NCBI RefSeq assembly: GCF_964030655.1
Contig: NZ_OZ034915.1
Location: 1,364,001 to 1,428,000 of the forward strand
Length of the DNA stretch: 64,000 bases
Source of the DNA: Spiroplasma endosymbiont of Poecilobothrus nobilitatus
GTDB taxonomy: Bacteria > Bacillota_I > Bacilli_A > Mycoplasmatales > Mycoplasmataceae
Direction: 5' to 3'
Every line of letters begins with the position of its first letter. Positions within the stretch are counted from its first letter, which is position 1. Positions 1 through 64,000 of the stretch are shown here, one piece after another. The position numbers and the translations under genes were made by a program. Under the pieces are notes generated by a model. That model was given only the letters and a program-made list of their open reading frames with translations. It did no database searches and was not told where the DNA came from.

Positions 1-1589
1 AACGTGCCATTTATTTTACCTTGAACAAACATTTTTCTTATTCATGTTACACGATTAATTATACCCGCTTCCTTTTTAAACGATGTTTGATGTTTTTTGG
101 CTTTAAACATTTTAATTTTATAACCCAAATAAGGATAAATATCTTCTTGTAATTTTTGCATAAAGTCATGAGCATTGATATCATAATGGAATGTGGCATA
201 TTCAAAACCATCAAATTTATCAAAGGTATTAATTATTCATTGTCCATAATATTCAACTATTTCACTTAAATTAATTGCGTTTTTTGGTGTAATAACATTT
301 TCTTCAATTAAGTACTTATCATATTCATTATTTTCATTAATTTTATAGCCACTAAATAAAAATACTGTATGATCGGCACTACCATTAGCATAATCAACGC
401 CAATCGAATAACAATCAAATTCATATTGTTTTGTATTGGCATTATAAAAATCTTGCAAGTTATATTCTTGCATATATTTGCGATAATTTCGTAAAACATA
501 AATACTTGGGTCATTATCATTATATTCAAAACCGTAATATTCTAATTCAAATAAATCAGGTCGCTCTTCTTTATTTGTTAAAACAAGTTTTTTAGTAATA
601 TTAGGAATTTTGTTTCAAACAGCACCCATTGTTAATCTTAAATTAAAAACACCCAAATCGTTAAAAGCTTGTTTATTTTCTGAATATACTTGGTTGTGTT
701 CATTTAAAATAGTTTTAATTCTTTCATTTAACGGTAAATATGGGGTTACAAATTTTTCATAAAAGACATGGTATTTGTCAAAAGGATTAAAAGTGAATTG
801 ATTAGAATAAGTTTTATGAAAATATGTTGTTACTGTATTATATTGTTTTGTCGTGTTATCTCATTCTTGAAATGTCCAAGATAATTCTTTTACTGGAATA
901 GGATTTTCTAAATTATAATGTTCATCGCCAATATCGTTAATGTATTTTTCATAAGACACTTTTAAACTTTTAGAACGAAACATTGAAACTCTTAAATTAT
1001 TATATCTTTTATCTAATTCTTTATCAGTTAAGATTTCTTTTTCTTCGGCATGGATCATTTCATCTGTTCATGCCGATATAATACCACTACCTTTACCAAC
1101 TTTTCCCATAATTTTATTCCCATTAGCATAACCAACAAAAGCAATCCGCACACCACTAGGAAAAATAATTTCGCCACCTTCTTTAACATTTTTCGGTCAA
1201 ATAATCCCATTTTCATTGTCCGGACCTAAATCAATCCCATACTTGTCATATAAGTAATTACATACATTAATTGTATCGCCAAATGTAGTATCTTCATGGG
1301 TATTGGCATATCTTCGTAAAATATTAGATGAAGCATCGGTAAAATTGCAAGCAAAAAATAATTTTTCTGCTAAATGATTTCATGTTTTATTAGTACCTCT
1401 TCCAGCGGAAACAAACTTAAAAAAAGTTGGCGAAGTAAAATATCGGGCATAACTATCACCGACAAAGTCTTTAAATACCTCTCAATCAAACCCAAAATTA
1501 TAGTCACTAAAATTTAAATCATATTTTTTATTTAAATGTTCATAGCTAGTAATTCGTTTTTTATTATTAATTTTAGTAAGGTTTTGCAT
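1..1589 (-). CDS. Phage terminase large subunit, 3' end outside window
   Basis: This is the DNA-packaging motor ATPase/nuclease of a tailed phage, which cuts and translocates phage DNA into proheads. Read with UGA as Trp, the frame is open from the ATG at 1589 to the window edge (about 529 residues). Near residue 65 there is a P-loop-like SAGRGTNKTW, and further on ISAWTDE, which fits a Walker B/catalytic segment. Around residue 385 YSIGVDYANGSADHTVF fits the RNase H-like nuclease domain with its metal-binding Asp. A weak GGAGAT ribosome site precedes the start. It has lost its phage neighbours: other packaging genes lie at about 30.4-32 kb. Family assignment is from motifs; the nuclease end cannot be seen. 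Confidence 0.8.
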
Positions 1590-1594
1590 TTTTA

Positions 1595-3075
1595 AATCAT
1601 CTCCATTTTTGATAAAATATAAATAATTAATTGTTTTTAAGAAAGGTTTTTATGTGATGGAATTAAAACAAAATTTATTAGGAAATTATAAAGAAAGTAA
1701 AATAATAGAAACAAAAAAAGAACTTAAGACTTTTTTGTTTGAAAGAGATAACGAGATATTTAAATTATATCAACAAGGAAAATTATTACAAGGATATAAG
1801 GTTATTTCTAAATTACCAAAAACAATTAAAACAGAATTTGGTGATATTACTGTAAAAAGACGAAGATATGTTAAATATAATCAAGAAAAAAATGAAAATA
1901 TAAATTGTTATCCTTTAGATGATGAACTGGGTTTAAAAAAATACCAAAGAATAGAACAAAATTTAATAAATAAAGTTACTTCATTTTTTGGTGATGGAAA
2001 AAGATATAAAGATATTTTACATACTGCATAAAATGCTAAAATTAGCGAAAGAACATTATCAAATATATTTAAAAATGCTGATTTAGAAAAAGTTGATTAT
2101 ATTAGTAACAAAAATAATAATAAAATTAAAATACCGAATAATGTTTTATATATCCAAATTGATGGAGCTTTTGAACCTATGTGAGAAAATAAAAAAATAG
2201 TTGAAAAAAATATTTTATTTTCAACTATTCATGTTGGCACTGATGAAGAAAAATCAACTAAAAAAAGAAAAGTAATTAAAAAGAAAAAGGGTTGTTTTGA
2301 AATGAATAATACTGCAAGTAGTAATCAAAAAAATGGCAAAGCAAGTATTACTAATTTTATTGATAAAATTTTTAAATTAATGGATACTTATGAAATTAAC
2401 AAAGATACTAAAATTTTAATATTAAGTGATGGTGATCGTTGAATTAAAAAAATTTACAAAGCAATAAAAGAAAAATACAAAAACAACATCGTATCATATA
2501 GTTTGGATAAATTTCATTTAATAAATAGATTTAAACAATTATTTCCCTATCGTAGAAGAAATAAAATTCACATATTAAAATATAATTGAGCAAAAAAATT
2601 TTTCTTTGCTGGATATTATGAAGCATTGTTAAATTTATTAAATTATCATTTACCTTATGTTTTTGGAAATAAAAAGGAATTTTTATTACAAACCATTAAA
2701 TTAATTGAAAATAATGAAGAGGGCGTTAAAAGCCAAGCATTAGAATATAATATTGGTTGTCACATGGAAGGTGATATTTCACATTACATTAAAGCAAGCT
2801 GTTAAAGGTCGAGGAGAAAAAATATATTGTAAAGAAACATTTAACAATATGTTAATTGTTTCAATGTTAAGACTTAATAATAAAGCTAATAAAACTAGTG
2901 AAGAAGAAATTGAATTTAATATTTTTAATTTAAATCCACTTCAAAGTTTAAATCATTTTCAAAACCAGTCTTTATTTATTTAATCAAAAACTTTAACAAA
3001 TTAATTAATGTAATTTAAAAAAGTATTTTTTAGTCTGTCAAAATTCATAATTTTAGAAAATATTTTTTAATTAAA
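1595..3075 (+). mobile_element. ISLre2-like insertion sequence, degenerate
   Basis: The element holds one transposase pseudogene of the UPF0236/ISLre2 type. The right end near 3040-3060 contains a stretch around CTGTCAAAATTCATAA that recurs in altered form near 62580-62610, which suggests it belongs to the terminal repeat. I could not find a matching left repeat, so the limits are approximate. Confidence 0.6.
1654..2983 (+). pseudogene. ISLre2-family (UPF0236) transposase, broken
   Basis: The conceptual product is about 440 residues. It starts with a coiled N-terminal part including a VKRRRYVKY segment, continues with IQIDGAFEPM and LSDGDRWIKK, which fit the catalytic core, and has GCHMEGDISHY near the end, a signature of ISLre2/UPF0236 transposases. 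An in-frame TAA lies at 2029-2031. A +1 frameshift lies near 2791, where one extra A in an A-run shifts the frame just after the signature. UGA serves as Trp at several places. The start is ATG 1657 or the GTG at 1654. With two lesions it should be inactive. Confidence 0.85.
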
Positions 3076-3163
3076 AATTATATTTTTAAAAAAAAGTTGA
3101 ATTTTTTATAAATTTTGTTATCATTTAAGTATAAGCGAAACTTAATTTGTTTCTAATTATTTA

Positions 3164-3466
3164 TTATTTTACTAAAACCTCAAAATAATATATACTACCT
3201 AAATTTTTGACAATATTTAATCCTAAGTTATTTTGTAAACCCAGCATAACATTGCTACGAATCGATGGCATTAATCCATCATCGTAACCTCAAAGACTAT
3301 TTAAGCCTCATTTGTTATTAGTCATAATTGATTGTGGTTTTAATAAAAGACCTAAATTTTTTGCTTCTTTTCATCATATATTAGTTGAAATCAAAATAAA
3401 ACTTGTAGTAATAGGAAAAATAAATATCATTAAATAAAATAATTTTCGCAATTTTATTTTCTCCAT
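3164..3466 (-). pseudogene. N-terminal fragment of secreted protein (copy of 19872-21035)
   Basis: From the ATG at 3466 the frame encodes a signal-like N-terminus (MEKIKLRKLFYLMIFIF) and about 90 residues nearly identical to the start of the 387-residue protein at 19872-21035. Identity stops at about 3197 and the reading frame ends shortly after at 3164. It is a truncated duplicate left by a segmental duplication that also covers the adjoining terminator and permease 3' end. Confidence 0.8.
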
Positions 3467-3551
3467 TTTATATTTTTTGGTTTATAGGTTCAAATTCAAT
3501 TATATTAAAAAAACAAGGTAACAACTAAAACTTCAAAAATAACTTAAAAAT

Positions 3552-3580
3552 AAAAAATCTAAGTTTTGCTTAGATTTTTT
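3552..3580 (-). terminator. Rho-independent terminator after giant permease
   Basis: A 12-bp A/T-capped stem (AAAAAATCTAAG / CTTAGATTTTTT) with a short loop and T-run lies just after the permease stop on the minus strand. An identical hairpin is at 21130-21158 in the duplicated segment. Confidence 0.75.
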
Positions 3581-3592
3581 ATTTTGTTAGGT

Positions 3593-6500
3593 TTATACTT
3601 CGTTTGCATTAACCCGCTCTTGAATACTCATATGATTAATTTTATAAGTTGAAATTCAATATGTTATTAAATAGATTCCTGCCATTAAAATAAAAGTAAT
3701 TGGAATTGTAATTCATGGGAATCCAAATGAAATAATTACTTTAGCAATTGCAATAAACCCATAAACACCTAGTCATAATATTAATCACATTATCCCAACA
3801 CCTAAAATTCATGATAGAAAAGCAAACGGAGTAAATATTCCTAATGTTAAACTATTAATTTCACGATTTGAATATCCTAAAGCTTTCATCACAGCCATAA
3901 ATTTTAAGAAATAATTAACAAATGATTCTGTCATAATATATACAATAATAATAGCAGTTATAATCGTAATAACAACAAAGATAATTGATAAGATACTTGA
4001 AATTCAAGCAAGTTTTTTAATAACTTGCGATTTAATAATTAAATAATCTGTTCCTCCAACCCCACTAGTTAATTGGCCATTCATAAAATCATTCATTGAA
4101 TAGGAACCATCTGAGGAAGAAAGATTAAATCGTGTTATTTGATCAACTTGATCATGATATTTACTAAACTTACCATTAAATCATAACATTGGATTATCAT
4201 ATTTGTTATAATATAGTTCACTAGAACTTGTATTAAAACCAAGAATTTTATTAGCAAGAACTTGATTTACATACGCTCTCGGAACATCATATGAATTTTG
4301 AATTCCAACAACTTTATATTTAATATTTTTAGTAATTTTCCCAATTTTTAATAATCCTTGGCGTAATGCTTCTCGATATCAATTAGTTGGAAATCCCGTT
4401 GTTAAATCACCTGTGCCATTAATTTCTTTATCAAATTTATTATCAAAAGGATGAATAACATAATAATCGCCTTCTTCAGCTTCTTCTTTAGTGACTACTC
4501 TCTGATCAACGGGGCTATTAAGGTCTAACAGCCCAGGCAAACGACGTCCTGTTGTTGCAGAAATCGTTGAATTTTGAAATTCACCTTGTTTAAAAGCATT
4601 AACTGGTAATTTTAAAACAAAATTTTTAATATTATAATAATCTTGAATTTTACCATTTTTATTTTCAAAACCAACACGTGTTTTGTTTCCAATTGTTAAT
4701 TTTGTTAAATCAAGGGTAAACGGATTAAGATTATCATCAGACGAACCACCTGGTAACTCATATGACCATTCTGCTTGGTCAACAGTACAATGAAGTGCAT
4801 CATCACAATACTGTAACTGCTGAACACTAGTAGTAGTTTCAATTATTTTATCTAACAATAAATTATATTTACTTTCTGCGGATTTATTTAGAACCATTGG
4901 AATTAAATCTGTCCCAATATTTAAATTTTTACTATTATCTAAAATTTTTTTAACTGTATGATTTGGAAAAATAATTGTTTTATTATTTACATTAATTCCA
5001 TATGTTGGAAGAATAAAACTTGAATCTGATATATTTGTTGTATATCCGGTATAAACATCTTCATTTTTTGAATTATAAGTTGAAGTTCCGAAAGTAAAAT
5101 TAAATTGTAATTTAGCCAAATCATCTTTTAACCACATTGCTCGAATTTTACCTGGCATAATATCACTTGTCGCATATTGCACACAATAAGTCCAACGGCC
5201 AATAATATTTGGGTCTGTTGGATGAACTGGTGGTTTACCAAAAGCACGTGGCATTATTGAACATAATAAAGTATCAATTTTATTTCGAATATCAACATTT
5301 TCACCATAACGTTTATACATATCATAAAAAGTACCAATTGATAAACTTGTTCCTTTTCCAACCATAAAATTAAAAATAATCATATTATTTAATTGTTGTG
5401 CATATAAATGAGCATTTTTAGCATTAATATCATTTTTTGTTGATAGCCATTTTCCATTATATAAATAATCACTTACTAAATAATTTTTAATTAATGGATA
5501 TGCTGCCTCAGATGAAAAACCAGAACCATTTCAGTCATACATTTCATAGCGACTAATAGGAATATTACCAATAACATTTGTATATTCATACTCGTTATTA
5601 TAATTTAAATTGGCATAATAATCTTTACTAAATTTATTGATTGCTGTTGGAATTAAAGTTGCTAATGTTAAAGATAAACTAGCAACAAAAAATGTTAAGA
5701 AAAACCAACCAATTTTTTTTATTGAAACAGCCATCATCACAAAACGAAATTTTGTTGTAAATTTTTTAAAATGAAAAATATTACTAATAGAATAAACTAA
5801 TTTTGAAGTTTTAATATTTTTATTCGGATTTAATAAATCTAATGGGCTAATTATTAATTGCCGAATTGCTGTTACTAAAATTGACAAACTACTAACAAGA
5901 CCAATAATTCCAAAACAAATTGCAAATGTAATTAACGAAAATGAAAAGTTAACTGGAATAACAAAATAACTATTGAAAACACTCATAATAGGTAATTGTA
6001 AAAATACACCAATAATTCATCCAACCGGAACTCCAATTCCAGTTACTACAATCGCATGAGCTAAATAAGAACTAGCAATTGTTAGTCCACTATAACCATT
6101 TGCTTTTAAAATTCCATTTTCAATTTTTTGTTGATTAATAATTTTTTTAATTAAAATTACTAATGTAAAAATTAAAATAATTAAGAAAATAACACATAAA
6201 ATAATTGTAATCGTACGATAAAATTTAATTGTAGTTCCTAACAAAGAATAACGTAAGTAAACTAACTTTGTTTCATCGCGGCTTTGTAATGGGGCATTTT
6301 TATCACTTGGATTATTTAAAATTCAAAAATCATCTGCTAAATATTTTTTAAAATTTTCAAAGGCTGTACCTTTATTTTCCGGTAAACCGACATAATTAAT
6401 ATATAATGTAGAATTTTCTTCAATATCAGTGTTAGCAGCAATAGACTCACTACGATAAACTTTTTCATAAACATAAATAATACCATCTGTTTTTGGATCT

Positions 6501-7840
6501 GGAAAAACATCAGTATCATAAATTGTTGGATAAATATTAGCTGGATCTCCACCAATAGCACCAACAAATAAATTTGAATTTTCACCAATTGTAAGTTGGT
6601 CTCCTACTTTTAATTTTTGACTACGCCCAAATTGCGGCGTAATAACAACATACACATCATTAATTGAATTAGTTGGATCAAAGGAATCATATTTTTTAAT
6701 AAATTTTAATTTATCATCCGATAATAATTGTGTTCAATTAATAATTTTATATTTTAAATTTGTTATTAAATCTCAATATGCATATTGTTCACGTAACTGA
6801 AATGAAAAGTTTGAAGCTTTGGCAACTAATGCATAATAGGCTTTTGTCAAACCATAAGGACCATAAGGTTGATTCCGAAAACTATTATTCTTATTATTTT
6901 GATTATAAAAATCATTAACACTAAAAACAGCATTTTCAATATTATTATTATAACCAACATCAAGATTATTATTAATAGTTGGTGAATAATAAAGACTAAT
7001 TTTTGTTAAAGGATGTGATGTATCTTTTACTAAAAAACTTAAATCACCATTTAATTTTTCCTCAAATATTCTATTTTTAATGCTAGCTTTAGTAGGGATT
7101 TTATCTACACTTCCTCGTAAATCAACATCTTTTTTTCATTTTGTTATACCATTATTAACAAAATCAATAACAGCATCTTTTAATTTTGTTTCATCTGTTA
7201 TACCTGGATATTTCTTATTTAAATATGCAATAATTAAATTTACTGTATTTTGTGAAATATCACTATGCGTAAAATTATTCATAAATTCTTCAATCAAAGG
7301 TAAATTATTTTGATTAAAAAGATAACCTTTCTGATCATATAATTGTCCAATTACAGAAGCTTGAAAATATTCACTATTAAAGTTGAAACGATATAAACCA
7401 TTATTTAAAAAATTTAAAGCACTTTTATCAAGAACAGTAAAAATAATATTACTTACTTTATTTGTTTTAGAATCAAAAGTAAATTTTATTTCAACATTAT
7501 TATCCAATGCTTTTAATGCGCCATCTTCACCTAAATGAGCATAAGGCAATGTTCACTGTTCCCCATTAACATCAGTAATTAAATGATAATCATTGCTAAA
7601 AGCATACCATGGAGTAATTGTTTCTACATTTTGTCCTGTTTTCTTTTTACTGTCAAATCTTAATAAATAATCATAAGAAAAAGTTCCTTCCCCCATAAAT
7701 GAATATGCATTAGTTAAACATGTATTAACAATTCACGAAGAAGTTGTTAATAATGTTAAAAGCGCAGCTAATATTATAAAAATAATTAACTGTGCTTTTT
7801 GCTTAAACATACTTTTTAATGTTTGTAAAAACAGCAACAT
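3593..7840 (-). CDS. Giant FtsX-like permease (MacB/LolC type), 1415 aa
   Basis: This is a large integral membrane permease of the FtsX superfamily, which normally pairs with a cytoplasmic ABC ATPase to move lipoproteins, peptides or drugs, or to transmit signals across the membrane. One transmembrane helix lies at about residues 12-34, followed by a long extracellular domain to about 530. A first FtsX domain follows (about 533-690, with NGILKANGYSG), then another helix, a second long extracellular domain (about 715-1265) and a C-terminal FtsX domain (KFMAVMKALGYSNREI). AGGAGA precedes the ATG at 7840. The gene is 29 bp after a lipoprotein gene, suggesting one transcript. Length is about twice that of a typical MacB. 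Its substrate and ATPase are unknown. UGA codons are read as Trp; no break is seen. Confidence 0.85.
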
Positions 7841-7869
7841 TTTTAGATCTCCTCTTTTTCAATTAACTA

Positions 7870-10194
7870 TTAATAATAACGAGTATTGTTATAGTATCAA
7901 ACAAAATCACTTAATAAATATGAATTTTTTGTTAAATCATCTTTAATCCCTGGATTATATAAGAAACGAGCTTGATTATTAAATTGAACAACATAACTAT
8001 ATTTAATTTTGTCACTATTTGTTAAATATTCATTACCCTCTCCATCATAATCAACTCAGTCTTGATTGTTTCATGTTTCGCCCTCTGGTGCAATATTATG
8101 ACGTTGTTTTGGGTCTTTTTTTTGTTCAACATATGAAGGAGAATTCCCTGAAGCGGGATCAGTATATCCTAATGGTTTTTTATGACGTTCTAATTTAGTT
8201 GAAGCATCTTTTGGACCATAGTAATCTAATTGATAACGAATACCCGTTACAGAACCATTAGTTACAATTGCCCCTAATTTTGAACCATCTACGCCAGTTC
8301 CTGATGCTGTAATATATCATTTCCGATCTAAGAAGATATTATCAAATCAATCTTCTGCCATTATTTTATTAACTTGACTTGTTAATTCACCAATATAACC
8401 ATTTTGTAAATCTAATATTTGTGTAATAAATTTATGCATTAATTCATGATCAGGATAAGTGTTATTCCCTCCATGCGCTCAAATATTAATGATATCAAAT
8501 AATGACCCTTGTTTATATTGACCTGTTTGTTCATCAAAACCATAACTATTTAAGATAAAATTAGCATATTTTCTATTAGGATCAGCTGCCATTAAGTCAT
8601 CTTTAAAGCCATTTTTATTCGGTCCTTCATTATAAACATTATCAATTGTTTTAACATTATCAATATTTAAATTATAATGCCCTTCACTATCACTAGTGTA
8701 AAATCAATTTGCTAATCCTGCAATTCCTTTTAATAAATTAAACAAATCAAAGTTTGGTGCGTTTAACATTTGCAATAATGTTCGAATTAAACCAACAACA
8801 CTATCTTCAGCAAAATTCCCAATTAAGCCTTGAAATTTTAAAAGACCCTCATAAACTGTGTTTGACATTATGCGGTTAAATTTTTGAACATCAAAGTTTG
8901 AACCTTCTTTTGATAAAGCTTCTGTAAATCAATTTTCTAAAACAGAATACCATTTTAAAAAGGCATTTTTATGTTCTTTTTTATCACTTGTTAGATCTAA
9001 ATATTGCTTCTCCCCTGACATAATCACGGTTAGAGATTTTGTCACAACTGGACTGTTAAAAATATCATAAAGTTTCATGATTTGAATTGTTTTATCAGGG
9101 TTATCTAATTCACCATCACTTTGTTTTTCAACATTAATAACTGTTTTTTCAATAGTATCACGACTAAATATTTCTAATAATGGACTATTTGGTTTAACAT
9201 TACCTGAGCTATCAAAAAACTGACTTTTTATTTGTTTTAAAATAAAAAACGGTGCTGCTAAAAAAATTCCTGCAGTTTTTTCACCAGAACGATTATTTTG
9301 AATAAATGGTAATAATTGTGCTAATGAATATAAAACTGGTAATTCTAATCCTGGCCCAAATTGACCTAACATAGTAATTGCTTCATCAAAATATTTTAAA
9401 CCAAATAAATCATATAATGAACTTGACTGGTTCGCCACAGCCTTTCCAAATTTAATTTCTTCACCACCATCTTTATAAGACAAAATTGACTTTGTTGGCG
9501 GTGTTGAAAGTGAATTATGATATAAAATATTTGATACATAAGGACCCGATGATGAGTCATAATAATTACTTCATTCAGCCGTTCTGTTAATATAATTAAT
9601 AACTGATTCTGATTTTTGTGACAATGTATTTGCTAAAGCTCCAGTTCCATATTGAGCTCATGCTAAATTTGGATTTGCAACAAAATCTGTGTAACGCCCT
9701 GTTGCATATGTTTTATTGCTAGGATGTCCTTGGTTAGCTTCTGTATTTCACTTTGAAAAATCAGTCATTGCAGCAATTGATGACATTAAATTATAAGTAT
9801 TTCGCTCTGGTTGATAATTATTATCTGTTGCTTTTCAAGGATTATAATAAAGATTATTTATTTTTTTATATTCTTCAACATAATCTTTAATTTTAATTTC
9901 TTTCCCGCTTTTAGTAGTAAAGACTCCTTTTAAATTTCTTCCAACATTGTTTAAAAAATACTGTAATGTTGGAAACCCATAAGTATTCATATTTTCATGA
10001 CGACTAGCAATTAAAATTTTAGCAATTGTACTAGTATATTTGACTAAATTTCGAATTGTTGGGTCGATTTTATTAAGTTCACTATCAAAATAATTATTAT
10101 TTTGACTATTTTTTCCTTTTGCACAAGAAACTACCCCTAACATACTTGCTGACATTAAAGTTGTAGATCCTAATATAGAAAGTAATTTTTTCAT
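7870..10194 (-). CDS. Large lipoprotein, 774 aa, partner of giant permease
   Basis: The N-terminus is a lipoprotein signal peptide: basic MKKLL, a hydrophobic stretch, then the lipobox GVVSC with the lipidated Cys near residue 24. The mature part is hydrophilic and predicted to be outside the membrane; I recognise no domain. The ATG at 10194 was chosen over the GTG at 10203 because AGGAG lies at the right distance only from the ATG. It lies 29 bp upstream of the 1415-residue FtsX-like permease, so it may be its substrate-binding or accessory subunit; that is inferred from position only. Tyr and Asn are abundant, and the protein ends in VWYYNNTRYY. Confidence 0.8.
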
Positions 10195-10262
10195 TTCCTT
10201 CACTCCTTTTATATTTATTAAATTTTTATAAAAATAATTAATTTAAAAGTCAGCAGATAACA

Positions 10263-11123
10263 TTAAATTATCATTACCTGCTTATAACCATTAATAAAAA
10301 TTGTTGTATATTTAATTGGCTTATCCATACTCAAACAATTATTTTTAATTGATAAAACAAAATATTTTAAATGATCATTGTTTTTTTTATGATTTTGTGT
10401 TTTAGCATTATTTTTATTTATTAAAACAACATTTCAAAAATAAATTCAAAGTAAAATAATTATAAAAATATTTTTAAAAATTATTGATAATTTAATATCA
10501 TTTATATTTTCAATAAAATATAAATTTAAAATTAAACACAATAATAACAAAATAAAACCAAACGATAATCTCCGAAAAATTTGTTTTACTTCCATTACGC
10601 TATTATTAATTACAATAGTACTAATTAAACTTCCATAACCAATCATTCATAAAATTAAATAAAATGAGTTGTTTTTTGTTTTTAAAAATGCATTAAAAAT
10701 AAAATTAAAAATAACTGGAGCAAAAATAATTAAAAAGAAAATAGCAATTAATTTATTAAATAAAACAATAAAATTAAAATATTTTGTCTTTGTTGTGCTA
10801 ACAAAGATAGCTAATAATAAAAAAATAAAATTTAATAAATTAATTGTTGATCTTTCTATTCATCCAAAAGAAAATTGAATAAAAATATTAAGAATAAGCA
10901 AAATTGATAAATTGCTAATAAAAGTAAAAATAAAGCTAATAATTGCAAATTTAGTAAAGGTGTTATTAATATTTTTAATAGATTTTGTTTTTAAAAAACT
11001 AATGCGGATTAAAATACTAATAATGAAAAAAATAAAAATTCAAAAAAAAATTGATGAAAAGATATTATTTATAAAGTTAATAAATCTATTAAAAGTGATA
11101 TTAGATAAAAAATTTATTAACAT
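10263..11123 (-). CDS. Polytopic membrane protein, 286 aa, unknown function
   Basis: From the ATG at 11123 (GGAGCG upstream) the product has roughly six or seven very hydrophobic segments rich in Ile, Phe and Leu, with basic residues between them (for example after residues 45, 115 and 150). The C-terminal 60 residues are more polar. No family motif is recognised. It is 68 bp upstream of the large lipoprotein gene and could belong to the same operon as the FtsX-like permease. Base composition is extremely AT-rich, with long A and T runs. Confidence 0.65.
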
Positions 11124-11159
11124 TTTTTCCGCTCCTATATTTTTACATAGTAATATTTT

Positions 11160-11207
11160 ACAAAAAAAAAAAAAAAAAACAAAGGGCTATTTTTGCTTTT
11201 TTTAAGA
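11160..11207 (-). terminator. Probable terminator of rplJL with long homopolymer
   Basis: Downstream of rplL a short hairpin (AAAGCAAAAATAGCCCTTT region) is followed by an 18-base A run, a T run in the minus-strand RNA. The stem is weak; the homopolymer is the stronger signal. Confidence 0.4.
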
Positions 11208-11215
11208 AAATTAAA

Positions 11216-11581
11216 TTATTTAAGGTCAACTGAAGCTCCGGCTGCCACTAATTGTCCTTTAATTTCTTCTGCTTCTTCTACCTTTACTTTTTCTTTAATT
11301 ACTGCTGGTAATTTATCAACAATTTCTTTTGCTGCCATTAATTCTTTTCCAGTAATTTCTTTAACTAATTTAATAATTGCAACTTTACTTGGTCCTGTAT
11401 CTGTTAACACAATATTAACCTCTGAAGAACCAGCTGCCGCTCCTCCTTCTGCAGGAGCGGCAGCAGTTGCTGCTGCAGCTACAACACCAAAATGATCTTC
11501 AATTGCTTTTACTAATTCATTTAAATCCGATAATTTCATTTCTTCTAATGCTTTAATAATATCATCTTTTGATAATGCCAT
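11216..11581 (-). CDS. rplL: 50S ribosomal protein L7/L12
   Basis: L7/L12 forms the ribosomal stalk that recruits translation GTPases. The 121-residue product has the dimerising N-terminal domain (MALSKDDIIKALEEMKL), an Ala/Gly-rich hinge at about residues 36-52, and the C-terminal factor-binding domain ending in AAGASVDLK, including the conserved KVAIIKLVKEITG. GAGGAAAAT precedes the ATG. It follows rplJ by 55 bp, the standard order, and shares its promoter and leader. Confidence 0.97.
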   Translation of the reverse strand: MALSKDDIIKALEEMKLSDLNELVKAIEDHFGVVAAAATAAAPAEGGAAAGSSEVNIVLTDTGPSKVAIIKLVKEITGKELMAAKEIVDKLPAVIKEKVKVEEAEEIKGQLVAAGASVDLK

Positions 11582-11636
11582 AATATTTTCCTCCTCATTA
11601 AGATTTTTCTATAAAATCTTTGAATAACATAACTAA

Positions 11637-12128
11637 TTATTCAGTTTTTGTTTTAATAATTTCTTTAACTGCTATTATAAACATACGTAATGGGTATAAT
11701 AAACTTGCTCCAAACATTGATAGTAACTCATCTTTTGTTGGTAACGCTGCAATTTCAACAATTGCTTTTGTGTCTAAAACTTTACCCTCATAAATTCCAG
11801 CTTTTAATTTTATTGCTGGATGTATTTTTTCAAATTTTGCTAAAGTTTTTGCGGCAGCCATCTGTTCACCTGTACCAAACGCAAAAGCATTAGGACCTGT
11901 TAAAAATTGGTCTAATTCAGCAAATCCTGCTTCTTTAGCAGCCAAACTTACTAAGTTATTTTTATATACTTTAATGTTTACATCTTGTTTTGTAAGCATT
12001 CTTCTTAGTTCTGTAAATTCAGCAACCGTTAATTTTTGATATTCAACAATAACTGCTGAATTAGCATTTTTAAAGTTATTAACAATTTCATTAACAACTG
12101 CTGTTTTATTTTTCATTGCTGGCTTCAT
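11637..12128 (-). CDS. rplJ: 50S ribosomal protein L10
   Basis: L10 anchors the L7/L12 stalk to 23S rRNA. The 163-residue product has the usual KNKTAVVNEIVNNFKNANSAVIVEYQKLTVAE start, the KVYKNNLVSLAAKE motif and a C-terminal helix for L7/L12 dimers. GGGAGGTGAAG lies just before the ATG at 12128. A long untranslated leader with an L10-binding-like motif and an attenuator hairpin lies upstream, so expression is probably autoregulated. Confidence 0.96.
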   Translation of the reverse strand: MKPAMKNKTAVVNEIVNNFKNANSAVIVEYQKLTVAEFTELRRMLTKQDVNIKVYKNNLVSLAAKEAGFAELDQFLTGPNAFAFGTGEQMAAAKTLAKFEKIHPAIKLKAGIYEGKVLDTKAIVEIAALPTKDELLSMFGASLLYPLRMFIIAVKEIIKTKTE

Positions 12129-12316
12129 TCTTCACCTCCCTATAATAATTTTAAAAGCAAAGGCAATTAACCAATGGATTAATTGCCTAAAACATTATTT
12201 AAATAATATAAAAACATGTCATTGTTCTATATCTCAATAATGCCTCGGCAACATAATTAAGATTTAATAAAATCCGTTGCTGTCTATGGTATTTTGATGA
12301 CTATGGTACAATACCA
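12129..12316 (-). promoter_or_regulatory. L10 leader with attenuator hairpin
   Basis: The minus-strand leader of about 190 nt contains TGTTGCCGAGGCATTAT (near 12240-12256), which resembles the conserved L10-binding part of Firmicutes L10 leaders. A 10-bp perfect hairpin follows at 12161-12188 (AGGCAATTAA / TTAATTGCCT, 8-nt loop), then a T-rich run. This fits autogenous control by L10/L12. The match is by eye. Confidence 0.7.
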
Positions 12317-12322
12317 ATTAAT

Positions 12323-12351
12323 ATAGTATTATAATTTTTGTTAAAAGTCAA
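12323..12351 (-). promoter_or_regulatory. rplJL promoter
   Basis: TTGACT (12346-12351), a 17-bp spacer and TACTAT (12323-12328) make a good sigma-70/SigA promoter on the minus strand, about 190 bp before rplJ. Confidence 0.75.
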
Positions 12352-12390
12352 ATAAAAAACATTATTTTAAAAAATTTTATTAATCTTGTT

Positions 12391-12789
12391 TTACTTTTGA
12401 CTTATTTTCTTATACCGATATTTATTCCATAACCATGTACCCAAGCAATATAGTCCAACTGCACCAGAAGAACTTAAAAAAACATATCCTAAAATTTCAA
12501 CAGCCAAAGTGTCTTTTTGTTTTACTACAGGCGGAACAACAAGTTCTTCGTAAACTTGAAAAATAAAAGAACCTTCATTATTTTTAATAAAAATATTATC
12601 ATTTTGGTCAATAGTAATTGTATGGACAGAAGTTCCGAAAATATTAGTTTTTTCAACCTGTTTTGTTTTATTTTTAAAAAAATACACCCCAGCAAGTACT
12701 GTTGAATAATAAACATTATTATTTTTGTCAACAGTAATAGATAACGCTGTTTTATCCAATAAACTAGAGTGCGCCCATTTTAGTAAGTA
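12391..12789 (-). pseudogene. C-terminal fragment of membrane-anchored repeat protein
   Basis: The open frame has no start codon and runs to a stop at 12391. It carries two repeats of a beta-propeller-like kind (SITVDKNNNVYYST and TITIDQNDNIFIKN), a Pro-containing linker, and a C-terminal transmembrane helix (about 20 residues after LAVEILGYV) with a basic tail. The same repeat (ALTVDQKNNIYY) occurs in the N-terminal fragment at 23824-24225. The two may be halves of one gene separated by IS elements, or paralogues. Function unknown; a surface location is inferred. Confidence 0.7.
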
Positions 12790-12918
12790 CTAATAAAAAG
12801 TATTTACTATTTTTTTAATTATATCTTTTTCTTTACGATTTGAATATTATGTATTTCATTTTATAACATCTTGTATATATTCTTCATGTGAATTATATAT
12901 TTTATTATGGATTGTAGC
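12790..12918. other. Short unexplained remnant next to IS3 copy
   Basis: On the minus strand this stretch reads as broken coding sequence (YNSHEEYIQDVIKWN, stop, then EKDIIKKIV). It is possibly the end of an older gene or mobile element. No family could be assigned. Confidence 0.3.
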
Positions 12919-12947
12919 TGGAATGGCAACACTTTTTAGGAAACTTT

Positions 12948-13793
12948 TTATATAGACATTTGTTTTCTAAAAGTAACTGGAGATAAATAATTTAAACTGC
13001 CATGAATTCGAATATTGTTATATCAATGCACAAAATAAAAAAGTTGGTATTTTAATTGTGTTAAATTTTTAAATTTTTTACCCTTAATAAATTCAGTTTT
13101 AAAAGTTTTGTAAGTTGTTTCAGCCACAGCATTATCATAGGGGCATCCTTTATTGCTTAATGATCTTTTAATATTAAAAGTTATTAAAATTTCATCAATG
13201 ATTTTATTTTTAAACTCATTACCACGATCAGTATGAAATAGAGTTATTTGATTTAATGGTAGTGTTATTTTATGAAAAGATTGTTGGACCAGTTCGGCTG
13301 TTTTATTCGGCCCAGCACTATAACCAATTATTTCACGATTAAACAAGTCAATTAATAAACAAATATAATGTCATTTAGCGCCAACTTGAACATATGTTAA
13401 ATCACTAACAATAACTTCATTAGGTTTTTTGTTGTTAAATTGACGATTTAAAATATTATTAATTTGGTCATTATTGACTGTTGTTTTATGATTATGATAT
13501 TTTAATTTGGTGTATTTAGAAACCAAATTATTTTTGATCATAAAGAATCTGATTTTTCGCCGCAATAAGATGATATCTTTTCTGTTTAAAATAACTTTAA
13601 TTTTGCGAGCCCCATAAATTTTGCGACTTTTATTAAAGGCACTGATAACTTCTTGTTCATAATTATTAACTTGCTTGTTAATACATTTATTAGTTTGATA
13701 ATAATACGTTGATTTTGATAAACCCAAAATCTTACATATTTTTCTTGCTGAATATTTTGTTTTGTTGTTATTAATTATTGTTATTTTTTGGCC
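12948..13793 (-). CDS. IS3 transposase OrfB, copy 1
   Basis: About 281 residues, expected to be made by -1 frameshifting from orfA at the A6 run. It has an HTH_21-like region ([16 protein letters not shown]) and the DDE integrase core: [11 protein letters not shown] (first Asp), [12 protein letters not shown] (second Asp) and [19 protein letters not shown] (Glu). The frame is intact, but the orfA of this copy has a stop, so fusion transposase cannot be made from it. Confidence 0.85.
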
Positions 13794-14059
13794 ATTATCA
13801 GTGCGGCTTGCTTTAAAATGTCATTTTCCATTTTCAAGTCTTTAAGTTCTTTTCGTAAAGTTATTATTTCATTTTCTTCTAGTGTGCGATTGTCTTTTGC
13901 TTTAAATGAACCAGAATTATTATAATTTTTAACTCAACTATAAATAGTTGGTTTTGGTAAATTATATTCTTACCCTAGATTAATAACACTTTTACCATTT
14001 TTATATAGCATGACAATTTGTTTTTTAAATTCTTCAGAGTATGAAGTTTTATTTCCCAT
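13781..14059 (-). pseudogene. IS3 OrfA, copy 1, nonsense mutation
   Basis: OrfA is normally 92 residues: a helix-turn-helix ([17 protein letters not shown]) and a leucine-zipper-like end ([17 protein letters not shown]). Here the Gln codon after NLG has become TAA at about codon 31. Confidence 0.8.
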
Positions 14060-14140
14060 TTTTATATTCCTTCTTTCTTAATAATTTTATTTAATTTTGA
14101 AGTCTATATAATTATGGTCCTAATAATTGTAGCCCATCCA

Positions 14141-14526
14141 AATATTAGGAGTACCTGTCAAAGATAAAAAATAATTATTATTTAAAAATGGTAAAATTGC
14201 AAAAAGAAAAGTAAAAATAATAATCGTATATAAAATTGTGGCAAAGCAAGAAATAAAAACACCCATCATTCAACAAACTATTATTGGCAGAAAAATATTA
14301 ATAGCAATCATTGTATTGGTTTCGCCAGTTTTTGGTGGCACAAAAAATGGGATTAATCCTTGGGCAATAATAACCAAAATTGCGAAAACACCGCCAATAA
14401 CAACTTGATAATAAATTGAAAAACGAGCAAAAGAATTACGCACTAAACCTCATGTAAAAATATAAATGATAGAAAAATAATTATAAATAATAAATATACA
14501 AAAATAATATTTAAAATACTACTCAC
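14141..14526 (-). pseudogene. Membrane protein fragment cut by IS3
   Basis: On the minus strand a strongly hydrophobic frame runs into the IS3 end at 14140: three or four membrane segments with LVRNSFARFSIYYQ and IPFFVPPKTGET between them. The GTG at 14526 is in a different frame from most of the product, so there is either a frameshift near 14460 or a non-ATG start. The 3' part is missing. No family is recognised. Confidence 0.5.
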
Positions 14527-14600
14527 TTATTTTCATCTCTTTTAACAAACCTTGTACTTTTTTTATTATATCATTCCTTTTAAAAATATTTTTGAATTAA

Positions 14601-14672
14601 AAAAGAAACTAAAATTCTCATAAATAATTTCTTGAATCTAATAATTTATTTATGACAAAGCAAGTTTCTTTT
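14601..14672 (-). terminator. Terminator of ssrA
   Basis: A long hairpin with outer arms AAAAGAAACT / AGTTTCTTTT and inner arms TCATAAATAA / TTATTTATGA, followed on the minus strand by a T run, 34 bp after the tmRNA 3' end. Confidence 0.65.
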
Positions 14673-14705
14673 AATTTCTACCTTATTTTTAATAAAAATA
14701 AAAAA

Positions 14706-15128
14706 TGGTGGAGATGGCGGGAATTGAACCCGCGTCCACAAATAACATTCTAATATCTTCTACAGTTTAGTCTAATCATCTTTTTTTATTATTTAATAAT
14801 AGGATTAGACAACTAATTAAATAACTAGATAATAAGACTTTCAAAATTCTAACATTATCAATTAGAATTTCTATTAGATTAAGACTTGAGATACGATAAT
14901 AGTTAATAATCTACAATTAACTACTATTACGGCTAGCAATCCTCTAACAGCGAGGAATTAAGCTACTAACATTGATCCCGCTAATTGATTGTTCATTATA
15001 AAAGCTGGCATTTCAATTTTGTCTCTTTTTTGTTTTTTGTTTGCGTTTCTTCAAACCTAGTAGCATTATAGTCTGCTAAACTACTGCCAATATTAGTAGA
15101 TCATTCCTGTCGAAACCGGAACATCCCC
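14706..15128 (-). ncRNA. ssrA: Transfer-messenger RNA (tmRNA)
   Basis: tmRNA rescues stalled ribosomes and tags the incomplete protein for degradation. The 423-nt minus-strand RNA begins GGGGATG and ends CATCTCCACCA, which pair as a 7-bp acceptor stem with encoded CCA. The T arm reads GCGGGTTCAATTCCCGC. The 5' part carries the usual TTCCGGTTTCGACAGG. A 28-codon tag reading frame lies inside. A promoter with TATAAT is immediately upstream and a hairpin terminator follows. Confidence 0.97.
14958..15044 (-). other. tmRNA tag reading frame
   Basis: The inferred resume codon GCA at 15044 starts a 28-residue tag beginning ANKKQKRDKIEMPAF and ending MLVA, then TAA at 14958. It resembles the tags I recall for other spiroplasmas, with a small hydrophobic C-terminus suited to Lon/FtsH-type proteases. 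Confidence 0.8.
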
Positions 15129-15136
15129 ATGCAATA

Positions 15137-15165
15137 ATTATACTCTTAAATTATTAAATAGTAAA
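15137..15165 (-). promoter_or_regulatory. ssrA promoter
   Basis: TTTACT (15160-15165), a 17-bp spacer and a consensus TATAAT (15137-15142) lie about 9 bp before the mature tmRNA 5' end. Confidence 0.8.
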
Positions 15166-15171
15166 TAATAA

Positions 15172-16443
15172 CTATTTAATACATTTTTTTTGAAATAATT
15201 GCTTAAAATGATATTCATAACTAATTTCTTTTCCAATTTTTGAACCTAAAGTAATTCGAATTAAAGCATAGTAATCCATCATTAAACTAAAACTACTAAA
15301 AAATAAGGTAAATAGTAAGAAAAGTCCCATACCTAGAATATAATCCTTTTGTAATCAAAATAATAATCGTTCAACAATTAAACTAGGTTTTGTAATTAAA
15401 TTATTATTTTTTAAATTTAAATATTCAACATAATAATTTAAACTACTAAAAAAATAACTAAATAATCCAAGACTAGTAATTAGCATTATAAGTTTTAAAA
15501 AATTGACTGTAATTGCACTATCATTTTTATTAATCCAATTTATTAAGCATATAATACTTTCCAACAAAAACTCAATTATAAAACAAACAATAGTAAAGAT
15601 ACTTAAAATATAAATAATGTTATTCGGGTTTAACGAATAATTTGTTCCATTATAATTATAAACAATCCATTCTTTGATGTTTCATTGAAAAATACCGGAT
15701 AAAACAATATAAAAAGTCAAAAGAATTTGAACGGTTGTAACAACAATTAAAGTAATATTAAGATTCTTTTCAAACACTAACCACGTTCAGAACTTTTGAA
15801 AATCTAATTTTTTTGTTAAGAAAAAACTAATTTTTTTGGGTGAATAATATTTCAATCGTAATATTCTCATTTGTAAAATTTGTAAATTATTATTATTTTC
15901 TTGAATTTTACATTTAAAGAAAGTTGTAATTTTATTATAAAATTTACTATTTGTTTTACAAATTAAATATTTATCTAGAAACTGAAACAAACTAATATTG
16001 TTAAAAATAGACACTTTAACTTGGTTATCATTCAAGTCATACTCACTAAAAATACTTTTTAATGTTTGGTGATTAAAATAAATAATTGTTTTTCATTGAT
16101 ATGAATAAGTTATTATAAAGAATAAAATAAAAGTAAAAATACTAGTAGCTGTTGTAATAGCATAAAAAATCTTTCGTGACAATAATCTTCATTCTGGCAA
16201 ATAATTATTGCTAAAAGTAAAATATGATGTTAAAAATAATAAAAACAATTGTAATACATTCAGAATTAAACCAATATTAATAATAACTAATAAAAAATAA
16301 AATAATTTGCTGGCGATTAAACTTTCACTATTTTTTTTATTTTTAAAATGTTTTAATAAATAAATTCCTTCTCAACTACTACCAAAAAGAAGAAATAAAA
16401 TATTTAAAACAATAAAATATTTTAAAGATACTAAATCTGTCAT
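15172..16443 (-). CDS. Multi-pass membrane protein, 423 aa, unknown function
   Basis: The ATG at 16443 follows GGAAGGAG. The product has about eight hydrophobic segments, with a soluble basic stretch around residues 130-215 (FFKCKIQENNNNLQILQMRI). It ends QLFQKKCIK; its TAG stop lies inside a hairpin just upstream of the ssrA promoter. It is the last gene of a four-gene minus-strand run whose other members are secreted or lipoproteins, 14 bp after the previous gene. It may anchor or export those proteins, but this is inference from position. No conserved family is recognised. Confidence 0.7.
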
Positions 16444-16457
16444 ACTTTTCTCCTTCC

Positions 16458-17642
16458 TTAAGTAATTTTAAAAGAAACATGTGTACCAACAGTTCCGGTT
16501 GCATGATTAATTTTAAGATAATTTTTATTACTACTTTTAAATCAGGCAAAAACATATGGTAATCCCCCATGGTCAGCACTCTTTCATAAATTTTTTAGTT
16601 GAGTTTTTGGTGGCCACAAATCTAAGACATTTGGCTGTGCGCCTTTTTTCAAAACAATATTTACATCAGTTGCTTGCATAAAATGTGAATTATGAACATG
16701 TGATGATCACTTAATTAAATAATCAGTTACATCATTAATAACTTCCGCAATAGTAGTTGTTCCAGCATATGTTTTGTTAGTAACGGGTTTCCAATCAATA
16801 TTTCTTCAGTCTTTAGCATTAAAATCATTACTGTCAATCGAAACATTTCAAACTGATAAGAACTCTGGTTTTTTATAAAAACTAAATCCTTTACTTTCTA
16901 GGATTACCTTATAATTACTTTCAAAAACTGTGGGATTAAATATTAGCATTGCTCTTGATGCATAAAATTTAATAAATTTACTACTGTCTTTTTTGACATT
17001 AATTTTCAAATTAAAGAATCCAAATGGTAACGGGTTATTGTCATTTCACATTTTTTTATTTCTATAATATGTTACAATTTCCTCGTATCCTTCTTCCGTT
17101 TGAAAAATATTATTAATATTTTGTACAAATCCTGCTATTAATTTAGCATTATCAAATGGCGCTGGATTATTAGAATAAAATAAGACACTATTTTTAAAAA
17201 TATTTAATTCAGTTAAATCAACATTAGTATTAATTGTAATTCATTTTTCATTTTGGTAATGACCATAATTATTTGGTGTAATATGAATTGAAAAATAAGT
17301 AATTGGTAATAAGTTTCGTATAGCACTAAAGTCAATTAAATAATTTGGATTAGGTGTCGTATGGTAACCATAATAAATATCAACATTAATTTTAAAAAGA
17401 TCAATTTCTCTAAAATTAATTTGAATAATTTTAAGAACAGTACTCCGCAAAGTTTGAAACCCACCAAGTTCACTACCTAACATTTGATCAACTGTTCACG
17501 AATAATTTTGAAATACTGTCTCATCAATTTGTGTTAAATCAAAATTAATATTCTCTTCTTGTGTAGTTTTACAAGCAATAAGAGGACTAATATTTCCAAA
17601 TAAGATAGTTCCTACTAATAATGACTCTAATAACTTTTTCAT
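16458..17642 (-). CDS. Lipoprotein, 394 aa, VDIYYG family
   Basis: The signal peptide MKKLLESLLVGTILF is followed by the lipobox LIAC, with Cys near residue 24. The mature protein contains INVDIYYGYH followed by NNYGHY, a pattern shared with the protein at 19872-21035 (LRVDIYYGH...FYGH), so the two appear to be distant paralogues in one operon. The spacing is 9 bp from the upstream gene and 14 bp to the next. Surface-exposed lipoprotein is likely; function is unknown. No break in frame under code 4. Confidence 0.75.
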
Positions 17643-17651
17643 AATCCTCTT

Positions 17652-19856
17652 TTATAATGAATTAACATACATAAATAATTCATAAACTTGTTCTCCTATT
17701 GTTTTTCCATAATTTAAACTTGGTTGTTCAAACACAACATCATCTAATGTAAATTGGTTTGGATATCACTTATATTTATTATCTCTTGTTGTTGAAGCAG
17801 GAAAACCAATTGAATTTAGGACTCGATTTAAATCATATTTTTTATCTGGATATATTTCCATTAACATCATCATTTTATGAACTATTTCCATTCCATCAAT
17901 ATAATTTTTAAAGCGAACACTATAACGCGGACCATTAATATTTCCAACATAAACTAAATTATCATCTCCCGATTCAAATTGACCATTCATTTCTTTTTTA
18001 GTATAATAATCATCTCGATATAAATCATATGACCATCTTGCATAACCATTTGTCCCTAATTTATAAGCCATTAAAGGTCCCCATACTTGTTCACTATTAT
18101 CAGATTGAATATACGCTGCTGGAAAATTATTTCAAGAAGTATAAATCATAGTTGCATTCCCAAATGTTTTACGACGAAGAATATTACTTCGTAATTTATA
18201 AATATTAATATTATTAAATTTTTCTACTATTTCACGGTATTGCAAAATCATTTGGTCATATTTATTAACAAAAATATTTTGAATATCATCTTCATCAAAT
18301 GGATTATAGCGAAAGCGTCAACCAGCAAAAATACTAGATTTAATAAGATTATAAGGGTCATTTTCAGCCACATTTTTCATTGTTAATTCATTAGTTTTAT
18401 CTGCTAATTCATCAAACGATTCATATAAAGTAATTTGTTTACCATTTGGTGTTAAGTATTCTGGTTTGTTTCGAATTGAATTTCAGTGATTTGATAATGC
18501 TTTAATAAATTTACTATGAATTGTTTTTAAATAAGCACCAAAGTTTTTCCCAGGCATACCATTACTTGATTTTACTAATTCAGCATTAAATGTTCGTTGA
18601 GGACCCTTTTTAGCCCCATTTTTAAGGTAAAAAAAGGTAAAGGTTCCTGGTTCCATTGCTGAAAACATAAACTCCGTAAATCCTAATTGAGCAGCAACTT
18701 TTAAGTATTCATCAAATGCATTAAAATCAAATTCTCATTCTCAATCTGGATCATTAAAAACAACATTTAAATCACTACTTTTAATATAATCTTCGTATTC
18801 TTCATCAGTTCATCCTTCTGATGATTTATTTAATTTTCCTACTCATTGAATTAATTGATAATTTCATCCGGGACCATATAAATAAAATGTATTAGATTTT
18901 TTTAATGCTTGTAAATGTGCTAATAAATATAGCCGCATTTTTGGGGATAAATAACTTGGTAAATTATTATCAAAAAGACCAATTTTGTCATCAAGTTCTT
19001 TTACACTTGCTCTTTTCTGTCTTAAATTATCACCAGTATCAATATATTTCATACCATTTGAAGGAAATGATGTCGCACTAAAACCAAATCGTTCATGCAC
19101 TGGTTTATTTGAATCATCAGTTTTTCAAAGATAATTTTTAATTTCAACAATAAACTTACGTTCAATACTAGTTTTAACTTGACCATTAAAACGAAAACTT
19201 AATTTTATCGTAAAATTTTGAATTCCTGGCTTTGCTTGTGACCCAATAAAAAGACTAATTCAAAGCGGATGAACATCATATGTTAATTCAGACAATGTAT
19301 TTTTTCCTAGCGCATCAGGCATATATTGTACTCCCGGGTAAATATAACGATTAGAACTTGCTGCATTTGGAAAAGCTTTAATATAAGTTAAAAAAACAAT
19401 CTCACTAATAATCGCTGGGTCTTTATTATCATTTATAATTGATACTTGTAAATCATTATATTTAGTAATATCTTCCTTATTTAATAAAATTAACTGCGTA
19501 TTAAGATGCTGATTTCTTCATGTTGTTAAGCGCGGACGATCATTTGTACACTTCAATAAATCTTTGCGATTTCCATAAAAAAATGGATTGCCGTTTTTAT
19601 CTTCATTATAAGCACTATAAGTAAATTTTGAATCACCAAAAAAAGTATGGAAATATGAATTATCATCTGCTTGTGGATTTTGATTATTACCACAACCATA
19701 CTGAAAATTAAACTGGTTATCATAACGACCACCACTGCAACCACCAGGATAATTACCTTCAAAACGACTACAACTAACAACCATCATCACAAAAGGAGGA
19801 ATTAAAAAAACAACTAATAAAATTTGATTCATATTCTTAAACGATATTTTTTTCAT
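17652..19856 (-). CDS. Large lipoprotein, 734 aa, unknown function
   Basis: The N-terminus MKKISFKNMNQILLVVF leads into a hydrophobic segment and the lipobox MVVSC. A Gly/Asn/Asp-rich stretch follows (NYPGGCSGGRYDNQF) with extra Cys residues, then a long soluble domain with many aromatic residues. The frame is continuous through several UGA-Trp codons to TAA at 17652. It lies in the middle of the secreted-protein operon, 9 bp before the 394-residue lipoprotein gene. Surface exposure is inferred; I recognise no enzyme or adhesin motif. Confidence 0.75.
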
Positions 19857-19871
19857 TTGTTTATTCCTCTC

Positions 19872-21035
19872 TTAAACAATAAATCCTAAATGAACACCTG
19901 GTAAAGTGCTTAAATCTAGTGAGGTATTTTTTGCATTAATTAATTCTAATCATACCCAATGCTTTTTCTTCCCGCCCGAAGAAAAGGTATATAGTTTATC
20001 TAATGTTGTTTCCTTTTCAAGTAAATTGGGATCAGAATATCCATTTTTACGAAATTGTAATTCAAAAACACTCATTGCTAAATTATAATGGTATATTGTA
20101 TCAATTGCCTTAATAACAAATAATTTTATATCATAATATAAACTAGCTAAGGTATTATTTAAAGTGACATTTTTATCTAAAATTGCATAATCAAAATTAT
20201 GATTTTTAAAATCTTTACTTGTAATCTTAATAGTTGCTGCTGTATTCATTGCAAAAGTTTCCCCAGGAAGTTTAAATAATGATGCTTGCAATCGTTCTGG
20301 AATATATTTAAATAAATCATTATTAATTGTTAACATATTATCTTTCTCAGAAATAAATTTATTACTTAATTTTATAAAAAAACTAATATCCTTATTTAAT
20401 GTCATTTGTCCTGGTTGTAATTCCATCCCAGCTGAAATATCTAATCCCATTTTTTGAAATTGTTTATTAAAATTATTAAGAATTACTTGGTTACTTAATA
20501 GTTTATTTCAATTATCAACAAGTTTATATTCACTGTCAATTTGTCCTTTTGAATTATCAAATTTAATAAATTGATTGTTAATAAAATTTCAAGTTGGGCG
20601 ATAATCAAACTGTAAAAAACTATGCCCATAAAATTCACTTTTTTCTGTTTCAAAAATTCCAACAGTAAACCAAAAAATATAATTAGTATTAGTAAAATCA
20701 GTAAAATTAATTGTTTTTGCATTATAAAAATTATTATCATCAACATGACCATAATAAATATCAACTCTTAAATTTTTGACAATATTTAATCCTAAGTTAT
20801 TTTGTAAACCCAGCATAACATTGCTACGAATCGATGGCATTAATCCATCATCGTAACCCCAAAGACTATTTAAGCCTCATTTGTTATTAGTCATAATTGA
20901 TTGTGGTTTTAATAAAAGGCCTAAATTTTTTGTTTCTTTTCATCATATATTAGTTGAAATCAAACTAAAACTTGTAGTAATAGGAAAAATAAATATCATT
21001 AAATAAAATAATTTTCGCAATTTTATTTTCTCCAT
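19872..21035 (-). CDS. Secreted protein, 387 aa, VDIYYG family
   Basis: The ATG at 21035 has GGAGAAAAT overlapping it. The N-terminus (KLRKLFYLMIFIFPITTSFS) looks like a cleavable signal without a clear lipobox Cys. LRVDIYYGHVDD and SEFYGHSFLQF resemble motifs in the 394-residue lipoprotein of the same operon. It is the first intact gene of the run; a duplicated terminator and a broken permease end lie upstream. Its first 90 codons are duplicated at 3197-3466. Function unknown. Confidence 0.72.
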
Positions 21036-21129
21036 TTTATATTTTTTGGTTTATAGGTTCAAATTCAATTATATTAAAAAAAAAAAAAAAACAAGGTAAC
21101 AACTAAAACTTCAAAAATAACTTAAAAAT

Positions 21130-21158
21130 AAAAAATCTAAGTTTTGCTTAGATTTTTT
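21130..21158 (-). terminator. Duplicated permease terminator
   Basis: Same hairpin as at 3552-3580 (AAAAATCTAAG / CTTAGATTTTT), lying between the permease remnant and the secreted-protein operon. Confidence 0.65.
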
Positions 21159-21170
21159 ATTTTGTTAGGT

Positions 21171-21538
21171 TTATACTTCGTTTGCATTAACCTGCTCTTG
21201 AATACTCATATGATTAATTTTATAAGTTGAAATTCAATATGTTATTAAATATATTCCTGCCATTAAAATAAAAGTAATTGGAATCGTAATTCATGGGAAT
21301 CCAAATGAAATAATTACTTTAGCAATTGCAATAAACCCCATAAACACCTAGTCATAATATTAATCACATTATCCCAACACCTAAAATTCATGATAGAAAA
21401 GCAAACGGAGTAAATATTCCTAATGTTAAACTATTAATTTCACGATTTTAATATCCTAAAGCTTTCATCACAGCCATAAATTTTAAGAAATAATTAACAA
21501 ATGATTCTGTCATAATATATACAATAATAATAGCAGTT
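21171..21538 (-). pseudogene. 3' remnant of FtsX-like permease (copy of 3593-3960)
   Basis: This is nearly identical to the last 120 codons of the giant permease at 3593. An extra C near 21340 shifts the frame, and a G-to-T change near 21450 turns a Ser codon into TAA. It is cut at 21538, where the tail of another IS3 element begins. It is the other half of the segmental duplication. Confidence 0.85.
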
Positions 21539-21666
21539 TGGAATGGTAAGGGTTTTTTGGACAAATTTTATGTAGAATAATAATTTCTGTATTGCACTGG
21601 TGTTAAATAATTTAGTTTGCTATTAATTCGAATATTATTGTACCAATTAATGTAATCAAATAATTC
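21539..21666 (-). mobile_element. Tail of a third IS3-family element
   Basis: Starts TGGAATGGTAAGGGTTTTTT. On the minus strand it encodes an OrfB C-terminus (FDYINWYNNIRINSKLNYL, then TPVQYRN) clearly different from family B. The rest is missing because IS family A copy 1 abuts it at 21667. Confidence 0.75.
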
Positions 21667-22601
21667 CTTTAATTTTGTAGAAAACTCTTGATATTTATAA
21701 AATATACCTAAAATTAGGTATATTCTTAATATAAGAGGTGAATAATTAATGGAAAAAATAATTGAAGAATTAATAAATAGTTTAACAGATGATCAATTTT
21801 TATAATTTCATGAAAAAGTCAAAAAAGAAGCAGAATTAATTAAAAAACAAAAACGCTTAAATGAAATTGATCAAAAATTTAGGGATAAAGGTATTAAATG
21901 TCCTAATTGTCAATCTTTTTATTGTGTTAAAAATGGTCATAATCCTGAAGGAAAACAAAAATATTTATGCAAAAAATGTCGTGCTAGTTTTGATGCTTTT
22001 CGTGATCATTTTACGTATTGAAGTCATTTAAATTATGAACAGTGAAATTTATTGATTCAAATTTCATTATTAGGCCAATCTAGTAAAATGATTTCCCACT
22101 TTATTAAAACATCACCGAAAAACGCTTGATATAATCGCCAAAAAATAATGAAATCAAAACAATTAGAAAACACCCAATTAAAATTTAAAACGTTGAATGG
22201 CCAAATTAAAATCGATGAAACATTTATTAAAGAAATCCACAAAGGGTAATTTTAAAGATAAATTTGATAAAAGAAAAATTCATCTTGATTCATTTTCAAC
22301 CAACACTAAATGTTGTATTCAAATGGCTGTTGATAGCAATAATAATATTTATGTTAAATCAACCAACACAAAACGATTACAAAAACAGTTAATTATTGAA
22401 AATATTAATAAACAATTAATCAAAGAAAATTCAATTATTATTTCTGACATGCAACCATTATATTTATTAGTAGCAAAACAAACAAATTCTATTTTATTAG
22501 CAACTAAAACTAGTACAAATCCTGATGCTAGTTATCGGAAGTTAAATAAAATTAGTAAATTACAATCAAATCTTAAAGAATCCTTAATTCATTATCATTG
22601 G
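21667..22601 (+). mobile_element. IS1595-like element A, copy 1, 3' truncated
   Basis: The left terminal repeat CTTTAATTTTGTAGAAAACT is intact; the 3' end is replaced by IS3 copy 2 at 22602. The 8 bp before it (AATAATTC) have no partner here, so the right junction was lost. Confidence 0.85.
21749..22601 (+). pseudogene. IS1595-like transposase A1, broken
   Basis: In-frame TAA at 21803 (Glu codon in other copies) and a +1 G near 22245 after KEIHKG, plus loss of the 3' end. The zinc-ribbon CPNCQSFYCV...CKKC and QIDETFI-type motifs are still readable. Confidence 0.85.
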
Positions 22602-22682
22602 TGGATAGGCTACAATTATTAGGGCCATAATTATATATACTTCAAAATTAGATAAAATTATTAAGAAAGAAGGAATATAAAA

Positions 22683-22961
22683 ATGGGAAATAAAACTTCA
22701 TACTCTGAAGAATTTAAAAAACAAATTGTCATGCTATATAAAAATGGTAAAAGTGTTATTAATCTAGGGCAAGAATATAATTTATCAAAACCAACTATTT
22801 ATAGTTGAGTTAAAAATTATAATAATTATGGTTCATTTAAAGCAAAAGACAATCGCACACTAGAAGAAAATGAAATAATAACTTTACGAAAAGAACTTAA
22901 AGACTTGAAAATGGAAAATGACATTTTAAAGCAAGCCGCACTGATAATGGCCAAAAAATAA
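22683..22961 (+). CDS. IS3 OrfA, copy 2, intact
   Basis: A 92-residue DNA-binding protein with a helix-turn-helix ([29 protein letters not shown]) and a leucine-zipper-like coil at about residues 66-84, where it can oligomerise. GAAGGAATAT precedes the ATG. It ends in MAKK at an A6 run that is a likely -1 slippery site leading into OrfB, as in other IS3-family elements. This is the only copy in the window with an open orfA and orfB together. Confidence 0.88.
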
Positions 22962-23794
22962 CAATAATTAATAACAACAAAACAAAATATTCAGTAAGAA
23001 AAATATGTAAGATTTTTGGTTTATCAAAATCAACGTATTATTATCAAACTAATAAATGTATTAACAAGCGAATTAATAATTATGAACAAGAAATTATCAG
23101 TGCCTTTAATAAAAGTCGCAAAATTTATGGGGCTCGCAAAATTAAAGTTATTTTAAACATAAAAGATATCATCTTATCGCGGCGAAAAATCAGATTCTTT
23201 ATGATCAAAAATAATTTGGTTTCTAAATACACCAAATTAAAATATCATAATCATAAAACAACAGTCAATAATGACCAAATTAATAATATTTTAAATCGTC
23301 AATTTAACAACAAAAAACCTAATGAAGTTATTGTTAGTGATTTAACATATGTTCAAGTTGGCGCTAAATGACATTATATTTGTTTATTAATTGACTTGTT
23401 TAATCGTGAAATAATTGGTTATAGTGCTGGGCCGAATAAAACAGCCGAACTGGTCCAACAAGATTTTCATAAAATAACACGACCATTAAATCAAATAACT
23501 CTATTTCATACTGATCGTGGTAATGAGTTTAAAAATAAAATCATTGATGAAATTTTAATAACTTTTAATATTAAAAGATCATTAAGCAATAAAGGCTGCC
23601 CTTATGATAATGCTGTGGCTGAAACAACTTACAAAACTTTTAAAACTGAATTTATTAAGGGTAAAAAATTTAAAAATTTAACACAATTAAAATACGAACT
23701 TTTTGATTTTGTGCATTGATATAACAATATTAGAATTCATGGCAGTTTAAATTATTTATCTCCAGTTACTTTTAGAAAACAAATGTCTATATAA
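22949..23794 (+). CDS. IS3 transposase OrfB, copy 2, intact
   Basis: An integrase-type DDE transposase of about 281 residues, expected as an OrfAB fusion through -1 frameshifting. Helical region [15 protein letters not shown] precedes the catalytic core: [23 protein letters not shown] and [15 protein letters not shown] supply D, D and E. The C-terminus ([19 protein letters not shown]) matches the IS150 group. There is no stop or frameshift under code 4, so this copy may be active. Confidence 0.88.
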
Positions 23795-23823
23795 AAAGTG
23801 TCATAAAAAGTGTTGCCATTCCA

Positions 23824-24225
23824 ATTATCGACTAATTCATCATTTAAACCCTCAATTTTAACAATTGTTCCATTATTACCATCATAAATATATATTTTAT
23901 GATCTTCGTTTACATAATAAATATTATTTTTTTGATCAACTGTTAAAGCAATAACATTATCATCAATCCCATTAATTTTTTTTGCTTTTGTTGTATCATT
24001 AGGCAAAAAATAAATTCATCGTGAAGTTCCAAAATAAACTATATTATTAGAAATTTTTTTTGCATTACGAGAAATATTGTCAAGTCCTTCAATTCTTGTT
24101 TGAATATATTGTTTTTCATTAAAACTAAATGGAGTGTTACGACTATGATTAGCAACTTCACTAAAGGTTAGATTTTGAACAAAAATAGAACTTGCAATAA
24201 TGCAGAAAGTATATATCTTTTTCAT
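23824..24225 (-). pseudogene. N-terminal half of secreted repeat protein
   Basis: ATG at 24225; signal peptide MKKIYTFCIIASSIFV, then repeats of a propeller-like type (NIVYFGTSRWIYFLP, VIALTVDQKNNIYYV, KIYIYDGNNGTIVKI). The frame runs into IS3 copy 2 at 23823. The fragment at 12391-12789 carries similar repeats plus a C-terminal membrane anchor. The upstream region is itself split by IS A copy 2. Confidence 0.75.
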
Positions 24226-24379
24226 TGTTAATTTTCCCCACTTCCCTAGCAATTAATTTTATTTATCATAAATTAGGCTTTTAATTTTGTAGAAAACTCT
24301 TGATGAAATAAAAAAAATCATAAATATGATAACTTTAAAAGAAAATTATATAAACTTTTAATATTGTTATTTAACTTTT

Positions 24380-25508
24380 TTATACGTTAAAATATAATAC
24401 CGATGATTGTTGGTTTGGCGTTAAACCTTTATGCTGGTATTTTCATTTTCAGAGATTTAAATAATTTTGAATGTTCGTGAAACCTAAGCCATGATAATGA
24501 ATTAAGGATTCTTTAAGATTTGATTGTAATTTACTAATTTTATTTAACTTCCGATAACTAGCATCAGGATTTGTACTAGTTTTAGTTGCTAATAAAATAG
24601 AATTTGTTTGTTTTGCTACTAATAAATATAATGGTTGCATGTCAGAAATAATAATTAAATTTTCTTTGATTAATTGTTTATTAATATTTTCAATAATTCA
24701 CTGTTTTTGTAATCGTTTTGTGTTGGTTGATTTAACATAAATATTATTATTGCTATCAACAGCCATTTGAATACAACATTTAGTGTTGGTTGAAAATGAA
24801 TCAAGATGAATTTTTCTTTTATCAAATTTATCTTTAAAATTACCTTTGTGGATTTCTTTAATAAATGTTTCATCGATTTGAATTTGGCCATTTAACGTTT
24901 TAAATTTTAATTGGGTCTTTTCTAATTGTTTTGATTTTTGATAGTAAGAAAAAAGTTGAGGTTTGTAAGTATAACAAACAAAATTAAATTTACTTATTAA
25001 TTAAGTAATGCAAAAAAAATGCTTAATATTAGGTTTTTAGTAAATTTATTTAATTTGTTTAGTTGTTTTTATTTATATTTTTTTGTAAAATCTCAACTTT
25101 TGTAATGCTATCTATTTGGCGATTATATCAAGCGTTTTTCGGTGATGTTTTAATAAAGTGGGAAATCATTTTACTAGATTGGCCTAATAATGAAATTTGA
25201 ATCAATAAATTTCACTGTTCATAATTTAAATGACTTCAATACGTAAAATGATCACGAAAAGCATCAAAACTAGCACGACATTTTTTGCATAAATATTTTT
25301 GTTTTCCTTCAGGATTATGACCATTTTTAACACAATAAAAAGATTGACAATTAGGACATTTAATACCTTTATCCCTAAATTTTTGATCAATTTCATTAAA
25401 GCGTTTTTGTTTTTTAATTAATTCTGCTTCTTTTTTGATTTTTTCATGAAATTCTAAAAATTGATCATCTGTTAAACTATTTATTAATTCTTCAATTATT
25501 TTTTCCAT
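24380..25508 (-). pseudogene. IS1595-like transposase A2, interrupted
   Basis: The gene starts at 25508 (AAGAGGTGAATAATTA upstream). The reading frame is broken in the middle by the 173-bp insertion, with loss of a few element bases around the junction. Confidence 0.85.
24940..25112. mobile_element. MITE-like element, copy 1 (173 bp)
   Basis: The ends are GATAGTAAGAAAAAAGTTGA and, read from the other side, GATAGCATTACAAAAGTTGA. It is nearly identical to 34537-34708. No coding frame. Flanking target sequence is damaged here. Confidence 0.8.
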
Positions 25509-25656
25509 TAATTATTCACCTCTTATATTAAAAATATACCTAATTTTAGGTATATTTTATAAATATCAATAGTTTTCTACAAAATTAAAGAATTAGGCTA
25601 GCACAATATCTATATATTTAGTTTAACAAAAAAATTAATAAGAAATTAATAAATTT

Positions 25657-25690
25657 AAAAAAATGTTATTTAATTAAATAACATTTTTTA
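25657..25690 (-). terminator. Terminator of second FtsX-like permease
   Basis: A perfect A/T palindrome (AATGTTATTTAA / TTAAATAACATT) with flanking A and T runs overlaps the stop codon of the permease gene. Confidence 0.75.
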
Positions 25691-28600
25691 TTCCATCGTA
25701 ATATTTATTAATTTATTCTTTTTAATTTTTCAAATTCCTACTCCAATTACTGAAATTAAAATAAAGCCAATTGCTAATGTTGCTATTGAAACAACATAAG
25801 ATGAAAAGGAAGGAATTAATAACATTCCGGTACTTTTAAAAACAATATGAGCAATTACATTCCATAATAATTTGACAATAACATAACTTAAAACATAACC
25901 TAAGACAATTGCAAATAAATAAAATCATAAGACAATTGCAATAATTTTTCATGTTGGATACCCAAGTACTTTTAAAGTTAAGATTGTACGGCGATTTTCA
26001 TCAAGAACCATAGCAATTAAAACTGATAAAATTAAAGCAACAATGACAATTGTTAATCCTTCTAAAACATTAAGAACATCCCGGACAGTTCGCATTCCTT
26101 GTGAATAATTTTCTCGTAAAGTATCAAATGGTCATATTTTGTTAAGGCCATTTAATAATTTTAAATTTGTTCTTAAGTCCAACGCATTTTTAAGATCCGG
26201 TTTTTTATTATTATCAAACATTGTAAAATCATAATTATCAGTTAATGAAAACGACGAAATAATACGATAAGGCTGCAAGGTTACTCCCAATGGACTAGCT
26301 CGTGATGCAACAACATTATAATAAGAATTTGGTAAAAATTGTTCTCCTTTTTTAGTTAAATTAACCCATTGGTTCATAACCGTAACTAATGAATCTTGAT
26401 TCATATAAATATTCCCTGAACTAATATCATCATCATTTGAACCAATCACTTTAAAAGTAACTGGAACATACCCAATAGCATTTGTAATTCGAACATTTAA
26501 TTTAAAAATATCCCCCGAAACTAAATTCATCGGTTGATAAACCCGCTTTGCCAAAAGAACTGGTATTGGTTCATTAATTGGAACATTTGGGTCATTCGCA
26601 GTAGGGTCTGAACTAATTTTGTAACCAAAGACTTCTTTTTGGGCAATATCACTTGGTGTTGTCTTAGAACGATAATTCAATAATTGATTAAGCTCTGTTT
26701 CATCACTTGTTAACCCAACAACATTTAATTGTGAAACTGGATTTTTTGAATTTTTAGTATCATCTGGACTTCAACCTGATAATAAGAAAACATATGGGAA
26801 ATCATAATTTTTATCATAAACCATATATGGTCCTAAATAAATATCTGGGTATTGACCATTATTTGTTGTACTTAAGCTATTAACCAAATTAATTCCGCTA
26901 ATAATTGTTTGAATATCAGCTTCATTTATTCCTTTTTCAATTAAAAATGGTTTCATAAGATTAATAATTTTTACTAAATTATCTCATCCATTAATTCATT
27001 CTCCAGACTCATTATCCTTAACTTTATAATTAGCAACTGCCTCAACTGTTGTTGCACTTATATATGGATATGTTTTTGTTTCTTCATCATAATTAATCTT
27101 ACTTCTAACAAGACTTGTACCACTTGGATCACCAATAATATTTAATAAATCACCACAATTTTTTTTCATATTTTTTGAATCTGAAACAGATAGACTTGTA
27201 AAGCACATTAATGGATTTGGAAAGTTAAATGTTTTATTATCATCAAGAATTTTTGCCTCATGGTAATAATTCATGCGCTTATCAGCAGTAATTCACTGAT
27301 AAGGTTTACTATTGCTGGCTTCTTGTGCAATATCTTGTTGATCATAACTAGCAATTAAATATGATTTAATATCATTCTTAAAATAACGGAAAGAATCTTT
27401 AACAATTCCTTGTGCCATTACTCCTGCATCCAACTGAAAAATTAACAAAAAGGATGAAAAAGCTAAAACAACTAATACCATAATTCATTTTCCTAAAGAT
27501 TTTAGCGCAAAGGTAAATGATAAATGAACATTAAATGTTAATCCAAAATGAGCATATTTACGACCTTTTTTTACTTTTTTAGGACGAAAACTTAAATTAG
27601 AACCTTTTAAATCATAAATTAAATCTAAGGCTGTTCGGCTTAAAAGAATAAATGAGATTAAGAAAGACATCCCAATAAAAATAAGTGGAATAAAAATTGT
27701 TGCTGAAACAAAAATTAGTGGATTAAAATAAAATGATGATAATGGTAATCCTATTGAATATAAATTTGAACCAGTGAAATACATTTGGAGAGGAATACTT
27801 AAAACTCATCCTAATAAACAACCAATTAAAGTTGTAAAAATAATGTTAAAAGTAAAAATAAATGATAATTCAAAGCGATGATATCCCAATGATTTTAAGA
27901 CTCCAATTTGCCGTTTTGAATTAGTGATATCTTTTTTAATGAAAAAAGAAATAATAAATAAAATAATAATTGAACAAGAAACAGCAATTGAAGTATTAAT
28001 AATAAAACCAGTATTTGTTAACATCACAACTTGTCCCGGTAATGATGCTTCAAAAGCGACAATTGCATTATCGGGAGCTACAAAATAATTGCTTAAAACT
28101 TTTCGTAATAAAGTTATTTTTTGTGGTTCAGTTAAATTACCATTAACATTAATAAAACCAGTAATTTTTTCAGTTCCATTTGAAAAATTCTGTTTAATAG
28201 CATTAAAATTAATATTATTCATAAATAATACTGAACCATTTTTTAAATAAATAATTTTATGACCAGTAGCAAGAGTTGATAAACTTACTAAATCGGGATA
28301 AATATTACTATACTTTGCCCCATACCCAATAATATTAAATTGTAAATTTTGGCTATTTCCTAAATTAAAGTGCCCACCAAGTTTTAAATGATTATAATCA
28401 GCATATTGTTTATTTAAAATAATGTTATTTTCTGTTAAATAACTAATATGTTCCCATTTTGTTACTTCAAAAAGACGATTAAACGGAGTATAAAAAATAT
28501 TATTGCCTTGTCAACCATCACCGTTATATAATAAATCTTTATTTTTGTTAACAGCAGTAGCATTAAAATATTGCGTATCTTTTGCTAAATTATTTGCAGT

Positions 28601-29176
28601 AAATTGATAACCAACATTAAAACTAAGTTCTAAGCCAGCTTTGTCACCATTAATTAAATCATTTAAACGACTTTCACCTGGATTATGAATAATATAACTT
28701 AAAAAAGCGGCAGTAAGATTCTTATTAAAGTTTTTAACCAAGGCAGTAAAAGAAGCTGTCCCCGTTTCCGGATTTAAGTATGATGGTTCTTTTGTTCATT
28801 TACAAATTTCAGAATTAGTTAAATCACAATTTAACCCCAAAACATCAGCGCGGATATTATTAAATGTTAAATGCTCAGCATCAATTTTTGGCTCATCATA
28901 AAACTGAGCTAAAAAAGTACGATTATTTTCATTTATTTTTCAAGCAGGATTTCTTTTTCACACATTATTATCAATATTTAAACTGTCTACTCGAATTTCA
29001 TATTGATAAGGAAGACTATTTTTCTTAATATTATTTAAGCCATTTTTAACTTGAAAAACAGTTAAAAAAAGAGCTGTAAAGGTTAAAACTGCACCAATAA
29101 TAAACAAAATTAACCCAATAAATTGAGTTATTTTTTTTGTAAACCCTCGCGTAGCCTCTTTTGCAAGATTTCACAT
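25688..29176 (-). CDS. FtsX-like ABC transporter permease, 1162 aa
   Basis: A second large permease with the same plan as the one at 3593: a helix at about residues 18-40, an extracellular domain to about 385, an FtsX domain (about 390-540, with RQIGVLKSLGYHRFEL), a further helix near 565-585, a second extracellular domain (590-1025), and a C-terminal FtsX domain with ILTLKVLGYPTWKI. AGGTGG lies 7 bp before the ATG at 29176. All the UGA codons are read as Trp and the frame is intact. The family works with an ABC ATPase; none is in the window, possibly lost or moved, as an IS abuts the promoter side at 29245. Substrate unknown. Confidence 0.85.
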
Positions 29177-29244
29177 ATTATCCACCTATTCCAAAAATAA
29201 TTAAGTTAATTATATAAGAAAAATAACCAATTTTAAAAAAATAT

Positions 29245-30387
29245 CTTTAATTTTGTAGAAAACTCTTGATATTTATAAAATATACCTAAAATTAGGTATA
29301 TTCTTAATATAAGAGGTGAATAATTAATGGAAAAAATAATTGAAGAATTAATAAATAGTTTAACAGATGATCAATTTTTAGAATTTCATGAAAAAGTCAA
29401 AAAAGAAGCAGAATTAATTAAAAAACAAAAACGCTTAAATGAAATTGATCAAAAATTTAGGGATAAAGGTATTAAATGTCCTAATTGTCAATCTTTTTAT
29501 TGTGTTAAAAATGGTCATAATCCTGAAGGAAAACAAAAATATTTATGCAAAAAATGTCGTGCTAGTTTTGATGCTTTTCGTGATCATTTTACGTATTGAA
29601 GTCATTTAAAATATGAACAGTGAAATTTATTGATTCAAATTTCATTATTAGGCCAATCTAGTAAAATGATTTCCCACTTTATTAAAACATAACCGAAAAC
29701 CGCTTGATATAATCGCCAAAAAATAATGAAATCAAAACAATTAGAAAACACCCAATTAAAATTTAAAACGTTAAATGGCCAAATTCAAATCGATGAAACA
29801 TTTATTAAAGAAATCAAAAAAGGTAATTTTAAAGATAAATTTGATAAAAGAAAAATTCATCTTGATTCATTTTCAACCAACACTAAATGTTGTATTCAAA
29901 TGGCTGTTGATAGCAATAATAATATTTATGTTAAATCAACCAACACAAAACGATTACAAAAACAGTGAATTATTGAAAATATTAATAAACAATTAATCAA
30001 AGAAAATTAAATTATTATTTCTGACATGCAACCATTATATTTATTAGTAGCAAAACAAACAAATTCTATTTTATTAGCAACTAAAACTAGCACAAATCCT
30101 GATGCTAGTTATCGGAAGTTAAATAAAATTAGTAAATTACAATCAAATCTTAAAGAACCCTTAATTCATTATCATGGCTTAGGTTTCACGAACATTCAAA
30201 ATTATTTAAATCTCTGAAAATGAAAATACCAGCATAAAGGTTTAACGCCAAACCAATAATCATCGGTATTATATTTTAACGTATAAAAAAGTTAAATAAC
30301 AATATTAAAAGTTTATATAATTTTCTTTTAAAGTTATCATATTGATGATTTTTTTTATTTCATCAAGAGTTTTCTACAAAATTAAAA
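29245..30387 (+). mobile_element. IS1595-like element A, copy 3 (1143 bp)
   Basis: Both terminal repeats are present, but the flanks do not match (AAAAATAT left, GAAACTTA right). The left flank nearly matches the right flank of copy 4 at 34992, pointing to recombination between copies. Confidence 0.88.
29327..30286 (+). pseudogene. IS1595-like transposase A3, nonsense mutations
   Basis: Full length, but a Ser codon has become TAA in the FIKTSPKTA segment (near 29690), and another TAA falls at about 30008 just before the IIISDMQPLY motif. Confidence 0.85.
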
Positions 30388-31590
30388 GAAACTTATAAAA
30401 TAAAAGAAAAATTAGATAAAAATGAATTAACCGCAAGTTTAATGGGCAAAACTATTTTTGGTTTATTAGAAACTAGTGATGGTAATATTGATTTATGAAT
30501 TAACCCTTTTAACTTTACATCACGCGTAAGCAAAATAAATGAAATTGAACAAGGTGCTGATATTTGATTAAATTATCATCAATCAGATAGTGGTTTTATT
30601 TTAAATTTAATTTGTACAAAAGATAAAATTGTTATTAAAGGTTGACCTAAAAATAATGAGGTAGTTGTTGGACAAAGTAAAACACAAATTAAAGATGATG
30701 TTAAATCTGTTTTAGTACAAGAATTTAAAAACAAATTAGGCATAGTCCCTTTTTGGAAAATGATTAATGAACCTAATCCTTTATTTTTATCTACTTCAAC
30801 TACATTAAACCCATGACCAACTATGGATAATTGTTATAAATTACAATTTGATTTAGAAGATAGTTTTAATATTAAATCAAAAGAAAGATTAGTAAATCGT
30901 ACGCATTGATATGGGATATTAGATGATGATTTAATGACCTTTTATAACAAAGGCAATAAAAAAGTATTGCAAGATGCTTTTGATGATATTTTTATTAAAT
31001 CAGGTCAATCAGCATTAGATGGTCAATTATCGCAATCTTTACAAGTAGTACAAGGTACACCAACATTAGAAACATATACTGAAGACCAAAAATCAATTAT
31101 TGAACAAGTATATTTAGCATGTCATTTTTCTAGTCCATTTGGTGATAAATCAGATAGTGACCAAAATAAAACACAATCATTATTAACTAAAACAAAAGAT
31201 TTAGAAAAACAAGCATATTTACAAGCATATCGTAAACAATATTATACTAAGATGTTTGATACAGTTTTAAAATATTATGATTTATGAGATGGAAATGGCG
31301 AACGCCCTTATGGATTTGATTTTATTAGTGCTAGTTTAGTTGACCAAATGCGACAAAATGAATTAATTACTGCTAGATTAGATAATGGCACAATGGAACC
31401 AATAAGAGCAATAACTGAATATGATAATATTGATGAATTAGAAGCAACCAAATATTTTGAAAAAGTAGAAGAATGACAAGATAAAATGCAAGCCAAAGAA
31501 ATATAACATAATAATAAATTAATGGAATATGATGAAAATGGTAATAATCAAAATGCTTTACAAGGTAGAACAGAAATTAAGGAGAATTAA
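30388..31590 (+). pseudogene. Phage portal-like protein, 5' truncated, nonsense near end
   Basis: The frame enters directly from the IS end, so the start is missing. About 370 residues follow: a beta-rich region (LLETSDGNIDLWINPFNF), then a long helical part (FDDIFIKSGQSALDGQ, KTKDLEKQAYLQAYRKQYY) and an acidic end. This layout, and the position before a small phage gene, suggest a portal protein (SPP1 gp6-like). A TAA at 31504 is followed by 27 in-frame sense codons to the next TAA at 31588, so the natural end was probably there. Family call is by overall character, not a firm motif. Confidence 0.6.
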
Positions 31591-31593
31591 CAA

Positions 31594-31872
31594 ATGAGTA
31601 GAATTAACCCAGGTGTTATGGAAGAATTAAGAAGACAAGCCCACGATACTTTAATAGATATCAGAGAAAATATACGAGATAATCGACATTGGATGGTATT
31701 TCCTTTTAATGTTTATAGTTCATATATTCCTGATACTGAAACAGGTTGAAAACCCAATAATGCTAAACCTAGTGATTATGGTAGTTATTCAAGAATATTT
31801 GATAATACGGAAAGTACTATTGCCCAATTACAAGATAGTTTAAAAATATTACAAAAATATAAAGGTGAATAA
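31594..31872 (+). CDS. Small phage protein, 92 aa
   Basis: ATG at 31594, 3 bp after the portal-like gene, with AAGGAG upstream. The product is mostly helical and charged at both ends (EELRRQAHDTLIDIRENIRD; IAQLQDSLKILQKYKGE), with a middle part containing HWMVFPFNVYSSYIP. No family recognised. It may be a head-completion or minor structural protein, from its position after the portal gene. Confidence 0.6.
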
Positions 31873-32078
31873 ATCAATATATTAACTATTGATGATTTTA
31901 AAAATCAACCTATTAATTCCGCTATATGAGCCAATAATGAAACACCATTCGCGATAAAATGAAAAGATGAAAATAATAATGTTTATTGAAAATTAATTGA
32001 TGGTGAAAACATTTATGATATTAATAGAATATTAGAATACTTAAATCAATATAAATTAAGTTATTTTATGAATAATGA
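31873..32078 (+). pseudogene. Phage gene fragment cut by IS3
   Basis: An open frame directly following the 92-residue gene (LTIDDFKNQPINSAIWANN ... ILEYLNQYKLSYFMN) runs into the IS end at 32079. It has no ATG; it might have started on ATA or ATT, or its start was mutated. Function unknown. Confidence 0.45.
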
Positions 32079-32532
32079 TGGAATGGCAACACTTTTTAGG
32101 ACACTTTTTATATAGACATTTGTTTTCTAAAAGTAACTGGAGATAAATAATTTAAACTGCCATGAATTCGAATATTGTTATATCAATGCACAAAATCAAA
32201 AAGTTGGTATTTTAATTGTGTTAAATTTTTAAATTTTTTACCCTTAATAAATTCAGTTTTAAAAGTTTTGTAAGTTGTTTCAGCCACAGCATTATCATAA
32301 GGGCAGCCTTTATTGCTTAATGATCTTTTAATATTAAAAGTTATTAAAATTTCATCAATGATTTTATTTTTAAACTCATTACCACGATCATTATGAAATA
32401 TAGTTATTTGATTTAATGGTCGTGTTATTTTATGAAAAGCTTGTTGGACCAGTTCGGTTGTTTTATTCGGCCCAGCACTATAACCAATTATTTCACGATT
32501 AAACAAGTCAATTAATAAACAAATATAATGTC
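32079..32532 (-). mobile_element. IS3-family element B, copy 3, truncated
   Basis: Only the orfB 3' end and one terminal repeat remain; the rest was lost where copy 4 begins at 32533. Confidence 0.85.
32108..32532 (-). pseudogene. IS3 OrfB C-terminal fragment, copy 3
   Basis: Encodes the second half of the catalytic core from [16 protein letters not shown] to the end. The motif HTDRGNEF reads HNDRGNEF here; the catalytic Asp is kept but the first Asp region is absent. Confidence 0.8.
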
Positions 32533-32613
32533 TGGATAAGCTACAATTATTAGGACCATAATTATATAGACTTCAAAATTAGATAAAATTATTAAGAAAG
32601 AAGGAATATAAAA

Positions 32614-32892
32614 ATGGGAAATAAAACTTAATACTCTGAAGAATTTAAAAAACAAATTGTCATGCTATATAAAAATGGTAAAAGTGTTATTAATCTAGGG
32701 CAAGAATATAATTTATCAAAACCAACTATTTATAGTTGAGTTAAAAATTATAATAATTCTGGTTCATTTAAAGCAAAAGACAATCGCACACTAGAAGAAA
32801 ATAAAATAATAACTTTACGAAAAGAACTTAAAGACCTGAAAATGGAAAATGACATTTTAAAGCAAGCCGCACTGATAATGGCCAAAAAATAA
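32614..32892 (+). pseudogene. IS3 OrfA, copy 4, nonsense at codon 6
   Basis: The Ser codon of [10 protein letters not shown] has become TAA, so OrfA ends after MGNKT. Confidence 0.85.
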
Positions 32893-33725
32893 CAATAATT
32901 AATAACAACAAAACAAAATATTCAGTAAGAAAAATATGTAAGATTTTAGGTTTACTAAAATCAACGTATTATTATCAAACTAATAAATGTATTAACAAGC
33001 AAGTTAATAATTATGAACAAGAAATTATCAGTGCCTTTAATAAAAGTCGCAAAATTTATGGGGCTCGCAAAATTAAAGTTATTTTAAACAGAAAAGATAT
33101 CATCTTATCGCGGCGAAAAATCAGATTCTTTATGATCAAAAATAATTTGGTTTCTAAATACACCAAATTAAAATATCATAATCATAAAACAACAGTCAAT
33201 AATGACCAAATTAATAATATTTTAAATCGTCAATTTAACAACAAAAAACCTAATGAAGTTATTGTTAGTGATTTAACATATGTTCAAGTTGGCGCTAAAT
33301 GACATTATATTTGTTTATTAATTGACTTGTTTAATCGTGAAATAATTGGTTATAGTGCTGGGCCGAATAAAACAGCCGAACTGGTCCAACAAGCTTTTCA
33401 TAAAATAACACGACCATTAAATCAAATAACTCTATTTCATACTGATCGTGGTAATGAGTTTAAAAATAAAATCATTGATGAAATTTTAATAACTTTTAAT
33501 ATTAAAAGATCATTAAGCAATAAAGGCTGCCCTTATGATAATGCTGTGGCTGAAACAACTTACAAAACTTTTAAAACTGAATTTATTAAGGGTAAAAAAT
33601 TTAAAAATTTAACACAATTAAAATACGAACTTTTTTATTTTGTGCATTGATATAACAATATTCGAATTCATGGCAGTTTAAATTATTTATCTCCAGTTAC
33701 TTTTAGAAAACAAATGTCTATATAA
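32880..33725 (+). CDS. IS3 transposase OrfB, copy 4
   Basis: The OrfB frame is open with all three DDE motifs ([25 protein letters not shown]). Because the orfA of this copy has an early stop, the fusion protein is not expected. Confidence 0.82.
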
Positions 33726-33754
33726 AAAGTGCCCTAAAAAGTGTTGCCATTCCA

Positions 33755-34890
33755 AAAAAATAATTGAAGAATTAATAAATATTTTAACAGATGATTAATT
33801 TTTAGAATTTCATGAAAAAGTCAAAAAAGAAGCAGAATTAATTAAAAAACAAAAACGCTTAAATGAAATTGATCAAAAATTTAGGGATAAAGGTATTAAA
33901 TGTCCTAATTATCAATCTTTTTATTGTGTTAAAAATGGTCATAATCGTGAAGGAAAACAAAAATATTTATGCAAAAAATGTCGCGCTAGTTTTGATGCTT
34001 TTCGTGATCATTTTACGTATTGAAGTCATTTAAATTATGAACAGTGAAATTTATTGATTCAAATTTCATTATTAGGCCAATCTAGTAAAATGATTTCCCA
34101 CTTTATTAAAACATCACCGAAAACCGCTTGATATAATCGTCAAAAAATAATGAAATCAAAACAATTAGAAAACACCCAATTAAAATTTAAAACGTTAAAT
34201 GGCCAAATTCAAATCGATGAAACATTTATTAAAGAAATCCACAAAGGTAATTTTAAAGATAAATTTGATAAAAGAAAAATTCATCTTGATTCATTTTCAA
34301 CCAACACTAAATGTTGTATTCAAATGGCTGTTGATAGCAATAATAATATTTATGTTAAATCAACCAACACAAAACGATTACAAAAACAGTGAATTATTGA
34401 AAATATTAATAAACAATTAATCAAAGAAAATTCAATTATTATTTCTGACATGCAACCATTATATTTATTAGTAGCAAAACAAACAAATTCTATTTTATTA
34501 GCAACTAAAACTAGTACAAATCCTGATGCTAGTTATGATAGTAAAAAAAAGTTGAGGTTTGTAAGTATAACAAACAAAATTAAATTTACTTATTAATTAA
34601 GTAATGCAAAAAAAATGCTTAATATTAGGTTTTTAGTAAATTTATTTAATTTGTTTAGTTGTTTTTATTTATATTTTTTTGTAAAATCTCAACTTTTGTA
34701 ATGCTATCCTAGTTATCGGAAGTTAAATAAAATTAGTAAATTACAATCAAATCTTAAAGAACCCTTAATTCATTATCATGGCTTAGGTTTCACGAACATT
34801 CAAAATTATTTAAATCTCTGAAAATGAAAATACCAGCATAAAGGTTTAACGCCAAACCAACAATCATCGGTATTATATTTTAACGTATAA
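33755..34890 (+). pseudogene. IS1595-like transposase A4, broken
   Basis: No start codon, a Gln-to-TAA change in the LTDDQF segment, and the MITE-like insertion in the DASYRKL segment. Confidence 0.85.
34537..34708. mobile_element. MITE-like element, copy 2, with 8-bp target duplication
   Basis: A 172-bp non-coding element with imperfect terminal inverted repeats (GATAGTAAAAAAAAGTTGAG and, inward from the right, GATAGCATTACAAAAGTTGA). It is flanked by CTAGTTAT on both sides (34529-34536, 34709-34716), a clean 8-bp duplication of transposase sequence. Confidence 0.88.
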
Positions 34891-34985
34891 AAAAGTTAAA
34901 TAACAATATTAAAAGTTTATATAATTTTCTTTTAAAGTTATCATATTGATGATTTTTTTTATTTCATCAAGAGTTTTCTACAAAA

Positions 34986-35441
34986 TTAAAAAAAATATTG
35001 TAAATGTTTTCATGCATCGTGTTCATGCTCTGTCATTTTAATATTTCCTTTATAGCTATAATTTTTCTTAGCAACTGGTGATTGTAAAACATATTTTAAA
35101 TTAAATAGGTATTTGCATAAAACTTTTAAATCACCGATAAATTTAGGTGTAGATAGTGGGTTTGTTATTTTTAATCCCTTATTAAGTTGATAATCTTCAA
35201 TTATTACAAGAACTTTATTTAAATAAGAACAAGTTTGCTTTTGAAAGTTGTTTAATATTAAATAGATATTATTTATTGCTTCTTCTTCGTTTTTAGAATG
35301 AAAAGTAATATTATTAATTATTTTCTGTTGCAAAACATTATAAATAATAATACCAGTTTGCTCACCTCCAGCAGGGTCAATTGCAATAATATATTTTAAT
35401 TTATTTGGTTTATTTTTTTGTCAATTTGTAATATTTTTCAT
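34986..35441 (-). CDS. RuvC-like phage Holliday-junction resolvase
   Basis: The 151-residue product has an RNase H fold signature: KYIIAIDPAGGEQTGIIIYN (first catalytic Asp), VLVIIEDYQL (Glu) and a C-terminal EHEHDAWKHLQYF with the closing Asp/His pair. Phage RuvC-like proteins cut branched DNA before packaging. The start is the ATG at 35441, overlapping the upstream 94-residue gene by 46 bp in another frame. The TAA lies inside the end of IS A copy 4, so the last residue or two may be altered, but the catalytic core is complete. Confidence 0.72.
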
Positions 35442-35680
35442 CCATCGGAAGCCAAATATAAAATATCGTTAATTTTGTAATGCTGCATATAAGAAGCAAT
35501 TACATCTCATTTGTTTTTAAATAAATTTAAGTACATTTTTGCTCATTCTAAACATTGCAAATCATAATGATTTTTATGATGAGAAATACGACAATTAACA
35601 AGGTTACAATTAATTCAATCAAATGAAGTTGTTATTTCATTTCAAGTTTTATTAATATACAAACTTTTATATTCTGTCAT
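35396..35680 (-). CDS. Phage-type hypothetical protein, 94 aa
   Basis: ATG at 35680 with AAAGGATTATTATA upstream. It contains four UGA-Trp codons and conserved-looking ISHHKNHYDLQCLEWAKMY and WDVIASYMQHYKIN segments. It is in an apparent phage transcription unit with a 38-codon gene upstream and the RuvC-like gene downstream. No family recognised; a DNA-binding role is possible but not shown. Confidence 0.6.
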
Positions 35681-35696
35681 TATAATAATCCTTTCA

Positions 35697-35813
35697 TTAA
35701 TTAGTTTTGCCTAATGCTCAATATTCATCAGTTATTTCATCTACTGAAACTGGATAAGCTCGTATCATTAATTCTTGTAATTTAATTTAAATTTTTTTAT
35801 TTCATTTTTTCAT
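35697..35813 (-). pseudogene. Very small phage ORF (38 codons) with internal stop
   Basis: ATG at 35813, AGGAAAATATTTG upstream; MKKWNKKI, TAA (35787-35789), then in the same frame IKLQELMIRAYPVSVDEIT to TAA at 35697. The stop lies 16 bp before the next ATG. The C-terminal part looks coding, so one nonsense change is likely. Confidence 0.45.
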
Positions 35814-36286
35814 CAAATATTTTCCTTTCTGTAAAAAAATAATATTTTTTTATTGGTTAATATTTTGATATTTAGTAAATAATGTATTTTGTATTTTAGT
35901 ATTTATTTACTTCGCCGCCCGCTTCACTTTTGGGGGTAGGATATTTAGACAGAGTTTATCCCCCTACGGAAAAAAACAAAAAAAGTTTACCCAGTTATTA
36001 ATTACATTTCATCCACCCCTAGACAACTTTATATAAATAAAATAACCTTTTGGAGCTCCAACCCTCTTGTTTTTTTAGTGTCCGATATTGTTTTTTCAGT
36101 TTAACAGCACTCTTTTTATGAAAACAAGTCAAAAAACACGCGCTCTAACATTTCGCAAGTGATTAATCTTGCCGAGAATTAAAGAAATAAATAGGAATAA
36201 ATCCATTCGCTTTCACACTTTTTTTAAGGCTTCGTGCCATAGATGAGTTATCCATCTTTAAGCATCAAAATATTAAGTTTTAAGCG
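35814..36286. other. Non-coding, locally GC-richer phage-derived stretch
   Basis: I see no convincing gene on either strand. It has unusual G/C runs for this genome (CACTTTTGGGGGTAGG, TATCCCCCTACGG, TTTTGGAGCTCCAACC). It could be a phage control or attachment region; this is a guess from its position beside the phage genes. Confidence 0.4.
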
Positions 36287-36426
36287 TTGCATTATTCATC
36301 GGATAATACCTTTATTGAAAGGAAATTTATAAAAATATCATTTATTTTGTGTAGGGAAAACAGAATAACATCTGTTTTTATGATAAAAGTTCTAAATTTA
36401 AAGATACTATCCGATGAATAATGCAA
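36287..36426. repeat. 140-bp segment with 22-bp terminal inverted repeat
   Basis: TTGCATTATTCATCGGATAA (36287 on) is matched inverted at 36405-36426 with one mismatch over 22 bp. An inner hairpin AAAACAG / CTGTTTT lies at about 36357-36379. No ORF. It may be a small non-autonomous element or a phage recombination site. Confidence 0.6.
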
Positions 36427-36443
36427 ATAAATTTATTTTTTTA

Positions 36444-36509
36444 ATAGAAAAATAAAAAAACAATCTCACAAGAATTGTTTTTTTGCCGGTTCATCGTACA
36501 GGACGCCCA
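36444..36509. repeat. 66-bp repeat, inverted copy at 62294-62357
   Basis: Contains GCCGGTTCATCGTACAGGAC and a terminator-like hairpin (CAATCTCACAAGAATTG followed by T7). All but a few bases match the other copy. It forms the 3' end of the truncated decarboxylase frame here. Confidence 0.7.
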
Positions 36510-36660
36510 CAATTAATTCACCATCTAAATTGTCAAAAGTTCCTAATCCAAAATTACCTTGCTTTAATAACGCCCCAAGCTTAATCATACCGTCAAAATT
36601 ACCAGCAGATAAACTTGTTATTGTTGAAAATTGATAAACATTACTAAATTTTTGAATCAT
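36466..36660 (-). pseudogene. Alpha-acetolactate decarboxylase, N-terminal fragment
   Basis: The 64-residue frame starts MIQKFSNVYQFSTITSLSAG and contains LGALLKQGNFGLGTFDNLDG, which matches the start of acetolactate decarboxylase (acetoin pathway; normal length about 235-260). It then continues into the 66-bp repeat (VGVLYDEPAKK) and stops. Zn-binding His residues of the C-terminal half are absent, so it is inactive. AAAGGAG precedes the ATG, and it lies 105 bp after fba. Confidence 0.7.
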
Positions 36661-36735
36661 AACTAATAAAACTCCTTTTTCTAATAGACTTTTTGTTGAA
36701 ATTGTTTATTAAAATTATTTAAACATAAAGTTAAA

Positions 36736-36766
36736 GAAAAAAACATTTCATTCTTGAAATGTTTTT
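36736..36766 (-). terminator. fba terminator
   Basis: AAAACATTTCA / TGAAATGTTTT hairpin followed by a T run on the minus strand, directly at the fba stop. Confidence 0.85.
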
Positions 36767-37656
36767 TATGCTTTACCTTTGCATCCAAACCATGATGTTA
36801 ATTCATCAAATGTTGCTTTAATTGCTTCATATCCAGGTTTTAATAATTTTCGTGGGTCAAACCCTTTCGCATTTTCTGATTTGTCTTTTCCATCTTCAAT
36901 ATATTTTCTTGTTGCAGCAGCAAATGCAATTTGTAATTCAGTATTAACATTTATTTTACTAATTCCTAATGAAATTGCTTTTTTGACTTGTTCTTGTGGA
37001 ATTCCACTACCACCATGTAAAACCATTCCAATTTTTGCAGCAGCTTGAATATCTTCTAAAGCTTGAAAATTTAAACCTGGCCATCCAGTTGGATAAGGAC
37101 CATGAATATTTCCAATTCCTGCAGCAAGAAAATCAATTCCTGTTGCTACCATTTCCGCAGCTTCTTTTGGATCACCAATTTCACCAGCACCAACTACACC
37201 ATCTTCTTCTCCACCAATTGTACCAATTTCAGCTTCAACTGATACACCATTTGTTTTTGCATATGCTACTACTTCTTTTGTATTTTTTAGATTTTCAGAA
37301 AATGGGTGGTGGCTACCATCACACATCACTGAGGAAAAACCAGCATCAATTGCCATTTTACAACTTTCTACTGATTGACCATGATCTAAATGTAATGCTA
37401 CTGGAACCGTAATGTCTAATGAGTATAATAACGCATTAACCATCGCAACAACTAAATTATAACCTCCCATATATTTAATTGCTCCCTCTGAAGCTCCTAA
37501 AATAATTGGTGTTTTTGTTGCTTGCGCAGTTTCTAATAAAGCTTTTGTTCACTCTAGGTTGTTAATATTAAAATGACCAACAGCATATTTATTTTGATGT
37601 GCTTTTTTAATTATTTCACTAGCATTAACTAATCTGGCATGATATTTTTGTACCAT
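36766..37656 (-). CDS. fba: Fructose-bisphosphate aldolase class II
   Basis: Cleaves fructose-1,6-bisphosphate to DHAP and glyceraldehyde-3-phosphate in glycolysis, in the cytoplasm, with Zn2+. The 296-residue product has the class II hallmarks: VALHLDHGQS (zinc His and catalytic Asp), EAEIGTIGGEEDG, GIGNIHGPYP, VLHGGSGIP and KINVNTELQIAF. ATG at 37656 after AGAAGGGAAAAAAATT. A TATAAT lies at about 37697. IS A copy 5 has inserted about 30 bp upstream of that box at 37732, so upstream promoter or control sequence has been replaced. Confidence 0.96.
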
Positions 37657-37731
37657 AATTTTTTTCCCTTCTAATATAAAATATTACGTTAATATTATAA
37701 ACTTTTTATTTTAAAAAATGATATAAAACAA

Positions 37732-38874
37732 CTTTAATTTTGTAGAAAACTCTTGATATTTATAAAATATACCTAAAATTAGGTATATTCTTAATATAAG
37801 AGGTTAATAATTAATGGAAAAAATAATTGAAGAATTAATAAATAGTTTAACAGATGATCAATTTTTAGAATTTCATGAAAAAGTCAAAAAAGAAGCAGAA
37901 TTAATTAAAAAACAAAAACGCTTAAATGAAATTGATCAAAAATTTAGGGATAAAGGTATTAAATGTCCTAATTGTCAATCTTTTTATTGTGTTAAAAATG
38001 GTCATAATCCTGAAGGAAAACAAAAATATTTATGCAAAAAATGTCGTGCTAGTTTTGATGCTTTTCGTGATCATTTTACGTATTGAAGTCATTTAAATTA
38101 TGAACAGTTAAATTTATTGATTCAAATTTCATTATTAAACCAATCTAGTAAAATGATTTCCCGCTTTATTAAAACATCACCGAAAACCGCTTGATATAAT
38201 CGCCAAAAAATAATGAAATCAAAACAATTAGAAAACACCCAATTAAAATTTAAAACGTTAAATGGCTAAATTCAAATCGATGAAACATTTATTAAAGAAA
38301 TCCACAAAGGTAATTTTAAAGATAAATTTGATAAAAGAAAAATTCATCTTGATTCATTTTCAACCAACACTAAATGTTGTGTTCAAATGGCTGTTGATAG
38401 CAATAATAATATTTATGTTAAATCAACCAACACAAAACGATTACAAAAACAGTGAATTATTGAAAATATTAATAAACAATTAATCAAAGAAAATTCAATT
38501 ATTATTTCTGACATGCAACCATTATATTTATTAGTAGCAAAACAAACAAATTCTATTTTATTAGCAACTAAAACTAGTACAAATCCTGATGCTAGTTATC
38601 GGAAGTTAAATAAAATTAGTAAATTACAATCAAATCTTAAAGAATCCTTAATTCATTATCATGGCTTAGGTTTCACGAACATTCAAAATTATTTAAATCT
38701 CTGAAAATGAAAATACCAGCATAAAGGTTTAACACCAAACCAACAATCATCGGTATTATATTTTAACGTATAAAAAAGTTAAATAACAATATTAAAAGTT
38801 TATATAATTTTCTTTTAAAGTTATCATATTGATGATTTTTTTTATTTCATCAAGAGTTTTCTACAAAATTAAAA
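37732..38874 (+). mobile_element. IS1595-like element A, copy 5 (1143 bp)
   Basis: Both repeats complete, flanked by TAAAACAA at 37724-37731 and 38875-38882 (8-bp target duplication). Confidence 0.93.
37814..38773 (+). pseudogene. IS1595-like transposase A5, nonsense mutation
   Basis: Full-length 960-bp frame except that the Gln codon of LNGQIQIDETF has become TAA (38267), just before the first catalytic Asp. Several other substitutions (Gly-to-Asn, His-to-Arg) suggest decay. Confidence 0.88.
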
Positions 38875-38973
38875 TAAAACAAAGTAATTTATTAATATTT
38901 ACCTAATTTACCAAAAAAAAGAAAAAAAATATAATTTTTAGAATTCTTATCCTCTTTTTTAAAAATCCCGTGT

Positions 38974-39125
38974 TATAAATAAAGTACTATATGGCAACAT
39001 ATAGTAAACAAACAGAGCTTATCATTACCTGATGGATGGGTCTCCTAAAAGGTAATACCCAAAGATAGGTAACCGTTAGTAAATAGTTTTTTTAAAGGGC
39101 ATTTCTAATCAAGGAATGCCTTTTT
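38974..39125 (+). ncRNA. Candidate structured small RNA with own promoter and terminator
   Basis: An extended -10 (TGTTATAAA, box 38974-38979) precedes an 8-bp hairpin with a GCAA loop (ACTATATG / CATATAGT, 38986-39005). Next comes a possible H-type pseudoknot: ATTACCT (39024-39030) with AGGTAAT (39050-39056), and GGGT (39038-39041) with ACCC (39057-39060). It ends in a strong terminator (GGCATTCC-type stem 39097-39120, then T5). No reading frame. It contains ACAGAG; relation to the U6-like MCS4 RNA of mycoplasmas is only a guess. It is convergent with mutM, so the hairpin could also end mutM transcripts. Confidence 0.55.
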
Positions 39126-39957
39126 ATTTTAATTTTTGGCAATAATTACAAAAATAAGTTCCTCGTCCATTAACAAAAATTTTATCAATTAATTTGTAAC
39201 AATTAACACATTCCATTTTATTACGCCCATGTACTTTTAATTTTTGTAAAAATTTACCATCCATCCCTGGTTCAGGATGATAAGTTGCGATGGTTGTTCC
39301 TCCTTCATCAATGGCTTTTTGTAAAACTAATTTTGTATTGTCAATAATATTTTGATAATCTTGATCAACTAAATTTTTTGTTCTTTCACCAGGATTAATT
39401 TTAGAGGCAAATAAAATTTCATTGGCATAAATATTCCCAATTCCAACAATAACATTTTGTTCCAATAATGTTGTTTTAATAGGCTGTGATTTATTTTGCC
39501 AAGCATTTTTTAAATATGAAACTGTAATTTTTTCATCAAATGGTTCATATCCCAACTTATTCAATGGTGCTTGTTGTAAATAATCATTTTTACTATATAA
39601 ATGCATTGTCCCAAATTTTCTTGTATCATGATAACGTAATTGAAATTGATGATCAAGTTCAAATAAAACCATAATATGTTGTCATTCACCAGGTTCATCT
39701 TTTAATGTAAAATAATATTTGCCTTCCATACGTAAATGACTAATTAAAACATAATCATCCAATATAAATAGTAAATGTTTCCCCATTCGATCAATTCGAT
39801 TAATTTTTTGTTTAACAATTTCTTTTATAAATTCCTTTGAATCAAGAAAATATTTTATTATTTTATTTCAAAAAATTTGACAATCAGTAATTGTTTTTCC
39901 AACAACATGTTTTGTTAAAATACGACGGACCGTTTCAACTTCTGGTAATTCTGGCAT
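39124..39957 (-). CDS. mutM: Formamidopyrimidine-DNA glycosylase
   Basis: Removes 8-oxoguanine and Fapy lesions and nicks the abasic site. The 277-residue protein starts MPELPEVETVRRIL, with Pro1/Glu2 the catalytic residues after Met removal. It has YHDTRKFGTMHLY, GIGNIYANEILF and the C-terminal zinc finger CVNCYK...CNYCQKLK preceded by VNGRGTYF. AGAAGGAACAAT is upstream. polA is the upstream gene, 105 bp away and separated by a terminator. Confidence 0.96.
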
Positions 39958-40041
39958 ATTGTTCCTTCTTTCTTAATTAATAATTTAATTTTATTTTTAT
40001 ATCTAATAAAAATCAAGATGCTAATAAGTAATTAAAATTAT

Positions 40042-40079
40042 AAAAAATGATATGATTTAATCTTATTTTAAATCATATC
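40042..40079 (-). terminator. polA terminator
   Basis: ATATGATTTAA / TTAAATCATAT hairpin with a following T run; it overlaps the last codons and stop of polA. Confidence 0.8.
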
Positions 40080-42672
40080 AACTTAAACCAGTTTTCATAT
40101 CAACTATTAACTTTACATCTAATTTAGTAGAATCTTCCATCAATGTTTTAACAATTTTTTGCACTTGAATTAATTCAACTTGCGGAATTTCAAAAATTAA
40201 TTCATCATGAATTTGTGCAATAATTTTTGCTTTTAAATCTAATTTTAAAAATTCTTGGTCAATATTTTTTAAAGCAATTTTAATAATATCCGCTGCGCTA
40301 CCTTGAATTGGCATATTCATTGCAATCCGTTTTCCAAATTCACGTTGCATATAATTACGGTCATTAATTTCTGGGACATAACGTTTCCGATTAAAAATTG
40401 TTGTAACATAACCATTTTGTTTACAAAACTCAACTTGTTGATCAATAAAAGCCTTAATTGTTGGAAATTGCTGATAATAATTATTAATTATTGCTTTTGC
40501 TTTTACAACAGAAATATTTAAATCAGTTGCTAAACCAAAATCACTAATTCCATAAATAATACCAAAATTAACAGCTTTCGCACTACGACGAATATTTGGT
40601 GTAATTTCATTTTTTGATAAATTAAAAATTTTCATTGCAGTATTAGTATGAATATCTTCATTATTATTAAAAGCAGCAATTAAATCTTGGTCTTTTGACA
40701 TATGTGCTAAAATTCGTAATTCAATTTGTGAATAATCACAAGATAATAAAACATTATTTGGTGATGAAACAACAAAAATTTTTCGCGCCTCTTTTTGAAT
40801 ATCATCACGAATACTAATATTTTGCATATTAGGTTCCACAGATGAAAGCCGGCCAGTATTTGTTAAGGTTTGTTTATAAATTGTATGAACTTTCCCATCA
40901 GCAAAAATATATTTTTCCATCCCTTTTAAATAAGTTGAATATAATTTTTTATACTTTCGATAATCTAATATCTTTGGAATAATCACATGGTTATTTTTTA
41001 TTTCTTCTAATGTTTCTTGTGCTGTTGACCCTTTTTTCCGATCAGGTAATGAAAGAACTTGAAATAATAATTCTGAAATTTGTTTTGGTGAATTAGGATT
41101 AATTTCTTTTTGCGCAATATCATTAATTTCGTTATTTAATTCTTGCACAATTTTTTCAATTCGTAAGGTTTGTGTTGTTAATTCATGTTGGTCAACCTTA
41201 ACACCATTAATTTCCATTCGTGCTAATGCAAAAGCGGTTGGTAACTCAATCTTATAATATAAATCATATTGTTGATTAGCTTTTAATAACTCAATAATTT
41301 TTGGTCTTAATTTATGAATGTACGCTGCTTTTTCACTAATAAAGTGACTTAATTTAATTACATCAGCAGGAATTTGTTTTTTAACCCCTTTGCCATAAAA
41401 TAATTCATCAGTCAAAATTTGTTTTTTCTCAAATAAATTAATATAAGTATCTAAACTATTTTTTGAATTTGAATTATAAACATAACCAGCCAGCATCATA
41501 TCATATTCAATATTTTGAACAAAAATATTATCACGAGCTAAAGCAATAATTAAACTCTTTGCATGATAAGTTAACTTTTGATATTTATTATCATTTAAAA
41601 ATTGATGTCATAGTTTATCATGCTTTGCATGAATATAATCAAAATAAAAAACACCTTTCGAATTAACAATTCCAAACCCAATAATTTCCGAAGTATGATA
41701 ATTTTCATCTAATAATTTTAAATAAACAGTAGTGTTATTTTCATTAAATTCGGAACGTCATTCTTCAATAATTTTTAATTTTATATTTGAGTTTTGGGTA
41801 CCATTATCTTGATTATTAAACAATTTTGTTACAAATGAATTCATATTATATTTTAAATAAAATTGCATTAATGTTTCTTGATTTGGTGAAAACTGAGTAA
41901 AAGTAAAATGTTCTAAATTAATATCAAAAAAAATAGTAGCTATTTTTTTGCACAATAATGCACTTTCTTTATGATTTAATAAATTTTGTTGTAACGCACC
42001 CTTAATCTGCTCAATATTATCATATAAATTTTCAATTGAATGATATTCCTTAATTAATTTTATTGCTGTTTTTTCACCAACTTTTAGAACACCCTTTAAA
42101 TTATCGGAAGGATCACCCATTAGCCCTTTTAAATCAGGAACTTGTAATGGTGTAATTCCCCATTTTGCTATTAAAGCTGCTTCATCTATAACATCAGCAC
42201 TGTTACCTTGACGTGGCACTAAAATATTTGTTTTATTAGTAATTAGTTGATATAAATCTTTATCACTTGAAAAAATATCAACATAAAAATCTTCTTTTTC
42301 AGCCAGCATTGCTAAACATCCTAATAAATCATCAGCTTCATATCCTTCTTGCTCTAAATATGGAATTTGATAACTATCTAAAAATTCTTTTACAATTGGA
42401 AATTGTACAATTAATTCATTTGGCGTTTTATTCCGACCATCTTTGTAGTCAACTAATAAATCATGACGAAAATTCTTTTTTCCTTTATCAAAAGCAACAA
42501 CAACACTATAGTAGTTATTTGTTTTTAATATTTTATTCAACATATTGGCAAATGCATAAACAGCATTTGTTGGTGTTCCATCCAAACTTTTTAACATCTC
42601 GCCATTATAAGCTGTGGCATAAAATGCTCTAAAAAGCAAAGAATTTCCATCAATTAACAATACTTTTTTCAT
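40063..42672 (-). CDS. polA: DNA polymerase I
   Basis: Gap-filling and primer-removing polymerase. The 869-residue protein has an N-terminal 5'-3' exonuclease domain (MKKVLLIDGNSLLFRAFYAT, GYEADDLLG, IFSSDKDLYQL, GLMGDPSDNLKGV), a middle domain lacking clear DEDD proofreading motifs, and a C-terminal polymerase with motif A LLSCDYSQIELRILAHMS (about residue 640), motif B RRSAKAVNFGIIYGIS (about 700) and motif C QIHDELIFEI (about 820). It is open only with UGA as Trp. GGAGATTGTAAA is upstream. It lies downstream of ispE by 67 bp. Confidence 0.96.
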
Positions 42673-42739
42673 TTTACAATCTCCTCATTTATGTTCAATT
42701 ATATCCTAATTTAATTTTAAAATATACTTTAAAACTAAA

Positions 42740-43486
42740 TTATCAAACCAAAAAAGCGCCACCACCACCAGAAAGCATTACATTTGAATATTCTTTCTTT
42801 AATGTAAGATAAAATTTTTTTAACTTTGGATTAATTTTAAAAGCGGGCTGTTGTAACATATTAAAATAAAGATTATTAATTATTTTTTTTGTTTTATAGT
42901 ATTGATAATTATGGTCAAATTCTTGATAAACCTCTTTTGTAATTGATGATATTTTTGAATCAATAATTTTAAGATTTGGGATTTGATATTTATTAATTTG
43001 ATGCATTGTTAAATACTTAATTTTATGACCATAACCAGAGACTATTGCTGGTTTTTCTAAATAAAAAAATAAAGCATCGGAACTAAGACTTTGAATTAAC
43101 TTTTTAATTTTCCAATAATAATAATTAATATTAAAAAAATGACAGATAAGTTTAATCATTGCAACAGCATTACTACCAGAATAACCAAGACCAGAACCAA
43201 TAGTTGTATTTTTAATTAAATTAATATGAACTGGAGTTGATTTAAACTTAGGGAACATAACAATAAATTTATGATACGCTTCCAAAATAGTATTATTATT
43301 TGAATCTAGTTCTTTTTTATTACAAGTAAAAATTGTTTGTTTACCTTGATAAGGCAATAACTCAACAAAATCATATTCTTCCTTATAAGGAAAAATAATA
43401 CTTTTAATATGGTGCATTTTTTTAAATTTATGTTTGCGAAAAACCTCTAAAGTTAAATTAAACTTACCATATGATCTAATTTTCAT
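42740..43486 (-). CDS. ispE: 4-diphosphocytidyl-2-C-methyl-D-erythritol kinase
   Basis: GHMP kinase of the non-mevalonate isoprenoid pathway, phosphorylating CDP-ME with ATP. The 248-residue product has the N-terminal SYGKFNLTLEVF (substrate Lys), the glycine-rich ATP loop TTIGSGLGYSGSNAVAMI, SSDALFFYL, and C-terminal MLSGGGGAFLVW. It is shorter and more divergent than most IspE proteins (about 280-300). The last sense codon is UGA-Trp, followed by TAA. It starts 2 bp after rsmA, the usual rnmV-rsmA-ispE order, which supports the call. Confidence 0.82.
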
Positions 43487-43488
43487 TT

Positions 43489-44337
43489 TTATAGTTCTCC
43501 CTTAGTTTGTTTAATTTCATTATATAAAAGATAAAAATCATTTAAACTTAAATTTTCAGAACGTAAATTTAATGCATAGTTTAATCTTAACAAAATATCT
43601 TCTGCTAAAATTTTATTATTAATGATAATTGCTAAGTTATTTAAAATTGTTTTTCGCTTTGTTGCAAACATCATTCGAATAAATCTAATAAATTCTTCAT
43701 CATTTATTAATGAAAGATATTTTTTATTCAATTTAAATTTTAAAACAATACTATCAACTTTTGGTACTGGAACAAAATTATTACGACCAACTAAGGAAAA
43801 TTTTTCAATATCACTATAAAATTGACAAACAACAGAAAGACTATTATAATTTTTTGAATTTGGCTGAGCCATAATTCTTTCACCAACCTCTTTTTGCATC
43901 ATTAAAATAATTTCTTTTACTTTTGGATTCTTTATTTTTAATAATTTAAAAATAATTGGTGAAGTAATATAATAAGGAATATTGGAAATAATACTAATTG
44001 GATTATTATCTAAAAATTCTGTTAAAAATAATTTTTCTAAATCAATGGTTAAAATATCCGCCTGGATAATAGTTAAACCCTGATCTTTAAATTTTAATGT
44101 TAAATATTCTACTAAAGTTGAATCAATTTCAACACAAACAAGTTTATTTGCTTTTAATAAAATAGAACTCGTCAAAGCACCCATTCCTGGACCAATTTCT
44201 AAAATATTTGTGTTTGGTAAATCAAATGCACTATCAACAATTAAATTAATAAAATGAGGATTTGTTAAAAAGTTTTGTCCCTTACTCTTTTTAGCTATTA
44301 TTCCTTCGGCACGCATTTCTTGGTTTTGTTTCTTCAT
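43489..44337 (-). CDS. rsmA: 16S rRNA dimethyladenosine transferase
   Basis: Dimethylates A1518/A1519 in the 3' hairpin of 16S rRNA using SAM, a late step in small-subunit assembly. The 282-residue product has the N-terminal KSKGQNFLTNPHF, SAM motif I ILEIGPGMGALT, CVEIDSTLVEYL, the QADILTIDL segment, catalytic SNIPYYITSPI, and PVPKVDSIVLKF. Its ATG overlaps the stop codon of rnmV, indicating coupled translation. Confidence 0.95.
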   Translation of the reverse strand: MKKQNQEMRAEGIIAKKSKGQNFLTNPHFINLIVDSAFDLPNTNILEIGPGMGALTSSILLKANKLVCVEIDSTLVEYLTLKFKDQGLTIIQADILTIDLEKLFLTEFLDNNPISIISNIPYYITSPIIFKLLKIKNPKVKEIILMMQKEVGERIMAQPNSKNYNSLSVVCQFYSDIEKFSLVGRNNFVPVPKVDSIVLKFKLNKKYLSLINDEEFIRFIRMMFATKRKTILNNLAIIINNKILAEDILLRLNYALNLRSENLSLNDFYLLYNEIKQTKGEL

Positions 44338-44855
44338 TATTTCTCCTTTAAAATATCAATTAAATCTTGTTTTTTAACATTCATATAATTTATTCATTTA
44401 AATGTTGTCTTATTATTAGTTGGCATTAAGTTATAGTACTTAATAATTTTTTCGCGTTTTAATTTTGAATCAACTAAATTAATATAATCACTTCATAGTA
44501 AATTATCAACTGGTTGGTTTGAAAAACTAATTAAATTATTAATACTATTTTTAATTGCAATTTCAGATGCCTCAGCAATTCCAACTTTTTTGCCCTTGGT
44601 TGCATCATTCTTACTTATAAAAGCATGAAGGCAGTTATTTTCTAAATAATCACTAATAATTTGACGTAATTTTTGTCCAGGATAATCAGGATCAGTAAAA
44701 ATAATTATTTTATTGTTTAAACTAATTTTTTTGATCAATGCTAATTTTTCTTTTGTAATCCCACTACCGCTAGTTTCAATTGTTTTAATATTAGGAAAAA
44801 TAGTTTTTAACTTTGCTGAATCTGTCTTACCTTCAACAATAACAAATACTCTCAT
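44337..44855 (-). CDS. rnmV: Ribonuclease M5
   Basis: Toprim nuclease that matures 5S rRNA. The 172-residue product carries the toprim Glu motif VFVIVEGKTDSAKL at the N-terminus and the metal-binding IIIFTDPDYPGQKLR in the middle, and lacks other domains, as expected for the family. It is followed with a one-base stop/start overlap by rsmA, as in many Firmicutes. It is transcribed divergently from mreB at 44984. Confidence 0.92.
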
Positions 44856-44889
44856 TTTAATCTTTACTCCCCGATAAACACCTTTTTCA

Positions 44890-44917
44890 TTTACTTATCC
44901 TGATTTTATAGTATAAT
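44890..44917 (+). promoter_or_regulatory. Promoter of mreB (44984)
   Basis: TTTACT (44890-44895), 16-bp spacer, TATAAT (44912-44917), about 65 bp before the start codon. Confidence 0.7.
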
Positions 44918-44983
44918 TATACTAGACTGTTATATTAAAATAATCATAAATTTTAAATATAGGAGTAGGAGGCAAAAAGAAAT

Positions 44984-46030
44984 ATGGCTAATTATAAATT
45001 TGGAAAAGACTACTCGTTTTTAGCATTAGACTTAGGCACAGCTAACACGGTAGCCTATGTATCAGGTCAGGGAATTGTTTATAACGAACCTTCGATGATG
45101 GCATATGACACTTTAAGTAACTCATTAATTGTCTTGGGAAATGAAGCATACAAAATGGTTGGAAAAACGCATGATCATATCAGAATGGTAACACCATTAG
45201 TAGATGGAGTTATCTCAGATATGGAAGCGGCTCAAGACTTGTTAAAACACATTTTTAGTAGATTAAAATTATCAGGAATTTGAAAAAATTCACTAGTAAT
45301 ATTGGCATGTCCAAGTGGAGTTACCGAACTAGAGCGTGGTGCTTTAAAAGCTATTGCAAAAGATATGGGAGCAAGTCACGTTTTAGTAGAAGAAGAAGTT
45401 AAACTAGCAGCATTAGGAGCTGGCATTAATATTGGTCTAGCACAAGGAAATTTAGTAATTGATATTGGCGGAGGAACAACAGATATTGCAATTATTTCAG
45501 CTGGGGATATTGTAATTTCAAAATCAGTTAAAGTTGCAGGAAAACACTTAGATCAAGAAATTCAAAAATATATTCGTGCTGAATACAATGTGCTAGTTGG
45601 AATTAGAACTGCTGAACAAATTAAAAAAGAAATTGGTGCATTAGTTAAAATAATTAATGAAAAACCAGTTCGTGCCTTTGGTCGTGATATTATTACGGGA
45701 TTACCACGAGAAGTATTAATTAAACCTGAAGAAATTAAAAACGTTTTATTAGCCCCTTTTTCAAGAATTACAGACTTATTAGTAGAAGTATTAGAACAAA
45801 CACCACCAGAATTAGCTGGTGATGTTATTAGAAATGGTATTACCATCTGTGGAGGAGGCGCTTTAATTCGTGGAATTGTAAAATATTTTGAGTCAATTTT
45901 CCAATTAAAAGTAAAAGCTGCAAATGATCCATTAATGTGTGTAATTGATGGTGCTAAAACTTATGAAAAAAATTTAGGTGCTGTAATTGAAAGAATTCAA
46001 TTACTTGATGCAAATGAATACAAAATTTAA
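44984..46030 (+). CDS. mreB: MreB actin homologue, MreB1/MreB4-like
   Basis: Bacterial actin that polymerises with ATP under the membrane; in spiroplasmas the MreB set and fibril form the ribbon behind helicity and swimming. The 348-residue product has phosphate-1 LALDLGTANTVAYV, phosphate-2 LVIDIGGGTTDIAIIS, the catalytic-Glu helix LVEEEVKLAALGAG, and TICGGGALIRG. Catalytic Glu and Thr are kept. It groups by eye with the gene at 54265 (shared DMEAAQDLLKHIFSR), so one is probably MreB1 and the other MreB4; the number is not certain. AGGAGTAGGAGG precedes the ATG. Confidence 0.93.
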
Positions 46031-46031
46031 T

Positions 46032-46062
46032 AAAAAAGTATATTTTAAAAATATACTTTTTT
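46032..46062 (+). terminator. Terminator after mreB (44984)
   Basis: AAAAGTATATTTT / AATATACTTTTTT hairpin with T run beginning 2 bp after the stop, so this mreB is transcribed alone. Confidence 0.85.
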
Positions 46063-46132
46063 ATTTTTCAAAGTACTAATAACATAAAAAAAATAACTAA
46101 AATTTTAAAAAAAAGAAAAAAGAAACTTGAAT

Positions 46133-47425
46133 TTGAATATGTAAAGAAAAGTTTACATAAAAAATAAAATTTATTTAGGATTGAGTTATTCTGTATTCAA
46201 CAGGACTTAATCACTTTAATTTTCTTTGTGGTCTAATTTCATTATAAAATTTAATATATTGTGGAATCATTTTATATATATATTCTTTGTTTCTAAAAAT
46301 ACGTTTTAATGTTTCAAAAAATTCAGTTTTAAAAGTTCCAAATCCAAATCAAGATTCAGTATGACCATTATCTGGTGAAGATCCTCTTCGTGACATTGAT
46401 ATTATTATTCCTAATTTTTTACACAAATTTGTAAATATAAAATTTGTATAATGAAATCCTTGATCAGTTTGTAAAATTCATGTTTTTGGTTTCTCTGCTT
46501 TTACTCAAGCATTAATATATTTTTTAACACAAAAGGCATATCTAGAGTTTTACTAATTTGGTAATCTAAAATTTCATTAGTATGAAAATCTTTTACTATA
46601 GATAAATAATAAGTTTTGTTATTAGTAGTTAAATATGTAATATCTGTTCCAATTTTTTGGTTAATTCCAGTTGTAGAAAAATTTCTATTTAGAATATTTT
46701 CATATCTTAATTGATCAGAAAGTTTTTTATAATTGAATCTTTTTTTTCTAATTATAGCTTTTAATTTCATTTGTTTCATATATCTATATACTACTCATGG
46801 TTTAAGATCTAAATCATATAATTTTTTTAGTCATAATGCAATCATATTATAACCATAGATTCTTTTAAAATTATGATATGTTGATTGAATAATATCAGCA
46901 ATTAAATTATTTCATTTATTATATTTTGGTTTTCCCAAACATAATCATTTATGATAACCAGCTCTGGAAACTTTAAATATTTTACACAAAGATACAATTG
47001 TATAAATATTAGATAATTCATAAATTTTTTTATATTTATTTTTTACGCTTAAGGATAAGTACTTTGATAATTCTTCAAATTGTTTTGCATATTCATATAT
47101 TTTTTTCTTTGTCATTAACTCTAATGGTTTATTGGCAACACCACGCTTTCTAGTTCCGCTTTTTATTTGTGTTCCATAACCTCATTCTAAACTTTCTTCA
47201 CCTTTTGAATTATATGTTTTAATTCATAAATAAATAGTATGTCATGAAACATTATATTCCTTTGAAAGTAATTTTACAGGTTTTCCACTTTTGTATAAAT
47301 TAATAATATTTAGTTTAAATTCTTTGTTGTTTTGTTTTTTCATATAAAAAACATCTCCTTAATAAATTAATAAAGTTTTAACATAATTTTCTATTTTTTA
47401 TGTCTACTTTATTTTAGATGTTCAA
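46133..47425 (-). mobile_element. Second IS3-family element (about 1293 bp)
   Basis: Imperfect inverted ends: TTGAATATGTAAAGAAAAGT at 46133, and inward from 47425 TTGAACATCTAAAATAAAGT; both continue into ACATAAAAAATA. It is different in sequence from family B. It lies between the mreB terminator and IS A copy 6. Confidence 0.8.
46175..47343 (-). pseudogene. IS3-type transposase with frameshift
   Basis: One long frame from ATG 47343: helix-turn-helix (EFKLNIINLYKSGKPVKLL, YNVSWHTIYLWIKTY), HTH_21-like HNFKRIYGYNMIALWLKK, then IGTDITYLTTNNKTYYLS (first Asp). A one-base shift near 46530-46545 moves the frame; the rest reads ILQTDQGFHYTNFIF (second Asp) and SRRGSSPDNGHTESWFG (Glu) to TAA at 46175. 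All catalytic residues survive but on two frames. Unlike family B, the A and B parts are in one frame. Confidence 0.82.
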
Positions 47426-47439
47426 TTATCATTTTTATT

Positions 47440-48581
47440 TTTTAATTTTGTAAAAACTCTTGATGAAATAAAAAAAATCATCAATATGATAACTTTAAAA
47501 GAAAATTATATAAACTTTTAATATTGTTATTTAACTTTTTTATACGTTAAAATATAATACCGATGATTTTTGGTTTGGCGTTAAACCTTTATGCTGGTAT
47601 TTTCATTTTCAGAGATTTAAATAATTTTGAATGTTCGTGAAACCTAAGCCATGATAATGAATTAAGGATTCTTTAAGATTTGATTGTAATTTACTAATTT
47701 TATTTAACTTCCGATAACTAGCATCAGGATTTGTGCTAGTTTTAGTTTCTAATAAAATAGAATTTGTTTGTTTTGCTACTAATAAATATAATGGTTGCAT
47801 GTCAGAAATAATAATTGAATTTTCTTTGATTAATTGTTTATTAATATTTTCAATAATTCACTGTTTTTGTAATCGTTTTGTGTTGGTTGATTTAACATAA
47901 ATATTATTATTGCTATCAACAACCATTTGAATACAACATTTAGTCTTGGTTGAAAATGAATCAAGATGAATTTTTCTTTTATCAAATTTATCTTTAAAAT
48001 TACCTTTGTGGATTTCTTTAATAAATGTTTCATCGATTTGAATTTGGCCATTTAACGTTTTAAATTTTAATTGGGTGTTTTCTAATTGTTTTGATTTCAT
48101 TATTTTTTGGCGATTATATCAAGCGGTTTTCGGTGATGTTTTAATAAAGTGGAAAATCATTTTACTAGATTGGCCTAATAATGAAATTTGAATCAATAAA
48201 TTTCACTGTTCATAATTTAAATGACTTCAATACGTAAAATGATCACGAAAAGCATCAAAACTAGCACGACATTTTTTGCATAAATATTTTTGTTTTCCTT
48301 CAGGATTATGACCATTTTTAACACAATAAAAAGATTGACAATTAGGACATTTAATACCTTTATCCCTAAATTTTTGATCAATTTCATTTAAGCGTTTTTG
48401 TTTTTTAATTAATTCTGCTTCTTTTTTGACTTTTTCATGAAATTCTAAAAATTGATCATCTGTTAAACTATTTATTAATTCTTCAATTATTTTTTCCATT
48501 AATTATTCACCTCTTATATTAAAAATATACCTAATTTTAGGTATATTTTATAAATATCAAGAGTTTTCTACAAAATTAAAG
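47440..48581 (-). mobile_element. IS1595-like element A, copy 6 (1142 bp, intact gene)
   Basis: Flanked by TTTTTATT on both sides (47432-47439, 48582-48589). The right duplication touches the -35 box of the next mreB. Confidence 0.93.
47540..48499 (-). CDS. IS1595/ISXO2-like transposase, intact
   Basis: The 319-residue protein is the only family A transposase in the window without a stop or shift under code 4. Order: N-terminal helix (MEKIIEELINSLTDDQFLEF), zinc ribbon CPNCQSFYC...CKKCRASF at about residues 45-75, a helical DNA-binding part, then the catalytic core: GQIQIDETFIKE (first Asp), a Lys-rich insert, NSIIISDMQPLYLL (second Asp), and a C-terminal HYHGLGFTNIQNYLN with the expected His/Asn. 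Eight-bp target duplications support IS1595. AGAGGTGAATAATTA precedes the ATG. Probably the active source of the family. Confidence 0.85.
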
Positions 48582-48588
48582 TTTTTAT

Positions 48589-48616
48589 TTGCAAATTATA
48601 CCAGATTTTATATAAT
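48589..48616 (+). promoter_or_regulatory. Promoter of mreB3-like gene
   Basis: TTGCAA (48589-48594), 16-bp spacer, TATAAT (48611-48616). The IS target duplication ends at 48589, so the IS landed exactly at the edge of the -35 box. A 120-nt leader follows. Confidence 0.7.
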
Positions 48617-48738
48617 AGAGTTACTTTATATTCAATGTTTTATAACAAATAAAGGGTTTAATATTTAAGAAAATTATTATGTTATTATTATTGCTATGTT
48701 TTTTAACGAAGCAATAAACGGAAGGAGATATTTTAAAG

Positions 48739-49797
48739 ATGGCAATATCAGACGTATTGAAAAATACATTTAACATTTCGCCAAAAGTGCCCCGTAAATT
48801 CATTGCTATCGATTTAGGAACTACTAATTCAATTGCTTATGTTGCTGGGAGAGGCATTATTTTTAATGAAGCATCAGTAATGGCATATGAAATCGGAACT
48901 AAGAAACTAATAGCATTAGGTGATGATGCTAAAAAGTTAATTGGAAAAACACACGATAAAATTGAAATTTACTCACCATTACGTAATGGAGCAGTTACAG
49001 ATTTAACTATTGCAGAAGAATTTATTCAACAAATAGGAAAAAAAGCAAAAGTAACTGATTTATGAAAAAATGCTATTGTTTTAATTGCATGTCCCAAAAA
49101 TGTTACAGAATTAGAAAAACAAGCAATAATCAAGATGTGTAAAAATATTGGTGCTGACTTTGTAAAAATTGAGGAAGATTCATTAATGGCTGCTTTAGGA
49201 GCTGGTGAAAATATTTTTGCACCAAAAGGAACTTTTATTTTAGACATTGGTGGCGGAAAATCAAGTTGTGCTATTATCTCAGCTGGTGGAATTGTTGAAA
49301 GTAAATCAATTAAAACTGCTGGGAATTATATTGATGAAGAAATCTTAAAATACATTCGTGCGAAGCATACTATTTCAATTGGTGTTGTTACTGCTGAACA
49401 AATTAAAAAACAAATTGGTTCATTATACAAAACAAAAGAAAATAAAAAAATGATTATTTTCGGCCGTGATGTTGTAACAGGAATGCCAAAAGAAGCAGAG
49501 ATTTTAGATTCAGAAATTAGAAAATTATTAATAAGTATTTTTTCATCAATTACACAATTAATAACTGAGGTTTTAGAAAAAACTCCAGCTGAGTTAGCTG
49601 GTGATGCTGTTGCTAATGGAATTTTAGTTACTGGAGGATGTGGTCAAATTGCCGGAATTAAAGAATTTCTATCAGATTATTTCCAAATTCCTGTTCGTTT
49701 AGCTAAAAACGTCGAAACATCTGTTATTGATGGATGTATTGCTTATGAGAAAAAAATTAGAACCGGCTTAATTGAAGAAAACAAAAAAAATAGATAA
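48739..49797 (+). CDS. mreB: MreB3-like actin homologue with degenerate active site
   Basis: The 352-residue product has an MreB fold with FIAIDLGTTNSIAYV and VTGGCGQIAG, and a 15-residue N-terminal extension. In phosphate-2 the usual GGGTTD is GGGKSS, and the catalytic-Glu segment EEEVKMAALG is EEDSLMAALG. MreB3 proteins of spiroplasmas are reported to lack these catalytic residues, so this is best called MreB3; it may bind nucleotide but hydrolyse slowly or not at all. GGAAGGAGA precedes the ATG. It is between IS A copies 6 and 7, which separate it from the other mreB genes. Confidence 0.88.
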
Positions 49798-50910
49798 GTT
49801 CAAAACTACTTTTCTATTTTCTTTAATTTTGTAGAAAACTCTTGATATTTATAAAATATACCTAAAATTAGGTATATTTTTAATATAAGAGGTGAATAAT
49901 TAATGGAAAAAATAATTGAAGAATTAATAAATAGTTTAACAGATGATCAATTTTTAGAATTTCATGAAAAAGTCAAAAAAGAAGCAGAATTAATTAAAAA
50001 ACAAAAACGCTTAAATGAAATTGATCAAAAATTTAGGGATAAAGGTATTAAATGTCCTAATTGTCAATCTTTTTATTGTGTTAAAAATGGTCATAATCCT
50101 GAAGGAAAACAAAAATATTTATGCAAAAAATGTCGTCGTGCTAGTTTTGATGCTTTTCGTGATCATTTTACGTATTGAAGTCATTTAAATTATTAAATTA
50201 TGAACAGTTAAATTTATTGATTCAAATTTCATTATTAGGCCAATCTAGTAAAATGATTTCCCACTTTATTAAAACATCACCGAAAACCGCTTGATATAAT
50301 CGCCAAAAAATAATGAAATCAAAACAATTAGAAAACACCCAATTAAAATTTAAAACGTTAAATGGCCAAATTCAAATCGATGAAACATTTATTAAAGAAA
50401 TCCACAAAGGTAATTTTAAAGATAAATTTGATAAAATAAAAATTCATCTTGATTCATTTTCAACCAACACTAAATGTTGTATTCAAATGGTTGTTGATAG
50501 CAATAATAATATTTATGTTAAATCAACCAACACAAAACGATTACAAAAACAGTTAATTATTGAAAATATTAATAAACAATTAATCAAAGAAAATTCAATT
50601 ATTATTTCTGACATGCAACCATTATATTTATTAGTAGCAAAACAAACAAATTCTATTTTATTAGCAACTAAAACTAGTACAAATCCTGATGCTAGTTATC
50701 GGAAGTTAAATAAAATTAGTAAATTACAATCAAATCTTAAAGAATCATTAATTCATTATCATGGCTTAGGTTTCACGAACATTCAAAATTATTTAAATCT
50801 CTGAAAATGAAAATACCAGCATAAAGGTTTGGATAGGCTACAATTATTAGGACCATAATTATATAGACTTCAAAATTAGATAAAATTATTAAGAAAGAAG
50901 GAATATAAAA

Positions 50911-51189
50911 ATGGGAAATAAAACTTCATACTCTGAAGAATTTAAAAAACAAATTGTCATGCTATATAAAAATGGTAAAAGTGTTATTAATCTAGGGCAA
51001 GAATATAATTTACCAAAACCAACTATTTATAGTTGAGTTAAAAATTATAATAATTCTGGTTCATTTAAAGCAAAAGACAATCGCACACTAGAATAAAATG
51101 AAATAATAACTTTACGAAAAGAACTTAAAGACTTGAAAATGGAAAATGACATTTTAAAGCAAGCCGTACTGATAATGGCCAAAAAATAA
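50911..51189 (+). pseudogene. IS3 OrfA, copy 5, nonsense mutation
   Basis: The segment [10 protein letters not shown] reads TLE-stop: one Glu codon has become TAA near 51093. Confidence 0.82.
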
Positions 51190-52022
51190 CAATAATTAAT
51201 AACAACAAAACAAAATATTCAGTAAGAAAAATATGTAAGATTTTGGGTTTATCAAAATCAACGTATTATTATCAAACTAATAAATGTATTAACAAGCAAG
51301 TTAATAATTATGAACAAGAAATTATCAGTGCCTTTAATAAAAGCCGCAAAATTTATGGGGCTCGCAAAATTAAAGTTATTTTAAACAGAAAAGATATCAT
51401 CTTATCGCGGCGAAAAATAAGATTCTTTATGATCAAAAATAATTTGGTTTCTAAATACACCAAATTAAAATATCATAATCATAAAACAACAGTCAATAAT
51501 GACCAAATTAATAATATTTTAAATCGTCAATTTAACAACAAAAAACCTAATGAAGTTATTGTTGGTGATTTAACATATGTTCAAGTTGGCGCTAAATTAC
51601 ATTATATTTGTTTATTAATTGACTTGTTTAATCGTGAAATAATTGGTTATAGTGCTGGGCCGAATAAAACAGCCGAACTGGTCCAACAAGCTTTTCATAA
51701 AATAACACGACCATTAAATCAAATAACTATATTTCATACTGATCGTGGTAATGAGTTTAAAAATAAAATCATTGATGAAATTTTAATAACTTTTAATATT
51801 AAAAGATCATTAAGCAATAAAGGCTGCCCTTATGATAATGCTGTGGCTGAAACAACTTACAAAACTTTTAAAACTGAATTTATTAATGGTAAAAAATTTA
51901 AAAATTTAACACAATTAAAATACGAACTTTTTGTTTTTGTGCATTGATATAACAATATTCGAATTCATGGCAGTTTAAATTATTTATCTCCAGTTACTTT
52001 TAGAAAACAAATGTCTATATAA
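51177..52022 (+). CDS. IS3 transposase OrfB, copy 5
   Basis: Open OrfB frame with DDE motifs. The UGA-Trp after VQVGAK is TTA (Leu) and VSDLTYV is VGDLTYV; the catalytic residues remain. OrfA of this copy is broken. Confidence 0.82.
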
Positions 52023-52261
52023 AAAGTGTCCTAAAAAGTGTTGCCATTCCAGTTTAACGCCAAACCAACAATCATCGGTATTATATTTTAAAGTATAAAA
52101 AAGTTAAATAACAATATTAAAAGTTTATATAATTTTCTTTTAAAGTTATCATATTGATGATTTTTTTTATTTAATCAAGAGTTTTCTACAAAATTAAAAT
52201 CTATTTTTTTATTATAATTTTTATAAAAATGATAAAATTATAATAATAAGGTGAGGCAATA

Positions 52262-52996
52262 ATAAAAAAAGTATTATCATTTTTAACAGAACTAACTTTT
52301 ATAACCCCAGCAATTAATCCAGTTGTAAGTTGCTCAACAATTGATGTACGAATTCGCCAAGCTTTGGCAAATTGAACTTATACGTCAAAAACTGATCAAC
52401 CAATTTTTGGAGCAGTTTTTAATTCTGACAAAAAAATTAATGAGCCATATTTTTTATATTGATTTATTCAACAAATTTTGACTTCGTCTGGTTACATTAA
52501 TATTGATAAACCTTGAAATCAATTACTAAATAATAATAGCGGTATTACCTGGCCTTATCCCAGTTCAACAAATATTGAAGAAATCTATAGTGATTGATTT
52601 AATTCTACTATTACCAGCATTGAAGAAGGCAAAATTAATATTTATGATTTAAAAACTTTCTTTATTTATATGACGATTTATAATCCAATTATAATTTTAT
52701 CTGATACACAAATTTTTGAATATAAATATAATCGTGATCAATCAGCAATTGAAATTGAATATCGATATAAAACACCAATTGATATTAATACTTATATTAC
52801 AACGTTAGTTAAAAAATATTTAACTTTTTTAAAAGAAAAAGTTGAAGTTAAATATTTAAAATTAACTAAATACTTTTTAACAATTGATGAAGCAAATCAA
52901 TGAATTGAAAATTTAGTCAATAGTTTAATTAGAATTTTAACAATTATGTCACCCACTTTTGTAATTCCTTTAAGCATTAATACAAACCGATACTAA
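52262..52996 (+). CDS. Lipoprotein, about 244 aa, apparent ATA start
   Basis: The frame begins with KKVLSFLTELTFITPAINP then the lipobox PVVSC, an obvious lipoprotein signal, but the codon where Met belongs is ATA (52262, preceded by another ATA), with GGTGAGG 7-12 bp upstream. Either ATA starts translation or the ATG has mutated. The mature part is rich in Ile, Tyr and Asn with several UGA-Trp codons and ends at TAA 52996. It sits between IS A copy 7 and the next mreB. No family recognised. Confidence 0.65.
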
Positions 52997-53016
52997 ACTT
53001 AATTATGGAATAATTT

Positions 53017-53045
53017 TTAAGAAAGATTAGGATTTATGTTATAAT
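53017..53045 (+). promoter_or_regulatory. Promoter of mreB pair, extended -10
   Basis: TGTTATAAT, with TATAAT at 53040-53045, has no good -35. The 115-nt leader after it holds two hairpins (TCTCTAT / ATAGAGA near 53061-53083; GATTAAT / ATTAATC near 53105-53127). Confidence 0.6.
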
Positions 53046-53167
53046 ATTCTTGTATTGTATTCTCTATCTGAAAATAAATATAGAGACTTGCAATTCATTT
53101 TATTGATTAATCACAAATATATTAATCTAACTAATTAATTTAACAAGAAACAGGAGGACAAAATTAC

Positions 53168-54211
53168 ATGGCTTTATTTAATAGTGCAAAAAAACCGGCT
53201 TTCGTTTCTATGGATTTAGGAACTGCTAATACATTAGTATATGTTTCAGGTTCAGGAATCGTTTACAATGAGCCTTCAATTGTTGTTTACAGAATTAAAG
53301 AAAACAGAATTATTGCTGTAGGAGCCGAAGCTTACAAAATGAACGGAAAAGGAAATAAGTCAATTCGTATTGTTAGACCAATGGTTGACGGAGTTATTAC
53401 AGATATTCGTGCAACAGAAGCACAATTAAGATATATCTTTACAAAACTACGTATTACAAAACAATTAAAACATTCAATTATGTTATTGGCTTGTCCATCA
53501 GTAATTACTGAATTAGAAAAAGCTGCTTTGAAAAAAATTGCTATGAACTTAGGAGCATCAAAAGTTTTTGTAGAAGAAGAAGTCAAAATGGCTGCATTAG
53601 GTGGCGGGGTTGATATTTACAAACCTGCTGGGAACTTAGTTATTGATATGGGAGGAGGAACAACAGATATTGCTGTTATGGCCTCAGGAGATATCGTATT
53701 ATCAAAATCAGTTAAAGTTGCTGGAAACTACTTAAATGATGAAACACAAAAATTCATTCGTTCACAATATGGTCTAGAAATTGGGTCAAAAACTGCTGAA
53801 CAAATTAAAATCGAAATTGGGTCATTATCAAAATACCCTGACGAAAGAAGAATGAAAGTTTATGGACGTGATGTTGTTTCAGGATTACCAAGAGAAATTG
53901 AAGTAACACCAGAAGAAATCAGAGAAGTATTAAAAGTACCAGTGTCAAGAATTATTGACCTAACAGTTCAAGTGTTAGAAGAAACACCGCCAGAATTAGC
54001 TGGTGATATCTTCAGAAATGGAATTACAATCTGTGGAGGAGGAGCTTTAATAAAAGGAATTGATCGTTACTTTACAGATACATTACAATTACCATCGAAA
54101 ATTGGAGAACAACCATTATTAGCTGTTATTAATGGGACTAAAAAATTCGAATCAGACATCTTTGATATCTTAAGATTAGAATCAATGCATGTAAAAGAAT
54201 TAAATTACTAG
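53168..54211 (+). CDS. mreB: MreB actin homologue, MreB2/MreB5-like
   Basis: The 347-residue product has VSMDLGTANTLVYVSGSG, LVIDMGGGTTDIAVMA, VFVEEEVKMAALGGG and TICGGGALIKG, all catalytic residues kept. The Lys-rich loop KMNGKGNKSIRIVRPM and the MALFNSAKKP N-terminus differ from the MreB1/4-like genes and fit the MreB2/MreB5 branch. MreB5 is the paralogue linked to helicity in S. citri; which of the two this is cannot be settled here. AGGAGG precedes the ATG. It is 53 bp upstream of another mreB and likely co-transcribed with it. Confidence 0.93.
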   Translation: MALFNSAKKPAFVSMDLGTANTLVYVSGSGIVYNEPSIVVYRIKENRIIAVGAEAYKMNGKGNKSIRIVRPMVDGVITDIRATEAQLRYIFTKLRITKQLKHSIMLLACPSVITELEKAALKKIAMNLGASKVFVEEEVKMAALGGGVDIYKPAGNLVIDMGGGTTDIAVMASGDIVLSKSVKVAGNYLNDETQKFIRSQYGLEIGSKTAEQIKIEIGSLSKYPDERRMKVYGRDVVSGLPREIEVTPEEIREVLKVPVSRIIDLTVQVLEETPPELAGDIFRNGITICGGGALIKGIDRYFTDTLQLPSKIGEQPLLAVINGTKKFESDIFDILRLESMHVKELNY

Positions 54212-54264
54212 AATAATCATTAATTGATTATAATAGTTATTAAATTGTTAAGGAGGACAAAAAC

Positions 54265-55323
54265 GTGAGACCAGAAACTAGACCATTTATTTCTCTTGAC
54301 TTAGGAACTGCTAATGTTTTAGCATATGTTTCAGGACAAGGTGTAGTCTACAATGAACCATCATTAATGGCTTATAACAATAAAACTAATAGTTTAATTG
54401 CTTTAGGGAAAGCTGCCTATGATATGGTAGGAAAAACACACGGAGATATTAGAATGGTAACACCATTAGTAGATGGAGTTATCGCAGACATGGAAGCTGC
54501 ACAAGATTTATTAAAACACATATTTTCAAGAATGAAAATGATAAACATTTGAAAGAATGCTATTGTATTATTAGCATGTCCAAGTGGAGTTACTGAACTT
54601 GAAAGAGAAGCATTAAAAAATGTTGCTAAAGAAATGGGATCTGAATTAGTTATCATTGAAGAAGAAGCTAAAATGGCCGCTTTAGGAGCAGGAATTAATA
54701 TTGAATTACCTCAAGGTCATTTAATCATTGATATTGGTGGAGGAACAGCTAATTTAGCTATTATTTCATCAGGTGATATCGTTGTTTCAAAATCAATTAA
54801 AGTTGCCGGAAATCATTTTGATGATGATATTCGTAAATACATTCGTTCAGAATATAACATTGCAATTGGACAAAAAACAGCTGAAGATGTTAAAAAATTC
54901 ATTGGTTCATTAGTTAAATACCATAACGAAAGATCAATGCAAATCTACGGACGTGATATTGTTTCAGGGTTACCAAAAGAAGCAAAAATATCTTCAGAAG
55001 AAATTAGAAATGTTTTATTAAATGCATTTTCTAAAATTACAGATTTAGTAATTGAATTATTAGAAAATACACCACCAGAATTAGCTGGTGATATTATGAG
55101 AAATGGAATTACAGTTTGTGGGGGAGGAGCTTTAATTAGAAATATTGATAAATATTTCTTTGATATTTTCCAATTACCAACTAAAATAGCTTCAGATCCA
55201 TTAAATTGTGTTATCGAAGGAACAAAAATCTTTGAAAAAACAATTAAGAAAAACATTGAAAATGGTTTATATAATTTTCAAGAAAAAGGATTATTATCAT
55301 CATTAGGTAAAAAAAGAAAATAA
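54265..55323 (+). CDS. mreB: MreB actin homologue, MreB1/MreB4-like
   Basis: 352 residues from a GTG start with AAGGAGG upstream. Motifs: ISLDLGTANVLAYVSGQG, LIIDIGGGTANLAIIS, IIEEEAKMAALGAG and TVCGGGALIRN. The phosphate-2 motif is GGGTAN where MreB normally has GGGTTD: Thr and Asp are changed to Ala and Asn, which may lower ATPase activity. A basic C-terminal tail (QEKGLLSSLGKKRK) is absent from the other three copies and might bind membrane. Second gene of a two-gene mreB operon ending at a strong terminator. Confidence 0.92.
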
Positions 55324-55331
55324 ATTGAAGC

Positions 55332-55364
55332 AAAAAAATATTAGGTTAACCTAATATTTTTTTA
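55332..55364. terminator. Bidirectional terminator between mreB and tatD
   Basis: Palindrome AATATTAGGTTAACCTAATATT with A run before and T run after; it can end both the mreB pair (plus) and the mnmE-tatD unit (minus). Confidence 0.85.
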
Positions 55365-55397
55365 TTGTAATTTTCAAACTTGAAATTAAAAATTAAT

Positions 55398-56168
55398 TTA
55401 ATCAAGATTAAATAATTTTCGTGCATTTTTATTAGTAATACGAATCATTTCTTCAACCGGCATATTCTTTAATTCTGCTAATTTTTTAACTGTATACATA
55501 ATAAATTTAGGATAATTCTTTTTCCCGCGATATGGATCAGGAGTTAAATATGGTGCATCAGTTTCCACTAAAATTTTATTTAATGGTACCATTTTAGCAA
55601 CTTCCCGTAATTGCTCGGCATTTTTAAAAGTAATATTACCAGCAAATGAAAGATAAAATCCTAAATCTAAAAATTTTTGAGCCATTTGAATTGTCCCATT
55701 ATAACAATGCATCAAACCTTGTGTTATTTTTTGTTCTTTTAATATTTCATAACAATCTTGATAAGCATCACGGCAATGAATGGCAATTGGAAGATTATGT
55801 TGTTTTGCTAATTCAATTTGTTTAATAAATCAATGCTTTTGTAAATCTGGAGAAACAGTTTTATGAAAATAATCTAAACCAATTTCGCCAACAGAAATTA
55901 CTTTATCACTATTTAATAATTGATCTAATTTCTCTAAATCTGAAAACCTATATTTAGCAACATCAGTTGGATGAAACCCAATTGTTGCAAAAACATTATC
56001 ATACTGCATTGCATGGCGAACTGCTGCTTGGCTAGAATCTAAATCATAACCAACATTATTAAGCCAAGACACGCTACTAATTTTAGCATCAGCTATTATT
56101 GCTGATGTTTCTTCATTCTCATATTCATGTGACATTAAATGACAATGTGTGTCAAAAATTCCTTGCAT
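55398..56168 (-). CDS. tatD: TatD-family metal-dependent DNase
   Basis: Hydrolase of the amidohydrolase fold with 3'-5' exonuclease activity in characterised relatives. The 256-residue product shows FDTHCHLM (metal His pair), TIGFHPTDV, SVGEIGLDYF, AIHCRDAY, LMHCYNGT and ILVETDAPYLTPDPYRGK. It is open through UGA-Trp codons between about 55715 and 55830. GGAGGAAAAT upstream; it follows mnmE by 9 bp. Confidence 0.93.
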
Positions 56169-56177
56169 ATTTTCCTC

Positions 56178-57527
56178 CTATTTTCCTAGGCAATACTTAC
56201 TAAAAATTGTTGTTAATAAGTCTTCTTCATAGTTTTTACCTAGAATATCACCCAATATTTCTCAAGCCTCATGTAAGTCAACATTAATAATATCAACCGG
56301 AAATCCACTCGTACTATTATTATATGCATTTTTTATTGAATTTGCTACCTTCTCTAATAAAGAAATTTGTTTTATATTTGACAAAACTAGTTGATCATCT
56401 TTTGTAATCTGGGCTGTTTTATATAAATTTAAAATTTTATCAATAATAGACTTGATATCTCGGTTTAATGCTGAAATTAAAAGAATATTTTGTTGAAAAT
56501 TTTCCTTTTGTATTTGCATATTAAGTAAATCGCTTTTATTTAAAACTAACAAATATTCTTTATTTTTAATTAGTTTTTTAAGTTCTGGACTTAAATTCAT
56601 TAAATCAGCATAATTATCAGCAACAATTAAAATTAAATCAGCATTAATAACTTGTTGACGTGCTTTATCAATTCCAATTTGCTCAATTTTATCAACTGTC
56701 TCACGTAAGCCAGCTGTATCAATAATATTTAATGTTAATGGTCCTAAATTAATCTTTCCTTCAACAATATCTCTTGTTGTTCCTGGCAAGTCAGAAACAA
56801 TAGCTTTATCTTCGTTCATTAATGCATTTAATAATGATGATTTTCCAACATTTGGCTTTCCTAAAATTAAGACATTAATACCATCATGAATCATTTTCCC
56901 AACTTTACTAATTTTAACTAAATCATTAATTTTTTGTTCTAAAATTAATAACCGCTGGTTTAATTCTTGTGTAGTTAAATCACCAACACCATCATATTCA
57001 GGATAATCAATATTTACTTCAATATTTGCAATAATATCTAATAATTCATCACGATATGTACTAATTAAATAAGTATTTTTATTTTGCAAATTATTTAAAG
57101 ATATTTTTGCACTAGTATCATTTGTCGCATTAACTAAGTTATTAATAGCATCTGTTTGAATTAAATTAAGCTTTCCATTTAGAAATGCTCGTTGTGAAAA
57201 TTCACCTTTATTTGCTAAACGTGCTCCATTTTTTAGTAATAACTTAATAATATTATTTGTAACTAATACGCCACCATGGCAATTAATTTCAATAATGTCT
57301 TCTCCAGTAAAAGAATTAGGTTTTTGAAAACAAACCAAAATAACTTGGTCAATAATTTCTTTACCATTTCTTAAATAACCATAGTAAATTTGATTCCCGT
57401 GTGGAATAACTTTTTTTGAAAAAACTTTATTAATAATTTTATAACTATCCACTCCAGACATGCGAATAATTGCAATTGATTGCTTTACCATTGCAGTTGC
57501 TGGAGCAATTATTGTATCTTCAATCAT
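56178..57527 (-). CDS. mnmE: tRNA modification GTPase MnmE
   Basis: With MnmG it makes cmnm5 at the wobble U34 of certain tRNAs. The 449-residue product has the N-terminal folate-binding domain (DTIIAPATAM, NCHGGVLVTN, KGEFSQRAFLNGKLNL), the G domain (LGKPNVGKSSLLNAL, DLPGTTRDIVEG, IIDTAGLRET, LNKSDLL) and the C-terminal FSKYCLGK with the catalytic Cys. The start ATG 57527 has AGGAG upstream. In Firmicutes it follows rpmH-rnpA-yidC-jag; here that order is broken by 2.5 kb of IS and foreign sequence. Confidence 0.96.
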
Positions 57528-57667
57528 TTTATAAAACTCCTCTTTTATTAATTCATTATATTATATCAAACAATAAATTATAAATTCAAGTATAAAATTT
57601 ATAATTTTTTTGGCAAATTAAAAGGAAAATATAAAATAATTTCCCTAAATTTAATGTAAATATTACA

Positions 57668-58276
57668 CTATCTAATTCTTTTTTTAAAACGAAAATAAAA
57701 TCAAATTATTCCAATTATTATTCCAATTATTGGAATAATAATTGGTAACAATCATCCTAAATATTTTTTATCTCCTGATGTTGGCATTTCTGGATTTATC
57801 GGATCAATTGGATCAACAGGGTTAGTCGGATCGGTTAAATCAGGATTAGGTTTATTACCATCAATATAATTTTCAAGAATAAATTCGGTTTTTCCTTCAA
57901 CTAAATCAATTGCATTATTAGCGTATACTATCACGGTTATTTTTTTAGAATTTTCTAAATTATTTAAGAAATCAGAAAATATTTCATCATTAAAATAACC
58001 AGGAACATTATTATGATTTTCATCCGTTGGTGGAATATCGTTAATTTAAATTCCATAGTCTTTAATAAAGACTAAATCTGTATAATCAGATTTTTTTAAT
58101 CCTAAATTAATATATTTTATAATTCAATTTTTCATTTCCTCAATTGAAAAATCAGCAAAGTTAAATTTTTGATCATTAAATTTAATTTTTGATAAGTCTT
58201 TTACTTTCTCTAAATCATAATTGGATGGGTTAAGATAAATTGGACAACAATAATGTAGAGTAAATATTTATAATTA
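57668..58276 (-). pseudogene. C-terminal part of Pro-rich, membrane-anchored surface protein
   Basis: The frame enters from the IS3 end at 58277 and reads YLNPSNYDLEKVKDLSKIKF..., then has an in-frame TAA at 58046, then continues NDIPPTDENHNNVPGYFND, a Pro/Asp/Asn repeat (DLTDPTNPVDPIDPINPE) and a single transmembrane helix with basic end (FRFKKRIR). This looks like a wall-less surface protein with a spacer and anchor. N-terminus missing; function unknown. Confidence 0.6.
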
Positions 58277-58305
58277 TGGAATGGCAACACTTTTTAGGAC
58301 ACTTT

Positions 58306-59151
58306 TTATATAGACATTTGTTTTCTAAAAGTAACTGGAGATAAATAATTTAAACTGCCATGAATTCGAATATTGTTATATCAATGCACAAAATAAAAAA
58401 GTTCGTATTTTAATTGTGTTAAATTTTTAAATTTTTTACCCTTAATAAATTCAGTTTTAAAAGTTTTGTAAGTTGTTTCAGCCACAGCATTATCATAAGG
58501 GCAGCCTTTATTGCTTAATGATCTTTTAATATTAAAAGTTATTAAAATTTCATCAATGATTTTATTTTTAAACTCATTACCACGATCAGTATGAAATAGA
58601 GTTATTTGATTTAATGGTCGTGTTATTTTATGAAAAGCTTGTTAGACCAGTTCGGCTGTTTTATTCGGCCCAGCACTATAACCAATTTTTTCACGATTAA
58701 ACAAGTCAATTAATAAAAAAATATAATGTCATTTAGCGCCAACTTTAACATATGTTAAATCACTAACAATAACTTCATTAGGTTTTTTGTTGTTAAATTG
58801 ACGATTTAAAATATTATTAATTTGGTCATTATTGACTGTTGTTTTATGATTATGATATTTTAATTTGGTGTATTTAGAAACCAAATTATTTTTGATCATA
58901 AAGAATCTGATTTTTCGCCGCGATAAGATGATATCTTTTCTGTTTAAAATAACTTTAATTTTGCGAGCCCCATAAATTTTGCGACTTTTATTAAAGGCAC
59001 TGATAATTTCTTGTTCATAATTATTAACTTGCTTGTTAATACATTTATTAGTTTGATAATAATACGTTGATTTTGATAAACCAAAAATCTTACATATTTT
59101 TCTTGCTGAATATTTTGTTTTGTTGTTATTAATTATTGTTATTTTTTGGCC
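58306..59151 (-). pseudogene. IS3 OrfB, copy 6, nonsense mutation
   Basis: In ELVQQAF the first Gln codon is TAA (near 58643); other changes include Gln-to-Lys in YVQVG and Ile-to-Lys in EIIGYS. Confidence 0.85.
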
Positions 59152-59417
59152 ATTATCAGTGCGGCTTGCTTTAAAATGTCATTTTCCATTTTCAAGTTTT
59201 TAAGTTCTTTTCGTGAAGTTATTATTTCATTTTCTTCTAGTGTGCGATTGTCTTTTGCTTTAAATGAACCAGAATTATTATAATTTTTAACTCAACTATA
59301 AATAGTTGGTTTTGGTAAATTATATTCTTGCCCTAGATTAATAACACTTTTACCATTTTTATATAGCATGATAATTTGTTTTTTAAATTCTTCAGAGTAT
59401 GAAGTTTTATTTCCCAT
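59139..59417 (-). CDS. IS3 OrfA, copy 6
   Basis: Open 92-codon frame with the same helix-turn-helix and coil as copy 2; a few substitutions near the zipper (ITSRKEL for ITLRKEL). It cannot give an active fusion because orfB is broken. Confidence 0.7.
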
Positions 59418-59504
59418 TTTTATATTCCTTCTTTCTTAATAATTTTATCTAATTTTGAAGTCTATATAATTATGGTCCTAATAATTGTAGCCTATCCACA
59501 TTAT

Positions 59505-60121
59505 CCGGCGAAAAATCAGATTCTTTATGATCAAAAATAATTTGGTTTCTAAATACACCAAATTAAAATATCATAATCATAAAACAACAGTCAATAATGA
59601 CCAAATTAATAATATTTTAAATCGTCAATTTAACAACAAAAAACCTAATGAAGTTATTGTTAGTGATTTAACATATGTTCAAGTTGGCGCTAAATGACAT
59701 TATATTTGTTTATTAATTGACTTGTTTAATCGTGAAATAATTGGTTATAGTGCTGGGCCGAATAAAACAGACGAACTGGTCCAACAAGCTTTTCAAAAAA
59801 TAACACGACCATTAAATCAAATAACTCTATTTCATACTGATCGTGGTAATGAGTTTAAAAATAAAATCATTGATGAAATTTTAATAACTTTTAATATTAA
59901 AAGATCATTAAGCAATAAAGGCTGCCCTTATAATAATGCTGTGGCTGAAACAACTTACAAAACTTTTAAAAATGAATTTATTAAGGGTAAAAAATTTAAA
60001 AATTTAACACAATTAAAATACGAACTTTTTGATTTTGTGCATTGATATAACAATATTCGAATTCATGGCAGTTTAAATTATTTATCTCCAGTTACTTTTA
60101 GAAAACAAATGTCTATATAAA
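59505..60121 (+). pseudogene. IS3 OrfB fragment, copy 7
   Basis: Contains all three catalytic motifs but lacks the N-terminal third; [10 protein letters not shown] reads PYNNAVAETT. Confidence 0.82.
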
Positions 60122-60150
60122 AAGTGTCCTAAAAAGTGTTGCCATTCCAA
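59505..60150 (+). mobile_element. IS3-family element B, copy 7, 5' truncated
   Basis: Begins within orfB (CGGCGAAAAATCAG) a few bases after copy 6 ends and keeps the right terminal repeat at 60150. Confidence 0.88.
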
Positions 60151-60415
60151 CCTTTAATATTTAATGTAATTAAAAATTGTTTATTATAATATGAAAAATA
60201 CATCTCATAATCTTTCGTTAATAAGATATCTTTGATAATACTACCTAAATGTTCTTTACAAAAAGAAATAATATCATTAATTTCAAAAAATGTTACTTCT
60301 AGTCGCTGAAAAAATCATTTTGTTGATAATTCAGTTTTATAAAAGAAGTTTTTATTTGAATTATTTAAAAATTCTCTATTTTTTTTTGCGACTTAAATTT
60401 TTTTATGAAAATCAT
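60151..60415 (-). pseudogene. khpB: KhpB/Jag-like RNA-binding protein, cut by IS3
   Basis: The frame starts at ATG 60415, overlapping the yidC 3' end by 23 bp, and runs into the IS3 end at 60150. After a basic N-terminus (KKFKSQKKNREF) it reads FFQRLEVTFFEINDIISFC and IIKDILLTKDYEMYFSYYNK followed by QFLITLNIKG, which resembles the start of the type II KH domain of KhpB (SpoIIIJ-associated). Position just after yidC and before mnmE supports this. The KH core and R3H domain are missing. Confidence 0.55.
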
Positions 60416-61691
60416 TAATCTTTATTTTTTTCTTATTATGTAAAGAAAATTTAGATTTTTTAGGATTTGATTTAACCGGATTATAAGAAATTTTATCGGC
60501 GTTATTTGTTTTTACTTGTTTTGTTTTTGTAATTTCAACATTTTCAATATTATTAGTTGTTTTTAAATGTGGTTTTCTAACAAATAAATGCTTAATTTTT
60601 TGTCCAAAAGATTCTCTGTTTTTATTTTTTTTACTTCGTTTCTTAACTCACAAAAAATGAAATCCTAATGTTTGTAAAATTTGAATAAAGGCTGAAAAAA
60701 TCCAATAAATAGCAACCCCAGATGCAATTGAAATTGTGACTACAAAGAAGACAACAATCATTACTCCTTGCATAATAAATTGCCGTTTACGCGCTTTTTT
60801 CTGTTCCTTTGTAATAACTCTTGTTTTACGAAGATTTAAAATAGTTGGCAAAATCATCGAAAGAATTTGAATAGGCAAATATACAAATAATAAAGCTAAA
60901 TAAACATAATTCCCACTAGTAATCATATCTCATGGCTTTTCAATTAAAGAAATTTGCCCAATTGTGGCCATTTTTAATTCTCGTGTTGTTCTAACAACAG
61001 TATACATCGCAATTAAAAACGGAATTGATAAAAAGGACGAACCAATTGTGGATAATGGTGAAGCTCCTTCTTTGCGATACAACTGCATCATTTCCATTTG
61101 TTGTTTTTGTTTTGCCGCTGGATCTTTTGAACCCTTATATTTGGCCTGAATTTCTGCTTGTTTAATTTGCATTAATTGCATTTTACCTTGATTTCGTTGT
61201 ACTTTTCAACTAAACATTAAAGTAATTAAACGCACAATTAATGAAGTTAAGAATAATGCGCCAATAATTCCTGCACCATTATCTAATCCACCAAAACCAT
61301 AAATTAAATTAACTAAAATTCAAGCAACAGGAAACACAAAACAGCCATAAAATGGTGAAGATGTTTTAACAAAAGCATCAGATCATGTTCTAATTGCTAA
61401 ATATGGATATTCATATAGTTGTCCATTCTCAAAATGAAAGAAGTGTTCTTTCCCAATATTAGCGTATCCTAAAATAATTTCAAAGAAAACTCCTGGTTTA
61501 TATACTTTCCGACCAGAAACATCTAAAATTTGGGCAGTCCCAAATTTTGGAACCATCATTTGCCCACAACCTCATAACATTGATATAATTAAAAAAAGAT
61601 ACAAGACTAATTTTGTTCATTTCCAGGCAATTGAATATCAAGGTTTTCGTGTTCTTTTCACATCGGAGAAAATATAATCACGATAGTTCAC
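60393..61691 (-). CDS. yidC: Membrane protein insertase YidC
   Basis: Inserts and folds membrane proteins, alone or with SecYEG. The 432-residue product starts at GTG 61691 (GGAGGCGAAATA upstream), has a first helix with WGCGQMM at about residue 41, then the conserved YidC core of five helices: LTSLIVRLITLMFSWKVQRN (with the key Arg), the cytoplasmic hairpin KMQLMQIKQAEIQAKYKG, PFLIAMYTVVRTT, and SGVAIYWIFSAFIQILQT. The C-terminal tail of about 85 residues is very basic and may bind ribosomes. Operon rpmH-rnpA-yidC. Confidence 0.96.
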
Positions 61692-61706
61692 TATTTCGCC
61701 TCCTTT

Positions 61707-62024
61707 TTACATTTTGATTTGATTTAATAAAATTTCTTTATTAATTAAATAACTATTGTTAAAATATAATTTTCGAACAATAATGATTTGATCATAACCT
61801 TCTGTTGTTGAAAAATCAAAATTTAACATACTTCGAATTTGTCTTTTTACTTTATTTCTAACAACGGCATTTCCTAATTTTTTACCGACAGATATTCCAA
61901 AACGATGATAATTAAGATCATTTCTTTTAAAATAAATAAAATAAGGGTTAGTTTTAATAAAAGAACGATTATTTATTATTTTTTGAAATTCATAATTTTT
62001 TTTAACAATAAATTTTTTTCACAT
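61707..62024 (-). CDS. rnpA: Ribonuclease P protein component
   Basis: Protein subunit of RNase P, which trims tRNA 5' ends. The 105-residue product begins MWKKFIVKKNYEFQKIIN and has the typical RFGISVGKKLGNAVVRNKVKRQIR signature at about residues 41-65, with basic helices. Start chosen at ATG 62024; an earlier in-frame start is possible. It lies between rpmH and yidC, with AAAGGAGGC after it for yidC. Confidence 0.93.
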
Positions 62025-62064
62025 TTCAACAAAAATAGAAAAATAAATTATTTTACCAGCATTT

Positions 62065-62199
62065 TTAAGCTGATAATACTTTTCTTCCTTTCGCTCTTCT
62101 TTTACTTAAAACTTTACGGCCTGAAGCTGATTCCATTCTTGCTCGAAAACCATGTGTTCTTTTATGTTTAATTTTACTTGGTTGTCACGTTCTTTTCAT
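62065..62199 (-). CDS. rpmH: 50S ribosomal protein L34
   Basis: Small basic protein of the large subunit, 44 residues: [20 protein letters not shown] through [17 protein letters not shown]. The fifth codon is UGA-Trp, where most L34 proteins have Tyr or Trp. AGGTGCTAGTA precedes the ATG. First gene of the rpmH-rnpA-yidC unit. Confidence 0.97.
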
Positions 62200-62293
62200 T
62201 ACTAGCACCTCCTTATGATATAAATTATTAAGACATCATATAAATAATATCTTAATTAATAAAAAATATCAATTAAAATAATATTTTTTTTGA

Positions 62294-62357
62294 TGGGCGT
62301 CCTGTACGATGAACCGGCAAAAAAAATTCTTGTGAGATTGTTTTTTTATTTTTCTAT
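62294..62357. repeat. 66-bp repeat, inverted copy of 36444-36509
   Basis: GGGCGTCCTGTACGATGAAC followed by CGGC, an A run and TTCTTGTGAGATTG then T7; it differs from the other copy by a 2-base gap. It is more GC-rich than its surroundings. Confidence 0.7.
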
Positions 62358-62439
62358 GTAAATTGTACTATGAAGTGTAGCAGTTTATTTGATATCATTA
62401 TAACACCAATAAAATAAATGTTCAATATAATTTATTTTT

Positions 62440-62549
62440 AGGGTGAATAAAAAAGATACGGGTTTTTGTTTTTAAATGTTATTTAGTTCAATAAATTAAG
62501 GATATTTTTTTATTGTTTTTATAAAACCCGCAAAAAATTTACTCGCCCT
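62440..62549. repeat. 110-bp segment with 27-bp imperfect inverted ends
   Basis: The left arm AGGGTGAATA...ACGGGTTTT and right arm AAAACCCG...TACTCGCCCT pair in two blocks (8/8 and 8/10) with an unpaired middle. No ORF. Could be a small non-autonomous element or IS remnant. Confidence 0.5.
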
Positions 62550-62724
62550 ATTTTTAAAAAATTTAGTAGTTTTGTCTTAAATTTATGAATTTTGGCACAC
62601 TGAAAAATAAAATGATTAAAATTTATGATAACTATCACTTAAAATTTAAACATTTGTATAAAAACTTCTTTTGAAGATAGTCAATGTAAAGATTTTGGAA
62701 TGGCAACACTTTTTAGGACACTTT

Positions 62725-63570
62725 TTATATAGACATTTGTTTTCTAAAAGTAACTGGAGATAAATAATTTAAACTGCCATGAATTCGAATATTGTTATAT
62801 CAATGCACAAAATCAAAAAGTTCGTATTTTAATTGTGTTAAATTTTTAAATTTTTTACCCTTAATAAATTCAGTTTTAAAAGTTTTGTAAGTTGTTTCAG
62901 CCACAGCATTATCATAAGGGCAGCCTTTATTGCTTAATGATCTTTTAATATTAAAAGTTATTAAAATTTCATCAATGATTTTATTTTTAAACTCATTACT
63001 ACGATTAGTATGAAATAGAGTTATTTGATTTAATGGTCGTGTTATTTTATGAAAAGCTTGTTGGACCAGTTCGGCTGTTTTATTCGGCCCAGCACTATAA
63101 CCAATTATTTCACGATTAAACAAGTCAATTAATAAACAAATATAATGTCATTTAGCGCCAACTTGAACATATGTTAAATCACTAACAATAACTTCATTAG
63201 GTTTTTTGTTGTTAAATTGACGATTTAAAATATTATTAATTTGGTCATTATTGACTGTTGTTTTATGATTATGATATTTTAATTTGGTGTATTTAGAAAC
63301 CAAATTATTTTTGATCATAAATAATCTGATTTTTCGCCGCGATAAGATGATATCTTTTCTGTTTAAAATAACTTTAATTTTGCGAGCCCCATAAATTTTG
63401 CGACTTTTTATTAAAGGCACTGATAATTTCTTGTTAATAATTATTAACTTGCTTGTTAATACATTTATTAGTTTGATAATAATACGTTGATTTTTATAAC
63501 CCAAAATCTTACATATTTTTCTTACTGAATATTTTGTTTTGTTGTTATTAATTATTGTTATTTTTTGGCC
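62725..63570 (-). pseudogene. IS3 OrfB, copy 8, frameshift and nonsense
   Basis: An extra T near 63408 shifts the frame before SRKIYGARK, and the Glu of NNYEQE is TAA near 63437. HTDRGNEF reads HTNRSNEF, so the second catalytic Asp is also lost. Confidence 0.87.
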
Positions 63571-63836
63571 ATTATCAGTGCGGCTTGCTTTAAAATGTCA
63601 TTTTCCATTTTAAAGTCTTTAAGTTCTTTTCGTAAAGTTATTATTTCATTTTCTTCTAGTGTGCGATTGTCTTTTGCTTTAAATGAACCAGAATTATTAT
63701 AATTTTTAACTCAACTATAAATAGTTGGTTTTGGTAAATTATATTCTTTCCCTAGATTAATAACACTTTTACCATTTTTATATAGCATGATAATTTGTTT
63801 TTTAAATTCTTCAGAGTATGAAGTTTTATTTCCCAT
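63558..63836 (-). CDS. IS3 OrfA, copy 8
   Basis: Open 92-codon frame; NLGQEYN reads NLGKEYN. Helix-turn-helix and coil retained. The partner orfB is broken. Confidence 0.7.
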
Positions 63837-63917
63837 TTTTATATTCCTTCTTTCTTAATAATTTTATCTAATTTTGAAGTCTATATAATTATGGTCATAA
63901 TAATTGTAGCCTATCCA

Positions 63918-64000
63918 ATCGTTTATTAACAAAATTAATAAATAAAATGTGAAATCTAAATCTGGCAGAGCATATTGTTTATCGTTATATGAAAAATTTA
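63918..64000 (-). pseudogene. Possible gene fragment at window end
   Basis: On the minus strand an open frame (NFSYNDKQYALPDLDFTFYL...) comes in from beyond the window and ends at the IS3 copy. Too short to assign. Confidence 0.3.

What the first reader, a model, noticed from the sequence alone, without database searches (positions are those of the whole stretch)
15172..21035. Operon of one membrane protein and three secreted proteins with a shared VDIYYG motif
Four genes 9-15 bp apart encode exported proteins of no known family. Two share a VDIYYG...YGH pattern, pointing to an old duplication. By the duplication above, the set once sat next to the giant permease, so all may form one surface system.
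Basis: partly seen in the sequence, partly recalled or inferred. Interest (0 to 1): 0.6.

Follow-up and report, generated by a model that had tools for sequence, protein, structure and literature searches.

The report
Switchable surface sugar-cutting operon in Spiroplasma
Four neighbouring genes of an arthropod-associated Spiroplasma make a membrane-anchored enzyme that probably clips N-acetylgalactosamine from sugar chains, together with three helper proteins, and they are read from a promoter holding a run of 16 T's that looks built to switch the set on and off at random.

Summary
The four genes are real and sit where stated (gaps 15, 9 and 14 bp). "No known family" is wrong for the largest: it is a GH123 (beta-N-acetylgalactosaminidase) lipoprotein over Pfam's cut-off, with the catalytic Asp-Glu pair conserved in every relative examined. 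The two VDIYYG proteins are full-length paralogs with no known family; the fourth gene encodes a roughly 7-TM protein. The order VDIYYG-GH123-VDIYYG-TM is intact, under purifying selection, in six of 14 genomes of the genus and in one genome of another genus; it is decayed in seven others. The giant FtsX permease did lie next to the set in the window's subclade, but a strong terminator hairpin separates them and it is unlinked in other lineages. Not in the finding: a poly(T) tract (T16) fills the -35/-10 spacer of the operon's promoter. It recurs at orthologous operons in two genera, at the permease operon, and at a second lipoprotein-GH123-FtsX operon. A/T runs of 10-14 are almost absent, whereas a 15-18 class exists, flanked by TTG (Fisher p about 6e-15). 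I read this as a phase-variable surface glycosidase module. Enzyme activity, substrate and ON/OFF switching are inferred, not shown.

The parts
21068..21094 (-). Promoter of the operon: TTGTTT (-35-like), T16 tract in the spacer (21076-21091), TATAAT (-10, 21068-21073)
   Evidence: T16-T17 tract at the same place in G023, G016, G032 and G029, T9 in G024
21130..21157 (-). Terminator-like hairpin between the permease remnant and the operon promoter; identical hairpin at 3552-3579 after the intact permease
   Evidence: -15 kcal/mol, z -7.8; for coordinates
19872..21035 (-). VDIYYG protein 1 (387 aa; likely start TTG at 21020), exported, no lipobox
17652..19856 (-). GH123 lipoprotein (734 aa), predicted beta-N-acetylgalactosaminidase
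18408..18413 (-). Codons for D482-E483, the GH123 catalytic Asp-Glu pair
   Evidence: motif defined in PMC11087588
16458..17642 (-). VDIYYG protein 2 (394 aa), lipoprotein (LIAC), paralog of protein 1
15172..16443 (-). About 7-TM membrane protein (423 aa), no known family
21174..21543 (-). Remnant of the 3' end of the FtsX permease, just upstream of the operon
   Evidence: (88-93% to P0005)
3164..3466 (-). Truncated second copy of the start of VDIYYG protein 1, behind the intact permease; its promoter has only T7 (3499-3516)
3593..7840 (-). Intact FtsX-like giant permease (1415 aa); associated, not shown to be part of the unit
7870..10203 (-). Lipoprotein upstream of the permease (777 aa), MOLPALP-like but below the curated cut-off
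10263..11182 (-). TM protein (286 aa) and its promoter with a T18 tract (11155-11182): head of the lipoprotein-permease operon

Best explanation
The four genes are one operon that puts a GH123 beta-N-acetylgalactosaminidase on the outer face of the wall-less cell, together with two paralogous exported VDIYYG proteins and one multi-spanning membrane protein. Most likely the enzyme removes terminal beta-GalNAc from glycans of the arthropod host (for example GalNAc-beta1,4-GlcNAc on N-glycans and arthro-series glycolipids), and the VDIYYG pair and the TM protein bind, present or anchor it. Expression is probably phase-variable: slippage in the T16 tract changes the -35/-10 distance and so turns the operon on or off, as in the poly(A) promoters of the Mycoplasma hyorhinis vlp genes. 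Shown here: GH123 homology with the catalytic pair, export signals, conserved gene order, purifying selection, and a tract of non-random length in a promoter spacer at orthologous operons. Inferred: enzyme activity, host substrate, physical complex, switching.
For: GH123: Pfam 1.9e-19 over the cut-off, all 8 members of the alignment, PDB GH123 enzymes at 3e-15, profile-profile 99.8% over 518 columns with the DE pair aligned, DE in all 17 Spiroplasmataceae relatives. Unit: same gene order and short gaps in six genomes; fourfold synteny in another genus, G032, scored against 40 other TM proteins and about 80 other exported or soluble proteins as background; dN/dS 0.10-0.37. Switch: T16/T17/T9/T16/T17/T16 in the promoter spacer of orthologous operons in two genera; in 400 kb of random sample no A/T runs of 10-14 but five of 15-17, expected 0.006; TTG within 6 nt 5' of the tract in 67.5% against 11-13% for shorter runs, -10-like box in 52.5% against 17%. 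Substrate: arthropods carry LacdiNAc and arthro-series glycans (PMC7943597, PMC3606520); in G032 and G030 the GH123 neighbourhood also holds a GH85 endoglycosidase and ABC exporter genes.
Against: No activity or expression data. GH123 enzymes differ in specificity and mode. The VDIYYG proteins and the TM protein have no detectable fold or family; AlphaFold models failed for lack of an admissible alignment (pLDDT 29 and 31). Tract lengths come from single consensus assemblies, and homopolymer calls can be wrong. The tract is missing at the operon in G018, G015 and G026, and the tract counts include orthologs, so the tests are not fully independent. The spacer in the window is 15 by my reading, short of the ideal 17.
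Confidence: 0.55

Rival explanations
1. One surface machine with the giant FtsX permease: the permease and its lipoprotein partner move or assemble the GH123 and VDIYYG proteins, and the operons belong together functionally.
For: Adjacent in G015 and ancestrally in G000/G018; a separate operon in G022/G023/G024 joins a lipoprotein, a GH123-like protein, a small TM protein and an FtsX permease; poly(T) promoters on both operons.
Against: Terminator between permease and operon; unlinked in G016, G019, G026 and G014; the permease persists where the operon is decayed or absent, and P0005-related matches are in 60 of 60 genomes.
Confidence: 0.25
2. The enzyme trims the cell's own surface glycolipids or polysaccharide rather than host glycans.
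For: Other GH123 loci lie next to ABC-2 exporter genes and acyltransferases (G014, G032), which can belong to envelope glycan export.
Against: No glycosyltransferase or polysaccharide synthesis gene was recognised in the operon or beside it in g1 (by eye, not a systematic scan); GH85 neighbours in G032/G030 act on N-glycans, which bacteria of this group are not known to make (general knowledge).
Confidence: 0.2
3. Nutrient scavenging: GalNAc released at the surface is imported and burned through NagA/NagB.
For: nagA and nagB are both intact in five of the six genomes with an intact operon.
Against: In the window's own genome the operon is intact while nagA and nagB are both broken; G019 and G014 keep both genes but have lost the operon. 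GalNAc needs further enzymes, not searched for.
Confidence: 0.15
4. The poly(T) tract is a fixed promoter element or an upstream-type AT stretch, not a switch.
For: AT-rich genomes; tract lengths differ by only one or two bases between most orthologs.
Against: Lengths 10-14 nearly absent while 15-18 is a discrete class, placed exactly in the spacer; T9 in G024 and T7 in the truncated copy show length change; the vlp precedent (PMC10502178).
Confidence: 0.25

Closest known systems
Glycoside hydrolase family 123 (CpNga123, BvGH123, NgaP; PF13320)
   Same: Catalytic domain, N-terminal domain match in 7 of 8 members, consecutive DE pair
   Different: Membrane-anchored mollicute lipoprotein, about 19% identical to canonical members in the profile alignment, locked in a four-gene operon with two VDIYYG proteins and a TM protein; substrate untested
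Mycoplasma hyorhinis vlp poly(A) promoters and M. mycoides vmm TA-repeat spacer promoters
   Same: Simple repeat in the promoter region or spacer upstream of exported surface proteins
   Different: Poly(T) on the coding strand, T15-T18, heading multi-gene enzyme operons rather than single antigen genes; switching not shown
FtsX-like permeases (PF02687)
   Same: Neighbouring protein P0005 and its relatives carry the domain
   Different: A neighbour in one subclade only; separate transcription unit; not a member of the operon
GH85 endo-beta-N-acetylglucosaminidases of Spiroplasma (an endo-beta-N-acetylglucosaminidase is discussed as a pathogenicity factor in the S. mirum paper, PMC9666726)
   Same: Predicted exported mollicute glycosidases; found near GH123 in G032 and G030
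   Different: Different family and bond; no match in the window's genome

Membership tests
GH123 | Match to the catalytic domain model over the curated cut-off | tested here: met
   PF13320 70.6 bits against 23.1; all 8 members of A2
GH123 | Consecutive catalytic Asp-Glu pair at the right place | tested here: met
   D482-E483 aligned with the DE of canonical GH123; definition in PMC11087588
GH123 | N-terminal beta-sandwich plus (beta/alpha)8 barrel | tested here: inconclusive
   PF22680 at E 1.9e-4 but under the cut-off for P0003, profile alignment 67-688 covers both domains; AlphaFold model unusable
GH123 | Hydrolysis of beta-GalNAc by substrate-assisted catalysis | not testable with these tools
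   needs purified protein
Homopolymer-spacer phase-variable promoter (vlp type) | Homopolymer between -35 and -10 | tested here: met
   TTGTTT-T13-AA-TATAAT at 21068-21094, orthologs in G023, G016, G032, G029; promoter elements by consensus only
Homopolymer-spacer phase-variable promoter (vlp type) | Tract length differs between copies or relatives | tested here: met
   T16, T17, T9, T16, T17, T16; T7 in the truncated copy
Homopolymer-spacer phase-variable promoter (vlp type) | Reversible length change within a clone linked to ON/OFF expression | not testable with these tools
   no reads or strains of one species at hand
Same transcription unit as the FtsX permease | No terminator between, conserved adjacency | tested here: not met
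   hairpin at 21130-21157, z -7.8; unlinked in G016, G019, G026, G014
MOLPALP lipoprotein (P0007, neighbour) | TIGR04547 over the cut-off | tested here: not met
   33.7 bits against 65

The most novel reading that the evidence does not exclude
Spiroplasma runs a family of contingency promoters with a T15-T18 spacer that switch whole operons for surface glycosidases (GH123, GH85), FtsX permeases and lipoproteins, so that a population in its arthropod host is a mosaic of cells with different glycan-cutting surfaces.
Probability: 0.45. Interest if true: 0.8.

Novelty: new variant of a known kind. Interest (0 to 1): 0.6.

Why it matters
The library search found no paper that names GH123 together with Spiroplasma. 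Of 24 papers holding both "Spiroplasma" and "phase variation", only the 12 listed were looked at, by title and abstract; they are about Mycoplasma, Ureaplasma-type or general topics, and none is about switching in Spiroplasma. The two Spiroplasma papers read for homopolymers discuss them as possible artefacts. If the reading is right, these wall-less symbionts and pathogens of insects, ticks, crustaceans and plants remodel beta-GalNAc glycans with a switchable surface enzyme. That would make host-glycan use and immune avoidance in Spiroplasma directly testable, and some tract indels usually put down to assembly error may be biology.

Tried and rejected
AlphaFold on the VDIYYG pair and on GH123 plus one relative: pLDDT 29 and 31, no fold search made. 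PDB profile searches with the VDIYYG and TM families: chance-level hits only (E 0.38 and 0.17). Pfam hits to VDIYYG members (scavenger receptor, Cbm74, others) are below significance. The genome-contig scan returned one relative, in Mesoplasma grammopterae. The viral-contig scans returned no relatives. In an order-wide search the weak hits outside g1/G032 mostly cover only the signal-peptide end. G029 carries a diverged VDIYYG protein and two GH123 genes, but its 256-aa TM protein does not match the operon's TM protein (score 20.6, decoy level). NagA/NagB co-occurrence does not explain retention. The simple terminator scan missed the hairpin because it is AT-rich.

Full report
1. What is there. 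The window is bases 1364001-1428000 of a 1.43-Mb single-contig genome. Under genetic code 4, four minus-strand genes lie at 21035-19872, 19856-17652, 17642-16458 and 16443-15172 with gaps of 15, 9 and 14 bp. The first gene probably starts at a TTG (21020) behind GGAG, because TTG/GTG starts at that place are seen in several orthologs.

2. The largest gene is not an orphan. P0003 (734 aa, lipobox VVSC) matches Pfam GH123_cat at 1.9e-19, 70.6 bits against a cut-off of 23.1. Its alignment finds the solved GH123 enzymes in the PDB at 3e-15. A profile-profile comparison with canonical GH123 proteins from other Bacilli gives 99.8% over 518 columns and places D482-E483 on the catalytic Asp-Glu pair. 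That pair is conserved in all 17 Spiroplasmataceae relatives aligned, even the most diverged. The literature defines the consecutive DE motif as stabiliser and acid/base (PMC11087588), and mutation of it abolishes activity in a Bifidobacterium enzyme (PMC12856340). Activity here is inferred.

3. The other three. P0004 and P0002 (the VDIYYG proteins) are full-length paralogs (98.3%, 1.2e-14) without family or fold assignment. P0002 is a lipoprotein (LIAC); P0004 has no lipobox. P0001 has about seven hydrophobic segments and no family.

4. Conservation. The order VDIYYG-GH123-VDIYYG-TM is intact in G000, G018, G023, G024, G026 and G016, all ORFs open, dN/dS 0.10-0.37 in the pairs tested. It has decayed to fragments in G019, G015, G020, G017, G021, G022 and G014, and no piece was found in G025. 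In G032, a member of another genus, all four genes stand in the same order. The relatives of P0004 and GH123 are clear. The relative of P0002 scores 1.3e-9 and that of P0001 1.3e-4, the latter about twice the best of the other multi-span sequences (39.7 against 20.6). So the VDIYYG duplication predates the split of the two genera.

5. The permease. In G015 the permease ends about 15 bp before the first gene. In G018 only a phage/IS insertion separates them, at the tract itself. In G000 a permease remnant (21174-21543) precedes the operon and a truncated first gene (3164-3466) follows the intact permease. But a strong hairpin (z -7.8) lies between them, and in G016, G019, G026 and G014 the permease is far away. 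It is a neighbour, not a member. A second operon in G022/G023/G024 independently joins a lipoprotein, a GH123-like protein, a small TM protein and an FtsX permease, which keeps a functional link open.

6. The promoter. Upstream of the first gene lies TTGTTT, a T16 tract and TATAAT (21068-21094). At orthologous operons the tract is T17 (G023), T9 (G024), T16 (G016), T17 (G032) and T16 (G029). It is absent in G026 and G015 and displaced by an insertion in G018, where an orphan T17 remains beside the permease. Poly(T) tracts of T16-T18 also head the lipoprotein-permease operon (window 11155-11182; G018, G023, G024), the lipoprotein-GH123-FtsX operon (G022, G023, G024), and ABC and lipoprotein-ABC genes next to GH85 in G032. 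In 400 kb of sample taken at regular positions, A/T runs fall from 129 at length 8 to 9 at length 9 and none at 10-14, yet five of 15-17 exist where 0.006 are expected. Over all fetched sequence, tracts of 15 or more have TTG just upstream in 67.5% of cases (11-13% for T7-T9) and a -10-like box just downstream in 52.5% (17%), Fisher p 5.6e-15 and 4.5e-7. Orthologs are counted more than once, so these p-values overstate independence, and part of the sample was chosen around these operons. The design resembles the known poly(A) promoters of M. hyorhinis vlp genes (PMC10502178).

7. How it most likely works. A promoter that slips on or off drives an operon whose products sit on the cell surface. 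GH123 removes beta-GalNAc from nearby glycans, and the VDIYYG proteins and the TM protein bind or hold it. Arthropods carry the expected substrate in N-glycans and glycolipids (PMC7943597, PMC3606520). In G032 and G030 a GH85 endoglycosidase lies nearby, and GH85 occurs in 33 of 60 genomes of the family. Feeding on GalNAc through NagA/NagB is not a sufficient reason, since both genes are broken in the window's genome. Shown: homology, catalytic residues, export signals, gene order, selection, tract statistics. Inferred: activity, substrate, complex, switching.

8. Novelty. GH123 and slipping-spacer promoters are both known. The stable union with exported proteins of no known family, in wall-less arthropod-associated bacteria, under a poly(T) element shared by related surface operons, is a new variant of a known kind. 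I found no paper in the library on GH123 in Spiroplasma. The "Spiroplasma" plus "phase variation" search returned 24 papers, of which 12 were listed and judged from titles and abstracts only. Subscription papers are not searched.

Noticed in passing
window 12919-23823: Two IS3-type copies in inverted orientation (98%, 1222 bp) bound a 10.9-kb segment holding the operon; it sits inside a gene whose two halves lie at 12376-12764 and 23824-24279, with about 360 bp missing relative to G018. A composite-transposon-like move or duplication.
   Followed up: partly
window 14120-14443: Remnant (107 aa) of a 679-aa EAL-domain protein that is intact next to the operon in G018, G023 and G024.
   Followed up: no
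L097 11438-14212 and L096 11812-14586: 924-aa proteins next to a GH123 paralog; the L097 one matches the spiralin lipoprotein model (8e-49), followed by a membrane acyltransferase.
   Followed up: no
L142 3006-5870 and L191 4396-7254: GH85 lipoproteins in a run with ABC-2 exporter genes near GH123 in G032 and G030.
   Followed up: partly
G000 104868-107128: nagA and nagB are both broken in the window's genome.
   Followed up: no
L100 3006, 5027, 14171, 15253, 15868: Cluster of T16-T17 tracts, two heading paralogous 598-623-aa lipoprotein genes, in G034: candidate antigen-switching locus.
   Followed up: no
L082 12412-18063: In G018 a phage ORF1-like gene and an IS inserted at the poly(T)/-10 junction, splitting the operon from its tract.
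   Followed up: yes
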